DNA of 64,000 bases. It comes from Sulfuriferula plumbiphila. Lineage in GTDB: Bacteria; Pseudomonadota; Gammaproteobacteria; Burkholderiales; Sulfuriferulaceae. Each line of letters opens with the position of its first letter. Positions within the stretch are counted from its first letter, which is position 1. The notes below the pieces were generated by a model. The model saw nothing but the letters and a program-made list of their open reading frames with translations. It ran no database searches and was not told where the DNA came from. This document shows positions 1 through 64,000 of this stretch, piece after piece. The DNA is taken from positions 2,219,501 through 2,283,500 of the forward strand of contig NZ_AP021884.1 of the NCBI RefSeq assembly GCF_009938015.1. The letters run 5' to 3'. The position numbers and the translations under genes were made by a program.

Positions 1-1
1 T

Positions 2-241
2 GGCCGCCCGCGTCCCAGCCACGTCGGCCACGTCACCACCGCCATGCCCGGCAATATCGTGGATGTGATGGTCACCACCGGTCAGAAGGTCAAGGCCGGA
101 GACCCGGTACTGGTGATTGAGGCAATGAAAATGGAAAATGAAATCCAGGCTTCGATTTCCGGCACCGTGATTGCCCTGTTCGTGATCAAGGGTGACACGG
201 TCACGCCTGACCAGGCGCTGCTGGAAATCCAGCCGGAATAG
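2..241 (+). CDS. Biotin carboxyl carrier domain, C-terminal end of a biotin-dependent (de)carboxylase subunit (partial)
   Basis: Only the last 79 codons are in the window; the reading frame is open to the left edge, so the gene begins upstream. The visible part is a complete biotinyl/lipoyl-attachment fold: a T-AMPG strand near the start, then VKAGDPVLVIEAMKMENE, whose lysine in the AMKM tetrapeptide is the biotinylation site, then a GTV-x(n)-KGDTV return strand. Such a domain ends pyruvate carboxylase subunit B and oxaloacetate decarboxylase alpha subunits, as well as acyl-CoA carboxylase alpha subunits. Without the catalytic part the substrate cannot be decided. The Maf-family gene begins about ten bases after the stop and is probably co-transcribed. 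The biotin-domain call is firm; the parent enzyme is inference. Confidence 0.85.
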   Translation, partial: GRPRPSHVGHVTTAMPGNIVDVMVTTGQKVKAGDPVLVIEAMKMENEIQASISGTVIALFVIKGDTVTPDQALLEIQPE

Positions 242-251
242 GCTGGCCGCT

Positions 252-854
252 TTGCATCTCTTGCCGCTGGTGCTGGCTTCCACTTCGCCTTACCGGCGCG
301 AGTTGTTGTCGCGCCTGCAGATACCGTTTGCAGTGATTGCGCCAGAGGTGGACGAAACGCCACTGCTTCATGAGACGCCCGAAGCAACTGCGTTGCGCCT
401 GTCACAACTCAAGGCAAAGGCAGTGCAGACGACCTATCCACGCGCGCTCATTATTGGCTCGGATCAGGTTGCTACGGTGGATGGCCGCCAGATCGGCAAA
501 CCTGGCACGCACGAAAAAGCAGCCGAGCAATTACGCCTGATGTGTGGCAAAAGCGTCGTGTTTCATTCCGCGCTCTCCCTCTACAACAGTGCCAGCGGCA
601 GCCTGCACACAACATCTGTGCCGACCACGGTCCATTTTCGTGAACTCAGCGACGCGCAAATTGAAGCCTATCTGCGCAAAGATCAGCCCTATAACTGCGC
701 TGGCAGCGCGCGCATCGAAAGCCTGGGTATTGCGGTGATTGAAAAACTTGAAGGCGTAGATCCGAATGCGCTGATCGGCTTGCCCCTGATTGCACTGACA
801 CACATGCTGGCGCAGGAGGGTCTGGACGTACTCACCTGGCAGCATCCATCCTGA
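252..854 (+). CDS. yceF: Maf-family nucleotide pyrophosphatase, YceF type
   Basis: Maf proteins hydrolyse non-canonical nucleoside triphosphates to monophosphates; the YceF branch prefers 7-methyl-GTP. The N-terminal LVLASTSPYRRELL motif, the APEVDET motif, IIGSDQV and the C-terminal EGVDPNALIGLPLIAL are typical of Maf proteins, and the short sequence and PEVDET/FRELS pattern fit YceF better than the dTTPase YhdE. The protein is about 200 residues, the family norm. There is no ATG at a sensible place; TTG at 252 or 261 are the likely starts, because the open frame further upstream overlaps the biotin-domain gene and lacks family similarity. No strong ribosome-binding site is visible, which suggests translational coupling to the preceding gene. 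Family call is firm, start uncertain. Confidence 0.85.
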   Translation: MHLLPLVLASTSPYRRELLSRLQIPFAVIAPEVDETPLLHETPEATALRLSQLKAKAVQTTYPRALIIGSDQVATVDGRQIGKPGTHEKAAEQLRLMCGKSVVFHSALSLYNSASGSLHTTSVPTTVHFRELSDAQIEAYLRKDQPYNCAGSARIESLGIAVIEKLEGVDPNALIGLPLIALTHMLAQEGLDVLTWQHPS

Positions 855-869
855 CCCGCGCCAATCAGA

Positions 870-1319
870 TCAAGAAGGTTGAATAGGCGATGTCAGGGCC
901 GGCATTACATCAGGCTTTGCAGGTGCCGGCTCCACCGGCAGTCGGGTCTGCTGTTTTGCTTCCCAACGCTGTTTGATGGCTTCGCGCTGCTTTTTCGGCA
1001 AACGCTTTAGCCTGCGATAATTTTCGCGTGCTTCTTCACGCTGTTCACGGGTAAGCAATGCCCAGGTTTTGATACGCTTCTGAAATCGCAAGCGCGCCTC
1101 GGGTGTCATTTTCGGGTATTGCTCAGCTACCGCAATCAGGCGTGAGCGCTGCAGCGTCGACATCCTGGTCCATTGCAATGCCAGAGGCGCAAGAATCTGC
1201 TGCTGCGTGGGGGTCAGCAGCCGCCATTCCGGAGCATTGGGCTTGCCTCCCGCAAAACAGACGGGCGACAGCGCCAATAGCAAGCAAAAAATTACTGTCC
1301 GGAAGGATTTTTGATCCAT
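870..1319 (-). CDS. DUF3106 exported protein of a sigma-factor operon
   Basis: The 149-residue protein starts with a signal peptide (MDQKSFRTVIFCLLLALS, then a cleavable PVCFAGG) followed by a highly charged, helical region rich in Arg, Gln and Glu with repeated LTxxQ/R turns, such as LTPTQQQILAPL and LTREQREEAR. This is the DUF3106 pattern found in betaproteobacteria next to an ECF sigma factor and DUF3619. Its function is unknown; the exported helical-repeat layout recalls periplasmic sensors such as CpxP-like proteins, but that is inference. It overlaps the end of the preceding DUF3619 gene by 28 bases, so the two are translationally coupled. Confidence 0.8.
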   Translation of the reverse strand: MDQKSFRTVIFCLLLALSPVCFAGGKPNAPEWRLLTPTQQQILAPLALQWTRMSTLQRSRLIAVAEQYPKMTPEARLRFQKRIKTWALLTREQREEARENYRRLKRLPKKQREAIKQRWEAKQQTRLPVEPAPAKPDVMPALTSPIQPS

Positions 1320-1675
1320 TGTACAAGACTATTATCAAGATACGCGTGGACGGGCAAATCGTCTGTCAGCAGGGCTGCGTCAATCTGGGAAACATCATCT
1401 TCTTGCTGTTTTGGGGATATCTGCCATATCCCGGTAGCCGCCAACAATGCAATCACCAGCAACACGCCGACACCGGCAAGCCGATGCTGGGAAAACCATG
1501 ATGCACGATGCAGGGCATCGCCGGAGAGACCAAAGCTGGCCGCGCGGCGCTGCTGCGCGTGGGCGACAGCAAGCTCGCGTACCTGTCGCAAGCGCTGAGC
1601 CACCTCCGGGCGGATATTGTTGATATCTGCATCCACCAGGCGGATCACTTTTCTTGAGAAATCTTCTTCATTCAT
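1292..1675 (-). CDS. DUF3619 single-pass membrane protein, probable anti-sigma partner
   Basis: The 127-residue protein has a soluble N-terminal segment (about residues 1-60) with DADINNIRPEVAQRLRQ, one transmembrane helix around residues 65-84 (RLAGVGVLLVIALLAATGIW), and an acidic periplasmic tail. It begins on an ATGA overlap with the stop of the ECF sigma gene and ends inside the DUF3106 gene. A small cytoplasmic-domain-plus-one-helix protein directly downstream of an ECF sigma factor usually is its anti-sigma factor; DUF3619 itself has no established function, so that role is inferred from position and topology. Confidence 0.78.
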   Translation of the reverse strand: MNEEDFSRKVIRLVDADINNIRPEVAQRLRQVRELAVAHAQQRRAASFGLSGDALHRASWFSQHRLAGVGVLLVIALLAATGIWQISPKQQEDDVSQIDAALLTDDLPVHAYLDNSLVQWIKNPSGQ

Positions 1676-2235
1676 AACGTTATTCCCTTGCTCTCCAGGT
1701 CTTTGGAAAGCGCATGGACAGCTCGTGAACAGTGCGTTTTCACGCTACCTTCGGAACAACCCATGATCGTGGCAGTCTCTGCGGTATCCATCTCTTCCCA
1801 GTAACGCAGCAGGAAGGCTTCACGTTGACGTGGCGGCAATTTTTCCAGAGCTTCCTGGATAATCGCCAGTCTCTGGGTCGTATCTGCCTGGCAGGCGGGA
1901 TCATCCGACTCGGATGTAGTCTGCAGGTGTTCGATCGCATCTCCATCTTCAGCGTGATCGTCGTGACCAGGCATCACAAAAGACATTGCCGTTGTCCAGA
2001 AGTTGCGCACTTTCTGGCGACGGAAATAATCCCGTATGGTGTTTTGCAAAATACGCTGAAATAGCATCGGATACTCTTCGGCAGGCCGGTCCACATACTT
2101 TTCGGCCAGCTTGAGCATGGCATCCTGCACGATATCCAGCGCTGCCTGCTCATCGCGCACGGTATAAGCCGCATGTCGATAGGCGCGGCGTTCAACTTCT
2201 GCGAGAAAGCGAGCAAGTTGTTCGGGTGTAGACAC
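1672..2235 (-). CDS. ECF-type RNA polymerase sigma factor
   Basis: The protein has the two sigma-70 regions of ECF factors: region 2 near residues 10-80 (AYTVRDEQAALDIVQDAMLKL with the following LFQRILQNTIRDYFRR) and region 4 near 120-180 (LEKLPPRQREAFLLRYWE, then a helix-turn-helix TAETATIMGCSEGSVKTHCSRA). A variable acidic linker separates them. It starts with GTG and heads the three-gene operon sigma / DUF3619 / DUF3106. Such factors direct stress or envelope regulons. No target promoter can be assigned from this window, and the stimulus is unknown. Confidence 0.92.
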   Translation of the reverse strand: MSTPEQLARFLAEVERRAYRHAAYTVRDEQAALDIVQDAMLKLAEKYVDRPAEEYPMLFQRILQNTIRDYFRRQKVRNFWTTAMSFVMPGHDDHAEDGDAIEHLQTTSESDDPACQADTTQRLAIIQEALEKLPPRQREAFLLRYWEEMDTAETATIMGCSEGSVKTHCSRAVHALSKDLESKGITL

Positions 2236-2276
2236 GGAAGGGTACGCTGTCTTTCGGTTTCGGCCAGATTGGCGGA

Positions 2277-2549
2277 TCAGATTTTATCCGAACCACCCGC
2301 AGACGGGCGCTCTTCAAAATACTGCAGATGATCAAGTCGTAGTTCGCCTGTGCTGCCGTCAGCATAGCGCATCACTAGCCATTCGCCCGATTGCCGGGTT
2401 TGCACGTCCAGCGGCATGACGCTGGCTTCATGTTCCTGCCCATCCTCGGCCAGGTAGTGCAACCAAAGGGGAATCCGCCGCAGCACGGCGAATTCAAGCC
2501 GCTCGTGCTGCGCACACGCAATCGGCTGATAGGCGCCGCCGGCTATCAA
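2277..2549 (-). CDS. rof: Rof-like Rho-binding antiterminator
   Basis: Rof (YaeO) binds the primary RNA site of the Rho terminator and inhibits it. The 90-residue protein matches the family layout: YQPIACAQHERLEFAV at the start (E. coli begins YQPI-C-x-D/H-x-x-LE), a beta strand pair with a polar linker, and the closing GELRLDHLQYFE that corresponds to TRELRLDKITSF. It lies immediately downstream of the SppA-like protease gene with an ATGA start/stop overlap, so it is translated from the same message. The identification rests on motif order in a short protein and is good but not certain. Confidence 0.72.
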   Translation of the reverse strand: MIAGGAYQPIACAQHERLEFAVLRRIPLWLHYLAEDGQEHEASVMPLDVQTRQSGEWLVMRYADGSTGELRLDHLQYFEERPSAGGSDKI

Positions 2550-3493
2550 TGCAGTATGCTACCCGACAATGCCAGGGGATTCATGGTCTTGCCCATGGCC
2601 ACGCCAAAGCGTTTGGCAAACCGGTCAGCAAAGCCCTCCTGTGGCGTAAAATCAACGATATCCCTGGCTTTAATCACGTCGCGCGCAACATAGTCGGTGC
2701 TGCCAAGGGCATCGGCCAAGCCTAATTCAATACTTTTCTGGCCGCTCCACACCAGGCCACTGAACATATCCGGCGTTTCTTTCAGGCGACTGCCCCGCCC
2801 ATCGCGCACGGCCTTGATGAATTGCTGATGAATTTCCTCCAGCATGGTCTTGGCATAAGCGACCTGCTGCGGATTTTCAGGCGAAAACGGATCAAGGAAG
2901 CCCTTGTTTTCTCCTGCGGTAAGCAGGCGCCGTTCCACCCCCAGCTTCTGCATGGTGCCGGTAAAGCCGAAACCATCCATCAGCACACCGATGGAACCGA
3001 CAAGACTGGCCTTGTCCACATAGATTTTGTCAGCTGCCGCTGCAACATAATAGGCACCGGAGGCACAAATATCGTCCACCACTGCATACAGCGGGATATT
3101 GGGATATTTTGCGCGCAGGCGCTTGATGTCGTCATAAATCTGCCCCGCCTGCACCGGGCTGCCCCCGGGGCTATTAATGCGCAGGATGACGCCTTTTGTG
3201 TTGCTGTCTTCAAAGGCGGCCTGCAGTCCTTTCATGATCTGATCAGCGCTGGTCTGATCTGCTGCGATGGTGCCATTCAGCTCTACCAGTGCGGTATGCT
3301 TGCCGGGGATGGGAATACCGCGATCGCCGATCCAGCCCAGTGCCAGAAACAGCAGGATAAACAGATAGGAAAACCCCAGCAGCTTGAAAAAAATACTCCA
3401 GTGGCGCGCAGTACGCTGCTCCTTGACAGCTGATAGCGCCACTTTTTCCAGCACGTCGCGCTCCCAGTTCCCGGTTTTTTCCGGTTCAGACAT
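2546..3493 (-). CDS. sppA: S49 family signal peptide peptidase, SppA type
   Basis: This inner-membrane serine protease degrades cleaved signal peptides. A transmembrane helix near residues 40-60 (LLGFSYLFILLFLALGW) anchors the enzyme, and the periplasmic protease domain shows INSPGGSP, then DDICASGAYYVA with the nucleophilic serine, and the VGSIGVL motif, as in the short (about 320-residue) bacterial SppA. ATG at 3493 is preferred over the upstream one at 3508 because an AGGAAG ribosome-binding site lies seven bases before it; it overlaps the stop of the Rieske gene by eight bases. Together with the Rieske, HAD, rluC and rof genes it forms a tightly packed minus-strand operon. Confidence 0.9.
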   Translation of the reverse strand: MSEPEKTGNWERDVLEKVALSAVKEQRTARHWSIFFKLLGFSYLFILLFLALGWIGDRGIPIPGKHTALVELNGTIAADQTSADQIMKGLQAAFEDSNTKGVILRINSPGGSPVQAGQIYDDIKRLRAKYPNIPLYAVVDDICASGAYYVAAAADKIYVDKASLVGSIGVLMDGFGFTGTMQKLGVERRLLTAGENKGFLDPFSPENPQQVAYAKTMLEEIHQQFIKAVRDGRGSRLKETPDMFSGLVWSGQKSIELGLADALGSTDYVARDVIKARDIVDFTPQEGFADRFAKRFGVAMGKTMNPLALSGSILH

Positions 3494-3845
3494 GATTTGC
3501 TTCCTCAATTAAATAGACATGACCGTCGTGTTCCCGCACTGCAAGCGTAACCAGTCCTTTGCCGGCGCAACGCCCACTAATACATTGCCCTGTTTCCGGA
3601 ACATACATTGCGCCGTGGGTGGAACACAGCAAGTATAACCCGGAGAGGTCAAAAAACTCCCCTTCCTGCCAGTCCATCTCCACGGGTATATGCGCACAAC
3701 GGTTAAGGTAGGCATACACCCGGCCGCGGTAGCGGATCGCGAAGGCGGGCGTGGTTTCACCCTGATACTGCAGGTCGAAGCGCATCCCCTTGCCTGAATC
3801 GGTCAGCGCCGTACTGGCGCAAATCAGGCGTGGATTTTCAGCCAT
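3486..3845 (-). CDS. Small Rieske [2Fe-2S] ferredoxin-like protein
   Basis: The 119-residue soluble protein contains a complete Rieske cluster site: C-x-H in NRCAHIPVE and C-x-x-H in LCSTHGAMY, separated by about 20 residues, followed by a GxC turn (CISGRCAGK). There is no signal peptide, so it is cytoplasmic, as in dioxygenase-type Rieske ferredoxins. It overlaps the HAD gene upstream and the SppA gene downstream. The same gene order (HAD phosphatase, Rieske, SppA next to rluC) is common in betaproteobacteria, but the redox partner is unknown. Confidence 0.88.
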   Translation of the reverse strand: MAENPRLICASTALTDSGKGMRFDLQYQGETTPAFAIRYRGRVYAYLNRCAHIPVEMDWQEGEFFDLSGLYLLCSTHGAMYVPETGQCISGRCAGKGLVTLAVREHDGHVYLIEEANHV

Positions 3846-4483
3846 GCCACCAAGCCTTTGAAGTCATCGGCAATATACAGCGGCTGACACGCTTGCAGGG
3901 ATGCTGCCGAATGCGCGCCGTAAGCCACGCCCACACTCGCCACGCCCGCATTGAGCGCCATTTGCAGATCATGGCTGGTATCGCCGATCATCAGCGTTCG
4001 CTCTGCGTCGACGCCGCAGCAATCCATCAACTCCAGCACCATGCCCGGGTGCGGCTTGGAATAGCCTTCATCGGCACAACGCGAAGCATGGAAAAACTTG
4101 CGCAAGCCGCTGTGATCAAAAGCGCGTTCCAGTCCCCTGCGGCTTTTACCGGTGGCCACCGCCAGCCGGTAATCCGCGTCATGCAGCGCTGCAATCGTAT
4201 CCGCCACCCCGTCGAATAGCGGCAAGGTGTGATCCTGGCCAAGGAAATGATATCGGTAGCGTTCCACCAGACGCGGGTAATCGTCCGGCGCCATATCCGG
4301 CAGCAAGGTATGGAGCGCCTCGGCCAGCCCCAAGCCGATAATTTGTCTGGCTTCCTCTGTCTGTGGCACACGCAAACCCAGGTCAGCACAGGCCAGCCGG
4401 ATGGACTGGGCAATGGCACCGGTGGAGTCCATCAGCGTGCCATCCCAGTCGAATATCAGCAAATCAAAGCGTCTTGTGCTCAT
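3824..4483 (-). CDS. HAD-IA family hydrolase, phosphoglycolate-phosphatase-like
   Basis: The 219-residue protein has all HAD motifs in order: DWDGTLMDS (motif I, nucleophile Asp and the acid Asp two residues later), VATGKSR (motif II Thr), KPHPGM (motif III Lys) and MIGDTSHDLQMA (motif IV Asp pair). The helical cap between motif I and II places it in subfamily IA with Gph and related beta-phosphoglucomutase-type enzymes. The substrate cannot be read from sequence; phosphoglycolate is only one possibility. It overlaps rluC (four bases) and the Rieske gene (22 bases). Confidence 0.88.
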   Translation of the reverse strand: MSTRRFDLLIFDWDGTLMDSTGAIAQSIRLACADLGLRVPQTEEARQIIGLGLAEALHTLLPDMAPDDYPRLVERYRYHFLGQDHTLPLFDGVADTIAALHDADYRLAVATGKSRRGLERAFDHSGLRKFFHASRCADEGYSKPHPGMVLELMDCCGVDAERTLMIGDTSHDLQMALNAGVASVGVAYGAHSAASLQACQPLYIADDFKGLVAWLKIHA

Positions 4484-5436
4484 TCGTCGCGATCAAGTTG
4501 TACAAGAAAATTCCCCAGTTCGGCGGGTAGCGGCGCTTCCAGAACCAACATCTCGTCATTGAGCGGATGCTTGATACTGACCCGATGCGCATGCAAGAAC
4601 ATGCGCTTGAGGCCGGTTTTGGCAAGCATCTTGTTGCGCGTGAAATCCCCGTATTTGTCATCCCCGGCAATCGGGAAGCCGGCGTGCGCCAGATGCACCC
4701 GGATCTGGTGCGTGCGGCCGGTTTTGAGCTCGGCTTCGAGCAGGCTGAAGTTTGCCCAGTTACGCTGCAGGCGAAACACGGTATGCGCAGACTGGCCATC
4801 CGCGCTTGCCAGTACACGCCGTTCGCCTTCAGCGTTGAGATACTTGTGTAGCGGCTGTTTGATGTGGCGCAGCGCATCACTCCAGCGCCCGAGAACCAGT
4901 GCAAAGTAGCGTTTGTCCATCTGATTGGCGCGCATCATGTCGTGCAGGGCCACCAGTGCACTGCGCTTGGTCGCCAGCATCAGCACACCGGACGTTTCCC
5001 GATCCAGGCGGTGAGCCAGTTCGAGAAAGCGCTGCTCCGGCATCTCCAGCCGCAATTGCTCGATCACCCCCAGACTCACGCCGCTGCCGCCATGCACTGC
5101 CATGCCTGCAGGCTTGTCGAGTACCAGCAGGCCTTCGTTATGGTAGAGGATACGTCCGACCAGACGGACGCCGCCCTTGGGCAAGGCGGTGGGCCGGTTA
5201 ATTTGCGGTGCCGCCACACGGATCGGCGGAATACGGATTTCATCGCCCAGTTCAAGTTTGCGCGCAGCCTCCACACGCCCCTTGTTCACGCGTACTTCAC
5301 CGCTGCGCAAAATACGGTACAGGTGGCTTTTGGGAACCCCTTTGAGGTGGCGTGCCAGAAAGTTGTCAATACGCTGCCCGGCACCGGACTCGTCCACTTT
5401 GAGATAGGTGACAGATTCTTTGCGTAAATCATTCAT
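4480..5436 (-). CDS. rluC: 23S rRNA pseudouridine synthase RluC
   Basis: RluC converts uridines 955, 2504 and 2580 of 23S rRNA (E. coli numbering) to pseudouridine. An N-terminal S4 domain (about residues 15-75; QRIDNFLARHLKGVPKSHLY, GEVRVNKGR) precedes the catalytic domain with HRLDRETSGVLML, whose aspartate is catalytic, and the conserved LKTGRTHQIRVH. ATG at 5436 gives the usual family start; an in-frame TTG upstream adds 19 residues without similarity and is not used. The gene is divergent from rne, the arrangement known from E. coli and many other proteobacteria. Confidence 0.93.
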   Translation of the reverse strand: MNDLRKESVTYLKVDESGAGQRIDNFLARHLKGVPKSHLYRILRSGEVRVNKGRVEAARKLELGDEIRIPPIRVAAPQINRPTALPKGGVRLVGRILYHNEGLLVLDKPAGMAVHGGSGVSLGVIEQLRLEMPEQRFLELAHRLDRETSGVLMLATKRSALVALHDMMRANQMDKRYFALVLGRWSDALRHIKQPLHKYLNAEGERRVLASADGQSAHTVFRLQRNWANFSLLEAELKTGRTHQIRVHLAHAGFPIAGDDKYGDFTRNKMLAKTGLKRMFLHAHRVSIKHPLNDEMLVLEAPLPAELGNFLVQLDRDE

Positions 5437-5863
5437 TTTGCATATACTGCCGTTGCAATCTGCGACGTTTTCCAGGCTGGGTTCATCCGGCAAGTGACGG
5501 AATACTCTGCGTCCAGAAGCAAAATTAGCCGGTTAATTTCGCTCACCGGATGCATGTCCCGATACATCGCGCCTGCTTTAGTTTGCACCGCCATGTTAGA
5601 GACCCAAAGCCGTTCAGAGACGCCAACAGGCGCATGGACGCCGCATTAAAAAGTAGCGATGGTAAAGCATAAGCGCGCGAAACGCACCCTTAGATTTCCA
5701 GCAGATGAGCGATTCATCTGCCCTAACGATAAACCGCCACGCCCGACTAACCTGGTTGTCCAAATGACTGAAATTCCAGACTAAATCATTCGCGCCGCAC
5801 ACCGCGCAAAACGCGCGGCGGTTGGTCGTCCCGTGTCTATCGCGCGCGGGAGAACAAAACATC
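5437..5863. promoter_or_regulatory. rluC / rne divergent intergenic region with long rne leader
   Basis: This 427-base gap contains no credible gene. It separates the divergent rluC and rne starts. In E. coli the rne transcript has a leader of about 360 bases that mediates autoregulation by RNase E, and the same size and gene order here suggest a similar leader. I do not see a clear -35/-10 pair that I would commit to; a GGGAGA ribosome-binding site precedes the rne ATG. Confidence 0.5.
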
Positions 5864-8578
5864 ATGAAACGCATGTTATTTAATGCGACACAGGCCGAGG
5901 AACTCCGTGTCGCCATTGTCGATGGTCAGAAACTCGTTGATCTCGACATTGAATCCGCCAGCAAGGAACAACGCAAAAGCAACATCTACAAAGGCATCGT
6001 CACCCGCGTCGAGCCCAGCCTCGAAGCCGCTTTTATCGACTATGGTACCGATCGCCACGGCTTTTTGCCGTTCAAGGAAGTCTCCCGCGCCTGCTTTGCC
6101 AATGACGTCGCCGATGTTTCGCGCGCGCGCATCCAGGATGTGCTGCGCGAAGGCCAGGAAATCATCGTCCAGGTGGAAAAAGACGAACGCGGCAACAAGG
6201 GCGCAGCACTTACCACCTACATCAGCCTGGCGGGCCGCTATCTGGTACTGATGCCCAACAATCCGCGCGGCGGTGGCGTATCGCGCCGCATTGAGGGCGA
6301 AGAGCGCAACGAACTGCGCGACGTGATGGCGCAACTGGAAATCCCGTCTGGCATGAGCATCATTGCCCGCACCGCCGGTATCGGCCGCGGCGTGGAAGAA
6401 CTGCAGTGGGACTTGAACTATCTGCTACAGCTCTGGAACGCCATTGATTCCGCTGCCAACAGCCAGAAAGGCGCTTTCCTGATTTATCAGGAAAGCAGCC
6501 TGGTGATTCGCGCCATACGCGACTACTTCCAGCCTGACATTGGCGAAATCCTGATCGATACGGAAGAGGTATTCGAGCAGGCACAGCAGTTCATGAGCCA
6601 CGTCATGCCCGGCAACGTGCACAAGGTCAAGCTGTACAAGGACGACGTGCCGCTGTTCTCGCGCTTCCAGATCGAACACCAGATCGAATCCGCTTACTCG
6701 CGCGAAGTGACGCTGCCTTCCGGCGGCGCCATCGTGATTGACCACACCGAAGCGCTGGTGTCGGTGGACGTCAACTCGGCGCGCTCCACGCGCGGCTCGG
6801 ATATCGAACAGACCGCCTACAATACCAATCTGGAAGCGGCCGAAGAAGTCGCCCGTCAACTGCGCCTGCGCGACCTGGGCGGCCTGATCGTGATCGACTT
6901 CATCGACATGGAAAGCCAGCGCAACCAGCGCGAGGTGGAAAACCGCCTGCGCGATTCGCTGCACTACGATCGTGCGCGCGTGCAATTTGGCAAGATTTCC
7001 AAATTCGGCCTGATGGAACTGTCGCGTCAGCGTCTGCAGCCGTCGCTGGGTGAATCCAGCCATCAGCCCTGCCCGCGTTGCAGCGGTACCGGCTTCATTC
7101 GCGGCATTGAATCCACCGCCCTGCATATCCTGCGCATCATCCAGGAAGATGCGATGAAGGAAAACACCGGCGCAATTCATGCACAGATTCCGGTGGACGT
7201 GGCCACTTTCCTGCTCAACGAGAAGCGCTCCGACATCTTCGCCATCGAATCCCGGCTCAAGGTCAATGTGCTGCTGATCCCCAATATTTATCTGGTGACG
7301 CCGCATTACAAGATCACGCGACTGCGCCATGACGAACTCAACCAGCACGACATCACCATTCCCAGCTATAAACTGGCGGATGCCATTGAAGACGCCTCGC
7401 CGACTGAAATGCGCAAGGAAAACAAACCTGCGCCACAAGTACCCGCGGTGCGCGGCATTACCCCGGCGCAGCCCGCCCCCATCGTTGAACAAAAGTTGCC
7501 GGCGCAGGTTCCTACCCAGACCGAACCCAAATCCGGCTTGATTGGCCGCATCTTCGGCTGGCTGCAAAGAATCGGTGAAGAAAAACCGCCTCAGCCCATC
7601 GTAGCCCAACAGCCGGCCGAACCCGTGCGCGAGCCGCGCGAAACGCGTGGACGCGGCCGTCAGCGCGGTGAACGCACCGAGCGCCCGCAACGTCCCGTCG
7701 AAGCGCAGGAAGGTTCCGGGCGTACCGAACGCGCGCCCCGTCCCGAACGCGGCCCGCGCCCGGAACGTCAGGCAGGCGAACGGCCTGCCACGCCTGCAGA
7801 CAGTGCTCAAAAGCCAACCCGCAAACCTCGACAGCAACAGCCGCGCACGCCGAAACCAGCCGGCGAAGTTGTCGTTACCAATGCCGTAGCTGAAACCGAT
7901 GCCCCGGTGCAGGCCACAACCACGGACATCAGCGATGAAACCCGTAGCCGCCGCGGTCGCCGTGGTGGCCGGCGCGAGCGTCGCCCGGAACAGGATCAAA
8001 CCAGCTCAGCAGCCGAAATGCTCACCACCAGGACCGGTGGTGCGGAAGTAGAGGGTGATGTAGAAGTAATGGCACAGCCGGTTGCTGCGCCCACCAGCGA
8101 ACCGGTTACTGCCACGGTGACGACGCCCCAGGCAGCAACCGCTCCTGCGCCCATTGAGCCCTCCGCTCCTGTGGAAACCAGGCCAGTTACCGTCGCCTCC
8201 GAATCCATCCCGGCAGTATCCAAAGCAGATGCGACAAAAGCCCTCATGCCGGTGGAAAAGCTGCTCAGCGAAATGCTCGCTCCCTCCCCCGCTGCCGCCC
8301 AGCTACAGCAGGTGGAAACGCAAGCCAAACCGGCTGCCGCAATCGTACCTGACGTAACAGAACAGGCTCCGCGTCGACGCCGCAAGCCGCCAGCCATGGT
8401 CGCAGACACTCCGGTTGAGCTGATGCAGGTGGAAACAAAAAACGCCGTCACGGCTCCTGCAGAAAGCACCATTGTGGCCAGCAACCCGGTGCCCCAGAGT
8501 CGCCAGCCGAGACGCGCTGCAGTGCCGCAACAGACAGCGCAGGAAGCACCGCTGCAACAGATTGAAACCCGGCGCTAA
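5864..8578 (+). CDS. rne: Ribonuclease E
   Basis: RNase E is the main endonuclease of mRNA decay and rRNA/tRNA processing and scaffolds the degradosome. The N-terminal catalytic half (about residues 1-510) includes the S1 domain (SNIYKGIVTRVEPSLEAAFI), the DNase-I-like metal site (VDVNSARST with its aspartate, and VIDFIDM), and the zinc link CPRCSGTG. The C-terminal half is low-complexity: arginine-rich blocks near residues 590-710 (RGRGRQRGERTERPQR, RGRRGGRRERR) that bind RNA, followed by a proline/alanine-rich tail. ATG at 5864 starts the conserved MKRMLFNA. Length (904 residues) is normal. The gene ends at a strong bidirectional terminator. Confidence 0.97.
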   Translation: MKRMLFNATQAEELRVAIVDGQKLVDLDIESASKEQRKSNIYKGIVTRVEPSLEAAFIDYGTDRHGFLPFKEVSRACFANDVADVSRARIQDVLREGQEIIVQVEKDERGNKGAALTTYISLAGRYLVLMPNNPRGGGVSRRIEGEERNELRDVMAQLEIPSGMSIIARTAGIGRGVEELQWDLNYLLQLWNAIDSAANSQKGAFLIYQESSLVIRAIRDYFQPDIGEILIDTEEVFEQAQQFMSHVMPGNVHKVKLYKDDVPLFSRFQIEHQIESAYSREVTLPSGGAIVIDHTEALVSVDVNSARSTRGSDIEQTAYNTNLEAAEEVARQLRLRDLGGLIVIDFIDMESQRNQREVENRLRDSLHYDRARVQFGKISKFGLMELSRQRLQPSLGESSHQPCPRCSGTGFIRGIESTALHILRIIQEDAMKENTGAIHAQIPVDVATFLLNEKRSDIFAIESRLKVNVLLIPNIYLVTPHYKITRLRHDELNQHDITIPSYKLADAIEDASPTEMRKENKPAPQVPAVRGITPAQPAPIVEQKLPAQVPTQTEPKSGLIGRIFGWLQRIGEEKPPQPIVAQQPAEPVREPRETRGRGRQRGERTERPQRPVEAQEGSGRTERAPRPERGPRPERQAGERPATPADSAQKPTRKPRQQQPRTPKPAGEVVVTNAVAETDAPVQATTTDISDETRSRRGRRGGRRERRPEQDQTSSAAEMLTTRTGGAEVEGDVEVMAQPVAAPTSEPVTATVTTPQAATAPAPIEPSAPVETRPVTVASESIPAVSKADATKALMPVEKLLSEMLAPSPAAAQLQQVETQAKPAAAIVPDVTEQAPRRRRKPPAMVADTPVELMQVETKNAVTAPAESTIVASNPVPQSRQPRRAAVPQQTAQEAPLQQIETRR

Positions 8579-8603
8579 TCAATCTACACGCAGGCAAATA
8601 CCC

Positions 8604-8643
8604 AAAACAGAACATGGCCGATTGGCCGTGTTCTGTTTTTGGC
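8604..8643. terminator. Bidirectional intrinsic terminator between rne and the EAL-protein gene
   Basis: A 16-base-pair stem with one G-U pair (AAAACAGAACAtGGCC / GGCCgTGTTCTGTTTT) around a GATT loop ends in T-runs on both strands. It lies between two convergent genes and serves both. Confidence 0.92.
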
Positions 8644-11598
8644 CTATCCCAACAGGGATTTCCGCTCGCGCAGGAAGCGTTCGATCTGTTCAGCAGGCAC
8701 CGCCGGACTGAACAGGAACCCCTGGATCTCGTCGCATTTGAGCAGGCGCAGGAGCCTTGCCTGCTCCCCGGTTTCGACGCCCTCCGCGACCACCCGCATA
8801 TTCAGGGAATGGGCAAGCGAGATGATCGTGGACACAATGCTCAGATCGTCGGAGTTGCTGGTCATGTTCATGATGAACGCCCGGTCGATCTTCAGGGTAC
8901 TGACAGGCAGCTTGGCAATATAGCTGAGCGAGGAATAACCGGTACCGAAATCGTCGATAGCCACCTCCACGCCCATCTCCTGGATCATCTGGAGTTTCTG
9001 GATATTCGCCACGATATCCTGCATGACCAGACTCTCGGTTATCTCGAGTTCCAGCCTGCCGGCTACATCTCCGTCACCCTTCACCACGCGTTCTATCATG
9101 CTGACGAAATCTTTCTGTTGTAACTGAATCGGAGAGACATTGACGGCGACCCTCGGAGATCGCAGCCCCTGGGTCTGCCATACCAGGGAATCCGATACCG
9201 CTTTTTCCAGGGCCCACTGACCTGCTTCCAGAATCATCCCGGTTTCTTCAAGCAAGGGAATGAACTTCAGCGGCGGCACGAGACCGGTTTCCGGATCGTT
9301 CCAGCGCAGCAGCGCTTCCAGGCCGCTGATCTGTCCGCTTGCGAGGTCGACCTTGGGCTGGTAATGCAGCACCAGCTGTTCCTGCTCCAGCGCCCGGCGC
9401 AGCTTGTTCTCAAGCGACAGCTTCTCGGCGACCAGCGCATTGAATGCAGGGGTATAGAACAGATACTTGTCGCCGGAGAGTTTGGCTTTTTTCAGCGCTG
9501 ACTCGGCATTGTGGAAAAGGGTCTCAATGTCCTGGCCGTCGACGGGGTAAGACGATATTCCCGCCCTGGCCGAAACACGCAGCTCCTGTCCGCTGACCAG
9601 GAACGGCTGATTCCGGATCGCGGACAATATACTCTCCAGGACATGAACGATGTTTACACTTTCATCGTCGTGGTGGGTGACGATACCGAAGTAGTCGGCT
9701 GAAAAATGGGCAAGGATGTCCGTTTCGCCAAGTATTCCCTGCAGCCGCTGCGTGAGCAGGCGCAACAGATCATCGCCGGCCTGGCGGCCCAGGGTTTCAT
9801 TGATGCTGCTGAACCGATTGAGGTCGAGCATGATCACCGAAAACACCTTGCGATCGCGGCGCGCGACATTGATTTTCTGGGCGACGCGATCCAGAAACAG
9901 GGTACGGTTCGGAAGACCGGTGACGGCATCGAAATAGGCGAGATAATTGAGGCGCGCTTCTTTTTCGAGATGATCCAGAGCGAATGAAATATCGCCGGCC
10001 ATCTCGACCAGCAGCCGCATTTCCTCCTCGTCGAAAACGTCCGCTTCCGGGGCATAGAGCAGGAATACGCCAACCGGCCGGTCTCCCAGCATCAGGGGAA
10101 ACACTGCCACGGAACGATAGCCGCGCTTCAACGCCTCGGCACGCAACGATTGCATGGCTGTATCCGTGGCAATGTCGTTGCAGATTACCGGTTGCCGCCG
10201 GGTCACGGCGCGTGCCGTCAGCGTGCAATTTCCCGGCGTATCTTCCGCGGCGCTCAAATTGATCCGGGACAGGTATCCGTCGTCGCGGCCTGCCCTGGCG
10301 ACCGGTGTGACCTGCTGTGTGCCCGCATCAAGTGTGCCGACCCACGCGAACGTGAACTTGCCATGTTCCACCGCGATGCGGCAGGCTTCGTCGAAGAGTT
10401 CCTGGGGCTCGCGAACGCGCACGATCGTGGTGTTGATGCCACTGAGCACGCTGTAGATGCGATTGAGGCGAACGATCCTGGCCTGCGCGCGTTTGCGCTC
10501 GGCGATTTCCGCGGTCAACGCCGCGGTTCGCTCCGCCACCAGTTGCTCCAGGCGCTCATGCAGCCGTGCCCGCTCCAGCGCGATACCCACCTGGTGCCCG
10601 ACTCCATAAAGCGTATCCAGTTCGTCGTCTTTGAACAGACCCTGATCTGCCCCCACCAGGTTCATGATCCCCAACATGCAATCGCCGCTCCACAACGGCA
10701 CACTGGCATGGTAGCGCAGGCCGTGCGTGTTGCCCGCAGCATGCTTCAGCCATTCGCACTCCAGGATGTTGGTGACATGACCCAGCTCTCCTGCAAGAAA
10801 GCGGCGCCGGCATTCGCACAAGCCCTCCATCGCGTCTTCGCCCAGCAACGCCGGGGGCAGGTTGCGCACCGCCGCTGTCCGGAAGGCATCGTCTTCCCAC
10901 AGGGCGATCCATCCCGCCTGCACCCCCGGCAGCTCCATCGCATGCTCGAGCGCCTTGTCGCACACTTCGCGCTCGCTCACCGCGCGATTCAGCCCCTCCG
11001 CGACGTGGTAGAGGCCGGTCAGCGCGCTGTTCGAGTCGGCCAGTTCGCGCTGCCGCACCTTGAGCTCTTCGCTGATGTGGACCGCCTCTTCGTAAACCGA
11101 GATCAGCAGGTCCACGATCTGCTGCCGTTCGGCAGTGATGAAATGTTTTTGCCCGCCGAGATAGATTTCCACTCCAACCTGCATCTTCTGGCTCTTGCGC
11201 AGTTCGTTGTTCATCAGCAGGTAGTCGACCCGTGCAAGCAGGTAGCGCTCCTCGTACGGCTTGCGGATGAAGTTGTCGGCACCGCACTCCAGCCCTTTCA
11301 TGATGTCGCGCACGTCGGAAAGCGTGGTGAGCAGCATCACCGGCACGTCCTGGAGCTGGTCGTCACGCTTGATTTCCCCGCACAGCGCAAAGCCGTCCAT
11401 TTCCGGCATCATGACATCGCTCACGATCAGCGCCGGCCTGCGCCGCCGGGCCGCCGCCAGGGCCTGCTTGCCGTTGGCTGCGGTCACGACCGCATAGCCG
11501 TGTTCTTCGAGCAGATATTGCAATTTTTCCGCCTGGGTCGGACTGTCCTCGGCGATGAGGATTTCAATGCCATTGTTGTTGTTCTTTCTGGATTTCAT
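8644..11598 (-). CDS. Response regulator with REC-GAF-GAF-degenerate GGDEF-EAL: predicted c-di-GMP phosphodiesterase, output of the Wsp-like system
   Basis: The 984-residue protein starts with a receiver domain (about 11-125; DSP near 18 and phospho-acceptor D61 in VSDVMMPEMDG, later a KPY lysine), followed by a coiled stretch, two GAF-like domains (about 195-345 and 385-545), a GGDEF-fold domain (about 550-715) and an EAL domain (about 725-975). The GGDEF signature reads SADYF, so diguanylate cyclase activity is not expected, and no RxxD inhibitory site precedes it. The EAL domain keeps GLEALLRW, NVSP, ELEITES, DDFGTGYSSL, KIDRAF and VAEGVET, all needed for hydrolysis of c-di-GMP. It is the last gene of the chemosensory operon, three bases after cheB, in the place where wspR stands in Pseudomonas. 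Phosphorylation by the CheA homologue is inferred from this context. Confidence 0.93.
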   Translation of the reverse strand: MKSRKNNNNGIEILIAEDSPTQAEKLQYLLEEHGYAVVTAANGKQALAAARRRRPALIVSDVMMPEMDGFALCGEIKRDDQLQDVPVMLLTTLSDVRDIMKGLECGADNFIRKPYEERYLLARVDYLLMNNELRKSQKMQVGVEIYLGGQKHFITAERQQIVDLLISVYEEAVHISEELKVRQRELADSNSALTGLYHVAEGLNRAVSEREVCDKALEHAMELPGVQAGWIALWEDDAFRTAAVRNLPPALLGEDAMEGLCECRRRFLAGELGHVTNILECEWLKHAAGNTHGLRYHASVPLWSGDCMLGIMNLVGADQGLFKDDELDTLYGVGHQVGIALERARLHERLEQLVAERTAALTAEIAERKRAQARIVRLNRIYSVLSGINTTIVRVREPQELFDEACRIAVEHGKFTFAWVGTLDAGTQQVTPVARAGRDDGYLSRINLSAAEDTPGNCTLTARAVTRRQPVICNDIATDTAMQSLRAEALKRGYRSVAVFPLMLGDRPVGVFLLYAPEADVFDEEEMRLLVEMAGDISFALDHLEKEARLNYLAYFDAVTGLPNRTLFLDRVAQKINVARRDRKVFSVIMLDLNRFSSINETLGRQAGDDLLRLLTQRLQGILGETDILAHFSADYFGIVTHHDDESVNIVHVLESILSAIRNQPFLVSGQELRVSARAGISSYPVDGQDIETLFHNAESALKKAKLSGDKYLFYTPAFNALVAEKLSLENKLRRALEQEQLVLHYQPKVDLASGQISGLEALLRWNDPETGLVPPLKFIPLLEETGMILEAGQWALEKAVSDSLVWQTQGLRSPRVAVNVSPIQLQQKDFVSMIERVVKGDGDVAGRLELEITESLVMQDIVANIQKLQMIQEMGVEVAIDDFGTGYSSLSYIAKLPVSTLKIDRAFIMNMTSNSDDLSIVSTIISLAHSLNMRVVAEGVETGEQARLLRLLKCDEIQGFLFSPAVPAEQIERFLRERKSLLG

Positions 11599-11601
11599 GG
11601 A

Positions 11602-12669
11602 TCACACTCCATTTATGCTTTTACCTCGATGGTTCGCCAGGTTTGTCAGCACTGCGGCAATCTTGTCCGGGGAAAGGACAAACGTTGCCGCATCGAGCCT
11701 GATTGCCTCGCCCGGCATGCCGTGCACGACCGAGCTGTCCTTATCCTGCGCGAAGGTGACTGCGCCCTTTTCCTTCAACAGCCGCAGTTCCTCGGCGCCG
11801 TCGCGTCCCATGCCGGTGAGCAGGCCGGCGACGGCGTCGCACCCATAGTTATCGGCAATCGAGCGGAAAAGATAAGACACCGACGGACGCAGCCCGTTCT
11901 CGGGCGCGTCCCTGGTCAGAACAATCTTGCCGCTGCGTTCCACTTTCATCTGGTACGCGTCGGCTGCCACGTAGACGTGACCGGGAAGAACAGGCTCGCC
12001 GTGTGCGGCAACATGAACCGGCAGGCTGGCCGACTGCGCCAGCCACTCGACGAATCCCTGGATAAAGCCAGCCGCCATATGCTGGACGATCAACAACGGT
12101 GCCGGAAACGCCTTCGGCAATCCCGCGAGTATGGTATGAAGTGCTGGCGGGCCGCCGGTTGAAGCACCGATGGCGACGATCCGCACCTGCGCCGGTGCGC
12201 GCGCAAACCCCATCTTCACCGGGCACGGGGCCGGCGCATCGCGCCGCACGCGGGACCAGCGCCGCACCACCTTGACTTCCGACATCAGCTTCACCGTCTG
12301 CACCAGCTCCCTCGCCGTGGCTTCATAGTCGGCATGGCCGATACCTGCCGGCCGGGACAGCACGGCCAGCGCGCCAGCCTCCATCGCTTCGAACGTCGTC
12401 GTCATCTCCCCGGAGCGGTGGCTCCCACTGACGATGACGATAGGTCTCGGGTCCGTTTCCATGATCCGGCGCGTGGCCTCCAGGCCATCCATTTTCGGCA
12501 TGTGGATGTCCATCGTGATCACGTCTGGCCTATAGCGGCGCACGGCATCGAGCGCCTCCTCGCCGTCGTGCGCCGTGCCGACCACCCGGATACCGGGGTC
12601 CGAGCCGAGAACGTGAATGAGAAATTCACGCACCACGGGCGAATCTTCCACCACCAGGACGTTGATCAA
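11602..12669 (-). CDS. cheB: Chemotaxis-type protein-glutamate methylesterase CheB (WspF-like)
   Basis: CheB removes methyl groups from receptor glutamates when its receiver domain is phosphorylated. From the proposed start the receiver covers residues 1-125 (VVEDSP, phospho-acceptor D54 in TMDIHMPKMDG) and the esterase domain about 165-350 with the catalytic triad in GASTGGPPAL (Ser), VQHMAAG (His) and GMGRDGAEEL (Asp). There is no ATG at the family start; TTG at 12669, with GAGG seven bases before it, gives MINVLVVEDSP and a normal length of 355 residues. The 190 bases up to cheA are open in this frame but have no similarity to anything I recognise. In Wsp systems the homologue WspF resets the receptor signal. 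Confidence 0.92.
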   Translation of the reverse strand: MINVLVVEDSPVVREFLIHVLGSDPGIRVVGTAHDGEEALDAVRRYRPDVITMDIHMPKMDGLEATRRIMETDPRPIVIVSGSHRSGEMTTTFEAMEAGALAVLSRPAGIGHADYEATARELVQTVKLMSEVKVVRRWSRVRRDAPAPCPVKMGFARAPAQVRIVAIGASTGGPPALHTILAGLPKAFPAPLLIVQHMAAGFIQGFVEWLAQSASLPVHVAAHGEPVLPGHVYVAADAYQMKVERSGKIVLTRDAPENGLRPSVSYLFRSIADNYGCDAVAGLLTGMGRDGAEELRLLKEKGAVTFAQDKDSSVVHGMPGEAIRLDAATFVLSPDKIAAVLTNLANHRGKSINGV

Positions 12670-12860
12670 AAGCGTTGCCTCATTGTGTTTTTCCTTTTCC
12701 CGAAACAATGAACTGGGCAAGTTTGTGCCCGTGTTTATCCATGGAGCGCCGGTTCGTGGCGGCTTAACCAGTTTTTGCCGCTCCGTTTGGCCGCGACCAG
12801 CGTGTCGGTACCGTCTCCCTGCATCGGCCAGGACGCGACCCTGATGCTGGCGCCCGCCGA

Positions 12861-15194
12861 TCAAATGAGCCTGGAAATGACTTCCAGCAGGTTGCTCTGG
12901 TCGAAGCTGCTTTTCACAATATAGGCGTTGGCACCAACGTCGATGCCGCGTTCGCGGTGTTCGCGCGAGCCCAGCGCTGTCACCAGCACCACCGGCAACT
13001 CCGCGAACTGCTTGTCCGCGCGCACCTTGGCCGTCAGGTCGAAGCCGTCCATGCGCGGCATCTCCACATCCGAGACGATCAGGTCGAAGGTGCCGGTCTT
13101 GAGTGCGGTGTAGGCGTCGACACCGTCCACCGCCGTGGTGACGCGATAGCCCGCCGATTCGAGAATGTTCTTGAGCAGGGCCCGCGAGGTGATCGAGTCT
13201 TCCACCACCAGGATGGATTGCCTTTCCGTTTCCATCTGCTGTTCGGCAGCCGGTGCAAACGGTGCCGTCGCACGCTTCACGGCCGACTTCAGCAGATCGG
13301 AAACATTGAGAACCGGCACCACCTGCCCCGTCCCCAGGATGCTCGCGCCGGCGACGTTGCGCACGCGCGTGAGTTGCGGTCCAAGCGGCTTGACCAGCAC
13401 TTCCTGTTCCCCGACGATCTCCTCCACACGAAATGCGATACGTTGCGCACCCAGTGCAAGCACGACTGCTTGCAGGGTGCCGGCCGACTCGCCCGCCGTG
13501 CCCTTGCGCGGCATTTCCAGCACATCGCTGAGCCAGCCCAGCGCAACCACCTGGCCATCGAGCGCGATCGTTTCCCGGTTTTCCACAGTCTGGATGTCCT
13601 GGTTGGCTACGCGCACCACGCGCTCCACGCTGATGGCGGGAATGATGAACAGATGGCCGCCGGCGCGGACGATGACGCCCTGGAAATTGGCCAGTGTCAG
13701 CGGCAGGACGATCCGGAACTCTGTTCCGGCACCCGGGCTGGACTTGAGGGCGACAGTGCCGCCCAGCCGCTCGACCTTTTCCCGCACGATCGCAAGGCCA
13801 AGCCCGCGCCCGGAAACGTCCGTGATGAGGGGACTGGTGGAGATGCCGGACTGGAAAACGAGCGCCAGCGCTTCCGCTGCGCCGAGGCTTTCCGCCACCT
13901 CGGGCGAAACGATGCCCAGCCTGCCGGCCGCAGCCTTCACTTTGGACGCATCGATGCCGGCGCCATCGTCGGCAATGCGTATCTCGACCTTGCCGCTGTC
14001 CTGTTGCGAGATCGCCACGCTGATCGTTCCGTGCGGCGGCTTCTGCTTCTCCCTGCGTAGCGCCGGTTTTTCGATGCCGTGATCAATGCCGTTGCGCAAC
14101 AGGTGGATGAGCGGATCCTTCATCTTCTCCAGGATGCGCCGATCAATTTCAATCTCGCCACCCTGGATCACCAGCTCTATATCCTTGCCCTGCGCGCGGG
14201 CCAGCTCGCGGACAAAGCGCGGGAGAATCTCGAGCAGCGACATGAACGGCAGCAACTGCATCTCCTTCACGTCGTGCAGCAGGCTGTCGGTCATGCCGGT
14301 CAGCGTGCGCTGATCGTGTTCGGCGGATTTTTTCAATTTCGCCAGACGGTCTTCGAGCGTTTTGATGAAGCGCTGTTCGGCGTCCAGATATTCGAGCAGC
14401 CTGCGCATCTGCTGCGGGCCCTTGGCGGCGTCGTTGTCCTTGCCATCCTGTTCGCATAAACTCTCGAACAGCCTGAGTGTGGACTGAATCCGCGTCCGCT
14501 CCTTTTTCCAGCCTGCGAGCAGGGCGGCGGCCTCACTCAGCTCCCTGACGCGCTGGCCTGACGCCAGCCGGGGGGACAGCAGTTCTTCGGCCTGCCGCAT
14601 CACGCCGTCGAGCTTCGCCGTGGAAACCCGGATGGTTTCGGAGATCAAGCTGTGCGGCGGCGCGGGTGAAGGTGCATCGCCCGTCTCGACAGCTTCATTC
14701 GGTGCGGCGGGCGTGGATGCCGGCGGCATCACTTGCGGCATCACTTGCGGCAGCGCTGCAGCCGGCTGTGCGGGCGCTGGCAAGGGTCCTGTCAACGCAT
14801 CGTCGAGTTGTCGAATCAGCCTGCCGATCACCGGCTTGCGGGTTTCCGGCGCACCGGCTTGCGGAACAAGCAAGCCGCCGAGGGCATCAATCGTCTGGTG
14901 CAGGAGATCGAGCAACGGCGGCGAGGCGGCGAGCTGATTGTTCTTCAGTGCCGCGAACACGCTTTCCAGCGGCTGGCAGGCGGATTCGATCTGCGTCAGA
15001 TTCACTGCACGGGCAGCGCCCTTCAGGCTGTGCGCTTCACGGAAAACCCGCTCGATGATTTCCGCACGCCGGGCACCAGCCGGCATTTTCTCCAGTTCCA
15101 GCAATCCTGACGACATTGTTTGGAGATGTTCGTCCGCCTCGATCCGGAATGTTGCGAGGAGCCTTTTCAGGAATTCATCGTTTTGTTTGGGCAT
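12861..15194 (-). CDS. Hybrid CheA histidine kinase with C-terminal receiver (WspE-like)
   Basis: The 777-residue kinase has an HPt domain (residues 1-110, phosphorylatable H55 in FREAHSLKGAAR), a Pro/Ala linker (about 130-170), dimerisation helices, an HATPase domain (N-box HLLRNGIDHGIE, G-boxes DDGAGID and GRGLGL), a CheW-like domain (about 500-630) and a receiver domain (about 650-775; DSITS, SDVEMPRMDG). The fused receiver is what distinguishes WspE-like kinases from flagellar CheA. It should phosphorylate the REC-GGDEF-EAL protein and CheB encoded downstream. The gene follows the MCP gene by 45 bases. Confidence 0.95.
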   Translation of the reverse strand: MPKQNDEFLKRLLATFRIEADEHLQTMSSGLLELEKMPAGARRAEIIERVFREAHSLKGAARAVNLTQIESACQPLESVFAALKNNQLAASPPLLDLLHQTIDALGGLLVPQAGAPETRKPVIGRLIRQLDDALTGPLPAPAQPAAALPQVMPQVMPPASTPAAPNEAVETGDAPSPAPPHSLISETIRVSTAKLDGVMRQAEELLSPRLASGQRVRELSEAAALLAGWKKERTRIQSTLRLFESLCEQDGKDNDAAKGPQQMRRLLEYLDAEQRFIKTLEDRLAKLKKSAEHDQRTLTGMTDSLLHDVKEMQLLPFMSLLEILPRFVRELARAQGKDIELVIQGGEIEIDRRILEKMKDPLIHLLRNGIDHGIEKPALRREKQKPPHGTISVAISQQDSGKVEIRIADDGAGIDASKVKAAAGRLGIVSPEVAESLGAAEALALVFQSGISTSPLITDVSGRGLGLAIVREKVERLGGTVALKSSPGAGTEFRIVLPLTLANFQGVIVRAGGHLFIIPAISVERVVRVANQDIQTVENRETIALDGQVVALGWLSDVLEMPRKGTAGESAGTLQAVVLALGAQRIAFRVEEIVGEQEVLVKPLGPQLTRVRNVAGASILGTGQVVPVLNVSDLLKSAVKRATAPFAPAAEQQMETERQSILVVEDSITSRALLKNILESAGYRVTTAVDGVDAYTALKTGTFDLIVSDVEMPRMDGFDLTAKVRADKQFAELPVVLVTALGSREHRERGIDVGANAYIVKSSFDQSNLLEVISRLI

Positions 15195-15239
15195 AGCCTT
15201 GTTCCGGTTCCTGTATTCGGTGCAGATGCGGCAGTCCCT

Positions 15240-16703
15240 TCAGGCGGCCTTGCTCCCGATCAACATGGCCAGCTGCTGTCCCAGTTCATGCAGCCCCTGC
15301 GCCGCGGCCTCTGCCTGCCGGGTGCCGGCGACATTCTGTATGCTGGCCTGCTTGATGTTCTCCATCGCCAGCGCCACCTGATCCATGCCCACCATCTGCT
15401 GCTGGCTCGATGCCGCGATCTGCGTGGCCGCCTGCGCCGCTTCATTGATGCTCTCAGCGAGCAGGCGGATGGCTTCGCCGGTCTCCGTGGTCTGCTTCAC
15501 ACCCGCCTCCACGGCCTTGTTGCCCTGCTCGGTGGCCAGCACCGCAGCACCGGTGGCCTTCTGGATGTCGCCCAGAATCGCGCGTACCTGGGCAGTCGCT
15601 TGCTTGGACTGTTCCGCCAGGCTATTGACCTCCTGCGCCACTACGCCGAAGCCCTTGCCGTGCTCGCCGGCCCTGGCCGACTCGATGGCAGCATTCACCG
15701 CAAGCACGTTCGACTGCCCGGCAAGGTCGTTGACGGTGGCAATGATCTCGCCAATGGCCTGGCTCTGCTCGGACAGCCGCACGATGCTCTCGGCAATGGA
15801 TTCCATTTGTTCCTGGATATGCTGCATGCCGGCAATCGCGTCCTCCACCGATTTGCGGCCGGTCTGCGAGATCTGTGCGGTCTTCTGCGCGCTGTCGGAG
15901 ACGTAGCGCGCTTTCTGGCTCGCAACCCGGGCGGTCTGCTTGACTTCCTCAACCGTCGCCGTGGTCTCGCTCACAGCACCGGCCGTCTCGGCAGAGCCGG
16001 AGGCAACCTGGGTGGTGGTGGCGAGAATTTCGGCCACGGAGGACGACAGCAGGGTAATACTTTCCCGCAACTGGCGGGTAATGCTACGGGTGACCAGAAA
16101 ACCAACCAGAGCCAATACTGCAAAAGCAAGAGGGATGCCGTAAACGATGGCGGAAATCGTGGCTTCGGAACTGATCCTCACCTCGCCGTCCCGCTGTTCC
16201 AATAGTCTCTTTTCCTCGTCACCCATCCCGGCGATCAGCTTTCGAATATCATCCATCGCCTGCTTTCCCTTATCCGTCCGGACCACCTGTAACGCAGCCT
16301 CGAACCCCTTGCTTTTCCGCAAATCGATCGTTTCCTTGAGTTCAGAAAATTTGGCCGCAATGAGAGGCTCAAGAGCATTGAGCGAGCGCTGTTGATTGGG
16401 GTTATCCGCTGTCAACCTGCGGAGATTCTGGAAAGCCTTATTCATAGCCGCCGTCCCGGTCTGATACGGTTCCAGATAACGCTCATCTCCGACAATGAGA
16501 TAGCCACGCTGTCCGGTTTCGGCATCTTTCAGGGCCGAGAGCACGTCTGCAAGATTTGCGAGTACCTGGTGGGTGTGAACTTTCAACTGTGCGGCTTCGA
16601 TGAGTCCGGTCGTGCTCCGGTACGAAACCATGCCGAGAACGGCCAGAATGAACAGTGCCAGAGCATATCCGGCTCCAATCTTTGTTCCGACAGTCCATTT
16701 CAT
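15240..16703 (-). CDS. Methyl-accepting chemotaxis protein with CHASE3-like sensor (WspA-like position in the system)
   Basis: Two transmembrane helices (about residues 8-28 and 190-210) flank a periplasmic helical domain with the DAETGQRGYLIVGDERYLEPY signature of CHASE3 sensors. The cytoplasmic part is a long antiparallel coiled coil with the receptor hairpin tip (AVNAAIESARAGEHGKGFGVVAQEV). No HAMP is obvious; the second helix runs almost directly into the signalling helices. ATG at 16703 is preferred to GTG at 16712 because AGGAAAGG lies eight bases before it. It precedes the CheA gene, whereas wspA is the first gene of Pseudomonas wsp operons. The ligand is unknown. Confidence 0.93.
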   Translation of the reverse strand: MKWTVGTKIGAGYALALFILAVLGMVSYRSTTGLIEAAQLKVHTHQVLANLADVLSALKDAETGQRGYLIVGDERYLEPYQTGTAAMNKAFQNLRRLTADNPNQQRSLNALEPLIAAKFSELKETIDLRKSKGFEAALQVVRTDKGKQAMDDIRKLIAGMGDEEKRLLEQRDGEVRISSEATISAIVYGIPLAFAVLALVGFLVTRSITRQLRESITLLSSSVAEILATTTQVASGSAETAGAVSETTATVEEVKQTARVASQKARYVSDSAQKTAQISQTGRKSVEDAIAGMQHIQEQMESIAESIVRLSEQSQAIGEIIATVNDLAGQSNVLAVNAAIESARAGEHGKGFGVVAQEVNSLAEQSKQATAQVRAILGDIQKATGAAVLATEQGNKAVEAGVKQTTETGEAIRLLAESINEAAQAATQIAASSQQQMVGMDQVALAMENIKQASIQNVAGTRQAEAAAQGLHELGQQLAMLIGSKAA

Positions 16704-16749
16704 TTGTTTCACCTTTCCTGGAGTTGTTTTCTCTCGGTAAACCGTTCTT

Positions 16750-16872
16750 TCACTTATACCGTTCCGTCATCTGCTTGAGTCGCTGTCCCAGTTCGTGCAG
16801 CCACTGCGCCGCGGCCTCTGCCTGCCGGGTGCGGCGACGTTCTGTACGCTGGCCTGCTTGATGTTCTCCGTT
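16750..16872 (-). pseudogene. Vestige of the 3' end of a second MCP gene
   Basis: About 120 bases upstream of the MCP gene are a near copy of its last codons: the block encoding ENIKQAS-QNVA and EAAAQ-LHELGQ recurs, but one G is missing in the GCCGGCACC stretch, shifting the frame, and the copy ends in a different tail (KQMTERYK, stop at 16750-16752). No 5' part is present. It is most simply the remains of an earlier MCP gene in this operon, replaced or lost after a tandem duplication. Confidence 0.85.
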
Positions 16873-16901
16873 GTTCTGTCGAGCCAGGGGCCGTTTGTCC
16901 A

Positions 16902-17540
16902 CTACCCGTCCACTTGCTCCTGCACGATGATGTTCGCGTCGGACAGGAGTTTTTCCGCATCGAGAACGACGGTGCGATCAGGCGTCACGCCCCGTAAATA
17001 CACTTCCCGGATACCCGTGAGGGTGGGCAGGGATGACTGCATGTCGGCGATTGGAACGCGACGCACGCCGGTAATCGCATCCGCCAGGATGCCGAAGAGC
17101 ATGTTCCCGGAGCGGAGAACGATAAGCTTGTTGAGATCGGTCAGCCCTTGCTCCGGCAGGTCGAAAAATTTCTTGATGTCGATGACCGAGAGGATCTCTC
17201 CGCGCAGGTTGATAATGCCGAGCACGAATGCCGGCGTGCATGGTAACGGCGTGAGGTTTTCCAGGGGATAGACCTCCCGGATGCAACGTGATTCGACAGC
17301 GTAGCGCTCGCAGGCGAGGAGAAATTCCACGACTTCGAGGCACTCGTTAGCGGCTTCCGCGTGCACGGGCTCCCGGGCCAGCGCTTGCGCTCTTGCCTTC
17401 AGGATGCGTTGGGTCTCTTCGGGTGGTGACGTCCATGCGCGCTCGATTGCGGCGCGCGCGGCCGCCATGCGCCGCTCTATATCGCGCCAGTCAATAACTG
17501 CTTTTTTCTGTTCTCGCGATGATGGCTTAGGAGGGCTCAT
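16902..17540 (-). CDS. CheW-domain coupling protein with N-terminal extension (WspD-like)
   Basis: CheW proteins link receptors to the CheA kinase. The CheW domain occupies about residues 60-205 (VEFLLACERYAVESRCIREV, LGIINLRGEILSVIDIKKFF), while the first 60 residues are a charged helical extension (DIERRMAAARAAIERAW), the feature that separates WspD from the plain WspB-type CheW. Two cysteines near the front of the CheW domain are unremarkable. It lies 13 bases downstream of cheR and upstream of the MCP remnant. Confidence 0.9.
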   Translation of the reverse strand: MSPPKPSSREQKKAVIDWRDIERRMAAARAAIERAWTSPPEETQRILKARAQALAREPVHAEAANECLEVVEFLLACERYAVESRCIREVYPLENLTPLPCTPAFVLGIINLRGEILSVIDIKKFFDLPEQGLTDLNKLIVLRSGNMLFGILADAITGVRRVPIADMQSSLPTLTGIREVYLRGVTPDRTVVLDAEKLLSDANIIVQEQVDG

Positions 17541-17553
17541 ACCGTTATGCCTT

Positions 17554-19011
17554 TCATACGCCGACCGTTGCAGCGCATGGCAGGCTCGACAGCACGGATG
17601 TGATGATCTCGACCAGCCGGCCGGCGCTCAGCCCGTCCGACTCGGGGAGGATTTCGTCGCGCGGGCGCTGATGCAGGAGCGCAAGGGCATTTCTGAAATG
17701 CCGCTCCGCCTCGCGGCGCCGGTCCTGCGCCAGACGCAGGTTACCCAACGCGAAATGCGCGAGTACGAAATCGGGATCGAGATAGAGCGCGCGCATCAGC
17801 GACTGCACGGCGCGGTCGTATTGGCCCTGCTCCTGCCGGATGGTGGCGAGGAGATACAGGTGCGCGGGATTCAGCTTGTCGGCGGCGATCGCCTTTCCGC
17901 ACCATTCGGCCGCTTCGGCGAGCTTGCCCTGGTTGGCACAGGCCCGCGCCGTGCGGGATGGCGCTGCGCTGGCATTCACCGCGCACGGAGGTAGCCCGTC
18001 TGATTGTACTGCCGGGCGATCCAGATTCAACGGCGCCGCATGCAACGGAGTCGCTAATGCTGCATCCCCAACAAGGGATTCCGGCGCCAAGGTCTCAGAC
18101 AACAGACCGGCTGCCGCGGCTGGATAAGCGGTGGCGACAGCCGGCGATTCCGCATCCGCGGGTTTGCGGTAGAGAACGGCTCCGGGAAACCCGACGGCAG
18201 TGAACCTGGAAAACAGGCTGATCGAGGTTTCCGCGGGGCTGACGATGAGCCACCCGCCATCGACGAGCGAGCGGTGGAGGTTTTCGATGACTTTCTGCGC
18301 CTGCGCCGCGGTGAAATACATCAGTACATTGCGGCAGAAGATCACGTCCATCGCGTTGGTGTTGTTGGTGAGTGAAGGGTAAACATCGTCGGCAAGGTTG
18401 AGGTAGGAAAATGTCACCCGCTTGCGGATGCGCGGCAGGATCTCAAAACGCGCATTTTTTCCATGTTTGAAATGACGCGCCCGGATCCAGGCCGGCGTGT
18501 CGCGGAACGACCATTCGCCGTACATCCCTGCTGCCGCCTTGCCCAGGAACGCCGGGTTGATGTCAGTGGCCAGGATGGTGACATTCCATTTTTCGGGATC
18601 GGGGATCAGCCGGTCGAGGAGCATGGCGATGGAATAGGCTTCCTCGCCGGTGCTGCAACCGGCGCTCCAGATACGCAACCGCCGTCCGGTGTGCTCGCGC
18701 GCATGCAGCAACACCGGGAGGATGTGCTGTTCGAGCGCCTCGAAGCTCCGCTGCTCGCGGAAGAAATAGGTTTCGCCCACGGTCAAATGGCTGGCGAGCA
18801 CCTCGATCTGGCTGCGCGTCAGGGGTGCAGACAGCAACCAGCGTGCGCACGTTTGCGCATCCGGCAGACCGAACTGGCAAGCGGCCGCGACTATCCCCCG
18901 TTCCAGGTCACCCCAGCGCTTTTTCGGGAAGTACAGCCCGGTCTGTGCGGCGAGGAAATCGCTCAGGCTGGACAAAAGTGAATCGGGAAGAGGAGGGCGT
19001 ATGTTCTGCAT
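17554..19011 (-). CDS. CheR methyltransferase with TPR domain (WspC-like)
   Basis: CheR methylates receptor glutamates with S-adenosylmethionine. The N-terminal helical domain and methyltransferase domain span about residues 1-285 (LTVGETYFFRE, IWSAGCSTGEEAYSIAM, TDINPAFLGKA, DVIFCRNVLMYF). After an alanine/proline-rich linker, a TPR-like helical domain (about 360-450; AEWCGKAIAADKLNPAHLYLLA, YDRAVQSLMRALYLDPDFVLAHFALG) follows. CheR-TPR fusions are the hallmark of Wsp-type systems. The ATG at 19011 overlaps the stop of the upstream cheW (TGATG), so the two are coupled. Confidence 0.94.
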   Translation of the reverse strand: MQNIRPPLPDSLLSSLSDFLAAQTGLYFPKKRWGDLERGIVAAACQFGLPDAQTCARWLLSAPLTRSQIEVLASHLTVGETYFFREQRSFEALEQHILPVLLHAREHTGRRLRIWSAGCSTGEEAYSIAMLLDRLIPDPEKWNVTILATDINPAFLGKAAAGMYGEWSFRDTPAWIRARHFKHGKNARFEILPRIRKRVTFSYLNLADDVYPSLTNNTNAMDVIFCRNVLMYFTAAQAQKVIENLHRSLVDGGWLIVSPAETSISLFSRFTAVGFPGAVLYRKPADAESPAVATAYPAAAAGLLSETLAPESLVGDAALATPLHAAPLNLDRPAVQSDGLPPCAVNASAAPSRTARACANQGKLAEAAEWCGKAIAADKLNPAHLYLLATIRQEQGQYDRAVQSLMRALYLDPDFVLAHFALGNLRLAQDRRREAERHFRNALALLHQRPRDEILPESDGLSAGRLVEIITSVLSSLPCAATVGV

Positions 19012-19493
19012 CAAAGAGGGGCCATGGCCTGATCCAGGGATTCTTCTTCTTCCAGGGAGAGAAACTGTTCCAGGTTGTAGATCAGGATCAAGCCATCCTT
19101 GAGCTTCGCCACACCTTGAACATACTCAAGCTCGGGCAGGATGCTCTCCGCCACGACCAGTTCCCGCCCGGCGCATTCGACGATATCGGTCACCGTATCC
19201 ACCACCAGGGCCACCGGCCGCCGCGCCGTGTGCGCGATGACGAGCTGGTCGGTGAGGGCGATGTCCCGTTGCGGCAGGTCAAAACGCTTGCGTAGGTTGA
19301 TGACCGGGATCACCTCTCCGTGCACATTGACCACCCCAGACACGATGGCCGGCGCCTTCGGCAACGGGGTAATCTCCACCATGCGCACCACCCTGTCGAC
19401 CGCCGACAGATACAGGGCGCAGCGCTGATCGCCCAAAGCAAAAACAAGGAGTTGATCCGGCTTTCCCATAACGGCCATGGGCTCGACGTTCAT
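19011..19493 (-). CDS. CheW coupling protein (WspB-like), first gene of the chemosensory operon
   Basis: The protein is a single CheW domain (LLVFALGDQRCALYLSAVDRVVRMVE, VSGVVNVHGEVIPVINLRKRF) with a short C-terminal helix that is rich in glutamate. ATG at 19493 is chosen over a TTG 39 bases upstream because the domain begins right after it. As first gene it defines the operon CheW, CheR-TPR, CheW, MCP, CheA-REC, CheB, REC-GGDEF-EAL, which is the Wsp set with the receptor moved inward. Confidence 0.9.
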   Translation of the reverse strand: MNVEPMAVMGKPDQLLVFALGDQRCALYLSAVDRVVRMVEITPLPKAPAIVSGVVNVHGEVIPVINLRKRFDLPQRDIALTDQLVIAHTARRPVALVVDTVTDIVECAGRELVVAESILPELEYVQGVAKLKDGLILIYNLEQFLSLEEEESLDQAMAPL

Positions 19494-19726
19494 GGATAAT
19501 AATGGAGTGGCCAACTCGTTGCAGCAAAACAAACTGGTGCGGGCAAAACAGTCATGACATGTCCCCCTGCCTATCTGGTAATACTAGCTCTGTTTAATAA
19601 TTTTGCGCGTTGTGCGAGGAAACGCTCAGGCAAGTGGACGATATCGCAACTGCCACCTGTCAATTTCCGCTCAAATTCGACCCGGTATTAAATATAGCTG
19701 CGCCACACACAAATCCCCGCTGCGGG

Positions 19727-20212
19727 TTAACCTGGTTGATCCCTGCCCTGCCCCTGGATAATCTTGAGCAGGCCCTGGGCGGCGTCCTCGACCATATCCA
19801 GCGTCTGGTCAAACCCCTGCTGCCCGCCATAGTAGGGATCGGGTACATCCAGATTGGGAAAACGCCGGCTGAAACTCAGCAGCAGCCGGATTTTGTGGTG
19901 ATGCCTGGCATGGGCACGGCGCGTGAGATTGTTCAGATTCTGTCTATCCATTGCCAGAATATAGTCGAAACGCTCGAAGTCGCTATCCTGCACCTGCCTG
20001 CCACGCAACGCACTGATATCGTAGCCGTGGCTTAGCGCCGTGCGCTGGGCACGCAGATCGGGTGCATCGCCCACGTGGTAGTCGTGGGTGCCCGCCGAAT
20101 CGATCACAACTTGCGTGTCCAGCCCGGCACTCTGTACCGTTTTGGCGAAAACCCCTTCCGCCATGGGCGAGCGGCAGATATTGCCCATGCAGACGAATAA
20201 AACTTTAATCAT
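19727..20212 (-). CDS. Low-molecular-weight protein tyrosine phosphatase
   Basis: The N-terminal P-loop VLFVCMGNICRSPMAEG carries the C-x5-R-S nucleophile site, and the general-acid loop VPDPYYGG lies near residue 125, as in Wzb/Etp-type phosphatases of about 160 residues. ATG at 20212 begins directly at MIKVLFVC. It stands alone, without an exopolysaccharide kinase nearby. The about 230 bases between it and cheW should contain the chemosensory operon promoter, but I cannot point to it. Confidence 0.93.
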   Translation of the reverse strand: MIKVLFVCMGNICRSPMAEGVFAKTVQSAGLDTQVVIDSAGTHDYHVGDAPDLRAQRTALSHGYDISALRGRQVQDSDFERFDYILAMDRQNLNNLTRRAHARHHHKIRLLLSFSRRFPNLDVPDPYYGGQQGFDQTLDMVEDAAQGLLKIIQGQGRDQPG

Positions 20213-20223
20213 TAGATTTCCAA

Positions 20224-20760
20224 TCAATATGTTATGGATATTTTATAACTCGTGCGAGACACCAAGACAACACGTCCCGTACCAATGGGATCAGACAGTG
20301 ATCGAGCAATTTTGGAGAACAAAATGGACGCATCGGCGCTCATTTCGCAGCACTCCGCGCCACCCAGCAGTTTGATGAAATTCCGCTTGGGCTTGAACTG
20401 CACGCGCAGCTCCGCCAGGTAGTCGCCGAATTGCCGTGACTGATTCTGCGCTTTCATCAACCCGCCCATCTTGCGAATCAGCTTGATCGCCTCGTCGTAA
20501 GCGGCGTTGCTGGTCTGCTCGACGATGGGCGGCACCACGCGACGGTAGAGGCTGACGGCGTCACCCGTGCGTGAAGCTTCGAGCTTCCCGGCCAGCGAGC
20601 CGAGTAGTTCTGCTTCGTGCAACCGGCGCATTTCGGTTACCAGTAGGCGAGCGCAGGCAAAGTCGCGGAAGATGGGGCGGCGGGCTTCCGTGCAGGCGGT
20701 GACATGGCAGGCCTGGCGCGGCAGCGAAACCCGCCCTTTGAGGAGATTATCGCGCGGCAT
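20224..20760 (-). pseudogene. Chimeric remnant: RAYT transposase head joined to an unrelated gene tail
   Basis: The first 57 residues (MPRDNLLKGRVSLP, CHVTACTEARRPIF) match the start of REP-associated tyrosine transposases, but the sequence leaves the family just before the HUH motif expected after SLAW. From KLEASRTGDA onward it looks like the end of a SWIM-type zinc-finger protein (YRRVVPPIVEQTSNAAYDEA, LAELRVQFKPKRNF), and then runs on into noncoding sequence. A deletion has fused two genes. No function is expected. Confidence 0.6.
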
Positions 20761-20775
20761 GGCGGGAGAGGGGTT

Positions 20776-20793
20776 GGGCGAATGAATTCGCCC
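20776..20793. repeat. REP-like palindrome next to the RAYT remnant
   Basis: GGGCGAAT-GA-ATTCGCCC is a perfect inverted repeat within a stretch resembling the REP-type sequence often found beside RAYT genes (…ATTCGCCCCTACGGGGG). Its place directly upstream of the RAYT head supports the REP interpretation. Confidence 0.5.
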
Positions 20794-20802
20794 CTACGGG
20801 GG

Positions 20803-21388
20803 TCATATTCCCAGTTCCTCAAAATTTTCCTGAATCTTCGCCGCCAGTTCCACCGCCTCGCGGTTCAGATCGGCCAGCCCCATATGGATGTCGCGCAACG
20901 TCTGCCCGAAGTCGAAGTCCTCATCCGCTTCCGCCGGGGCGACGCCGACATAGCGGCCGGGGGTGAGGCTCCAGTCGGCGGCTTCGATGTCGGCGCGGCT
21001 GACCACTTTGCACAGGCCCGGTACGTCCTGCATTTCGGCCTTGGGGAAGCGGTCTTCATGGCATCGACCAGCGCGGTGCCAAGCTTGCTGCCCTTGGGGA
21101 GCTTGAGCAGGGTGTCGTAGCGAGCCAGTTCCGGCAGCATCAGCGCCCGGCGCTTGATGAAGTCGCCCTTGACCAATGGGCGCTTGGGTATTCTGCCGGC
21201 GGCCTGATCGGCCCCGATGGCTCGCAAGGCGGCCTGGTAGCGATTGGTGGCGTGGCGCAGGAAAATGACGCCGAGCACCGGCATGCAGTATCGCTGCTGG
21301 TCAGTTTGGAGTTGGCGCGCAACTGATCGGCAGCCTCCCAGAGGCTGTCTTCGATCTTGGAGATATTCTGGAAGGCGTTGGCGCTCAT
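20803..21388 (-). pseudogene. Decayed type I restriction-modification methyltransferase gene (hsdM)
   Basis: The N-terminal part in two frames (MSANAFQNISKIEDSLWEAA… then MPVLGVIFLRHATNRY, from 21388) is the start of HsdM, with a frameshift after the LTSSD segment. After the AMKTA region most of the protein, including the SAM-binding NPPF region, is missing, and the sequence resumes at the C-terminal end (GRYVGVAPAEADEDFDFGQTLRDI … EELGI). No hsdS or hsdR is present. The gene is dead. Confidence 0.8.
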
Positions 21389-21392
21389 CGGC

Positions 21393-21578
21393 TCACTTCT
21401 TGTTGGTCTTTTTCGTCTTGGCGCTGGCCTTCAGGCCGGACTGCTCTGCGTGAGCCAGGACCAGCACCTCCATCATGGAAGCGACGGAGCGATGCTCGCG
21501 CTCGGCAGCCTGGCGAATCAGGTCTTTGATCTCCGCAGTCGTCCGAATGGACAGGGTTTCACACTTATTGCGCGACAT
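21393..21578 (-). CDS. Small ribbon-helix-helix-like protein
   Basis: The 61-residue protein (MSRNKCETLSIRTTAEIKDL, then a helix with REHRSVASMMEVLVL and a lysine-rich tail) looks like an RHH DNA-binding fold with a beta strand followed by two helices, as in DUF1778-type or CopG-type antitoxins. It sits immediately upstream of the dead hsdM. No toxin gene is visible beside it. Role unknown; possibly a leftover regulator of the restriction system. Confidence 0.55.
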   Translation of the reverse strand: MSRNKCETLSIRTTAEIKDLIRQAAEREHRSVASMMEVLVLAHAEQSGLKASAKTKKTNKK

Positions 21579-21844
21579 GGCCCGACCCAGGTTGAAATGG
21601 CCTCGCCAATGTACTGCCTTATGCTGATTGTGGCAATGCCAAAATCCTGAGGGATGGTCTGCCAATTGACAGCCAGCTGTAATCTCCGGCCGCCATGCCG
21701 AGTATTGGACAGGCACCGGAACCGCCCGATCAGGCACAGTTCCAGGCTTGGTGGCATGGTTCGATTGTTGCGCAGCGCCATTCAACAAAATTCAGCCCGG
21801 ATATTTCAGCAAGACGCATGCGGAATCGCAAGGCTCCGCTCTTG

Positions 21845-21850
21845 TATAAT
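21845..21850 (+). promoter_or_regulatory. -10 element upstream of prfC
   Basis: A perfect TATAAT lies 36 bases before the prfC start codon. A matching -35 is weak (GGAATC at 17-base spacing). Confidence 0.45.
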
Positions 21851-21885
21851 GCCGGGTTAGCCAGCCTCTTCTTCTGTTGCCAAAA

Positions 21886-23463
21886 ATGACCACCCTTGAC
21901 TCAGAAATCCAGCGTCGCCGCACCTTTGCCATTATTTCCCACCCGGACGCGGGTAAAACCACGCTGACCGAAAAGCTGCTGTGGTTCGGCGGCGCGATCC
22001 AGGTCGCGGGCGAAGTGCGCGCACGCAAGGCCAGCCGCCACGCCACTTCGGACTGGATGGAACTGGAAAAACAGCGCGGCATTTCGGTCACTTCCTCGGT
22101 GATGCAGTTCCCCTACCGCGAACACATCATCAACCTGCTGGATACGCCCGGTCACGAGGACTTTTCCGAGGATACCTACCGCACCCTCACTGCCGTGGAT
22201 TCGGCGGTGATGGTGATCGACTCGGTCAACGGTGTCGAAGCACAGACCATCAAGCTGCTCAACGTGTGCCGCATGCGCGATACCCCCATCATCACTTTCA
22301 TCAACAAGCTCGACCGCGAAGGCCGCGCACCGATTGAACTGCTCGACGAAATCGAATCGGTGCTGGGCATGCAGTGCGCGCCGATGACCTGGCCGATCGG
22401 CATGGGCAAGCGCTTTCGCGGCGTGTATCACCTCTACGACGACACGGTACTGGTGTTCGACCCGCATGCAGACAAGGGCACCAGCGAGATCATCCAGGGC
22501 CTGGACAACCCGCGCCTGGATGCGTTCATCGGCAGCGAACAGGCCAGCGAGCTGCGTGTGGAGGTGGAACTGGTGCGCGGCGCTTCGCACACCTTTGATT
22601 CAGCCGCCTATCATGCCGGCAAACAGACCCCGGTGCTGTTCGGCTCGGCAGTCAACAACTTCGGCGTACAGATGATGCTGGACGCGGTGGTGGACTTGTC
22701 GCCGCCGCCCCAGCCGCGTGCCACTGAAACCCGTCTGGTACAACCGGGCGAGGCGAAGTTTTCCGGCTTCGTATTCAAGATCCAGGCCAACATGGACCCC
22801 AAGCACCGCGACCGCATTGCGTTTCTGCGCGTGTGCTCCGGGCGCTTCGACCGGGGCATGAAAATCAAACAGGTTTCCAGCGGCAAAGTCATGGCGGTGA
22901 ACAATGCCATCACCTTCATGGCGCAGGATCGCAACACAGCGGATGAGGCGTTTGCGGGCGACATTATCGGCATCCCCAACCACGGCACCATCCGCCTGGG
23001 CGATACCTTCAGCGAAACCGAAAACCTCAAATTCACCGGGATACCTTCGTTTGCGCCGGAATTTTTCCGCAAGGCACGCATCAAGAACCCGCTGAAAATG
23101 AAGCAATTGCAGAAAGGCCTGCAGCAGCTGGCCGAAGAAGGCGCCACCCAACTGTTCCGCCCGATTTCCTCGAACGACCTGATCCTGGGCGCGGTCGGCA
23201 CCCTGCAATTCGACGTGGTGGCGCACCGGCTGGAATTCGAATACGGCGTGGACGTGCTGTTTGAAGGCTGCGAATACGCCACTGCCCGCTGGCTGCGCGG
23301 CTCCGAGACCAACCTCAAGCAACTGGTGGATAAATACGGTTTCAACGTCGCCCTGGACGGCGCAAATCAGTACGTTTACCTGGCGCCCAACCGGGTCAAC
23401 CTGACCATGACGCAGGAACGCTTCCCGGACGTCAGATTCCTGGAAACACGTGAGGTTTATTGA
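21886..23463 (+). CDS. prfC: Peptide chain release factor 3
   Basis: RF3 is a GTPase that removes RF1/RF2 from the ribosome after termination. The G-domain motifs are present: [15 protein letters not shown] (G1), the switch I threonine (G2) in [14 protein letters not shown] (G3) and INKLDRE (G4). Domains II and III follow to 525 residues, normal for the family. ATG at 21886 is used rather than TTG nine bases upstream. The downstream flavoprotein gene starts six bases after the stop. Confidence 0.97.
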
Positions 23464-23468
23464 AGCCA

Positions 23469-24671
23469 ATGGACTTCGATGTCATCGTCATCGGCGCCGG
23501 CGCGGCCGGCATGATGTGCGCTGCCCAGGCCGGGCAGCGCAGGCGGCGCGTGCTGCTGATTGACCACGCCGCCAGGATCGGCGAGCGCATCCGCATCTCC
23601 GGCGGCGGCCGCTGCAATTTCACCAACCGCCACATCAGCGCAGAAAATTTCCTGTCGCAGAACCCGCATTTCGCGCGCTCCGCCCTGGCCCGCTATTCGC
23701 AGTTCGACTTCATCAAGCTGGTGGAACGCTACCGCATCCCCTATCACGAGAAAACGCTGGGACAACTGTTTTGCGACGATTCCGCGCGCCAAATCATAGC
23801 TATGCTGCACGCCGAATGCGACGCCGGCGGTGTGCAATGGGCGCAGCCGTGCAGCGTACAAAGCATCGAACGGATTGACGACGGCCTGCGTTTTGAACTC
23901 ATGACAGGGCACGGCAGGTTGCGCTGCCAGTCGCTGGTGATCGCCAGCGGCGGACTGGCGATACCGAAACTGGGTGCCACGCCGTTCGGCTACAAGGTGG
24001 CGGAGCAATTCAATCTGCCGGTAATCGCGCCCAAGCCTGCGCTGGTGCCGCTGGCACTCCCTGCAGAAATGCTTGCGCCGCTGCAAGCCCTGGCTGGCGC
24101 ATCGCTGCATGTCGCTACCCATTGCGACGCTCAGCCCGCCGCATTTCGTGAGGGAATGCTGATTACCCATCGCGGTCTGTCCGGCCCGGCCATCCTGCAG
24201 ATTTCCAGCTACTGGCAGATGCAGGAATACGGCGGCGGCAAGAGGCTGCCGATCGCCATTGACCTCCTGCCCGGCGTGGATGCCGCCGCCTGGATCGCAC
24301 CGCACCGCCACGGCAAGGCCACGCTCGCCAGCCTGCTGGCCGGACATTTACCCAAACGCTTTGCCCAGGAATGGTGTGCGCTGCATGACTGGGTGAAACC
24401 ACTGACGGAGCATTCCAGCCGCGATCTGGCCGAAATGATTGCGGCACTCAAAGGCTGGGCACTCATGCCCGCCGGCACCCTGGGTTACGCCAAGGCCGAA
24501 GTCACGCTGGGCGGCGTGGATACCGACGCGCTCTCGTCCAGAACCATGGAATCCAAGACAGTGCCAGGACTGTATTTCACAGGCGAAGTGGTCGATGTAA
24601 CCGGCTGGCTGGGTGGCTACAATTTCCAGTGGGCATGGTCGTCAGGCTGGGTGGCGGGGCAGTTTGCGTAA
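23469..24671 (+). CDS. HI0933/YhiN-family FAD-dependent oxidoreductase
   Basis: The protein of about 400 residues opens with a dinucleotide-binding fold (VIVIGAGAAGMMCAAQAGQ) and the family motif ISGGGRCNFTN; a second conserved block PGLYFTGEVVDVTGWLGGYN lies at the end. The family is predicted to be flavin-dependent but has no assigned reaction in most genomes. It is transcribed with prfC (ATG at 23469, six bases after the prfC stop). Confidence 0.9.
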   Translation: MDFDVIVIGAGAAGMMCAAQAGQRRRRVLLIDHAARIGERIRISGGGRCNFTNRHISAENFLSQNPHFARSALARYSQFDFIKLVERYRIPYHEKTLGQLFCDDSARQIIAMLHAECDAGGVQWAQPCSVQSIERIDDGLRFELMTGHGRLRCQSLVIASGGLAIPKLGATPFGYKVAEQFNLPVIAPKPALVPLALPAEMLAPLQALAGASLHVATHCDAQPAAFREGMLITHRGLSGPAILQISSYWQMQEYGGGKRLPIAIDLLPGVDAAAWIAPHRHGKATLASLLAGHLPKRFAQEWCALHDWVKPLTEHSSRDLAEMIAALKGWALMPAGTLGYAKAEVTLGGVDTDALSSRTMESKTVPGLYFTGEVVDVTGWLGGYNFQWAWSSGWVAGQFA

Positions 24672-24908
24672 TCCTGAATCCGGCAATCGTGTTTTCCGCA
24701 ATGGAACCATGGCGCCCATAACGGCTCTGACTGGCTTTTGCTGCACGACTATCAACGGTAATTTGAATTCGCCACAAAGCGCTCGCGCGGGCATGCATCG
24801 TTACGATGAAACATTCGGGCCAACTCACTGGCAACCCGCTTCATGCAAAGCAATTGGGGGATAGGAATTGAGCAGGAAGCCCGTGGCTGGAAGAGACCAC
24901 CAGCACAA

Positions 24909-25850
24909 ATGAAATCAGCCGAGTCCGACGCGATTAAATTTGCCTGGGAATTACCCGCGCCCAGGCAGCGTTATTTCGAGATTCATATCCGCCGCAGTAC
25001 CCTCATTGCGGTCATCGCGTCTTTGCTGGTGCATGCGCTGCTGTTATTTACCTTAAACCAGAAGCAGATGCGCATCGGGTCTCCCTCTGTCCAAGACACG
25101 CAAGCGCCGCTGGTCGTGCAATTAACGCCGCTCATGCCGGCAAGGGTGACACCGAAACATGCAAAGCGGGTGCCAATCCATCCGACTAAAAATCCGAAAA
25201 TCCGGCCAAGGCCTCCAGTTAAACAACAAACCAGCAAACCCAGGCTTAAACCTCGCGTTCCTGTCAGTCCTCGCCCACACGCACCGCCTGCTGCGGTGGT
25301 CGCGACGACCAAACCATCATTGAATACCTCGGTCATGCCTGCGGCACCTGTAGTAGACACTACACCCACCGCAAGCCCAGCGCCGCCGACTGACATGATG
25401 AGTTATATCAATGCCGTCAGAGCGCGCCGCCAAGCCGCCGAGCAAGCGGACGCAGAACCCGGCGCCAACCAGCGCAACCCCACGCCTGACGAAATCAGGA
25501 TGGCCAACATCAAACGCAATCTCCAGCCTGGGGGTACCAACGGCGTATTCCAGATCCTCAGCATGGGCGTGCGCACGGCCCAGTTTTCATTCCGCGGCTG
25601 GACAACGGACTCCAGCCACTTTCAGCATCAGGTCATCGATGTCGACGCCGGACTCAATGGCGATGTGGAACGCGCAATCGTGCGCAGGATGATCGAGCTG
25701 ATACGCCAATATTACAAAGGCGATTTTAATTGGGAATCACAGCGCCTCAACCGCGTAATCGTGCTGTCGGCACGCAAGGAAGATAATGCGCAACTCGAAG
25801 ACTTTTTAATGAAGGAATTTTTTAGACGCGACGGTGAGCTCCGCGAGTAA
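24909..25850 (+). CDS. Proline-rich membrane-anchored protein, TonB-like layout
   Basis: ATG at 24909 gives about 313 residues: a short cytoplasmic start, one transmembrane helix near residues 35-52 (STLIAVIASLLVHALLLFTL), a proline/lysine-rich periplasmic spacer (about 75-160) and a folded C-terminal domain with NGVFQILSMGVRTAQFSFRGW and the acidic VIDVDAGLNGDVERAIVRRMI. This is the plan of TonB or TolA-like proteins, but the C-terminal domain is not a recognisable TonB domain. No ExbBD genes are nearby. Function unknown. Confidence 0.7.
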   Translation: MKSAESDAIKFAWELPAPRQRYFEIHIRRSTLIAVIASLLVHALLLFTLNQKQMRIGSPSVQDTQAPLVVQLTPLMPARVTPKHAKRVPIHPTKNPKIRPRPPVKQQTSKPRLKPRVPVSPRPHAPPAAVVATTKPSLNTSVMPAAPVVDTTPTASPAPPTDMMSYINAVRARRQAAEQADAEPGANQRNPTPDEIRMANIKRNLQPGGTNGVFQILSMGVRTAQFSFRGWTTDSSHFQHQVIDVDAGLNGDVERAIVRRMIELIRQYYKGDFNWESQRLNRVIVLSARKEDNAQLEDFLMKEFFRRDGELRE

Positions 25851-25925
25851 TGTGCTGACAGCGTGAGTGACAGATCAGTTTGCACAGCTTTAACGAGAAA
25901 ATCCGTAGCAAGACAAATTCGTAAA

Positions 25926-26984
25926 ATGAGAATCGAAATCCACAAAGGCATCATCCAGGCATTAGCCGCTGCCATTTTATTCGGCATCAGCACGCCGATG
26001 GCAAAGGCGCTGGTAGGCGCCACTCACCCCCTGATTCTGGCCGGCCTGCTTTATCTGGGCAGCGGACTGGGGCTGGCCGCCTGGCGCTGGCTGCGTCGAT
26101 TGCCGGGCAAGCCGGTCGATACCACGCCACTGCTTCGGCAGGATTTACCATGGCTGGCAGGCACGGTGCTGGCGGGTGGCGTGCTCGCCCCGGCGCTGTT
26201 GATGTGGGGATTGCAATTTACCCAGGGTTCAACCGCATCCTTGCTGCTGAATCTGGAAGGCGTGCTCACTGCGCTGCTGGCCTGGTTTGTGTTCCACGAG
26301 AACTTCGACCGGCGCATTGCCCTCGGCATGCTGCTGATCGTGACTGCCGGCGCGCTGCTGTCATGGCAACAGCTGCCGATATTCGGCATGGCCTGGGGGG
26401 TGTTGGCGATCATCGGCGCTTGTCTGTTCTGGGCTGTCGACAACAACCTGACCCGCAAGATTTCGGCCAGCGATGCTTCCCAGATCGCCATGATTAAAGG
26501 GCTGGCAGCCGGCATCACCAATCTGGCGCTGGGGAGTGCTGCCGGCGGACAAGTGCCGGGGGCGGGCATCGTGTTCGCCGCGGGCGTGCTGGGTTTGTTC
26601 GGTTATGGTATCAGCCTGGTGCTGTTCATACTGGCACTACGCAACCTGGGCAGCGCGCGCACAGCGGCCTATTTTTCGATCGCGCCGTTTGCGGGAGCGG
26701 CTTTGGCACTGCCCTTGCTGGGCGAAACGCCGGGGATACTGTTCTGGCCCGCCAGTGTATTGATGGGTATCGGTGTCTGGCTGCACTTTAGCGAGCGCCA
26801 CGAGCATAGCCATACTCATGAACCGATACGGCATGCGCACCGCCACGTTCACGACGAGCATCACCAGCATAGCCACGCTTCCGTCCGGGGAGGCCATGAT
26901 CCGCATTCGCACGAGCATATGCATGCGCCGATCACGCACAGCCATCACCATTTTCCGGATATGCATCATCGTCACCGGCATTGA
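25926..26984 (+). CDS. DMT-superfamily (EamA) permease with histidine-rich C-terminal tail
   Basis: Ten hydrophobic segments in two repeats of five (EamA folds) are followed, after about residue 290, by a tail of roughly 60 residues containing more than 20 histidines in HxH and HHxH clusters (HEHSHTHEP, HDEHHQHSH, HSHEHMH). Such tails bind Zn, Ni or Co in metal carriers; the EamA core transports metabolites in known cases. The tail suggests metal export or metal-sensing regulation of the carrier, which is inference. ATG at 25926 replaces a longer frame start without similarity. Confidence 0.85.
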   Translation: MRIEIHKGIIQALAAAILFGISTPMAKALVGATHPLILAGLLYLGSGLGLAAWRWLRRLPGKPVDTTPLLRQDLPWLAGTVLAGGVLAPALLMWGLQFTQGSTASLLLNLEGVLTALLAWFVFHENFDRRIALGMLLIVTAGALLSWQQLPIFGMAWGVLAIIGACLFWAVDNNLTRKISASDASQIAMIKGLAAGITNLALGSAAGGQVPGAGIVFAAGVLGLFGYGISLVLFILALRNLGSARTAAYFSIAPFAGAALALPLLGETPGILFWPASVLMGIGVWLHFSERHEHSHTHEPIRHAHRHVHDEHHQHSHASVRGGHDPHSHEHMHAPITHSHHHFPDMHHRHRH

Positions 26985-27104
26985 GCGGGTGACGAAACGG
27001 GAACAAGCACACCGCAGTCCTATGACTTAAACTATCCAAGCGCATCAACGCAACGACCCAAACCCCATGACCATACCCACACGAAATGACCAGGAAACAG
27101 CACG

Positions 27105-28244
27105 GTGAAAGAGTGTGCCAGCGTGAGTGACTATCCTGTTGTTAACTGGTCTGAAGCAGACGCGCACCACTCTGCCCGCTGGCGCTCGGAGAGCGGCGCC
27201 GCGCCACCCAGGCGGGTGACTGTCGCCGATGACCGTATGGCGGCAGATGTTGCCTACCGCCTGGCCAGCGAGGGCACTGCGCTGCTGTGGCGGGGAGATT
27301 TTCAGAATGCGCGCCAGTTGCTGCAGGCAATGGCGCGCCGCGTCGACCGTAAACCGCGCAAACCCGCTGCGTCACCGACCGAGGCGTTCAATTTCCATCG
27401 TCAGTTCCAGTCCCGGCGCGCGCGCACACTGGGGATGCTGTTGCTGCCGTTAGAGGCTGATTACAGCATTCCTTTGCGGCGCGCACCCGATGTGCGGCAA
27501 GCCTGCACCGAGGCGTATGGTGCGGGAGCGGCGCCCTCGGTGGTCTCGCTGCGTGAGCTGCTCGGCGTGATCGGTGCCCACGAGTGGCGCAAGCAAGGCG
27601 TCGAAATCCCGGTGCTCGGCAATCGCATCCATCCACACTATGGCGTGTTTTCGCCGGTGCGTGGCGAGTACGTGAGGCTGGTGACCGGGGCACCGCTCCC
27701 CTCATTGGAGCGGGCCTTCGACATTGGTACGGGGACGGGTGTGCTGGCTGCGGTGCTGGCGCACAGAGGTGTAAAACACATCGTAGCCACCGACCAGGAC
27801 CCGCGCGCATTAACCTGTGCGCGCGAGAATATCGGCCGGCTCGGACTGATGGGTCAGGTGGAGATTGTTCAGGCAAATCTTTTTCCGGAAGGACGCGCGC
27901 CACTCATCATCTGCAACCCGCCGTGGCTGCCAGCGCGCGCAAACTCGCCTATCGAACATGCGATTTACGACCCGGAGAGCCGCATGCTACGGGGCTTTTT
28001 AGATGGCCTGGCGGCCCATCTGGAGCCGGGAGGAGAAGGCTGGCTGATACTGTCGGATCTGGCCGAACACCTGGGGCTGCGGTCGCGGGACGCGTTACTC
28101 GCTGCTTTCGACGCAGCCGGATTGAAAGTCGTGGGGCGAATGGATGTGAAGCCGACGCATCCCCGCAGTGCCGACGAAACCGACCCATTGCACACGGCGC
28201 GTGCGGCGGAGATCACCTCGCTGTGGCGGCTTGCTGCGGCTTGA
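27105..28244 (+). CDS. SAM-dependent methyltransferase, HemK/small-domain type
   Basis: The C-terminal half (about residues 200-340) is a class I methyltransferase: motif I AFDIGTGTGVLAAVLA, acidic DQDPRAL at motif II, and NPPWLP, the NPPY-type motif of N- or C-methylating enzymes that act on planar amide or base nitrogens. The N-terminal 190 residues are family-specific. Targets could be a protein glutamine, RNA or DNA. GTG at 27105 is used; GTG at 27123 is possible. It lies 83 bases before metK, the enzyme that makes its cofactor. Confidence 0.8.
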   Translation: MKECASVSDYPVVNWSEADAHHSARWRSESGAAPPRRVTVADDRMAADVAYRLASEGTALLWRGDFQNARQLLQAMARRVDRKPRKPAASPTEAFNFHRQFQSRRARTLGMLLLPLEADYSIPLRRAPDVRQACTEAYGAGAAPSVVSLRELLGVIGAHEWRKQGVEIPVLGNRIHPHYGVFSPVRGEYVRLVTGAPLPSLERAFDIGTGTGVLAAVLAHRGVKHIVATDQDPRALTCARENIGRLGLMGQVEIVQANLFPEGRAPLIICNPPWLPARANSPIEHAIYDPESRMLRGFLDGLAAHLEPGGEGWLILSDLAEHLGLRSRDALLAAFDAAGLKVVGRMDVKPTHPRSADETDPLHTARAAEITSLWRLAAA

Positions 28245-28327
28245 GCGCCGGGTTTCACACAACCGCAATGCTAAGATTTTTTCACGATTAATACACACAA
28301 TGCACCCGCATCCAAAGGAAACAAACA

Positions 28328-29506
<1,179 letters not shown>

Positions 29507-29549
29507 TGCCAGCTTGAAAACACAGACGAATACTGACCGAATTATCTGT

Positions 29550-29581
29550 TTGATATTTAACGTGTTGCGTTATATTATAAC
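29550..29581 (+). promoter_or_regulatory. higBA promoter with overlapping palindromic operator
   Basis: TTGATA (29550) and TATTAT (29573) are separated by 17 bases. The -10 region lies inside the perfect palindrome GTTATA-T-TATAAC (29569-29581), a probable HigA operator for autoregulation. The -10 is so close to the higB ATG (29585) that the transcript would have almost no leader. Confidence 0.6.
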
Positions 29582-29584
29582 CGC

Positions 29585-29863
29585 ATGATCCAGTCGTTCA
29601 AATGCGCCGACACACTGGCCTTGTTTGCTGGCAGTCCAACGCCACGATGCGTGAATATCAAGACGGTTGCCGAACGAAAATTGCAGATGCTGCATCGTGC
29701 CACCCGCATCGACGATTTGCGCATCCCCCCGCAAAACCGGCTGGAAAAACTCAAAGACAACCGCAAGGGAGCCTGGAGCATTCGCATCAACGATCAATGG
29801 CGCGTCTGTTTCCGCTACGAAGAGGGCAATGCATTGGATGTCGAAATCGTCGATTACCACTGA
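29585..29863 (+). CDS. higB: HigB-type RelE-family toxin
   Basis: The 92-residue protein is a HigB/RelE mRNA endonuclease: KLQMLHRATRIDDLRIPPQNRLEKL, then the strand pair WSIRINDQWRVCFRY that carries the catalytic arginines, ending in VEIVDYH. HigB cleaves mRNA in the ribosome and is bound by HigA. It precedes higA by 12 bases in the usual toxin-first order. Confidence 0.93.
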   Translation: MIQSFKCADTLALFAGSPTPRCVNIKTVAERKLQMLHRATRIDDLRIPPQNRLEKLKDNRKGAWSIRINDQWRVCFRYEEGNALDVEIVDYH

Positions 29864-29875
29864 ACGGAGGCCAAG

Positions 29876-30184
29876 ATGACAGTTATCAATGGAATGCGTC
29901 CAATTCACCCCGGTGAAATCCTGCGCGAAGAATTCATGATCCCGCTGGGACTGTCTGCCAACGCGCTTGCCATCGCCTTGCGTGTACCCGCCCCACGCAT
30001 CAACGACATCGCGCGCGAGCGCCGCACCGTCACCGCCGACACCGCCCTGCGCCTGGCGCGCTATTTCGGCACCAGCGCGGAATTCTGGTTGGGCTTGCAA
30101 TCGGACTACGACATGAAAATCACTCTGGCCGAACATGGCGCGCGCATCGAGAAAGACGTGGCACCCATGGGACAGGCGGCGTGA
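29876..30184 (+). CDS. higA: HigA-type antitoxin, XRE family
   Basis: The protein has the HigA start MRPIHPGEILREEFMIPLGLSANALA, an XRE helix-turn-helix and RITVTADTALRLARYFGTSAEFWLGLQ-type helices (helix pair around residues 35-80). It neutralises HigB and should repress the operon at the palindrome over its -10. A GAGG ribosome-binding site precedes its ATG. Confidence 0.94.
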   Translation: MTVINGMRPIHPGEILREEFMIPLGLSANALAIALRVPAPRINDIARERRTVTADTALRLARYFGTSAEFWLGLQSDYDMKITLAEHGARIEKDVAPMGQAA

Positions 30185-30590
30185 CAGTTTTGCCACTGTG
30201 TGAACTGCGCTGATTGTCTGCCCTACTGTGCTGCCACGAAGGGTGAGCAATCCCGACCTGATGTAGAAAAACAATTCAAGCCACAGCACAACACAGAGGG
30301 CACAGAGAAAACCCGTATCAGTGCTTCGATTTCTCGACACAAACGATACTTGCGACGCGCTTCCCCCTTCTGCACCGCCTTGATTTGCCGCTAAGGCTCA
30401 CCTTGTGGCGATACTTTATTTGAGTGGAGGAATAGCATTTCCTCGTGCCTGACCCCATGACCCCATTTATTAACGTGGGCCATTGCAGCGTTCTTTTCAT
30501 TCGGTGCAATAAGGTAAGGATTGCGCCCTACCCGGACTGCTGCCCTGCCTCCCCGGCAGAGCGGGGCCTCCGGCTGGCTAGCCATGCTCA
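30185..30590. other. Intergenic region, no gene recognised
   Basis: About 400 bases between higA and the convergent membrane-protein gene. I find no convincing coding frame, tRNA, strong hairpin or repeat in it. Confidence 0.6.
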
Positions 30591-31004
30591 TCACGAAAAC
30601 CAGCGCAGAAAGGCCGCCGCCGTCAGTGCGACGACGCCCAGCCCGGTGAGCGCCTGCCATATCCGTCGACAGATTGCGTCAGGCCAGCGGGCCGCGCGCA
30701 GTATATAAAGCACGGCCAGAAAGAAGCCGATGACGGCGCTGGTTATTTTAATCGCCAGTGCGGCAGTGGCGATCCCGCTGATATCCGGAAAGCGCCCGTA
30801 ATAATAAAAGCTGATGGCGCCCAGGCCCACGCCGCTGACGATCTGGGCCGCCCACGCCAGCATCACCAGCCACGCCAGGGAACGTCCGAGCACGGGTTGC
30901 CGTGGCGCCAGCCAAAGAGCCGTAGCCGCACCACCCACCACCGTAACCGCGCCAAAATTGTGGATCACCTGGGTCAGGGCATAGGCGAGGTTTTGAAGAT
31001 CCAC
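30591..31004 (-). CDS. Four-helix integral membrane protein of unknown function
   Basis: The 137-residue protein starts with GTG and has four hydrophobic segments (about residues 15-35, 42-65, 80-105 and 112-133). HNFGAVTVVGGAATALW in the first segment contains a histidine that could bind a metal or haem, as in CopD-like or cytochrome-like membrane proteins, but no family is recognised with confidence. It follows the periplasmic-protein gene by three bases, so the two form an operon. Confidence 0.7.
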   Translation of the reverse strand: MDLQNLAYALTQVIHNFGAVTVVGGAATALWLAPRQPVLGRSLAWLVMLAWAAQIVSGVGLGAISFYYYGRFPDISGIATAALAIKITSAVIGFFLAVLYILRAARWPDAICRRIWQALTGLGVVALTAAAFLRWFS

Positions 31005-31007
31005 ACC

Positions 31008-31358
31008 CTACTCCACGCTGACCTTGACGCATTGTTCCACCCCGATGGGCACGTGGGCCTTGTTCACCACCTTGACGCAGATGTTGCGGGTTCCGGGTGC
31101 GAGCGTTTCAAGTGTGTAGCTACCCTTCAGTTGGCGCAGTATTCCGACTTCCTTGTGATCCACATAGACATGGACATGGTCGCCGCGCGGTCCGGGAACG
31201 GCCTCGTAAACCAGCTTGGTCTGGGCCATGGCGTCCAGCTTGGCGCCGGGAAGCGGGGATATGATCTTGACATACGCTTTGTCCGAGGCCGCCGGCGCGG
31301 CGAGCGGAACGAACAACAGGGCAGCGAAGATGCCAGGCAATACCGAAGAAAGACGCAT
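31008..31358 (-). CDS. Small exported protein of unknown function
   Basis: ATG at 31358 has an AGGAGT ribosome-binding site; the longer frame upstream is not used. A signal peptide (MRLSSVLPGIFAALLFVPLA, cleaved after APA) precedes about 90 residues with a beta-rich, immunoglobulin-like pattern (VKIISPLPGAKL, GDHVHVYVDHKEVG, LAPGTRNICVKVV). HVHVYVDH could bind metal. It is co-transcribed with the membrane protein that follows. Confidence 0.75.
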   Translation of the reverse strand: MRLSSVLPGIFAALLFVPLAAPAASDKAYVKIISPLPGAKLDAMAQTKLVYEAVPGPRGDHVHVYVDHKEVGILRQLKGSYTLETLAPGTRNICVKVVNKAHVPIGVEQCVKVSVE

Positions 31359-31442
31359 GATCCAGACTCCTTTATATAAACTCGACAACCGGGTGGTTTT
31401 CTTTATAGACCGTGGCGGCCAAGAAAACCAATCTGCGATCTG

Positions 31443-31481
31443 CCAAAAACCAAGGGGTGGCCCAAGACCACCTTTTTTTGG
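31443..31481 (-). terminator. Terminator downstream of efp
   Basis: A long hairpin with GGTGG/CCACC core and CCAAAAA/TTTTTGG base reads as an intrinsic terminator for efp; T-rich flanks exist on both strands. Confidence 0.75.
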
Positions 31482-31500
31482 TAAATGCCTGCTGTCTGAA

Positions 31501-32061
31501 TCAGGCCGCAATACGCCGTTTGAATTCCCCGGTACGTGTATCGATTTCGATCTTGTCGCCAATCTCAACAAACGCAGCCACCGGTAACTCAAAGCCGGTA
31601 GTAATCTTGGCAGGTTTGAGCACTTTGCCGGAGGTGTCGCCGCGCACCGCGGGCTCAGTGTAGGTCACTTCGCGCACCACAGTGGTGGGCATGTCCACGG
31701 AAATGGCCTTGCCGTTGTAGAAAATCACTTCCAGGCTCATGCCGTCTTCCAGATAGTTCAACGCGTCGCCCATGTTTTCCAGTTCGACTTCGTACTGGTT
31801 GAACTCGCTGTCCATGAACACATACAGCGGGTCGGCAAAATAGGAATAAGTGCACTCCTTGCGTTCGAGCACGACTTGTTCAAATTTTTCGTCGGCTTTA
31901 TACACGGTCTCGGAAGCGGAACCGGTAAGCAGATTTTTCATCTTCATTTTGACCACGGACGAGTTGCGGCCGGATTTGCTGAACTCGGCTTTCAATACAA
32001 CCATGGGATCGGTACCGACCATAATTACATTGCCTGCGCGAACTTCCTGTGCTGTTTTCAT
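31501..32061 (-). CDS. efp: Translation elongation factor P, arginine-modified type
   Basis: EF-P relieves ribosome stalling at polyproline. The 186-residue protein has the three-domain EF-P sequence, and the tip of domain I reads SKSGRNSS with R32 where E. coli has lysine 34. Arginine at this place is rhamnosylated by EarP, which is encoded next to it. ATG follows closely on the family start [11 protein letters not shown]. Confidence 0.97.
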
Positions 32062-32106
32062 GCTATATCCTGCTGAATAAATTGAAGTGAGCGATAATTT
32101 AGCCGG

Positions 32107-33252
32107 TCATTTTAGCTTACTTTGGCAAAACTGCACCAGACGTGCGCCCATATCTTCGTTTTTCAACAGGCAATCAACCCAGCGGCAGGCGTGGGCATCG
32201 ATCTCGGCCTGATGCTGCCGGTAATTCACCCAGGCCGGCCCCGCTCCCTTGCCTGCATTCCAGGCATGCCAAAAATCCTGCAAGGCCGTGGCGGACTGAG
32301 GAGACATCCCTGCACAATAATGCTTCAAAAATGCGTTCAGTTTTTCCAGGTGCGCATCGTCCCGCTGCGGATAAATATGCCAGACCAATGGCCGCGCCGC
32401 CCATAGCCCGCGCACCAGCGAATCTTCGCCGCGCACGAAATTGAGGTCGCACGCCCACAGCAATTCGTCATAGCGGGGTTGCGGCAAAAATGGCAGCACG
32501 TGCAGGATCAGCTTTCCGCGCTGGCGCTGCTCGCCGGGAATCAACCCGGTTGCGCCGAAGAATGCGGCGACCTGCGGCAGCAACTTGCTTTCCGGCAGCA
32601 CACACAGCACCGGAAGTTCGCCTTCTGCCCAGGCCTCGAGCAATTCCGCCACGGCGGGATTTTCATAGCCAAACAGGGACACCCGTAGCGCATCGGGTGC
32701 AGGTTTCATACCCAGCGACATCCAGAAATCATCCTGCACCGCCGGGTCGCGCTGAAAGCCTATGCGCCGCTCGGCGAGCCCAGCTTCATGTAACAGGCCA
32801 CCGGTATGGGCGTTAAAACCCGGGAAATAGAAATGTTGGGTGAGCGGCAGCCGGGGATGCGGCGAAGGCAGTCCATGACAGCCCTCCACCCAATCTTCAG
32901 CGCTGAGATATTCCAGATTGACCCAGACCGGCTTGGGCTGCATCGCGGCCATTGCAGTCAGGTAGCTTTGCGGCAATTTGCAGCCGAAGGCTTCGATGAC
33001 AACATCGGCAGGCGTGGCATCGGGAAACGGGCTAACCCAATGCCGCACGGTCACCCCGTCCACACTTTGCGCGGACAGTATCGGGTTGATTGCAGTGCAG
33101 AGATGATGAAAACTGCCGAGGTCATCCACCCACAGGCGCACATTCAGGCCATGCCCGGCGGCCAGCTGCCGCGCCAGACGCCAGGCCACGCCGATGTCGC
33201 CGTAGTTGTCCACCACGGTGCAGAAAATATCCCAGTTGCGGCCTGTCTCCAT
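32107..33252 (-). CDS. earP: EF-P arginine rhamnosyltransferase
   Basis: EarP transfers rhamnose from dTDP-rhamnose to R32 of EF-P. The protein opens with WDIFCTVVDNYGDIGVAWRLARQL, containing the conserved catalytic aspartates, and has VWVNLEYLSAEDWVEGCHGLPS and the C-terminal GEDSLVRGLWAARPLVWHIYPQ sugar-nucleotide-binding region. ATG at 33252 fits the family start. It lies 45 bases upstream of efp on the same strand. Confidence 0.95.
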   Translation of the reverse strand: METGRNWDIFCTVVDNYGDIGVAWRLARQLAAGHGLNVRLWVDDLGSFHHLCTAINPILSAQSVDGVTVRHWVSPFPDATPADVVIEAFGCKLPQSYLTAMAAMQPKPVWVNLEYLSAEDWVEGCHGLPSPHPRLPLTQHFYFPGFNAHTGGLLHEAGLAERRIGFQRDPAVQDDFWMSLGMKPAPDALRVSLFGYENPAVAELLEAWAEGELPVLCVLPESKLLPQVAAFFGATGLIPGEQRQRGKLILHVLPFLPQPRYDELLWACDLNFVRGEDSLVRGLWAARPLVWHIYPQRDDAHLEKLNAFLKHYCAGMSPQSATALQDFWHAWNAGKGAGPAWVNYRQHQAEIDAHACRWVDCLLKNEDMGARLVQFCQSKLK

Positions 33253-33326
33253 TGCTCCATTTATACCCACTGCTGCAAAGGCAGGTATTGAGCCGCTTCC
33301 AGGCTTGGCAGTCAAGCCCAGGCTGC

Positions 33327-34118
33327 TTAGGAAGCAGGCGTGTCCTTACTTCCCTTTCCGGACGCTTTCTCCATGATCTCCAGGAACGGCTTGATGAGAT
33401 CGATGGGCAGCGGAAAGACGATAGTGGAATTCTTTTCCGTGGCGATCTCGGCCAGGGTCTGCAGATAACGCAACTGCATGCCCCCCGGCGCAGAGGCCAG
33501 AATGGCGGCGGCATTGACCAGGGTCTGCGATGCCTGGAACTCGGCATCCGCATGGATCACTTTGGAGCGGCGGTCGCGCTCGGCCTCGGCCTGTTTGGCG
33601 ATGGCGCGAATCATGTCTTCGGTGAGTTCGATATTGCGGATCTCGACCACGCTGACCTTGATCCCCCAGGCCTCGGTCTGGGAATCAAGTATCGTCTGGA
33701 TGTCGGTGTTGATCTTGTCCCGCTCGGACAGCATTTCATCCAGATCATGCTTGCCCAGAACCGAGCGCAAGGTGGTCTGGGCGAGCTTGCTGGTGGCGGA
33801 AAAATAATCCTCCACCTGGATGAAGGCTTTTTCCGGGTCCACCACGCGGAAGTAAAGCACCGCGTCGACTTTGATGGAGACGTTGTCGTGCGAGATCACG
33901 TCCTGGGGGGGGATCTCGTGCACCACGGTGCGCAATTCTATCCGCACCATTTGCTGAACCCCCGGGATGATGATCACCAGCCCCGGCCCCTTCACCTTCC
34001 AGAATCGCCCCAGCTGGAACACCACACCGCGCTCGTACTCGCGCAGGATACGGATTGACGAAACCGCCAGCGCAATCAGGATGATGAACACACCACCAAA
34101 ACCGAAACTGAATTCCAT
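33327..34118 (-). CDS. Slipin-type SPFH membrane protein
   Basis: A short N-terminal hydrophobic hairpin ([17 protein letters not shown]) precedes the SPFH domain ([44 protein letters not shown]-like motif) and a coiled coil. Slipins form oligomeric membrane scaffolds. The partner is the NfeD protein encoded directly upstream (two-base gap), a pairing seen across bacteria. Confidence 0.93.
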
Positions 34119-34120
34119 GC

Positions 34121-35464
34121 TCAGACTCCTTTTTCAAATTGAGGCATGACAATAAGCGTCAGGCCTTCCCTGCCAGTGACCCGGATATGCTGACCGGGAA
34201 TCAGAACCTGGGTGCTTTTGACCTGCCACAACTCGCTGTGAACGCGCGCCCAGCAAATATCTTCACTACATTTGACCACCTCGCCGACGCTGCCGAGCAG
34301 TTGCTCGGCCCCACTCACCACGGTTCTGCGCCGCACCTTCAGCGCCATGCCGGCCAGGCTTGCAATGAGTACCGCGCTGACTGCACTTATCGCGACAATC
34401 AGACCGATGGGAATGCCAAAGCCGGGCAGTTCGGTGTCAATCAATATCACCGCGCCAATGACAAAAGCCGCTACCCCGCCGATGCCGAGTACGCCAAAAC
34501 TGGGCGCGAACGCCTCCGCCACCATAAACGCAATGCCAAGCAGGATCAGCGTCAGGCCGGCGTAATTCACCGGCAGCAACTGGAAAGCATACAGCGCCAG
34601 CAACAAACAGATGCCGCCCAGTACACCGGGTGCAACGAAGCCGGGGTTGAAAAATTCGAAGAACAGCCCGTATACGCCGATCATGAGCAGAATCAGCGCC
34701 ACGCTGGGGTCGGTAATCACCGCGAGGAAGCGGGTGCGCCAATCAGCCTGGTAAGCAATCAGGGGTGCGCCTGCGGTGGCCAATGTGCGCACGCCACCGA
34801 CTACGCTGACCTGCTTGCCATCCAGTTGCCGGAGCAAATGCGGCAGGTCTGGCGCCACATAATCAATCACCCTGATTTTGAGTGCTTCCTCGGCAGACAG
34901 GCTGGCCGCCTCGCGTACTGCCTGCTCTGCCCATTGTGCGTTACGCCCGCGCAACTGGGCAAGGCCACGGATATAGGCGGCGGCATCGTTGACCGCCTTC
35001 CGGGTCATGGCATCTTTGGACGCCTGTGCTGGTTTTCCGCCTCCGTCTCCAGCACTTTGCGGTTCGCGTGACCCCGGTATACCGATCTGCACCGGCGTTG
35101 CAGCGCCCAGATTGGTGCCGGGCGCCATCGCCGCAATGTGGCTGGCGTAGAGGATATAGGTGCCGGCGCTGGCAGCGCGCGCGCCGCTGGGCGCGACATA
35201 ACTGACCACCGGCACCGGTGACGTGAGAATCGCCTTGATCATCTTGCGCATGGACGTGTCGAGCCCGCCCGGCGTGTCCATTTGCAACACCACCAGCTGT
35301 GCTCCATCGCGGGCGGCGTGTTCCAGCCCGCGCGTCACGTAATCTGCGCTGGCCGGCCCGATGGCGCCCTCCACCTTCAACAGCAGCACCGGTGCGGCAG
35401 CCCATGCGAGCGTACTCCACACCAACGCGAGTAACAGCAACAGGAATGTACTAAAGCGCTTCAT
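34121..35464 (-). CDS. NfeD-family membrane-bound ClpP-class serine protease
   Basis: The long NfeD form (447 residues) has a signal peptide, a ClpP/crotonase-like protease domain ([21 protein letters not shown] with the catalytic serine), four or five transmembrane helices (about residues 230-370) and a C-terminal OB-fold NfeD domain ([21 protein letters not shown]). It cleaves or stabilises slipin/stomatin in known cases. Its gene is immediately upstream of slipin. Confidence 0.92.
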
Positions 35465-35535
35465 GGTGAGCCTGTGGCATCCGGGTTGACCTATCCCACA
35501 CTATAGACCCTCGCAACGTTTGTTCAGTTGCGGTT

Positions 35536-36294
35536 TCAGCCCAGAACCAGCTTGACGCCAATCAGAATGGTGATCACTTCAAACGCGCGCTTGATCCACA
35601 GGTTGCCTTTCCTGATGGCAATATGGCTGCCGAAATAGCCGCCCAGGATTGAGCCCGCCAGCAGCGCCGGCATCCAGCCCCAGGCGATGCTGCCAAGATA
35701 GCCCAGCACCAGCGCGCCGGTGCCGTTCCACACCAACCCGCACAGCACCAGGGTGTAGGCCACGGCGCGCTTGTAATCGAGGCCGAAATGATGAATCAGC
35801 CAGATGGTCAGGAACAGACCGGTACCGGAAGTGATCGATCCATTGAGAAAGCCCACCACGAACAGACCGAGCATGCCGGTGAGCAGCCCGCTGCCTTCCC
35901 GATTTTTCGGCGCATGCTCCATGCCCAGACGGGGTTTGAATACGGAATACAGCCCCAGACCCAGGGTCAGCACACCCAGCAGAAAAAGGGCAGTGCGCGG
36001 CGCCAGCTGAAGGATGGTGCCGGCCCCCAGCACCACGCCGGGCAAGCCTGCGCCGAGGATGATCAGGGAAAAACGCCGTTCCAGATGGTTTTCCCTGAGA
36101 TAGCGAACAGTAGCACCCAGCCCCAACGCCACACTGGCGACTTTATGCGTAGCCAGCGCCACGCCGAAGGGCAGCCCGAGGAAAATCAGCATGGGAAACT
36201 GGATCAGCCCCGCCCCCCCGCCGGACAGTGCAGAAAACCAGTTGGCGGCAAAAGACGCGACGAACAGGATGGCCTGGTCGGCGTAAGAGGTCAT
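35536..36294 (-). CDS. TauE/SafE family membrane exporter
   Basis: The 252-residue protein has about eight transmembrane segments and the family's ALSGGGAGLIQFPML start and FVVGFLNGSITSGTGLFLTI repeat. Members export sulfite, sulfoacetate or other organosulfur anions. Here it is the last gene of the arsenic/fluoride operon; in a sulfur oxidiser sulfite export is attractive, but the substrate is not shown by sequence. Confidence 0.88.
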   Translation of the reverse strand: MTSYADQAILFVASFAANWFSALSGGGAGLIQFPMLIFLGLPFGVALATHKVASVALGLGATVRYLRENHLERRFSLIILGAGLPGVVLGAGTILQLAPRTALFLLGVLTLGLGLYSVFKPRLGMEHAPKNREGSGLLTGMLGLFVVGFLNGSITSGTGLFLTIWLIHHFGLDYKRAVAYTLVLCGLVWNGTGALVLGYLGSIAWGWMPALLAGSILGGYFGSHIAIRKGNLWIKRAFEVITILIGVKLVLG

Positions 36295-36299
36295 CCCGC

Positions 36300-36614
36300 T
36301 CAGGAACCGGTGATGCCGTGGGTAACGGGGATGCGGGTGTAGAACAGGCGCAGGTTTTCCTGCGCGCAGAGGGCCAGCAGCGCCTCGACCTGTTCCGCGC
36401 TGGCGATGAATTCCACCAGCATCGGCAACTCGCCTGCCAGCTCGAAGAAGGTTTCCTCAGTGAAGCCATGGCGGCCGAATCCGGCGGTCGCCCGGAATAC
36501 CGTGCCGCCTGCGATGCCTTGCTTGCGCGCGGTTTCCAGCAGCCATTCATAGAGCGGTTTGCCGACGTGTTTCTGTTTTTCGGAAGTGTAGAGGCGCAGC
36601 CAGTTATCTTGCAT
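36300..36614 (-). CDS. DUF190 protein
   Basis: A 104-residue soluble protein with the DUF190 pattern (LRLYTSEKQKHVGKPLYEWL, GGTVFRATAGFGRHG, LPMLVEFIAS) and a ferredoxin-like, PII-like fold. In many genomes it is encoded beside the fluoride channel CrcB, as here. Function unproven; a regulatory role for fluoride export is inferred from the pairing. ATG at 36614 is preferred to GTG at 36617. Confidence 0.88.
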   Translation of the reverse strand: MQDNWLRLYTSEKQKHVGKPLYEWLLETARKQGIAGGTVFRATAGFGRHGFTEETFFELAGELPMLVEFIASAEQVEALLALCAQENLRLFYTRIPVTHGITGS

Positions 36615-36618
36615 CACA

Positions 36619-37002
36619 TCAGCCCCTGAAAAACCTGAAGGTGAGCACGCCGAGTGCGGTCATCAGCACCGAGCCGACCAGGTGCAGGAACACCGACGTC
36701 AGTCCCCAGCCCCATTGCTGACGCGAGAGCAGCGTGAATATCTCGGCGGAAAAAGTGGAGAACGTGGTCAATCCGCCCAGAAATCCGGTAATCACCAGCA
36801 GCCGTGCTTCCGGCGCCAGCCCGGTATAGCTGGCGAAAAAAGCCATCGCCAGCCCGATCAGATAGCCGCCCAGCAAATTAGCCGCCAGCGTGCCCATCGG
36901 CAACGTGGGAAACAGCGGATTCAGCCAGAGTCCCAGTCCCCAGCGCAGCCATGCGCCCAGCGCCGCACCCACTCCGATTGCCAAAAAAGCGTTCACTCCC
37001 AT
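36619..37002 (-). CDS. crcB: Fluoride channel CrcB/FluC
   Basis: The 127-residue protein has four transmembrane helices and the FluC motifs GAALGAWLRWGLG, GTLAANLLGGYLIG (with the asparagine) and GFLGGLTTFSTFSAE with the TTFSTFS phenylalanine track. It forms a dual-topology dimeric fluoride channel. It begins 27 bases after arsB, so it is part of the ars operon; no fluoride riboswitch is visible in this short gap. Confidence 0.95.
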   Translation of the reverse strand: MGVNAFLAIGVGAALGAWLRWGLGLWLNPLFPTLPMGTLAANLLGGYLIGLAMAFFASYTGLAPEARLLVITGFLGGLTTFSTFSAEIFTLLSRQQWGWGLTSVFLHLVGSVLMTALGVLTFRFFRG

Positions 37003-37029
37003 CCTGCAAGGATAGCGTGAAGCGCGGCT

Positions 37030-38343
37030 TTAACGCAAAAAACCCAGCCAGCCTGCCAGCGCCAACAGCGCGGCCAACAGTACCGGCACGGTAAGTACAA
37101 CACCAATCCGGAAATACTGCCCCCAGCCTATCCTCATGCCGCGCTGCGCCAGCACGTGCAGCCACAGCAGGGTGGCAAGGCTGCCGATGGGGGTGATCTT
37201 GGGGCCGAGATCGCAGCCGACGATGTTGGCATAAACCATCGCCTCGCGTATCGCCGGGTCTACCTGCGCATGCGCCACGGCGAGGCTGCCGGCCAGCACA
37301 GCGGGCATATTGTTCATCAGTGCCGACAGTGCCGCCATCATGAAACCCGTGCCCAGCGTGGCCGCGGTGAGGCCATAACTTGCCAGCCATTCCAGCGCAT
37401 GGGACAGGCCTGCGGTCAGACCGTGGTCGCCCAGCCCGTATACCACCAGGTACATGCCCAGCGAAAACACCACCACCTGCCAGGGTGCCTCGCGCAGGAT
37501 AGTCCACACCGGGATGACCGCCCTCGGTTGACGCCTGAGCAGATGCCCGCGGCCTGCGGCAAGCATCAACACCAACGCACCTGCCCCGGTAATCAGCGAG
37601 GTCGGCACGCCCCAGTGTTGCGACAGAAAATAGCCCACCAGCAAACCGGGCAATATTATCCAGCCAGCACGAAACACAAACGGGTCGCGAATCGCACCCG
37701 CGGGGTCGGCAAGCTGGTCCGGGTCGTAGGCTGGCGGCACTGTGCGGCGAAAATACCAGGCCAGCACCAGCAGCGAGGCTACCACCGACACCAGGTTGAC
37801 CACACCCATCACCGCCGCGTAATCGGTAAAGCCTATCCCCGCGTAGTTGGCGGCAACGATATTGACCAGATTGGAAATCTTGAAGGGCAGGCTGGCCGAA
37901 TCCGACACAAATCCCGCCGCCATCACAAACGCCAGCATCGCAGGCGGCGAAAAGCGCAGCGCGCGCAGCATTTCGACGACCAGTGGCGTCAGGATCAGCA
38001 CCGCGCCGTCATTCGCAAACAGCGCCGCAATCACGCTGCCCAGCAGCACGATCAGCACAAACAGCGCCCGGCCCGATCCCCGCGCCCAGCGCGCCACATG
38101 CAGCGCCGACCACTCGAAAAACCCCGCCGCATCCAGGATCAGCGAAATCAGTATCAATGCAATCAGCGTGAAGGTGGCATCCCAGACGATATGCCAGACA
38201 GTGGGAATGTCGGTCAGCGATACCGTACCAGCCAGGAACGCAGCACCCGCACCCAGCCAGGCTGCGCTGCCGATACCCAGACCCTTGGGCTGGCGGATGA
38301 CGAGGGCCAGCGTAACCAGAAAAATAAGCAGCGCAACCAGCAT
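37030..38343 (-). CDS. arsB: Arsenite efflux pump ArsB
   Basis: About 12 transmembrane helices over 437 residues, with the ArsB signatures GSVIAALFANDGAVLILTPLV, FVSDSASLPFKISNLVNI and LSALMNNMPAVL. ArsB extrudes As(III) and Sb(III) using the proton-motive force, alone or with ArsA (not present here). It lies downstream of arsC, seven bases apart. Confidence 0.96.
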   Translation of the reverse strand: MLVALLIFLVTLALVIRQPKGLGIGSAAWLGAGAAFLAGTVSLTDIPTVWHIVWDATFTLIALILISLILDAAGFFEWSALHVARWARGSGRALFVLIVLLGSVIAALFANDGAVLILTPLVVEMLRALRFSPPAMLAFVMAAGFVSDSASLPFKISNLVNIVAANYAGIGFTDYAAVMGVVNLVSVVASLLVLAWYFRRTVPPAYDPDQLADPAGAIRDPFVFRAGWIILPGLLVGYFLSQHWGVPTSLITGAGALVLMLAAGRGHLLRRQPRAVIPVWTILREAPWQVVVFSLGMYLVVYGLGDHGLTAGLSHALEWLASYGLTAATLGTGFMMAALSALMNNMPAVLAGSLAVAHAQVDPAIREAMVYANIVGCDLGPKITPIGSLATLLWLHVLAQRGMRIGWGQYFRIGVVLTVPVLLAALLALAGWLGFLR

Positions 38344-38349
38344 GGCTGC

Positions 38350-38757
38350 TTATCCCAGACGCCGCGCGACTTCTGGCACCAGCTTTGCGCGGATTTCATC
38401 GCGCACGCGCATGAAGCTCTCCAGCGGCTCGCCGTGCGGATCGTGAAACGGCATGTGCACGCTGGGAATGGCGCGCGGGAATACCGGGCACGCTTCCTTT
38501 GCGTTGTCGCACACGGTAATCACCAGATCAATCGCCTCGTTCATTACCGCATCCACGTCCTTGGGGTGCAGCCCGTCAGTCGCAATGCCCAGATCCTGCA
38601 GCGCGGCTACCGCAGCATCGGCCACTTTGGGCTGGGGTCGCGTGCCAGCGGAGATCGCCCGCACCGCGTCGCCCAGATCGTGATTCACCAGCGCCTCAGC
38701 CATCTGGCTGCGGCAGGAATTGCCGGTGCACAGGATCAACACCGTTTTTTTACGCAT
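38350..38757 (-). CDS. arsC: Arsenate reductase, thioredoxin-coupled LMW-PTP type
   Basis: ArsC reduces As(V) to As(III) for export by ArsB. The P-loop is LCTGNSCRSQMAEA (nucleophile cysteine at about residue 9), and the resolving pair lies in VCDNAKEACPVFP (about residues 82 and 89), the triple-cysteine plan of the thioredoxin-dependent class. ATG at 38757 overlaps the stop of the preceding remnant. Confidence 0.95.
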   Translation of the reverse strand: MRKKTVLILCTGNSCRSQMAEALVNHDLGDAVRAISAGTRPQPKVADAAVAALQDLGIATDGLHPKDVDAVMNEAIDLVITVCDNAKEACPVFPRAIPSVHMPFHDPHGEPLESFMRVRDEIRAKLVPEVARRLG

Positions 38758-39032
38758 CACTTACTCTCCACAAGGAATTGCCCGGGCACACCGCCCGCAT
38801 GGACTGCTTTTTCATCGATCACCACGACAGCTTGCGGACATGAAGCCCTGATTAACAGCAGGATTTCCCGGAAGGCGTGGGCGTGCAACACGCCGATACG
38901 GCAACCGGAATATTGCGCGCTGCAAGCATGGAAACGGCCTGGACCAAAACGGTTCAACAAGGCTTCGGCTAAGATCGAACAGGCAGTGTTGCCGGTACAC
39001 AGAAACAACACGTTGAAGAAATTATTACTCAT
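38757..39032 (-). pseudogene. Truncated, catalytically dead LMW-PTP/ArsC-like copy
   Basis: The start (NNFFNVLFLCTGNTACSILAEALLNRFG) is that of an ArsC-related phosphatase, but the P-loop arginine is replaced: CTGNTAC-S instead of CTGNSAR-S. After about 35 residues the sequence no longer follows the family; the remaining part (HAHAFREILLLIRASCPQ…) resembles shuffled downstream segments. It is still an open frame between arsR and arsC, so it may be translated, but no catalysis is expected. Confidence 0.7.
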
Positions 39033-39081
39033 AATTATGCGAAGCCTGCCGTTGAACCTGCACCCGCTATCCTTGAATTAT

Positions 39082-39101
39082 ATATTCGTTTAAACAGATA
39101 T
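39082..39101. promoter_or_regulatory. Second, imperfect ArsR-type operator in front of the arsC genes
   Basis: ATATTCG-TTTAAA-CAGATAT resembles the operator in front of arsR (ATATTCG-CTTTAT-CGAATAT): the left half is identical and the right half differs in the inner bases. It lies 50 bases upstream of the arsC-like remnant, so the structural genes may have their own ArsR-controlled promoter. Confidence 0.6.
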
Positions 39102-39116
39102 TTACAGGCAAAAAAA

Positions 39117-39464
39117 TCAGGCGCAGCAGCGCGCCGGACGATTGCTCATGCCGGTTAAGCGCGCCGCATCCTGCTGCTGCGTCGGACTACCCACCCAGAC
39201 TTCACCCAGTTGCGCGAGAATACGGTCACACCAGGCGGGTATCTGGCTATTGATGCGGTAATAAATCCACGTGCCCGCGCGCCGCATGCTGAGCATTTCC
39301 GCTTCGCGCATCACGCTCAAGTGGCGCGAGACTTTGGACTGGGCCAGGTCCAGCGCGTAATACAGCTCGCATACGCACAACTCGCCTTCACGCCGCAACA
39401 GGCCGAGTAAGCGACGCCGTGTTTCGTCACAAAGAATTTCAAAAAATGCCTGTTCGCTTAACAT
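39117..39464 (-). CDS. arsR: ArsR-family arsenite-responsive repressor
   Basis: The winged helix covers residues 5-85 (FFEILCDETRRRLLGLL, LDLAQSKVSRHLSVMREAEML, TWIYYRIN). GELCVCEL carries the C30-x-C32 pair that binds As(III), as in classic ArsR. A CC pair near the C-terminus (ARCCA) may add to metal binding. It should repress the ars operon from the palindromes at 39475 and 39082. Confidence 0.95.
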   Translation of the reverse strand: MLSEQAFFEILCDETRRRLLGLLRREGELCVCELYYALDLAQSKVSRHLSVMREAEMLSMRRAGTWIYYRINSQIPAWCDRILAQLGEVWVGSPTQQQDAARLTGMSNRPARCCA

Positions 39465-39474
39465 GGCGGCAATT

Positions 39475-39494
39475 ATATTCGCTTTATCGAATAT
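39475..39494. promoter_or_regulatory. ArsR operator upstream of arsR
   Basis: A perfect inverted repeat ATATTCG-CTTTAT-CGAATAT is centred about 20 bases before the arsR start codon, the place expected of an autoregulatory ArsR operator. Confidence 0.75.
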
Positions 39495-39536
39495 ATCAAG
39501 CCTCGATGAGAAAAGCCATAAACCGCTCAGCCGATA

Positions 39537-40013
39537 TTACTGAATACCCTCTTTGATGATAGCGTCGAGCAGCTTTTCCTCCGCGCGAAATGCCGCTCTG
39601 GATTTGGGCGTACTGCCAAGGGGCGGTTTGCGGTAGCTGATATAGATGGTTTTCGGATCAGCCGGCAAGTTATACACAGAAATGATATACGGGCACATCG
39701 CCACACTGTGCGGGTCGGCTTCCATCATCTGGCGCGAGATAGTTGCGCTGCAAAACTCCATCTGCTCGGCATCGAGATAAATCTTCCTGGTATCGCCCAC
39801 CGCCGCAGCGGTGTTGTCCAGCATGGCGGAAATCTTGTTGAAGTGATTGATTTTCAGCCCCTGGCCCTCAACGGCGGCAGCTACCGCGTCGCGGATGAAT
39901 TCAAAATCGCCGTGAGCCGTATACACCACGTTGTATGCATCTTCGCCTGCGGCATGACTCCCCAGCGAGAATGCCATCAGGACGGTTGGCAGAATCATTC
40001 TCATCGTTTTCAC
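39537..40013 (-). CDS. Exported DUF302-type protein
   Basis: From GTG at 40013 (GAGGAG six bases before it) the protein has a signal peptide ending in SHAAG and a DUF302 domain (YTAHGDFEFIRDAVAAAVEGQGLKI…, FCSATISRQMMEADPHSVAMCPY, VYNLPADPKTIYISYRKP). DUF302 proteins occur with sulfur oxidation and metal genes; the biochemical role is unknown. The two cysteines in the FCSA and MCPY blocks are typical. Confidence 0.85.
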   Translation of the reverse strand: MKTMRMILPTVLMAFSLGSHAAGEDAYNVVYTAHGDFEFIRDAVAAAVEGQGLKINHFNKISAMLDNTAAAVGDTRKIYLDAEQMEFCSATISRQMMEADPHSVAMCPYIISVYNLPADPKTIYISYRKPPLGSTPKSRAAFRAEEKLLDAIIKEGIQ

Positions 40014-40099
40014 GCTGCTCTCCTCGAAAATATCTTCATCCCAAGTATCCCGCAATGCGGCTTGGTTACAATAGGACATTTAAACCGCAGGAAAATGCC

Positions 40100-40477
40100 A
40101 TGGCAGATACGGCCAACATACGCATACGCGGACGCATCTGGTTGACCGCAGCGGGCAAAAACATGCTGGGTCGCGGCCGCGTGGAATTGCTGGAAAAAAT
40201 CGGCGCGACCGGGTCTATTTCACAGGCCGCACGCACCATGAAAATGAGTTACAAAGCCGCCTGGGATGCCGTGGATGCGATGGGCAACGCGCTCAATGTG
40301 CCACTGGTGAACACCACTACCGGCGGCAAGGGCGGCGGCGGCGCGCGCCTCACCCCGCAGGCGCTGGCGTTGATCGCCGCGTATCGTCAACTGGAGCAAC
40401 GCCACCAGGACTTCCTGGGCCAGCTTGAGCGGGAATTTGCGGCGGCACTGGTGACGGGTGAGGGCACGATTCAGTAG
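40100..40477 (+). CDS. ModE-type winged-helix regulator without molybdate-binding domain
   Basis: The 125-residue protein is the N-terminal DNA-binding domain of ModE alone (RGRIWLTAAGKNMLGRGRVELL, GSISQAARTMKMSYKAAWDAVDAM, TTGGKGGGGARLTPQAL). Standalone versions act in molybdate or other oxyanion regulation. There is no mod operon nearby. It is divergent from the DUF302 gene and convergent with sqr. AGGAAA precedes ATG at 40100. Confidence 0.9.
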   Translation: MADTANIRIRGRIWLTAAGKNMLGRGRVELLEKIGATGSISQAARTMKMSYKAAWDAVDAMGNALNVPLVNTTTGGKGGGGARLTPQALALIAAYRQLEQRHQDFLGQLEREFAAALVTGEGTIQ

Positions 40478-40596
40478 CAGCGATTCAAGCCACGAAAAAT
40501 ACCGGGCACGCAGAGCAAGCCGTTTACAATCCGTGTGGCCCGGCTCTGCCAACCAGTCGCTCAGGCTTGAACTGGTAGAGGCAACTTCAGTTTCAG

Positions 40597-41865
40597 TTAT
40601 TTGAGCTTTTTGATCCCCAGGGCGCCGAGTACATATTTCTCGTACAGTGGTTCGGTGGTGCCTTTCTTCATCTTGCGGATGAAGTATTTTTCGAACGCGA
40701 CTTTAGCCAGATGCACCCACTTGCCTTCCCTGAACCAGTTGACGTTGCGCGGCGGTATCTGCGGCAGCGCCACAAAGGCCGCGCCGGTATCACCGAAGTC
40801 CGCCAGACAGATGGCGTTCCAGGTGGCTTTTTCCATCGGCTCCTTGCCATCCAGTGCGTTGCGGATATTGTGCGCAGTGGCGGTGACCATGGATTCGATC
40901 ATGTAACCGGTCTTGGGCGCGCCGGTCGGCACCGGGGTGACTTCCACCGGGGGAATGGCGACACACACGCCCACCGAATAGATGTTCTGGAACCTGGGGT
41001 TGCGCTGGTACGGATCAATCAGGATGAAACCGCGCGGGTTGGTCAGGCCCTCAATACCCAACACCGCGTCTACGCCTTTAAACGCGGGCAGCATCATGGC
41101 GTAGTTGAACGGCAGCTCGTGCTCCTTTTTCACGCTGCCGTCGTCGTTGAGTTCCGTGACGAACATTTTGCCCGCCTCGATTCTGGTGGTTTTGGCATTG
41201 CATATCCACTTGATATGGCGGTCACGCATGGCGGCTTCCAGCAAGCCCTTGGAATCGCCCACGCCGCCCAGGCCGAGGTGGCCGATGTATGGCTCGGCGG
41301 TGACGAAAGTCATCGGCACCTTGTCGCGTATCTTGCGGCGCTTGAGGTCTGTATCCATGATGAAGACATACTCGTAGGCCGGGCCGTAGCAGGAGGCCAT
41401 CTGCACCGCCCCCACCACGATCGGGCCCGGACTGGCGCAAAAATCATCCCATTTTTGGGCGGCTTTTTCAGCGTGATCGACATGGCAAATCGAGTGGGTA
41501 TGCCCCTCAGGGCCCAGACCGGGAACTTCGTCAAACGCCAGTTTGGGGCCGGTGGCGATAATCAGGTAATCGTAATCGACGTGACGGCCATCCATCAGCT
41601 CGACCTGGTTTTTGTCCGGGTGCACGCGTTTGGCGCCGCTGTGGATGAAATCGATGCCTTTCTTATTCAGGTAAGATGCAATGGGAAAGGCGATGTCTGC
41701 ACGGGTGCGCCATTTCACGCCCACCCAGGGGTTGGAAGGGACAAAGTGGAAAGTATCCGTGTCGGAAATGACCGTCACCTGGTCTTCCTTGCGCGCCTGC
41801 TCGCGCATTTCGTAGGCCATGGGCATGCCGCCTATGCCTGCGCCAATGATAACGATGTGTGCCAT
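40597..41865 (-). CDS. sqr: Type I sulfide:quinone oxidoreductase
   Basis: SQR oxidises sulfide to polysulfide/sulfur and passes electrons through FAD to the quinone pool at the membrane. The 422-residue protein closely follows the Acidithiobacillus ferrooxidans enzyme as I remember it: an N-terminal FAD fold (VIIGAGIGGMPMAYEM), FVPSNPWVGV, YLIIATGPKLAFD, and the three essential cysteines in SICHVDH (C127), MASCYGP (C159) and NAICLADFG (C353). The C-terminal VHLAKVAFEKYFIRKMKKG is the amphipathic membrane anchor. It is divergent from a sigma-54 activator, with a sigma-54 promoter and tandem palindromes between them. Confidence 0.96.
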   Translation of the reverse strand: MAHIVIIGAGIGGMPMAYEMREQARKEDQVTVISDTDTFHFVPSNPWVGVKWRTRADIAFPIASYLNKKGIDFIHSGAKRVHPDKNQVELMDGRHVDYDYLIIATGPKLAFDEVPGLGPEGHTHSICHVDHAEKAAQKWDDFCASPGPIVVGAVQMASCYGPAYEYVFIMDTDLKRRKIRDKVPMTFVTAEPYIGHLGLGGVGDSKGLLEAAMRDRHIKWICNAKTTRIEAGKMFVTELNDDGSVKKEHELPFNYAMMLPAFKGVDAVLGIEGLTNPRGFILIDPYQRNPRFQNIYSVGVCVAIPPVEVTPVPTGAPKTGYMIESMVTATAHNIRNALDGKEPMEKATWNAICLADFGDTGAAFVALPQIPPRNVNWFREGKWVHLAKVAFEKYFIRKMKKGTTEPLYEKYVLGALGIKKLK

Positions 41866-41945
41866 TTATGGTTATCCTCATATCAAATATCGGTTTTTTA
41901 TCGGTCAGGAAGCTGATCCGCCGGTGCCAACCGTGCGTGTGGCTG

Positions 41946-41961
41946 AGCAATACTCATGCCA
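41946..41961 (-). promoter_or_regulatory. Sigma-54 promoter of sqr
   Basis: On the minus strand TGGCAT-GAGTA-TTGCT matches the -24/-12 consensus (TGGCAC-N5-TTGCW) in all but one base. Its -12 lies about 80 bases before the sqr start. Two similar promoters occur in the neighbouring genes. Confidence 0.85.
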
Positions 41962-42053
41962 AAATTACAATACATTGATAACAAAAGAATAACGCCAGGC
42001 AATACACATCGCATCAAAAATCGTCATGTCATTTTGGCTGCTTTGCACTAAGC

Positions 42054-42081
42054 TGACACTTCGTGTCATGACACTTTGTCA
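42054..42081. promoter_or_regulatory. Tandem palindromic activator sites upstream of sqr
   Basis: TGACAC-TTC-GTGTCA and TGACA-CTT-TGTCA stand directly side by side, about 95-135 bases upstream of the -24/-12 element, the usual distance for sigma-54 enhancers. They end 14 bases before the ATG of the divergent activator gene and probably serve autoregulation too. Confidence 0.75.
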
Positions 42082-42095
42082 GGAAAAAAATCCTC

Positions 42096-43457
42096 ATGGA
42101 TACTTTGCTTGCACCGGAACTTCAATCCCTGATTGACGTACAGGAAAACCCTTTCGTGCTGATAGACGAAAATTACCGCATCGTCGCGGCCAACCGTGCT
42201 TATTGCGTTACCTATGACATGGATAGAAACGAAGTGGTGGGAAAAACGTGCCACGAGGTATCGCACCGTTCTCCTGTTCCCTGCCACCAGAATGGCGAGG
42301 ATTGCCCGCATCAGGAAGTGTTTCGTAGCGGCCAGCCGCATGAGGTTATCCATACCCATTTCGACCGCCATAACCGTCCGGAATATGCGCGTATCAAGGG
42401 GCACCCGATTCAAGGCTCGGGCAACCAACGCTACCTGGGAGAAGCGATTTTCCACATCGCCAGCTCGGATGAACTGGACTGCGAAGACATGCGCATGATC
42501 GGCAATTCGCCGGCTTTTCTCGCCTGCCTTGACCAGCTCAGCCGGGCGGCAGAATCCGAGGCCGCCATCCTGCTGCTGGGCGAAAGCGGTGTCGGCAAGG
42601 AACTGGCGGCGCAATACATTCATCGCCGCTCGACGCGGCGCAACAAGCCCTTCATCGCGGTGAACTGCGCCTCGATTGCGGAGACCATGTTCGAGGATGA
42701 ACTGTTTGGTCACGAGCGCGGGGCATTTACCGGATGTATTGGAAGACGCCAGGGTTTATTCGAGCTGGCAGACGGCGGCACCCTGTTTCTGGATGAAGTC
42801 GGCGAAATCCCGCCCACCATGCAGGCCAAGCTGTTGCGGGTACTGGAGAGCGGGGAGTTCCGTCGCCTCGGCGCCACCGGCACCCTGCACGCCGATGTGC
42901 GGCTGATCTCCGCCACCAACCGCGACCTGCTGGAGATGGCCGAAACCAACCACTTCCGTCTTGATCTGTATTACCGTATCGCCGGCATTGACCTGCGCCT
43001 GCCCAGCCTGAAGGAGCGCAGCAGCGACATCCCGGCACTGGCGGAAGCTATGCTCAAACGCATTACCCAGGCGGGTGCGCCACGTTGCAGACTCACCGAC
43101 GACGCCGTTGAAAAATTGATGCGGCATAGCTTTCCGGGCAATGTGCGGGAACTGCGCAATATTTTGCTGAAAGCCGTGGCCATGAGCAGCCACGGCATCA
43201 TCAGCGCCGCGCATATCCACCTGCGCAGTCATTCATCCATACACAACCATGACCATGCCCCTTCCGAAGTTCCTGCCAGCGACCCGGCCAAGACAGGGAT
43301 GAGCAAGCCACATGGGACCTCCATCGCGGAACTGGAGGCACATCACATCGCCGGGCTGTTGGTCAGACACAACGGCCATCGCCGCAATGTGGCGGATTCA
43401 CTGGGTATCAGCGCACGCACCCTCTACCGCAAGCTGAAGCATTACAATCTGGCCTAA
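42096..43457 (+). CDS. PAS-containing sigma-54-dependent activator, divergent to sqr
   Basis: The protein has a PAS domain (about residues 10-115) with three cysteines (C52, C63, C70) in GKTCHEVSHR and PCHQNGEDCP, an AAA+ domain (LLGESGVGKELAA Walker A, GTLFLDEVGEIP Walker B, PGNVRELRN) and a C-terminal Fis-type helix-turn-helix (RNVADSLGISARTLYRKL). The sigma-54 contact loop reads GAFTGC, not GAFTGA. Its histidine-rich linker (HSSIHNHDHAP) is near residue 380. An AGGAAAA ribosome-binding site precedes the ATG. The cysteines could sense sulfide or redox state; this is inference. Confidence 0.93.
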   Translation: MDTLLAPELQSLIDVQENPFVLIDENYRIVAANRAYCVTYDMDRNEVVGKTCHEVSHRSPVPCHQNGEDCPHQEVFRSGQPHEVIHTHFDRHNRPEYARIKGHPIQGSGNQRYLGEAIFHIASSDELDCEDMRMIGNSPAFLACLDQLSRAAESEAAILLLGESGVGKELAAQYIHRRSTRRNKPFIAVNCASIAETMFEDELFGHERGAFTGCIGRRQGLFELADGGTLFLDEVGEIPPTMQAKLLRVLESGEFRRLGATGTLHADVRLISATNRDLLEMAETNHFRLDLYYRIAGIDLRLPSLKERSSDIPALAEAMLKRITQAGAPRCRLTDDAVEKLMRHSFPGNVRELRNILLKAVAMSSHGIISAAHIHLRSHSSIHNHDHAPSEVPASDPAKTGMSKPHGTSIAELEAHHIAGLLVRHNGHRRNVADSLGISARTLYRKLKHYNLA

Positions 43458-43473
43458 AAGTCTTTATTGGAGA

Positions 43474-43491
43474 GTTATTCCCTCGAATAAC
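43474..43491. terminator. Hairpin after the PAS activator gene
   Basis: GTTATTC-CCTC-GAATAAC is a perfect seven-base-pair stem starting 17 bases after the stop codon. The T-run is weak, so termination is probable but not certain. Confidence 0.5.
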
Positions 43492-43670
43492 ACCCTTTCC
43501 GAGCGATGCGCCTGGGCACCCTAGGTCCGACAAGCGCAATACCGCTGCCCTTGCCTCACATTCCGAAAATGAAATTCAAGGTAGCGAACTGGGTTGAGTA
43601 CGACGCCGGGCTGCCAGGCAATGGCAGGCCCCATTTCCCTGCGCCTGCCTAAGCAGTATCTCTTCCCACC

Positions 43671-43782
43671 AAGAAGTGTTTCTTCATTTCAATACTATTA
43701 TTGTTTTTCAATATGTTATGTGCAACAAGCTTATTTTAAGCAGGAAATTGAAATCGATGAAGCGCAAGCGCAAACACATAAC
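43671..43782 (+). promoter_or_regulatory. Candidate upstream activator region of the CS2 hydrolase gene
   Basis: The 480-base gap from 43458 to 43937 has no credible gene. Between 60 and 140 bases before the sigma-54 promoter are a palindrome AAGAA-GTGT-TTCTT (43671-43684), TGTT-ATGTGC-AACA (43714-43727) and the half-sites GTTATGTG (43715) and CACATAAC (43775). Any of them could bind one of the activators. Also present: CTGCCA-GGCAA-TGGCAG at 43611. A firm operator cannot be chosen. Confidence 0.3.
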
Positions 43783-43809
43783 CAATTGTATTTAAAGTAT
43801 ATATATAAA

Positions 43810-43825
43810 TGGCATGAGGCTTGCT
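43810..43825 (+). promoter_or_regulatory. Sigma-54 promoter of the CS2 hydrolase gene
   Basis: TGGCAT-GAGGC-TTGCT fits the -24/-12 consensus with one mismatch and shares that same mismatch (T at position 6) with the sqr and osmC promoters. The predicted start site lies about 100 bases before the ATG at 43938. Confidence 0.87.
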
Positions 43826-43937
43826 TAATCCGGTGTGCGGGTAAAACACCCGTTACCAATCCCCTTGGGCTGCTGTCAAAGAAGCGAGACCACTCAAGGG
43901 GTTCTAAATTTGTAGCCTTTTACCGAGGAGACTGAAA

Positions 43938-44591
43938 ATGACGACTCTCAAAGAGCAACTGAGCACACACGTCGCTGCATACGACCACTGGGCAACGCGT
44001 CGCCGCTATGGACCGGATGGGCATAACAACCGACGCTTGTGGGTACTTGCCTGCATGGACGAACGCCTGCCGGTAGACGAAGCGCTCGGGATTCACGTAG
44101 ACACACCGGCTGGAGGAGGCGATGCGCACTGCTTCCGCAATGCCGGGGGAATCGTCACCGACGATGCGATCCGTTCGGCGATGCTGACTTGCAATTTCTT
44201 TGGCACCAAGGAAATCGTCATCGTGCAGCATACGCAGTGCGGCATGCTGTCGGCGAATGCGGCCGATCTGGAAAAGATGTTACGCGACAAGGGGATCGAT
44301 ACGGACAATATCGCAATGGACCCGACGCTGCCAGAGTTGAAGCTGGCGAACGGCGCATTCGCCAAGTGGATTGGGATGATGGACGACGTGGACGAAACCT
44401 GCATGAAGACAGTCGAGACATTCAAAAATCACCCCCTCATTCCCAAGGATACGGTCATTAGCGGCTGGGTCTGGGAGGTTGAGACGCGTCGACTGCGGGC
44501 GCCGACCCGGGATCCTGAAAAACGGGCAAGAACCGATGTCACCTCAGCCCCATTCGGCGTCAAGGGGAAGCAACCGCCGCGCTGGAGCTAG
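43938..44591 (+). CDS. Carbon disulfide / carbonyl sulfide hydrolase (beta-carbonic-anhydrase family)
   Basis: CS2 hydrolases convert CS2 via COS to CO2 and H2S with a zinc site of carbonic-anhydrase type. Seen: zinc ligands C39 (in LACMDERL, with the D41/R43 pair), H98 and C101 (in QHTQCGM), and the FRNAGG loop. The protein is 217 residues. Known from memory of the published Acidithiobacillus thiooxidans comparison: the S1p enzyme has insertions PD at 26-27 and TPAGGG at 56-61 plus a longer C-terminal tail; exactly these residues occur here at exactly these numbers. The ligand spacing also agrees with the Acidianus enzyme (C35, H88, C91) after adding the insertions. Sigma-54 promoter, sulfide oxidases and a FadL channel around it support the assignment. 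A plain carbonic anhydrase is the alternative. Confidence 0.9.
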   Translation: MTTLKEQLSTHVAAYDHWATRRRYGPDGHNNRRLWVLACMDERLPVDEALGIHVDTPAGGGDAHCFRNAGGIVTDDAIRSAMLTCNFFGTKEIVIVQHTQCGMLSANAADLEKMLRDKGIDTDNIAMDPTLPELKLANGAFAKWIGMMDDVDETCMKTVETFKNHPLIPKDTVISGWVWEVETRRLRAPTRDPEKRARTDVTSAPFGVKGKQPPRWS

Positions 44592-44616
44592 GCCAAGGAG
44601 AGCAATCAAGAAACGT

Positions 44617-44640
44617 GGGCGCCTGGCGTAACAGGCGTCC
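44617..44640 (+). terminator. Hairpin between hydrolase and fmdB genes
   Basis: GGGCGCCTG-GCGTAA-CAGGCGTCC forms a nine-base-pair stem with one G-U pair 26 bases after the hydrolase stop. There is no U-run, so it may act as an mRNA 3' stabiliser or partial terminator that lowers expression of fmdB. Confidence 0.5.
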
Positions 44641-44691
44641 GCGTCTTGGTGTTTCCGAGAAACGCGCTAACCTATTACAAGGGAGATTCCG

Positions 44692-44943
44692 ATGCCAGCT
44701 TATGATTACCTGTGTACACAATGCAAGCTGCAATTCGAAGCACGCCATGCAATCAACGCGCCCAGCCCGGATTGCCCGGCATGTGGGGGCGCGACCGAAA
44801 AAGTGATCCTCTCTGCCCCGGCGATGCATGGCCATATGGCGCGCGGTCGTGATCTGGCGATGCGCTCGCTGCAGCCGAAACCGGGGCAGGAGAAACACAC
44901 GCACGGACCGGGATGCGGATGTGGGCATCACCAACATTCTTAA
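44692..44943 (+). CDS. FmdB-family zinc ribbon protein
   Basis: The 83-residue protein has the FmdB zinc ribbon (YDYLCTQCKLQFEA … DCPACGGATEKVI) and a histidine/cysteine tail (HGPGCGCGHHQHS) that could bind another metal ion. The family is often encoded next to amide, nitrile or C1-compound hydrolases. A GGGAGA ribosome-binding site precedes the ATG. A role in metal delivery to the hydrolase is speculation. Confidence 0.9.
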   Translation: MPAYDYLCTQCKLQFEARHAINAPSPDCPACGGATEKVILSAPAMHGHMARGRDLAMRSLQPKPGQEKHTHGPGCGCGHHQHS

Positions 44944-45062
44944 ACACAATCAATTTTTTGGTATAGCCTGGAGACATAGCCACCGTAGAATCTTGGAATG
45001 GCTAAGCCCGCGCGCAACAGCGGCGACTTGCGATAGCGGTGCCGGATTTGAGGAGAATGACT

Positions 45063-46691
45063 ATGCCCGATAAGTTTTTTTCCCATCTTAATCCCATCCT
45101 GTTTTTGCAAACCTTTGTTGCCCAGAGCATCGAGGTCAGCGCAAAGATGGGGGGCGGCAAAGGGAATGACCGCCTAAATTACATCGAGCAGCTCGGTCTC
45201 ACCGCGAGCGGCTGTTTTGAGACCGCGTACCGACAGGAGTCTGGGCAAGACGGATCCCTGGATCATGGCAAGTACGCGGACATGATTGTGGAGATCAAGA
45301 ATAAGATCGGCGGAAATTTTTCCCGTGCATCCAGCGAACCGGGCATGGTACGGGTGGTCAATACGCGCTGCCCCTTCGGAGAAGCCGTCATGCAGGCGCC
45401 GGAGCTGTGCAAGATGACTTCCAGCGTATTCGGCGGGATTGCAGCCCGCAACTTCGGTTACGCGAAAGTGATCCTGGACAAACGCATTGCGGTGGGAAAC
45501 GGGATGTGCGAGGTGCGCATTTATACCGACCCCAAGAAAGCCGCCGCCTTTGAGGGAGACGAATATCACCGGGAACAGGGGGTTATCCGTGGTCGGGCAG
45601 CTACAGTCAAAGCGCAGATCACTAGAGAGCGGCGCGACGGAAAAGCATGGTGCGGTGTCAGCCCGAGCCAGCCCGAGGATGCCGACAAACCTTTCGTTGT
45701 GGCGAAGTCCCCGGCCATGCTCAATGCGCTGGAGACAATCAAGGTCGTGGCACCGACCACCGCGACCGTGCTGATTACCGGTGAGACCGGCGTGGGCAAG
45801 GAGGTCATTGCCCGTCGCATCCACGCTTTGAGTGAACGCTGGAACAGGAATTTCGTCGCGGTGAACTGCGGCGCAATACCCGAAAACCTGGTCGAAACCA
45901 CACTATTCGGACATGAGCGCGGGGCGTTTACCGGCGCCTACGAAGTCCATCACGGCCTGTTTGAGCAGGCAGAGGGCGGAAGCCTGTTTCTTGACGAGAT
46001 CGATTCCTTGCCGCTCGCCGCCCAGGCACGTCTCTTGCGCGTGCTGCAGGGCGGGGAATTCGAGCGGGTAGGCGGGAAGCAGCGCCTGTCCGCAAATGTT
46101 CGGGTGATCGCCGCGGCCAGTATGCGTCTGGACAAGTTCATTGCCGAGGGGACTTTCCGGATGGATCTCTATTACCGGATAAACGTGGTGCCTATCCTTC
46201 TCCCGCCGCTACGCGAACGATGCGAGGATATTTTGCCGCTCGTCAATCATATTCTTGCCCAACTCTCCGCGAGGTACAATAAAGTCATCAAAGCATTAAG
46301 CGAGACCGCAATAGCGCAGCTGATGCAGCACGATTGGCCTGGCAACGTACGCGAGCTGGAGAACGTACTGGAGCGCTCGTTCCTGTTCTCACCCGGCCCG
46401 ATTATGACCCAACTGCTGCTTCCCCAAACCAGCGGCGCCACACCCGCGAGCGCCGTACAAGCCGTTGACCTGTCCCTCAAGGAGGCGAAACAGCGGGCTG
46501 CTGAACAGGTGGAGACGCTGATCCTCAAGGAGGCGCTTACCCGGTTCCGCGGCAATGTCAGCGAGATAGCGAAGTCTTTGGGAGTTACGCCAAGGGCGAT
46601 TCATCAGAAGCTCAATTTACACGGCATGGACCCCAACAGTTACCGCTCCCAGGCAAGGCTCAAAGTCGCACACCCGGATACAGGGAGGTAG
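45063..46691 (+). CDS. Sigma-54-dependent activator with a cysteine-bearing sensor domain
   Basis: The 542-residue protein has an N-terminal sensory domain (about residues 1-175) with cysteines in NTRCPFGEAV, PELCKMTSSVF and NGMCEVRIYT, the pattern of the methanogen output domain (MetOD1) family; then an AAA+ domain (LITGETGVGKEVIARR, GAFTGAYEVHHG, GGSLFLDEIDSLP) and a Fis-type helix-turn-helix (VSEIAKSLGVTPRAIHQKL). ATG at 45063 follows GAGGAG by seven bases. It is the likely activator of the hydrolase and osmC-fadL promoters. Sensing of CS2, COS or sulfide by the N-terminal domain is inference. Confidence 0.9.
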   Translation: MPDKFFSHLNPILFLQTFVAQSIEVSAKMGGGKGNDRLNYIEQLGLTASGCFETAYRQESGQDGSLDHGKYADMIVEIKNKIGGNFSRASSEPGMVRVVNTRCPFGEAVMQAPELCKMTSSVFGGIAARNFGYAKVILDKRIAVGNGMCEVRIYTDPKKAAAFEGDEYHREQGVIRGRAATVKAQITRERRDGKAWCGVSPSQPEDADKPFVVAKSPAMLNALETIKVVAPTTATVLITGETGVGKEVIARRIHALSERWNRNFVAVNCGAIPENLVETTLFGHERGAFTGAYEVHHGLFEQAEGGSLFLDEIDSLPLAAQARLLRVLQGGEFERVGGKQRLSANVRVIAAASMRLDKFIAEGTFRMDLYYRINVVPILLPPLRERCEDILPLVNHILAQLSARYNKVIKALSETAIAQLMQHDWPGNVRELENVLERSFLFSPGPIMTQLLLPQTSGATPASAVQAVDLSLKEAKQRAAEQVETLILKEALTRFRGNVSEIAKSLGVTPRAIHQKLNLHGMDPNSYRSQARLKVAHPDTGR

Positions 46692-46886
46692 CGGGCACCA
46701 GGGTTCTATCGCCAATGTTAGTAGCGGTGGAACACACCTTATACCAGTGCTTATGATGGTGTGATATCGTTGGCTTGCAAATTTTTGACTGAATATCCGG
46801 CCAAATCCGGATGGTAGCAGGAAATAAAATTTCACAGTGGATCAATTCTTTTCGTATTCACTTTCCCCCTGTTTATTTAGGCCTTT

Positions 46887-46935
46887 TGTTTGTAAACAGC
46901 CATCACCTCCAGGAAGTGTTGTTTCTGACTACCCA
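46887..46935 (+). promoter_or_regulatory. Candidate upstream activator region of the osmC-fadL unit
   Basis: The 344-base gap after the activator gene has no long coding frame. TGTTT-GT-AAACA (46887-46898) is a perfect palindrome about 85 bases before the sigma-54 promoter, followed by AGGAAGTGTTGTTTCTGA, similar to a palindrome upstream of the hydrolase promoter. Either may be an enhancer site. Confidence 0.3.
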
Positions 46936-46979
46936 GCCACAGAATATCATAACGCACTGTATTAAAACATAATTTATTA

Positions 46980-46995
46980 TGGCATAAGTATTGCT
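46980..46995 (+). promoter_or_regulatory. Sigma-54 promoter of the luxR'-osmC-fadL unit
   Basis: TGGCAT-AAGTA-TTGCT is the third copy of this promoter type. Its -12 is about 40 bases before the small LuxR-type gene. Confidence 0.87.
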
Positions 46996-47035
46996 ATATT
47001 CCCTGTAGCCTGTCATTCATACCGGGGAGAAAGTA

Positions 47036-47215
47036 ATGGAAAAATATTTATATGCGGCCACTGCTGTCCGGAGATTTCCGGGGTGGTTCAATGCATATGA
47101 ACTGGGTGTGAGTTGGAAAACCATCGAAGTGCATCGTGCCAATGCAATGCGCAAAATGCAGGCCAATTCGCTCTCCGAATTGGTCGGAATGGTACTCCAC
47201 CTGCGCGCCGCCTAA
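47036..47215 (+). CDS. Isolated LuxR/FixJ-type helix-turn-helix mini-protein or gene remnant
   Basis: The 59-residue frame has GGGGAGA seven bases before the ATG. From residue 20 on it matches the recognition half of LuxR/FixJ domains: YELGVSWKTIEVHRANAMRK and then MQANSLSELVGMV. The first HTH helix and any receiver are absent. It could be a decayed response regulator, or a small expressed DNA-binding protein since it has a good ribosome-binding site and sits directly behind a sigma-54 promoter. No clear decision is possible. Confidence 0.6.
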   Translation: MEKYLYAATAVRRFPGWFNAYELGVSWKTIEVHRANAMRKMQANSLSELVGMVLHLRAA

Positions 47216-47387
47216 GTGAATTCCCTAATCCACTCTACATGTTCGTCCCAATTTACAGGTGGTGCTGTCCGGCGCTGTAATGGAAGCACGTGGCAGGCAT
47301 TTGCTTCATTCTCCTGCTGCTGCGCGGTCTTGAATGGCCACCATCGCGGGGCCGCGATCCAAATCACTTTAAAATGGAGGAGAAATC

Positions 47388-47951
47388 ATGTCTCAAGCAT
47401 CAGTTAAAGCAGCTCTGCTCAACACGATCGAATCGATCAAAGCCAACCCTGGCGCAGCGCGCCTTGTCTTCCGTGCCGACACCGAGTTGGTCGAGGACGT
47501 TCGTTGTAGCGCGAAGGTGCGGGATTTTGCGTCAATCACCGTAACCGAACCTCCGGCGCTGGGAGGTAAAGATGAGGCTATGAGTCCCGTTGAGCTCGTG
47601 CTGGTCGCGCTCGGAACCTGTCAGGAGATTATGTATGGCGCATACGCCTCCGTGATGGGGGTCCCGTTGTCCAAGGTCAAGGTGGGAGTGAAGGGTAATC
47701 TCGATTTGCGGGGCCTCTTCGCCATGGATGACGCTGTGCCGCCAGGCTTCCAGAAGGTGACTTTCGAAACCACCATCGACAGCGCGGCGGACGAAGCGAC
47801 CATCAAGAAGCTGATCGAAACCGTGGAAAGCCATTGCCCGGTACTGGACACGCTGGTGCGTGCTATCGAGGTCACGGGGAAGGTATCGATCAACGGCGGG
47901 CCCATGAAATCACTCCAGTCACACCAAGAAGCCGCAGTCACTGGAGCCTAA
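47388..47951 (+). CDS. OsmC-family thiol peroxidase-like protein
   Basis: The 187-residue protein has the OsmC/Ohr fold with its two redox cysteines in LGTCQEIMYG (C78) and ESHCPVLD (C150). OsmC proteins reduce organic hydroperoxides; in a CS2/sulfide context the dithiol may instead handle sulfane sulfur or reactive sulfur species (inference). A GGAGGAG ribosome-binding site lies before the ATG. It precedes the FadL gene by 41 bases. Confidence 0.93.
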   Translation: MSQASVKAALLNTIESIKANPGAARLVFRADTELVEDVRCSAKVRDFASITVTEPPALGGKDEAMSPVELVLVALGTCQEIMYGAYASVMGVPLSKVKVGVKGNLDLRGLFAMDDAVPPGFQKVTFETTIDSAADEATIKKLIETVESHCPVLDTLVRAIEVTGKVSINGGPMKSLQSHQEAAVTGA

Positions 47952-47992
47952 GAAAAAAATTGAAAATTCCAAAAACTTAAAGGAGGCAGTAA

Positions 47993-49189
47993 ATGAAGAA
48001 AATATGTGCTGTAGTTGCACTTGTTTTGGGAGCCGCTTCTGCAGCGAATGCGGCAAATTACGGTACCGACCTTAACCTCACCATGCTGCCCGCTTCGGGT
48101 GGCATGGCAGGGGTAGGGATCGCGAACCCGCTGGAACCTGCCGCAGCTGTATTCGGCAATCCGGCAACGCTCGCGAACTTCAATAGTGGCACCTCCTTTT
48201 CTTTTGGGGCTACATTCTATAGACCGCAGGTCAGAGCCCAACACAATGGGGGAGATACCGGGACAGCCTGGAGTGCCGACTCGAAGGCGGGCGATTATCT
48301 GGTTCCTGCCGTCGCCGTTACGCAGCCGATCAGCCAGGACACAGTATTGGGGCTTGGTCTGACCGCCATCTCTGGAGTGGGGTCAGATTTTCGCGGAACG
48401 CCCGGTAGTCTGGATCCGCTTGCCGAACTCGTGTTATTCGGCGCCAACGTGGGTATAGCACACCGGGTGAACGATAACCTCGATATCGGTGGCGCCGTTA
48501 CCATCGGCAACGGTTTCTTCCAGGCGGGCCTTTCTTCCAATACCGCGACGCGCCACGCATTTGGCTGGCGCGGGGCGCTCGGCGCCAACTACCACGTTGG
48601 GCAGACGGCAGCGGGCGTCTATTACCGCAGCAAGCTCTCGATAAAGTATAAAGATGTTGTGAATTATGCCTCGAACGCCTTCTGGGATCTGACAGTCGAG
48701 CAACCGGAAGAAGTTGGGATGGGCTTGTCAAATTCTTCACTGCTTGACGGAAAGCTTCTCTTGGCTGCCGATGTGATCTGGAAGAACTGGGAGGGCGCAA
48801 AATTCTACCAGGACATTTATAAGAACCAGACCGTTGTGGCGCTCGGTGCTCAACTGACCCAAGGAAAAGCGAAGTGGCGGGTTGGCTACAGTCATGTCAA
48901 TAGCCCGATCAAGGGCGGCGTTGGATCGAATGTCGGCGAAGCGACATCGCTTGCCTACAACGGTACCAATATTCCCCTCACCCCATCTTTGGTCCGTTAT
49001 CTGCAAGCGACAAACGCAGAAGTAATTTGGACAGACCAGGTGACACTTGGTTTAGGCTACGAACTGACCAAGAACATGCAGATGGATACGCACGTGGGAA
49101 CAGCCCTCAGCCGGGATGAGACGATCGGCAACACGAAAGTAAATGCCAAGACGTGGCAAATTGGCGTGGGCCTCACTTGGAAGTTCTGA
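47993..49189 (+). CDS. OmpP1/FadL/TodX-family outer-membrane channel
   Basis: A signal peptide (MKKICAVVALVLGAASAANA) is followed by the NPA motif (FGNPATLANF) and a beta-barrel of about 14 strands ending in GVGLTWKF with the C-terminal phenylalanine. FadL-type channels take up hydrophobic molecules such as fatty acids, toluene and other solvents. Next to a CS2 hydrolase it would admit CS2. AAAGGAGG precedes the ATG. Confidence 0.93.
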   Translation: MKKICAVVALVLGAASAANAANYGTDLNLTMLPASGGMAGVGIANPLEPAAAVFGNPATLANFNSGTSFSFGATFYRPQVRAQHNGGDTGTAWSADSKAGDYLVPAVAVTQPISQDTVLGLGLTAISGVGSDFRGTPGSLDPLAELVLFGANVGIAHRVNDNLDIGGAVTIGNGFFQAGLSSNTATRHAFGWRGALGANYHVGQTAAGVYYRSKLSIKYKDVVNYASNAFWDLTVEQPEEVGMGLSNSSLLDGKLLLAADVIWKNWEGAKFYQDIYKNQTVVALGAQLTQGKAKWRVGYSHVNSPIKGGVGSNVGEATSLAYNGTNIPLTPSLVRYLQATNAEVIWTDQVTLGLGYELTKNMQMDTHVGTALSRDETIGNTKVNAKTWQIGVGLTWKF

Positions 49190-49203
49190 GATACAGCTCC
49201 CGG

Positions 49204-49244
49204 TTTTCCCTCCACAAAGTGCCATGAGCAGGTTGGAGGGAAAA
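49204..49244 (+). terminator. Hairpin after fadL
   Basis: TTTTCCCTCCA and TGGAGGGAAAA form an 11-base-pair stem around a 19-base loop, 15 bases after the fadL stop. It lacks a 3' T-run and is only a probable terminator. Confidence 0.5.
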
Positions 49245-49351
49245 TTGGGGAGAAGTGATCGACCGGATGCGCCGGTTCGTAAATTCTAAAGATAATCGGC
49301 GGTGAAACTATGTCCAGCACATTGTAACGCTGGTACAGAACGTGGCGATAC

Positions 49352-49369
49352 CCGCCCATTCGTGGGCGG
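49352..49369. repeat. GC-rich hairpin with TTCG loop
   Basis: CCGCCCA-TTCG-TGGGCGG is a stable tetraloop hairpin in the 321-base gap between fadL and the sulfide dehydrogenase gene. It may be a terminator or RNA stabiliser. Confidence 0.45.
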
Positions 49370-49459
49370 TTAGTCGGACTATTTCAGAATAGATCGTCAC
49401 CGAAGCGGGTAGAAATGTAAAAAAACAACACATAACCCTTCATATTCCAGCGCGGCTTC

Positions 49460-49465
49460 TATAAT
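49460..49465 (+). promoter_or_regulatory. -10 element of the sulfide dehydrogenase gene
   Basis: A perfect TATAAT lies 46 bases before the ATG at 49511; the best -35 is CTTCAT at 16-base spacing, weak. Unlike the other genes of the island, no sigma-54 promoter was found here. Confidence 0.4.
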
Positions 49466-49510
49466 AGGGAGCGACGCATATACCACTATAAAACGGAGGA
49501 GGACTTAATC

Positions 49511-50860
49511 ATGAACCACAATCCCAAACTGACACGGCGCGATTTTTTCAAAATGAGTGGCGCTGCTGCCGCGACCTTGGCGCTAGGCACCGGTGCATCG
49601 GCACCTGCAAATGTCCAGGCCGCCACCCTGTCACTCGGCACCCATGTGAAAGCCTCGTTACCCAAAGCCAAAGGCCCGCGCCTGGTGGTGGTGGGGGCGG
49701 GCACCTCGGGCTTGACCATCGCCAAATACGCGAAAAAAGCCTATCCCAGGTTTGACGTGGTGATGGTAGAAAAGCGCGATATGTATTCCTCCTGCTTTTC
49801 CAGCAATCTGTGGTACGCCGACCTGATCAACCTCGAATTTCTGGCCAATCACAGTTTCCTCGACGCGGCGCGCAATAACCACTACATTTTCTTCAATGCC
49901 ACCTGTACCGGACTCGACCGCGCTGGGCGCAAGCTCATGACCAACATGGGTGAAATCGATTACGACTACCTGGTACTCGCTCCCGGTATCGATTACGACT
50001 ACAGCCGCATCGGCGTCAGCGACGCGGAAAGCGAAACGCTGCTGCGCACCGACTATCCCGCCGGCTGGACCATGCCCACCGAGCACGTCACCATCCGCGA
50101 CAAGATTCACGGTTTCGATGGCGGCCTGTTCATCCAGACGGTGCCGGGCGGCAACTACCGCTGTCTCCCCGCGCCTTACGAGCGTGCCTGCATGATTGCC
50201 TCTTACTTCAAGAAAAACAGGATCAAGGGCAAGGTGCTGGTGCTTGACCACAACCCCGACATCACCATCAAGGCCAAAGGCTTCCACGCAGCGTTTGATG
50301 AACTGTACAAAGACTACATCGAGTACAAGCCTTCCGCCGAGATCAAGGGTGTGGATGTAGCGAAGAAGATCATCAAAACCGAGTTCGACAGCTACCGCTT
50401 CGACGACGCCGCCATTTATCCTGGTGTGCGTGGCGCACGCATCATCGAAACCTTCGGTCTGGTTGACCCCAACAGCAACCAGAAAGAAGCCAACATTGAT
50501 GGTTTCAAGTACCACGTCATTGGCGATGAACGCGTCTATGTCACCGGTGACTCGCGCCCCATGCCTTACTCCAAGAGCGCCAACACCGCCAACACCGAGG
50601 GCAAGTACGTTGCCAAAGTGCTCGCCGCACACGCCCAAGGCAAGAGCATCAACTGGGAAAGCCCGCGCACCCTCTGCTACTCGATGGTGAATGCGGATCC
50701 GATGGAGGCCATCAGCGTGGACGCCGGTTATGCCTACGACAAGAAGAAAAAGGCGTTTGGCTTCTCCAGCGACACCAAGCTGTATGAAAACCGCGACCAG
50801 GCCAAGGGGCGTGCCACGCTGGAATGGGCGCGCGGCATTTACCGGGATTTGTTCGCTTGA
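49511..50860 (+). CDS. Flavocytochrome c-type sulfide dehydrogenase, flavoprotein subunit (FccB/SoxF-like)
   Basis: A Tat signal (TRRDFFKMSG near residues 8-17, then a hydrophobic Ala-rich core) sends the folded flavoprotein to the periplasm. The FAD fold (LVVVGAGTSGLTIAKYAKKA), YSSCFSSN with the cysteine that covalently holds FAD in Allochromatium, GGNYRCLPAPYERA and RTLCYSM with the redox cysteine pair, and YVTGDSRPMPYSKSA fit FCSD. The haem c subunit FccA is not encoded nearby; a Rieske protein follows. GGAGGAGG precedes the ATG. Confidence 0.92.
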   Translation: MNHNPKLTRRDFFKMSGAAAATLALGTGASAPANVQAATLSLGTHVKASLPKAKGPRLVVVGAGTSGLTIAKYAKKAYPRFDVVMVEKRDMYSSCFSSNLWYADLINLEFLANHSFLDAARNNHYIFFNATCTGLDRAGRKLMTNMGEIDYDYLVLAPGIDYDYSRIGVSDAESETLLRTDYPAGWTMPTEHVTIRDKIHGFDGGLFIQTVPGGNYRCLPAPYERACMIASYFKKNRIKGKVLVLDHNPDITIKAKGFHAAFDELYKDYIEYKPSAEIKGVDVAKKIIKTEFDSYRFDDAAIYPGVRGARIIETFGLVDPNSNQKEANIDGFKYHVIGDERVYVTGDSRPMPYSKSANTANTEGKYVAKVLAAHAQGKSINWESPRTLCYSMVNADPMEAISVDAGYAYDKKKKAFGFSSDTKLYENRDQAKGRATLEWARGIYRDLFA

Positions 50861-50875
50861 ATCAGCAGTCAGTTC

Positions 50876-50902
50876 AAGGGGCATCATGCCCCCTTTTTTT
50901 TT
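50876..50902 (+). terminator. Intrinsic terminator between sulfide dehydrogenase and Rieske genes
   Basis: GGGGCATCATGCCCC followed by nine T's is a classic intrinsic terminator, ending only about ten bases before the Rieske ATG. It should make expression of the Rieske gene depend on read-through or on an unseen promoter. Confidence 0.85.
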
Positions 50903-50912
50903 GGGGTAGCGC

Positions 50913-51623
50913 ATGGACAGAAGGTCGTTTATAAGAATATGCAGCACTGCGGCAGCCACTGGCAGCATGGTAGCGTGCTTTTCAAAACAGGCGCAGGCAA
51001 CTGAACTGACATCGTTTGCGCGGGTGAAACTGGTGGATGCCCAGGGTCAACCCATCAAGGCCAGCGCACTCGGCAGCGCCGAGGCCTACCTATTCAATTA
51101 CCCCTACGCCAGCACGCCCAGCTTCCTCATCAATCTGGGCAAGCCGGCGCCAGACGGCAACAAGCTGGTCGCCAGCGACGGCAACGAATACGCTTGGCGC
51201 GGTGGTGTGGGCGCCAACAAATCCGTCGTCGCCTATACCGCAATTTGCGCGCATCAGCTCGCCTACCCGACCAGGGACGCGAGCCTGATTACCTACAATC
51301 CCAACACAAGCGAAATCGCCGGGCGTGGCGGCGTGATTACATGCTGTGCACATAACAGCGTGTATGACCCGGCACAGGGTGCCAGGGTATTGTCCGGGCC
51401 CGCCGCTGGGCCGCTCTCCGCAGTCGCGCTCGAATACGACGTGGCCACGGATGAACTCTATGCAACGGGCGTGTATGGCGGCACGCTGTTCGATGATTTT
51501 TTCAAGGCCTACAAGACGCAACTCAACGCTGAACTGGGCGCCGGCAAAGCCAGGGAACTGGTCACCGCGATGGCCAAGGTGGTGCCCTTTGCCGAGTACT
51601 CCAAAGTGCGTGTTCAGTGCTGA
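50913..51623 (+). CDS. Tat-exported Rieske [2Fe-2S] protein
   Basis: A Tat signal (MDRRSFIRICSTAAATGSM) is followed by a Rieske domain with C-x-H in AICAHQLAYP and C-x-x-H in TCCAHNSVYD, over about 235 residues. It may remain membrane-anchored. Its place after an FCSD flavoprotein without cytochrome subunit suggests that it takes the electrons from sulfide oxidation. A GGGG sequence serves as ribosome-binding site. Confidence 0.87.
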   Translation: MDRRSFIRICSTAAATGSMVACFSKQAQATELTSFARVKLVDAQGQPIKASALGSAEAYLFNYPYASTPSFLINLGKPAPDGNKLVASDGNEYAWRGGVGANKSVVAYTAICAHQLAYPTRDASLITYNPNTSEIAGRGGVITCCAHNSVYDPAQGARVLSGPAAGPLSAVALEYDVATDELYATGVYGGTLFDDFFKAYKTQLNAELGAGKARELVTAMAKVVPFAEYSKVRVQC

Positions 51624-51848
51624 TTTTTGCTGGATTACGGAGCCATTTCATCGCGCTGCAAGAGATCACGCCAGGCATGGGCCGGGTCATGCCGTCTATT
51701 GATTGCCGGAATCGTGATGCGGCCAGGCATCGAACGAGGCGTGGGCAGTGGACGAGATCATCTGTGGTGCCTGGGTGCGCGGTTTTGACACCATTGCGAG
51801 GCGCTAACCGCTCATTCGATAACAAGACTGGTACTTGAGGAACTTAAT

Positions 51849-52025
51849 ATGTTTCATACGCATAGGGACGAAAACGGTCTTATGGTGAAGTGTTACCACA
51901 AGTCTAAAACAGTGCTGCTGTCTGTTGGCTTCTGGCTCGGGTTAACGCTAGGCTTTCCAGTAGAGCACTTTTTGTGGGAGAAAATTTGGCCGTTTAAGCT
52001 ACTCACACAGTATATTGGACTATAG
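51849..52025 (+). CDS. Short single-pass membrane protein
   Basis: The 58-residue frame begins with ATG after a GAGGA ribosome-binding site eight bases upstream. It has a charged N-terminus with three histidines and a cysteine, one hydrophobic helix (about residues 21-37; TVLLSVGFWLGLTLGFPVEH) and a tryptophan-rich end. No family is recognised. It lies next to an NrtS-like gene, which is of similar size and membrane nature. Confidence 0.55.
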   Translation: MFHTHRDENGLMVKCYHKSKTVLLSVGFWLGLTLGFPVEHFLWEKIWPFKLLTQYIGL

Positions 52026-52097
52026 CTTTTTTAAGCTTGCTGACCCGATCCTGAGCGGCACGTGCGTTTGTGATGAACATAATGTGGGCATTCAACC

Positions 52098-52357
52098 ATG
52101 ACGAAAGCATTGTCCCTCGCGTTCTCTGGCCAGACTGTGCGTCAGTCCTTCAGGATTTCCCTGGTTGTAGGTACGGCACTCAACCTTATCAACCAATGGG
52201 AGTCTCTGAGATCGGGCCAGGCGCTATGATCGGCCACCTGGTACTCAATTACGTGGTGCCCTATTGTGTCGCGACCTACAGTGCGGTCCAGGTCAAGCTG
52301 CTGCAGCGGTCCGCTGGTAACCCCGCCAATGGGAAGGATGGCCATGATGCACCCTAG
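52098..52357 (+). pseudogene. NrtS-like nitrate/nitrite transporter gene with frameshift
   Basis: The first frame (MTKALSLAFSGQ, RISLVVGTALNLINQWESL) ends in TGA at 52227; the second continues as MIGHLVLNYVVPYCVATYSAVQVK to 52357. Joined, they give the two-helix NrtS sequence (a VVGT-x-LNLINQ block and the VPYCVATYSA block). The two frames overlap at TATGA, so coupled translation of two half-proteins is conceivable, but a frameshift mutation is simpler. Confidence 0.6.
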
Positions 52358-52365
52358 AACCAGCC

Positions 52366-52414
52366 GCCAGGAGGCCACGTCAAGGCAATGAGCCGCCTTG
52401 CGTGGCCTCCTGGC
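52366..52414. terminator. Strong hairpin between nrtS remnant and MFS gene
   Basis: GCCAGGAGGCCACG and CGTGGCCTCCTGGC pair perfectly over 14 bases, with an inner CAAGGC/GCCTTG stem. There is no T-run; it separates convergent genes and may terminate both. Confidence 0.6.
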
Positions 52415-52486
52415 GCTGACGGCGGACCAGCGAACCGCGTCACATGTCGCCGTTCACTCCGGGATTTTTGTAAGCGCTCTGCCATT

Positions 52487-53710
52487 TCACGGCTTATGCT
52501 TCCCTCTCAGCCATGCGATATATCCAAATGATATCGCGACAGCCAGCAGGATCGCCGCCAGCAGGGAAAAAGCGGCGACATAGCCGTGCCGGCCGACCAT
52601 CCAGCCTGTCAGCACCGGACCGATGGACTGGCCGATGTCCATGATAGTGCTCAGCACACCCATCGAAGAACCGTATGCGCCGTTTTTGGTGAGATCCGCC
52701 ACCAGCGCTGACGTGGACGAAGTGACAGCGGCAAAGCCGATGCCGAACAGCGAAACCAGAACCACCAGGCCAAACACGCCTGGGAAACGTGGCAGAAGCA
52801 AGACGCTTATCCCCGCCACAATCAGGCCGGGGATAATGACGCGTTCGCGGCCAGATTTATCGGAAATAGTCCCCATCAGAGGCTTCAGGAACACGATGCT
52901 GAGCAGTTGTGCCCCGAGGATAATACCGATCTCCCAGGCGGGAATGCCCTTGGATGAAGCGAACAATGCCAGGAACGCTTCTATCGCCCCGAAGACAAGG
53001 TACAGCGCGGCTTCAACCAGACTGGTCGCCAGCATATAGCGATCTTTCAGTACCGTCCGGAGGCTGTCCATGAAATGGGGCCGGATATGGCTTCGCGCAG
53101 CGGGCTTCGATTCATCCGGGAGCAGGAATCCAAGTGCCAGCGCCAATACTGCACTGATGCCGCACGCCAGATAGACCATCTGGAAACTCGCCAGCGAAAT
53201 GAGCAAACCACCCAGGAATGGCGCGACAGAACGCCCGACTATGGTGGCTGAGGAATAAGCCGAAAGCTTTTCCGCCCGATCCTGCACATATCTTTCAGCG
53301 ATAGCCGCATTTACCACCGTGCCGAAAATGGCGGTGGAGAAGCCGTGATAGAAACGCACTGCGATCAATTGCCAAACATCGCTCACCAGCAAATAAAGGA
53401 AAGGTGCCGTGGCAAACACGAAAAGCGCGGCGTAGATAATGCTGCGCTTGCCCAGATAATCGGATAACGCCCCGGCAGGAAAACTGATCAATATGCCTGG
53501 CACAGTCGAAGCCATGACGATCCAGCCGATTTCCGCAGGACTCGCCCCCAGTGCTTTTGAAAACAGGGGCAACGCCGGTGTCTTCGACATTGTTGAGCTG
53601 AGTATTGCCAAGCCGCCAATCACCGAGATAAGAAGGAAAAAATTGCGATTGGATGGTTTGTGCACACTATCTCCGTTACTGGGCTCAGATGCGTTGGTGA
53701 GTGCGTTCAT
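52487..53710 (-). CDS. MFS transporter
   Basis: About 407 residues with 12 hydrophobic segments, GALSDYLGKRSIIYAAL (motif A between helices 2 and 3) and GTISDKSGRERVII as the second-half copy. This is a drug/metabolite efflux type MFS protein. ATG at 53710 begins MNALTNASEP; the longer frame is not used. It follows the small HAD gene in the same direction. Substrate unknown. Confidence 0.9.
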   Translation of the reverse strand: MNALTNASEPSNGDSVHKPSNRNFFLLISVIGGLAILSSTMSKTPALPLFSKALGASPAEIGWIVMASTVPGILISFPAGALSDYLGKRSIIYAALFVFATAPFLYLLVSDVWQLIAVRFYHGFSTAIFGTVVNAAIAERYVQDRAEKLSAYSSATIVGRSVAPFLGGLLISLASFQMVYLACGISAVLALALGFLLPDESKPAARSHIRPHFMDSLRTVLKDRYMLATSLVEAALYLVFGAIEAFLALFASSKGIPAWEIGIILGAQLLSIVFLKPLMGTISDKSGRERVIIPGLIVAGISVLLLPRFPGVFGLVVLVSLFGIGFAAVTSSTSALVADLTKNGAYGSSMGVLSTIMDIGQSIGPVLTGWMVGRHGYVAAFSLLAAILLAVAISFGYIAWLRGKHKP

Positions 53711-53906
53711 CTTGTCTGGGTGCCAAATAAAAACCCGGCCACACAAAATCCAGGACAGCCTCACTGCCGCCATTCACTGCCGCCATTATGCGTTCTTACC
53801 GCGGATGTTTCATCCTAAATATGGCAGTTATCCCATAGCAATGAGCGCTGACCCGGGCGGCCAAGACAGCCAACGCTGGCTGCGAAAAGCGGCTACGGGG
53901 ACGGAT

Positions 53907-54377
53907 TCATTGCCGCAGTGTCGCCACCAGGCGGCGCGGATTCGACAGCAGATCAAGGGCGGCGAGGATGTCGGGCGCGACCACAGCGGCCGCCGCGAGC
54001 GTGGCCCCCGCGGCACCTTCAGGCCCCAACACGGCGATACCGAGCGCGGTGGCCGCCAACATGTCCCGGTCGTTGCTACCATTACCGATCGCGACCGTCC
54101 GTTCGACACCCAGTTGCCGCACATAGTCGAGCTTCGCCTCTCGCTGACCGGATTCAGCCAGGACAGCAAGCGAAATATCGAGGCCGGCAAGCGACTCCCG
54201 GGCCTGGCCGAAGGTATCTCCTGTCACCACATGGATGGTCAAATCCCCTGCCAGCGCCGCGAGCCGCCGGGAAACACCTTCGAGCAACCGGCCGTCCCGG
54301 GCCAGAGTGCCATTGTAATCACATACCAGATGGACGAGTTCAAGGGTCGCACCACCCGGAATGTCAATTTTGATCAT
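53907..54377 (-). CDS. Soluble HAD-family protein resembling the P-type ATPase phosphorylation domain
   Basis: About 156 residues: VCDYNGTLARDG (motif I with Asn replacing the second Asp), VVTGDTFGQA (motif II), and IGNGSNDRDMLAAT (motif IV). Such proteins are relatives of the P domain of P-type ATPases without membrane part. A class P-type ATPase lies 1 kb away on the other strand. ATG at 54377 begins MIKIDIPGG. Substrate unknown. Confidence 0.8.
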   Translation of the reverse strand: MIKIDIPGGATLELVHLVCDYNGTLARDGRLLEGVSRRLAALAGDLTIHVVTGDTFGQARESLAGLDISLAVLAESGQREAKLDYVRQLGVERTVAIGNGSNDRDMLAATALGIAVLGPEGAAGATLAAAAVVAPDILAALDLLSNPRRLVATLRQ

Positions 54378-54505
54378 CACTTCACTTCTCCTGGCAGAGC
54401 TACTCGACTCCCATGTATTACGATACTCCCCGGAAATACATCCCGCTCCATTGGAAGCCATTGATATCGAGATTCACGGTTCTATTCAATATAGTTTTTC
54501 TTTAT

Positions 54506-54529
54506 TTGTTACCATAGTAACAATATAAT
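54506..54529 (+). promoter_or_regulatory. Palindromic operator and -10 of the ChrB-N gene
   Basis: TTGTTAC-CATA-GTAACAA is a perfect 18-base palindrome, directly followed by TATAAT. The -10 ends six bases before the ATG at 54536, so the transcript would be leaderless or nearly so. A repressor for the site is not encoded next to it, unless the ChrB-like protein binds it itself. Confidence 0.6.
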
Positions 54530-54535
54530 TATTTT

Positions 54536-55078
54536 ATGACTACACAGAACTGGCTGCTCCTCACCTACAAAGTCCCTCCCGAACCGGCCAAGAAGCGGGT
54601 CGCCCTTTGGCGACGGCTCAAAGGAATGGGGGGTATCTACCTGCAGAACGGTGTCTGTCTCTTACCCAAGACCGACGACCACGTTCGCCAGCTCAAAATG
54701 CTGGAGAACGAGATAGCCGAAATGACCGGCGAATCAGTGATCCTGGAAACAGTGGCGCTGGATCGCTCACAGGAAGACAAAGTCGTCGCCCGTTTTAAAG
54801 CGGATCGCGACGAGGCGTACCGAGAGTTCCTTGATAAGTGCAGGGACTTCGAGGGCGAGATCAACAAGGAAACCGCAGCTAGCCACTTCACCTATGCTGA
54901 GCTGGAAGAAAACGACGTGGATTTTAAGAAGCTGCAAAGTTGGCTGGAAAAAATCCGCAAGCTCGATTTCTACGGCGCGAGCTTGGCGCTTGAGGCCGAG
55001 CAAGGCCTGCAGGCCTGCGAAGCCTTATTGGACGCCTACGCCCAGCGCGTGTTCGAGGCGCACGACGAAAACCGCTGA
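54536..55078 (+). CDS. ChrB N-terminal domain protein
   Basis: The 180-residue protein is the N-terminal domain of ChrB (WLLLTYKVPPEPAKKRVALW, LKGMGGIYLQNGVCLLP), which regulates chromate-resistance operons. The C-terminal ChrB domain and the chromate pump ChrA are absent. It could act as a repressor of its own palindromic operator. Followed by a broken nuclease gene and a proton ATPase gene in the same direction. Confidence 0.87.
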   Translation: MTTQNWLLLTYKVPPEPAKKRVALWRRLKGMGGIYLQNGVCLLPKTDDHVRQLKMLENEIAEMTGESVILETVALDRSQEDKVVARFKADRDEAYREFLDKCRDFEGEINKETAASHFTYAELEENDVDFKKLQSWLEKIRKLDFYGASLALEAEQGLQACEALLDAYAQRVFEAHDENR

Positions 55079-55094
55079 TAAAGGAAGGCAAGCC

Positions 55095-55447
55095 ATGAAA
55101 CTGACCGTACTCACCTACAACACGCTGTTCGGCGGACGCGACGGCTCCGATGATCGTGGTGCGCAGGCTCAGATCGGCCTGATCAACGAACTCAAGCCTG
55201 ATATTTTCCTGATGCTGGAAGCCGCTGGCTGGGTGGATGTTGGCCATGCGCTGGGCGGATCAAGCATTCCGAGGGTGTCCACGACAGGTTTCACCGGCAC
55301 CGAGTTCGCGGTCATGCGCTGCAACTACCTGTTGGCATCGAACGCGTTGGCAGATCACGCCAGGTCTTATCAGGTCATCCGTACCCCATAACCGACATGG
55401 CTTCCGATCACTATCCGGTGCTGGCCACCTTCGAGGTGCCACTGTGA
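55095..55447 (+). pseudogene. Deleted endonuclease/exonuclease/phosphatase-family gene
   Basis: The start MKLTVLTYNTLFGGRDGS, with KPDIFLMLEAA, is that of an EEP-fold nuclease or phosphatase. A large middle part is lost, and after NALADHARSYQVIRTP the frame shifts to the end ITDMASDHYPVLATFEVPL with its SDHYPV motif. The gene cannot make a complete enzyme. Its stop overlaps the GTG of the ATPase gene. Confidence 0.8.
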
Positions 55448-57855
55448 GCGCGTCCAACGAATCCGCCGCTGGCAAATCCGCTGACGGTACCGAAACGGAA
55501 AAGCCCAAGGAATTGACCCCCGGTGCTGAGGAGGGGCTGTCTGAGGCAGAGGCCCGGACCCGCCTCGCCCAATTCGGTTACAACGAAATCCGGGAAGAGC
55601 CATCCGGTCCTCTTCGAAGCATCCTGGGGCGCCTCTGGGGTCCCATTCCCTGGATGCTCGAGGCGGCGCTCGTACTCGAGGTGGTGCTGGGCAAACTGGC
55701 AGGGCCGGCGCTCATTGCCGTCTGGCTGGTCTTCAGCGCCGTGCTCGGCGGCGTCCAGGAGCGTCGGGCCCGAACCGCGTTGGATCTTCTGCGCAGCCGT
55801 CTGCAAGTCAGTTCGCGAGTCCGCCGCGCTGGAAACTGGCAGATACTTCCCGCCCGGGAGATTGTTCCGGGCGATCTGGTTCACGTCAGGATGGGCGATA
55901 TCGTGCCTGCCGACTTTACGATCGACGAAGGGACCGTGGAGGTCGATCAGTCCGCGCTCACGGGTGAGTCAGGCGTCGTACCCCGATCCCGCGGCGAAAC
56001 GATTTATTCGGCGTCGAGCGTCGGTCGCGGCGAAGCCTCAGGAACGGTCACAGCGACTGGACCGCGCACCTACTATGGGCGCACGGCAGAGTTGGTCAGG
56101 ACCGCCCGCTCGGTCGGTCATCTTGACCAGCTTCTCTTCACCGTTGTGCGCTATCTGGTAAACATCGACGCGGTACTCGCAGTGGCGCTTGTCGCGGCCG
56201 TTCTTTGGCGCGGAGAAGACTTGCTTCCGCTCATTCCTTTTTTCCTGGTGCTGGTGATTGCCACGGTGCCGGTGACGATGCCGGCAGCCTTTACGGTTGC
56301 CAACGCGGTCGAAGCGCGGACACTGACAAACAAAGGCGTTCTGGTCACCGGGCTGTCCGCACTCCAGGAAGCGGCGACCATGGACGTTCTATGTATAGAC
56401 AAGACCGGCACGCTGACGCAGAACAAGGAAAGCCTCGCTGCCCTCGTGCCTTTCGCAGGCGAGTCTGAGGACGAGGTCTTGACCTGGGCGGCCGCATCCT
56501 GCGACGAGGCGACTCAGGGCCCGGTCGAACTTGCCATCCTCGGCGCCTTCAAGGACCGGTCGCTACAGCCGCTCAGCCGGAAGAAGTTCGTTCCGTTCGA
56601 TCCCGCGATCAAGCACTCCGAAGCGCACGTCAACCGGGATGGGCAGGCTTTGCGTGTGGTGCTGGGCGCTCCGCTAGTGGTCCAACAGCTCGCCGAGCCG
56701 CAGCCCGAACTCATGGCCCGTGTCGAAGCGCTGGCTGCTTCCGGCGCGCGCGTCCTCGCGGTTGCAGCCGGTCCTGAGGAGCACCTGAGCATTCGAGGAC
56801 TTGTCGCGCTCGCCGATTCGCTCCGGGACGACGCTGCGGAGTTAGTGAAAGCAATACAGCAGCTTGGCGTCAAGGTGCTCATGGTCACCGGGGACACGCG
56901 GGCGACCGCCCAGGCCGTCAGCCGTGCGGTAGGGATCGGCGGTCACTTCGGGGATGCGGAGGATTCCTTGCATAATCCGCTTGAATATGACGGATTTGCA
57001 AACTTCTATCCGGAGGAAAAATTCCACCTTGTACAGACGCTGCAGCGCTCTGGCCGAATCACAGGAATGACCGGCGACGGCGTGAACGACGCGCCAGCGC
57101 TCAAACAGGCGGAGGTCGGCATTGCGGTTCATTCGGCTTCGGACGTCGCCAAAGCCTCTGCACAGATCGTCCTGACGGTTCCCGGGCTTCAAGGCATCGT
57201 TTCAGTGGTGTCGGGCGGCCGGCGTGTTTACCGGCGCATGCTGACCTGGACGATCACGAAGATTGCTCGCACGGTTGAACTTGCGGCACTGCTGACCATC
57301 GGCTATATCGCAACCGGCTTCTTCGTGACGCCGCTGGCCCTGATCGCCGTGATCGTCGTCCTGAATGACATTGTGACGATCACCCTGGCGACCGACCGTG
57401 TGCAGGGCTCTTCGACACCCAGGCAATGGGACGTCCGCGAAATCGCCAAGATCGGCGGCGTCCTCGCGCTCGGCTGGCTGGTTCTAGGGTTTGTCATCCT
57501 GTGGGCGGCGATGAACATCCTGAAGCTGCCCACTCTCCAGATCCAGACGCTGATGTTTGTCTACCTCATGTACTCCGCCCAGGCCACGATTTACATCACC
57601 CGCGTGCCAGGCCGGTTCTGGTCGCTTGCGCCCAGTCGCTACGTCGCTGCCGCGACGATTGGCAATGTAGCCATAGCGTCCATATTGGCTGCCTGGGGCA
57701 TTCTCATGGCTTCTGTTCCCGTTGTTCTGCTGGCAGGTACCCTCGGGGCAGTCCTGGTCGCCAGCGTTCTGCTCGACCAGGTAAAGATCTCGGTGTTCCA
57801 ACAGACGGGGCTTCTTGGAAGTTCGAGTCCGTCGGGCGTCAATGCGAGCACTTAA
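55444..57855 (+). CDS. Plasma-membrane proton-efflux P-type ATPase (P3A)
   Basis: About 803 residues with a cation-ATPase N domain, TGES (ALTGESGV), the membrane PVTMPAAFTVANAV ion-site helix, the phosphorylation site DKTGTLTQN, TGD and GDGVNDAPALKQA, all typical of H+-ATPases of the fungal/plant P3A type found also in bacteria. It pumps protons out at the expense of ATP and may help at low pH. GTG at 55444 overlaps the preceding stop (GTGA). Confidence 0.93.
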   Translation: MSASNESAAGKSADGTETEKPKELTPGAEEGLSEAEARTRLAQFGYNEIREEPSGPLRSILGRLWGPIPWMLEAALVLEVVLGKLAGPALIAVWLVFSAVLGGVQERRARTALDLLRSRLQVSSRVRRAGNWQILPAREIVPGDLVHVRMGDIVPADFTIDEGTVEVDQSALTGESGVVPRSRGETIYSASSVGRGEASGTVTATGPRTYYGRTAELVRTARSVGHLDQLLFTVVRYLVNIDAVLAVALVAAVLWRGEDLLPLIPFFLVLVIATVPVTMPAAFTVANAVEARTLTNKGVLVTGLSALQEAATMDVLCIDKTGTLTQNKESLAALVPFAGESEDEVLTWAAASCDEATQGPVELAILGAFKDRSLQPLSRKKFVPFDPAIKHSEAHVNRDGQALRVVLGAPLVVQQLAEPQPELMARVEALAASGARVLAVAAGPEEHLSIRGLVALADSLRDDAAELVKAIQQLGVKVLMVTGDTRATAQAVSRAVGIGGHFGDAEDSLHNPLEYDGFANFYPEEKFHLVQTLQRSGRITGMTGDGVNDAPALKQAEVGIAVHSASDVAKASAQIVLTVPGLQGIVSVVSGGRRVYRRMLTWTITKIARTVELAALLTIGYIATGFFVTPLALIAVIVVLNDIVTITLATDRVQGSSTPRQWDVREIAKIGGVLALGWLVLGFVILWAAMNILKLPTLQIQTLMFVYLMYSAQATIYITRVPGRFWSLAPSRYVAAATIGNVAIASILAAWGILMASVPVVLLAGTLGAVLVASVLLDQVKISVFQQTGLLGSSSPSGVNAST

Positions 57856-57907
57856 TCCTCCAGGCGCAAGACCTGCTATCGCCCTCGCTCTCCACCCCTA
57901 CACTAGA

Positions 57908-57961
57908 CACGAGGCCCACGACGAAAACCTTGTACTGACGACCTTTGAGATGCCGCAATGA
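57908..57961 (+). pseudogene. Short tail fragment resembling the neighbouring genes
   Basis: In one frame this reads HEAHDENLVLTTFEMPQ and stop: its first part repeats the ChrB-N ending (FEAHDEN, 18 of 19 bases alike) and its last part recalls the nuclease ending (LATFEVPL). It looks like a scrap from recombination of the upstream genes. The rest of the 325-base gap 57856-58180 shows nothing else recognisable apart from the left end of the IS element. Confidence 0.35.
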
Positions 57962-58144
57962 ATTATTTGATACAGACATCATGTTTCCAACGCTTGTCGA
58001 GAAATTTGGCCTTATTCGCACGCACGACAACAGGGAGAATGGTATGGACGCTTGCCCCCGGCGACGGGCTACTGAGGTGGCGTAGGGTGGGGCGAAGGTG
58101 GATCCTCATGGGCCGACGGCATCGAAGTGCCAAATTTGGAGGAA

Positions 58145-58985
58145 CATGGAGTTCTTCACAGGCAAACCAGAGGATCCATCATGAAGCATGGCGTAGTCGG
58201 CATTGATATTGCAAAACGGGTATTTCAACTGCATTGGGTTGATATTGAGACGGGAGAGATGGTGAGTTTGCAGCTCAAACGCGAGAAGTTTCTGGAGCAT
58301 TTTGCCAGGCATCGTGATCGAAGCCCTGCGTGATCAGTGGCAGCGCATTACGGAGCTGGATATGCAAATCGCGGGAATTGAGCTCAAGCTTAAAAGCTGG
58401 TTAAAGGTGGACAAGGCGGCCCGCGCCATTGCTGACATTCCCGGTGTGGGCCTGTTGACCGCCACCGCTGCGGTGGCCACGATGGGGGATGCCAAAGCCT
58501 TCAAGTCAGGCCGTGAGTTTGCGGCTTGGGTGGGCCTGGTGCCTGGGCAAACCGGCACGGGCGGGAAGACGAGGCTACTGGGCATCAGCAAGCGTGGTGA
58601 CACCTATTTGCGAACCCTGCTCATCCACGGCGCCCGCTCGGTATTGGTACACGCCAAGCAACCTGGGGCGTGGGTTGACGAATTAGGCAAGCGCAGGCCA
58701 TCCAATGTGGTGGTGGTCGCGCTGGCCAACAAGATGGCGCGAATGATCTGGGCGATGCTGGCCCATGACCGGGCGTACCAGGGCGACTGGGTCAGCATCA
58801 GGCCAGCATAGGGCCATGCACTGGGCAGTCAAAGAATAACGAACACAGGAGTGAATGCTGAAAGGTTGCGATAGGTAATTGTGTGTGATGGCAAACAGGT
58901 CAGACCGTGGCTTGCTGAACCTGAATGATGAGCTGGACATCAATAGTCCGCCAGGAGAATGAGGGGCAAGTCAGCGAATTCCATC
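58145..58985 (+). mobile_element. IS110-family (IS1111 group) element, internally deleted
   Basis: Subterminal inverted repeats CATGGAGTTC (58145) and GAATTCCATC (58976; 8 of 10 match) bound a region containing a broken DEDD transposase. IS1111-group elements have subterminal rather than terminal repeats. End positions are approximate. The element is non-autonomous. Confidence 0.65.
58181..58811 (+). pseudogene. IS110-family transposase with internal deletion
   Basis: The N-terminal DEDD part (VVGIDIAKRVFQLHWVD) stops at LEHFARH and is joined, after loss of roughly 500 bases and with a frame change near 58305, to the C-terminal part (IEALRDQWQRITELDMQIAG, IPGVGLLTATAAVATMG, SGREFAAWVGLVPGQ with the conserved serine region). 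Most of the catalytic DEDD domain is gone. Confidence 0.88.
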
Positions 58986-59100
58986 GGGGCCCGCAGGGAA
59001 ATAGCCTGCAACAAGGCCGGATATAGAACTGCAGCCTTGTCTTGTTTACCAAAACACAGCAAAAACCCTTGGCAATCGGGAAGCGTCCATATAGAACATC

Positions 59101-60366
59101 ATGAGTGAATTGAATGAAGCCGCGATGGCGTCGACTGGGACGCGGCAAGAACAACCCGGGGGCTGGCTCAACCGCACCGTGGCGGGGGCCGGCATCACCA
59201 GTGCGCTGGGCGACTTCTGTTATGAGACCACCACCGTGATCCTGCCCGGCTTCCTGGCGGTGCTGGGCATACCAGCGGCGGCGCTCGGCATCATCGAAGG
59301 CATCGCCGATGCGGTGGCCAGCTTCACCAAGATGGTGTCGGGCTACATCGCCGACAAGATGGGCCATCGCAAACTATTGGTTCTGGTCGGTTATGGACTG
59401 ACGCCGGCTGGGCAGGTCCTGATCGCCCTGGCGGCAGGCTGGCCCTTGCTGCTTTTGGGTCGTTTGGTGTCATGGTTCGGCAAGGGCCTGCGCGGCCCCT
59501 TGCGCGATGCCATCGTGATTCAGGCGGTCAGCCCCGAAACGCGAGGTCGTGCATTCGGCTTTCACCGCGCAGCCGACACCATTGGCGCAGTGGTCGGCCC
59601 CTTGCTGGGCGTGGCTTTGCTCGGTTTGGCCCAGGACTGGCATTGGGAAAATGCGTCCGGCCCATTCCGCTTTGTGCTGTGGCTCTCCGTCATTCCCGGT
59701 GTGCTGGCGGTGCTTGCCTTTCTGACGCTGGTCAAAGACCCGCAGCACTCGTCCAATCCAGCACTGAAATTTTTCAGTTCTCTGCGCGGCTTGCCGACGC
59801 GCTTCAAGCGCTACCTTGGCGCGGTTGGCATCTTCGGTATCGGTGACTTCTCGCACAGTCTGCTCATTCTGGCGGCGACCACGTTGCTGACTGCATCGAT
59901 GGGCGTGGTGCATGCGGCGCAAGTCGCCGGATTGCTGTATGTCTGGCGCAATGTGGTGCAGGTTGCGGTATCTTATCCAGTCGGGGTGCTGGCAGATCGA
60001 TTCGGCCATCTGCCGGTGCTGGTTGTCGGTTATGTGCTGGGCGCGCTCACCGCCATTCTCGCCGCGCTGGCCTTCTGGTTCAGCATTGACAGCATTTTGC
60101 TGCTCGGCGTGATTTTCTTCATCGCTGGCTTATATGTCGCCGTACAGGAAGCACTGGAATCGACCGTAACCGCCGACATGGTGGGCGCGGATAAGCTGGC
60201 CATGAGTTACGGCGCACTTGGCACGGTCAATGGCACGGCCAAGTTCATCTCCAGCACCGCAGTCGGCGTGCTGTGGACGGTCGTCTCGCCGGTGTTCAGT
60301 TTTGGGCTGGCCGCAGTGCTGATGGCCGCCGGCACGCTGGCGCTGGCACGGGTGGGTACGCAATAA
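59101..60366 (+). CDS. MFS transporter
   Basis: The 421-residue permease has 12 transmembrane helices, GYIADKMGHRKLLVLVGYGL (motif A) and GVLADRFGHLPVLVVGYVLG (its repeat). The family includes MFS proteins encoded in metal- and acid-stress islands; substrate unknown. A remnant of a related gene lies at 62904-63152. It follows the IS element by about 115 bases. Confidence 0.9.
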   Translation: MSELNEAAMASTGTRQEQPGGWLNRTVAGAGITSALGDFCYETTTVILPGFLAVLGIPAAALGIIEGIADAVASFTKMVSGYIADKMGHRKLLVLVGYGLTPAGQVLIALAAGWPLLLLGRLVSWFGKGLRGPLRDAIVIQAVSPETRGRAFGFHRAADTIGAVVGPLLGVALLGLAQDWHWENASGPFRFVLWLSVIPGVLAVLAFLTLVKDPQHSSNPALKFFSSLRGLPTRFKRYLGAVGIFGIGDFSHSLLILAATTLLTASMGVVHAAQVAGLLYVWRNVVQVAVSYPVGVLADRFGHLPVLVVGYVLGALTAILAALAFWFSIDSILLLGVIFFIAGLYVAVQEALESTVTADMVGADKLAMSYGALGTVNGTAKFISSTAVGVLWTVVSPVFSFGLAAVLMAAGTLALARVGTQ

Positions 60367-60396
60367 ACCGAGCACCAGCCGTGCTGTCGCCACCAG

Positions 60397-60939
60397 TCAA
60401 ACTATCCGAAGGAAATATCCCAGCCAAGCCATCAATCCGCCAGCGATTACGAGCGCCAAGGACCAGCACGTTTTGCAACTCAGGGTGGTGTACCCGATCC
60501 CGGCACCAAGCACTCCCAGGCAAGCCACGGCAACCGCGACGGACGGCCAGCCCGAACCGGGTATTGCGCTGGCAACCATCAATGGGACGGTGGCCCCGCC
60601 GAAGGAGCACAGGCCGGACACAAACGCGGAAACGAAGGACTCGCGCAATGCCTGCTGCCCCAATTTCCCGGCGACCAGCCGTTCGCGCCGGGTCATGTTG
60701 AGCTGGTACGCCATGCGCAACAGCTCCCCCCGCTGGCGGGCGTACTCCGCAGCGAAAAACACGACGGCGGTGGGAAAACCCGAAGCGAGCCCGATCCGTA
60801 CAGCCAGGCTGCCCGTCAGCGCGGCGCCCGGACGAAGCATTTTCCCGGTCGCCAGGGTCAGGGCAGTCAACATGCCCTCGACCAGTCCCGTGATAACGAA
60901 AAACAGCCACGCGCGCCGGAAAACCCGTTTCGTGGTCAC
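60397..60939 (-). CDS. VIT1/CCC1-like membrane protein
   Basis: About 180 residues with five hydrophobic segments (TGLVEGMLTALTLATGKML, AVRIGLASGFPTAVVFFAAEY, SGLCSFGGATVPLMVASAIPG and two more). GLVEGM-type repeats and the FAAEYARQR cytoplasmic start recall the VIT/CCC1 iron/manganese transporter fold. Its GTG overlaps the stop of the DUF211 gene, an association seen elsewhere. Transport function is inferred. Confidence 0.75.
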   Translation of the reverse strand: MTTKRVFRRAWLFFVITGLVEGMLTALTLATGKMLRPGAALTGSLAVRIGLASGFPTAVVFFAAEYARQRGELLRMAYQLNMTRRERLVAGKLGQQALRESFVSAFVSGLCSFGGATVPLMVASAIPGSGWPSVAVAVACLGVLGAGIGYTTLSCKTCWSLALVIAGGLMAWLGYFLRIV

Positions 60940-61223
60940 GTCCTCCCCCGCTTGATTTCTTCCACTATCCGGCTGCCCGCCACCAGTTGGTCGATGCTGT
61001 GCACCGCCGCGCCGGTATGCTCGATGGCCTGCACCAGGTCGGGATAGGAGATATTCTCACCTTCGATGGTGACGTTGAATCCCACGGTCTCGATGTCGAT
61101 TTCGGTGACCGTAATGTTCACGGCCTCCACTCCCTCGACTCGGCAAATGGCCTCTGCCAGCTCGGTGACGGCGGGTTTAGAGATCGCCTTGTCCACGTCG
61201 AGGACAATCCGGCGTATATTCAT
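60936..61223 (-). CDS. DUF211 protein
   Basis: A 95-residue ferredoxin-like protein with the DUF211 pattern (NIRRIVLDVDKAISKPAVTELAEAI, VNITVTEIDIETVGFNVTIEGE). ATG at 61223 has a GGAGGAGG ribosome-binding site. DUF211 proteins often lie with VIT-like transporters, as here; function unknown. Confidence 0.9.
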   Translation of the reverse strand: MNIRRIVLDVDKAISKPAVTELAEAICRVEGVEAVNITVTEIDIETVGFNVTIEGENISYPDLVQAIEHTGAAVHSIDQLVAGSRIVEEIKRGRT

Positions 61224-61236
61224 GCCCTCCTCCATT

Positions 61237-61462
61237 TTAGCCGCCATAGCTGTAATCCCTGATCAGCGGCAGCACGGCATGGCCCAGGCTGTCCAGGGAA
61301 GGATTGAGCAAGTAGCGCTGCGATCCTGGGAACCGTGAGCATCACTGCCGGGCTGGCTCCAAGGTCTGTTTCGGCGCCGTTCCAGAGGCGTATCCGCAGG
61401 GGAATAGCGTGGCTACGCAACCGCGCCACGAACGCGTTGAATCGATTCTGCCACAACATCAT
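61237..61462 (-). pseudogene. Truncated cyclopropane-fatty-acid synthase gene
   Basis: The start (MMLWQNRFNAFVARLRSHAI, RLWNGAETDLG) matches the N-terminus of Cfa-type methyltransferases. After VPRIAAL the frame shifts, and the second frame gives YLLNPSLDSLGHA, the next conserved block, before stopping at 61237. The methyltransferase domain is absent. Confidence 0.75.
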
Positions 61463-61652
61463 CTCCCTTTTTCTCCTATTGACTATAAAAACCATGGATC
61501 CCGTTCCCCGCCCGCGAGAAACAGCCGAACAGGCGTAACAGATTGCGCTTATCGTGGCGGGGACAGCCAGGTCAAATCGGACAGCGCCTGCTGCTGCCAT
61601 GGGCGCGGACGACGGCTGTATTCGTCGAGAAAATGCCGCACGGTCACTTGAC

Positions 61653-62885
61653 TCACACGAGCCGTCTCTTCAATCTGACAAATTTCAACAGCCCAGTAAC
61701 ACCGACCGACAACACTACCATTCCGCACAACGCGATCACCCGCTCTATGCTCAAATGCCGGAACAAAAATGGTGAAATCAGCAGGGCGACGAGGATGCAT
61801 CCCCACTCACTTACCATCTTGATCCGGTAAACCTGGCCAATCCTGGTTTCCGAGAATGTGGTTTGCAGCAGATTCAACAAGGGAATATTGCTCATCGGCG
61901 CGCCCACCCCCATCATCGCGGCGAGCCCGAGCGCAACGGCAAGGTTTGGTGCGAAGGCAAGCGCGACAAAGCTGATACCGCCGACTATCCTCCCGGCGAA
62001 CATGGGCAAGGCCGGGCGATATGATCGGAAACTCCCGACCAGCATATTCGATAGCACGCTGCCGGCGCCGTAAGCTGCGATCATCAAACCAAATGCGCCG
62101 ATATTTCCGGGCCGTTGATGCTGAAGCTCGAGAGCGACCCCCAGAACGAAACCGACCTGCCACGCACCGTTGACCACACCTGAAGTGAGCAGGGCATATT
62201 TTAGCAGGGCGTGCGGTCGCAAAGCGGCAAAGCCTCCCGCAACGCTTGCACGGAGGCTACGCGCAGCGGGATGCACTCGCTCCGCGCTAGTCGGCGGCAA
62301 ATCGCGACGTAGCGAGGAAACCGCGGCGGCAGAGAGGAAAAAAGTCACGGCGTCGATGGTGAAAAAGTGCAGGATGGGCACGATCGAGGACAGCAGACCA
62401 ATCGAGCTCGCCCCGATCAATCGGGCCATCCGTCGGGTTGCCTCGAAGAGGCCGTTCGTCGCCCCGAGGAGATCTCTGTCGCGCACCAGCACCGGAATAC
62501 TGGATTGCAATGCCGGATCGAAGAAAGCACTCAGGCTCGGCACCAGAATCGCAACCGGCACAAGCATCCAGATCGACAACGGTATGGTCTGTACCCAGAG
62601 GACCGGAAAAAGCACCAGAAGCCCGCGCAGGCAATCTGCGCCGATCATCGTCCTACGATGCTCCCAAGCGTCCGCCCAAATTCCGGCGGTGAGGCTAAAG
62701 ATCAGGGTAGCGGCCGCCTGAATGGCAGAAAGATAGCCTGCGTCAGTTCCAATCAACGAGGTTCCCAGCCAAACGATGGCGATCCTGTAGAACTCGTCGC
62801 CAATCGCGGACAGGAGCAGACCGCCCCAGAGGACCCGGACGGGGCGATACGCAAGTACCTTCAACTGTCCTGGCCACAACTTCAT
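61653..62885 (-). CDS. MFS transporter, MFS_3/EntS type
   Basis: About 410 residues with 12 helices; LVRDRDLLGATNGLFEATRRMARLIG and GIWADAWEHRRTMIGAD are as in EntS-like exporters of siderophores or macrolides. ATG at 62885 has GGAG eight bases before it. It lies between remnants of cfa and another MFS gene. Substrate unknown. Confidence 0.88.
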   Translation of the reverse strand: MKLWPGQLKVLAYRPVRVLWGGLLLSAIGDEFYRIAIVWLGTSLIGTDAGYLSAIQAAATLIFSLTAGIWADAWEHRRTMIGADCLRGLLVLFPVLWVQTIPLSIWMLVPVAILVPSLSAFFDPALQSSIPVLVRDRDLLGATNGLFEATRRMARLIGASSIGLLSSIVPILHFFTIDAVTFFLSAAAVSSLRRDLPPTSAERVHPAARSLRASVAGGFAALRPHALLKYALLTSGVVNGAWQVGFVLGVALELQHQRPGNIGAFGLMIAAYGAGSVLSNMLVGSFRSYRPALPMFAGRIVGGISFVALAFAPNLAVALGLAAMMGVGAPMSNIPLLNLLQTTFSETRIGQVYRIKMVSEWGCILVALLISPFLFRHLSIERVIALCGMVVLSVGVTGLLKFVRLKRRLV

Positions 62886-62903
62886 CTGACACACTCCAGA
62901 TTT

Positions 62904-63152
62904 TCATGCTTTGACGGCTGGGAAGACATCCGCGGCAACTGCCGCTGGCGGCGGGAACCGCATCCGCCCGGGCATCAGCGCCGACACCAGCGCCAAAATT
63001 GCGGCGACGGCGAAACCGGCGTTGGGAGAGGTCGCCATCTGGTGGTTCCAGCCGCTGAACAGGCTGGTCAGCCCCATGCCCAGAATGTTGTGGTTCAACC
63101 GGTGCTTGGGCGCGGCTGCGGGAGTCTGTTCAGACGTGTCTGCTGCCGTCAT
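62904..63152 (-). pseudogene. Internally deleted MFS gene
   Basis: The start (TAADTSEQTPA, NHNILGMGLTSLFSGWNHQMATS) is that of an MFS transporter; the sequence then jumps to an end-like segment with one hydrophobic helix (GFAVAAILALVSALMPGRM). The ten or so helices between are missing. ATG at 63152 overlaps the end of the PAP2 gene. Confidence 0.7.
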
Positions 63153-63777
63153 TGTTTTCTCCTTTTGTTTCATGTAAGGGCAGACATCGGGTGACGATCA
63201 TCCTTACCAGCAGTACCAGAGGCAAGGCTGTCAGCCAGCTCGCCAGAACATCGGCAGGAAAATGGGCACCGACGTTAATGCGTGACACGCCGACCCAAAT
63301 CACAAAGAATGCTGCGGCCCAGCGTTGCCTGTTATCAAGCATCGGCCAAAGGCTCGCAGCGATCAGCATGGCGAAGGAAGCGTGGCCGCTTGGCAGGCTG
63401 CGGTAATATTCTGTTTTTCCAATGATATGGATCGAACTTTGCGGCAAAATCAGGGGCGGACGGGGAAAATCAAAAAAGTGCTTTGCCCAAATAATAAGCG
63501 CAGCGTCCAGCAGGTAAGCGACACACAAGATAGCAAGCGTGGTCAGCCAGCGAACCGCCACACCTTGTCCTTGTTTCGGATCCGGCGCCTTGACGCGCGT
63601 CGCGGCAAATACCGCCGCCAGCACGATCAGGGTCAGATAAACCGGGAAGAGCGTGTGGCTGCCGATCTGTGTGCCCAGCAACATGAAGCGGTCCAGAATC
63701 GGGCTGCGCAGGTCGTTGACGGCATGGAACAGCCAAAGATTGGCACCCCCCCAGTCGTAAAAAACTTCTTTGATCAT
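63130..63777 (-). CDS. PAP2-family membrane phosphatase
   Basis: The 215-residue protein has six transmembrane helices and the three phosphatase motifs KHFFDFPRPP (motif 1), SLPSGHASF (motif 2) and SRINVGAHFPADV (motif 3). Such enzymes dephosphorylate undecaprenyl-pyrophosphate or other lipid phosphates. It is probably co-transcribed with the HEAT-repeat gene upstream. Confidence 0.93.
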   Translation of the reverse strand: MIKEVFYDWGGANLWLFHAVNDLRSPILDRFMLLGTQIGSHTLFPVYLTLIVLAAVFAATRVKAPDPKQGQGVAVRWLTTLAILCVAYLLDAALIIWAKHFFDFPRPPLILPQSSIHIIGKTEYYRSLPSGHASFAMLIAASLWPMLDNRQRWAAAFFVIWVGVSRINVGAHFPADVLASWLTALPLVLLVRMIVTRCLPLHETKGENNDGSRHV

Positions 63778-63792
63778 TGAAGACAGGTTCCC

Positions 63793-63999
63793 TTAGTGTT
63801 TAGCGTGCCTAATTGTTCGAAGCACTTGTTGCGCCGTCTCCCTCACCGCGTGAGCCTGGTGCCGTTCAGCCAGCGCGACCAGGGCGATGCGGCCTTCAAC
63901 CCCCATTCCGGCGAGACTCTTCACCACCGCCAGCCCCTCCACGACATCCACAGGGTGTCGTAGCGCCAGTTCAAGCAGCGGCTGCGCAGCACGACCCTC
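63793..63999 (-). CDS. C-terminal end of a HEAT-repeat protein (partial)
   Basis: The last 68 codons before the stop at 63793 are visible; the gene continues beyond the right edge. The residues (PLLELALRHPVDVVEGLAVV, GRIALVALAERHQAHAVRET) form short antiparallel helices as in HEAT or armadillo repeats. It precedes the PAP2 gene by 15 bases in the same direction. Partner unknown. Confidence 0.6.
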   Translation of the reverse strand, partial: EGRAAQPLLELALRHPVDVVEGLAVVKSLAGMGVEGRIALVALAERHQAHAVRETAQQVLRTIRHAKH

Positions 64000-64000
64000 A

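Follow-up and report, generated by a model that had tools for sequence, protein, structure and literature searches.

A predicted CS2/COS hydrolase gene of Sulfuriferula plumbiphila and its putative sigma54 promoter module

Genes and promoter features of the locus

We analyzed a stretch of 64,000 nucleotides (the window) from the 3.45 Mb genome of Sulfuriferula plumbiphila. It encodes a predicted hydrolase with a beta-carbonic anhydrase fold, a small zinc ribbon protein, two sigma54 activators, and a sulfide:quinone reductase (SQR), with sigma54-type promoter sites among them (Table 1). The translation of the hydrolase gene contains the zinc ligands C-H-C (C39, H98, and C101) and two short insertions, PD at residues 26-27 and TPAGGG at residues 56-61. 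These residues and the open reading frame of 217 amino acids were read identically in the first-pass annotation.

Table 1. Predicted features around the hydrolase gene (positions within the window)
Feature	Position	Strand	Basis or remark
Sulfide:quinone reductase (SQR), divergent from PAS activator	40597..41865	-	556 bits to solved SQR 3SZ0
Sigma54 site TGGCATGAGTATTGCT before SQR gene	41946..41961	-	exact match
PAS-type sigma54 activator, FisR-like cysteine spacing	42096..43457	+	C52, C63, C70
Upstream dyad AGAAGTGTTTCTTCA, proposed activator site	43672..43686	+	one mismatch to TGAAGN5CTTCA
Sigma54 -24/-12 promoter TGGCATGAGGCTTGCT	43810..43825	+	exact match, upstream of hydrolase
Predicted CS2/COS hydrolase (beta-CA fold, S1p-type insertions)	43938..44591	+	ATG start, 217 aa; PDB match, tree, motif
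FmdB-type zinc ribbon protein, 83 aa, His/Cys-rich tail	44692..44943	+	PF09723 and TIGR02605 above cut-off
Sigma54 activator, MetOD1 (V4R/TRAPP-like) sensor	45039..46691	+	sensor cysteines C111, C124, C157 invariant
Sigma54 site TGGCATAAGTATTGCT	46980..46995	+	exact match; stretch homologous to OmpW promoter of L013/L014

Placement of the hydrolase among CS2 hydrolases

The best phmmer match in the PDB is the Acidianus CS2 hydrolase 3TEN (175 bits, E 1.4e-50, covering hydrolase residues 6-191). The next match, at 87 bits, is 3LAS, a putative carbonic anhydrase; the COS hydrolase of THI115 reaches 65 bits. Foldseek with the AlphaFold model of the protein, which is of moderate quality (pLDDT 68), also ranks 3TEN and 3TEO first, with 44% identity to the Acidianus enzyme in the alignment.

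A genome scan found 113 relatives of the hydrolase, and we kept the best 80 loci (76-94% identity; numbered with an L). PMC6382920 gives a Phe-Phe motif as characteristic of CS2 hydrolase, and the protein encoded in the window has this motif (F87 F88). C39, D41, E42, R43, F87, F88, H98, and C101 are invariant in alignment A1, which holds 65 sequences (64 of the 80 loci and the window), and CMDER occurs in 65 of 65. Absent from A1 are L056 and 15 other loci (L017, L019, L021, L022, L024, L025, L029, L030, L034, L036, L054, L059, L066, L067, and L075). The FFG motif is found in 80 of 81 sequences and is missing from L056 alone.

In a tree of 36 rows, 20 of them from the 80 loci, a 98/98 branch unites the window protein and the 20 bacterial loci with a Mycobacterium paragordonae plasmid protein, three haloarchaeal plasmid proteins, and the Acidianus enzyme. 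COS hydrolase, Rv1284, and carbonic anhydrases fall outside this branch and have CMDAR, CMDSR, or CMDTR without FF. This tree drew a program warning about long branches that meet; the CS2 hydrolase branch reached 100/99 when the haloarchaea and the two longest rows outside it were removed. A tree joining the bacterial group to COS hydrolase was rejected (p-AU 9e-5). One joining Acidianus with the haloarchaea was not (p-AU 0.085), so the inner order of the clade is unsure. The hydrolase lies apart from the THI115-type COS hydrolases, as judged by the 3VQJ clade and its LL motif.

The first-pass annotation had called the gene a CS2 hydrolase and proposed a tree as the check. The clade and the Phe-Phe motif bear this out, as the protein joins the Acidianus enzyme and not the CO2-hydrating enzymes. 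It had also anticipated mislabelling, and close plasmid relatives are indeed annotated "carbonic anhydrase". The protein is very probably a member of the known CS2 hydrolase group, and a gene that databases would label carbonic anhydrase most likely breaks down the toxic gases CS2 (carbon disulfide) and COS (carbonyl sulfide), two candidate natural substrates that sequence alone cannot separate.

Two kinds of plasmid protein differ from the bacterial type. The haloarchaeal proteins (L084, L085, and L086), annotated carbonic anhydrase, lie in the CS2 hydrolase clade and have CMDER and FF without the bacterial insertions. The M. paragordonae plasmid (L083, 8001-8843) encodes a CS2-hydrolase-like protein with a C-terminal YHS domain.

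The insertions mark a bacterial group

In the phmmer alignment to 3TEN, gaps of 2 and 6 residues in 3TEN lie exactly opposite the two insertions. Among the best 80 of the 113 loci, all 79 intact genes have the insertion residues at 26-27 and the pattern [TSK]P[AVP]G[GHA]G at 56-61; in 13 of the 79 the letters are exactly PD and TPAGGG. The other locus, L056, was left out of protein counts because its match spans hydrolase residues 23-216 only.

The CS2 hydrolase of Acidithiobacillus thiooxidans S1p, the subject of work by Smeulders in 2013, is said to have the two insertions at the same residue numbers and in the same letters, and the S1p-type enzyme reportedly occurs as an octamer only, without a catenane. 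The first-pass annotation took this agreement to exceed chance and to be a signature of the S1p enzyme. The former part stands. The latter is ruled out, as the insertions are family-wide in the 79 intact loci; they thus mark a bacterial group that would include S1p. A full-text literature search for TPAGGG returned one paper, which is unrelated.

A conserved zinc ribbon and activator

The gene for the FmdB-type zinc ribbon follows the hydrolase gene in 76 of the 80 best loci (missing in 4), mostly with a tail bearing His and Cys. A sigma54 activator whose sensor matches that of the window is present in 73 of the 80 (missing in 7). It mostly lies downstream of the zinc ribbon or divergently upstream of the hydrolase, the latter being the arrangement in most ammonia-oxidiser loci. 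The three sensor cysteines are conserved in 73 of 73 aligned rows. The sensor alignment A2 holds 43 loci and the window; L040, L058, and L044 were omitted because the stretches named for them contain stop codons. Structural matches to the sensor model (pLDDT 78) are TRAPP/Bet3 proteins (best E 5e-4) and, lower in the list at rank 46, the MopR aromatic sensor (5KBI, E 0.018). The TRAPP/V4R fold group senses small hydrophobic ligands.

A Methylobacter plasmid has a ZIP metal transporter gene between the zinc ribbon and activator genes, and similar ZIP genes occur in 5 of the 80 best loci. Because of these neighbours and the YHS domain of the M. paragordonae protein, we predict a role in zinc supply for the zinc ribbon, which probably helps to load or keep zinc.

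Further downstream, the window encodes OsmC, FadL/TodX, an FCSD-type flavoprotein, and a Rieske-like protein (47388-51623). The OsmC and FCSD proteins have only scattered weak matches (24-28%) in the 80 best loci and are thus placed outside the conserved module.

A sigma54 promoter with an upstream dyad

We searched for the sigma54 consensus TGGCAYRN4TTGCW with at most one mismatch within 350 bp upstream of the hydrolase genes. Of 78 loci, 64 have a site (an exact one in 39) and 14 lack it, compared with an expectation of 0.0096 per 350 bp from the remainder of the same loci. With hydrolases clustered at 95% identity, 42 of 54 representatives have a site (0.0126 expected each). The window contains three exact sites (before the SQR gene, before the hydrolase gene, and at 46980) versus 0.15 in shuffles. 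In a set of closely alike ammonia-oxidiser loci (L021-L026 and L028), the site lies about 290 bp upstream rather than 130-150 bp, and most of these loci have a DsrE-like gene upstream.

The dyad TGAAGN5CTTCA (at most one mismatch) occurs in 39 of 79 upstream regions, that of the window included, versus 0.025 expected per 500 bp. It is located farther upstream than the sigma54 site and often occurs twice, 20 bp apart. The dyad was discovered in the sequences in which it was counted, so a gene-level control carries more weight: of the hydrolase genes, 35 of 62 have a sigma54 site together with a dyad (one mismatch, or exact GAAGN5CTTC) in the 400 bp before them, compared with only 4 of 507 among the remaining genes of these loci, excluding genes directly adjoining the hydrolase and open reading frames below 120 amino acids. 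The dyad alone was rejected as a genome-wide predictor, being too common (137 matches in the genome versus 49 in the reversed control). The site listing was used for its neighbourhoods only, and our regulon claim is confined to them.

Two of the four other genes encode OmpW and two a DUF938 methyltransferase, which suggests a small regulon. The DUF938 genes are in two methanotroph loci (L004, 11286-12559; L074, 7135-7857); in L004, from Methylobacter, the DUF938 gene is followed by a beta-carbonic anhydrase of another type. No OmpW gene was found in the window by tblastn; what is left is a stretch homologous to its promoter, where about 240-340 bp within 46713-47215 share 77-80% identity with the region of the OmpW promoter in L013 and L014. 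A frame there begins MEKYLYA and runs into an apparent LuxR-type fragment.

Sulfide and COS genes near the hydrolase

The cysteines of the PAS-type activator are spaced by 11 and 7 residues, a spacing that would fit the three sensing cysteines of FisR (C53, C64, and C71). The divergent SQR gene has its own sigma54 site, and SQR is also divergent from a PAS activator in L005 and L013. In 12 of the 80 best loci, genes for a mitochondrial-type SQR and TauE follow the hydrolase gene; 10 of these 12 are named Nitrosomonas, Nitrosospira, or Nitrosovibrio, and 6 of the 12 match SQR through a BLH-SQR fusion. Some also encode a metallo-beta-lactamase-fold enzyme like the persulfide dioxygenase (PDO) 4YSK.

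L071, from Thiobacillus, and L062, a near-copy of it, have a COS hydrolase gene (392 bits to THI115) immediately upstream of the hydrolase gene. Before this COS hydrolase gene stand a sigma54 site and a pair of dyads 20 bp apart. L073, the third locus from Thiobacillus, also matches COS hydrolase (94%), without the site-plus-dyad promoter in the stretch scanned.

This shared promoter type bears on the question of substrate. COS from intracellular thiocyanate could be the real substrate of the hydrolase, with CS2 incidental. The genome of the window has a gene for the gamma subunit of thiocyanate hydrolase (487 bits to 2DD4), a source of COS, and no other COS hydrolase of the beta-carbonic anhydrase family. 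A handover of COS from thiocyanate hydrolase to COS hydrolase is described in PMC6934394. Several observations point the other way: the thiocyanate hydrolase gamma gene is present in 0 of the 80 best loci within the stretches scanned, and the CS2-type enzyme is retained where a COS hydrolase exists (L062, L071, and L073). The thiocyanate hydrolase genes of the window's genome have no dyad before them in the stretch scanned, and we rejected them as regulon members. COS as the real substrate is a serious contender at somewhat below even odds.

Genome context and distribution

No other PF00484 beta-carbonic anhydrase and no PF00194 alpha-carbonic anhydrase were found in the genome of the window, which has three RuBisCO hits. 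The hydrolase is thus the sole beta-carbonic anhydrase homologue of an autotroph, so context alone cannot dismiss a role in CO2 hydration, with which the fold and the zinc ligands would agree. The clade, the Phe-Phe motif, the sulfide and COS hydrolase neighbours, and the inducible-type promoter argue against an ordinary CO2-hydrating enzyme, as does the presence of DabA about 2 kb from one of the RuBisCO hits. We regard this function as very improbable.

Gene order and identities point to kinship of this genome with Sulfuriferula and Sulfuricella. The hydrolase gene is patchy in distribution. It is found in 13 of 399 genomes of the order (E 1e-60), in 2 of 13 listed for its own genus, and in 2 of 299 of a phylum sample at full-length scores (with 6 more weak matches). 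Since identities of 76-94% extend across beta- and gammaproteobacteria, an actinobacterium, and others, the gene has probably been transferred horizontally. Some of the genome bins have odd labels and may be contaminated. L037, L010, and L051 (labelled Bacteroidetes, Acidiphilium, and Nitrospirae) have genes that are 86-90% identical and are probably in wrong bins; L037 is similar, gene for gene, to the Nitrosomonas bin L036. A search for viral copies gave 15 pattern matches, none related.

Nitrosomonadaceae names are carried by 28 of the 80 best loci and Methylococcaceae names by 8, which raises the possibility that the module serves to protect the copper monooxygenase of ammonia oxidisers and methanotrophs, with CS2 hydrolysed and the H2S oxidised and exported. 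The SQR and TauE genes of the 12 loci (10 with Nitroso- names), in some cases with the PDO-like enzyme, are consistent with such a role, and ammonia monooxygenase is inhibited by CS2 according to the title of Hyman 1990, as cited in PMC7170481. On the other hand, the 80 loci are those of the 113 closest to a betaproteobacterial query, which biases the mix of taxa; several ammonia-oxidiser loci (L020, L030, and L033) have no match to the SQR, PDO, or TauE queries; and sulfur oxidisers are left unexplained. As an account of the module, defence of the monooxygenase seems rather unlikely.

Proposed function and significance

Our preferred reading, to which we give a probability of roughly 0.8, is an S1p-type zinc-dependent CS2/COS hydrolase that is made on demand through its own sigma54 activator and whose product H2S goes to SQR. 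The sequence shows the family, clade, motif, module, and promoter architecture; the substrate, inducer, DNA binding, and role of zinc are what we infer. The enzyme would convert CS2 + 2 H2O to CO2 + 2 H2S via COS. The activator, whose gene is the second one downstream and whose sensor belongs to the small-hydrophobic-ligand fold group, would be triggered by CS2, COS, or a product; it may bind the TGAAGN5CTTCA dyads and fire the -24/-12 promoter, so that the hydrolase is made when needed. The adjoining zinc ribbon probably loads zinc into the enzyme or keeps it there, and the H2S would pass to the SQR encoded nearby.

A wider reading is that a CS2/COS-sensing sigma54 module has spread through sulfur oxidisers, ammonia oxidisers, and methanotrophs, and that in the last two it guards copper monooxygenases and makes these organisms unrecognised CS2/COS sinks. 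Its regulon would consist of the hydrolase, the zinc ribbon helper, the V4R-like activator, and tandem TGAAGN5CTTCA sites, with COS hydrolase, OmpW, or DUF938 methyltransferase as further targets. We offer this tentatively, as a conjecture that could well be wrong.

COS and CS2 rank among the important sulfur gases of the atmosphere, and research into the soil microbes and genes that remove them is still under way. A signature of CMDER, FFG, the adjoining zinc ribbon, and the sigma54 site with dyad would tell CS2 hydrolases from carbonic anhydrases in genomes, and it hints that ammonia oxidisers and methanotrophs may consume CS2/COS. A resistance module in nitrifiers would be open to direct test, since CS2 is known to inhibit the oxidation of ammonia. 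The activator also makes a candidate biosensor for CS2/COS. The putative dedicated sigma54 regulon around the CS2 hydrolase and its predicted presence in ammonia and methane oxidisers appear to be the new part, as we did not find them in print: the published literature, searched with most subscription papers out of reach, gave no paper on a CS2-hydrolase sigma54 regulon and no CS2 hydrolase report for nitrifiers or methanotrophs, both weak absences.

Comparison with known systems

The Acidianus A1-3 CS2 hydrolase (3TEN/3TEO) shares the fold, zinc ligands, CMDER, Phe-Phe motif, and clade of the hydrolase but lacks both insertions. The Thiobacillus thioparus THI115 COS hydrolase (3VQJ) also has the beta-carbonic anhydrase fold, and its ortholog in L071/L062 has the same promoter type, whereas it belongs to another clade and has CMDAR, and LL instead of FF.

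SQR, PDO, and TauE form a FisR-controlled sulfide detoxification set in Acinetobacter, according to PMC7315123. That operon resembles the loci studied here in having a sigma54 activator divergent from an SQR gene, and SQR and TauE lie beside the hydrolase in 12 loci; the passages on it in PMC7315123 name no CS2/COS hydrolase. MopR-type sigma54 activators, with V4R sensors, share the sensor fold group and the AAA+/Fis architecture of the downstream activator, whose sensor differs in that TRAPP proteins score above the MopR sensor.
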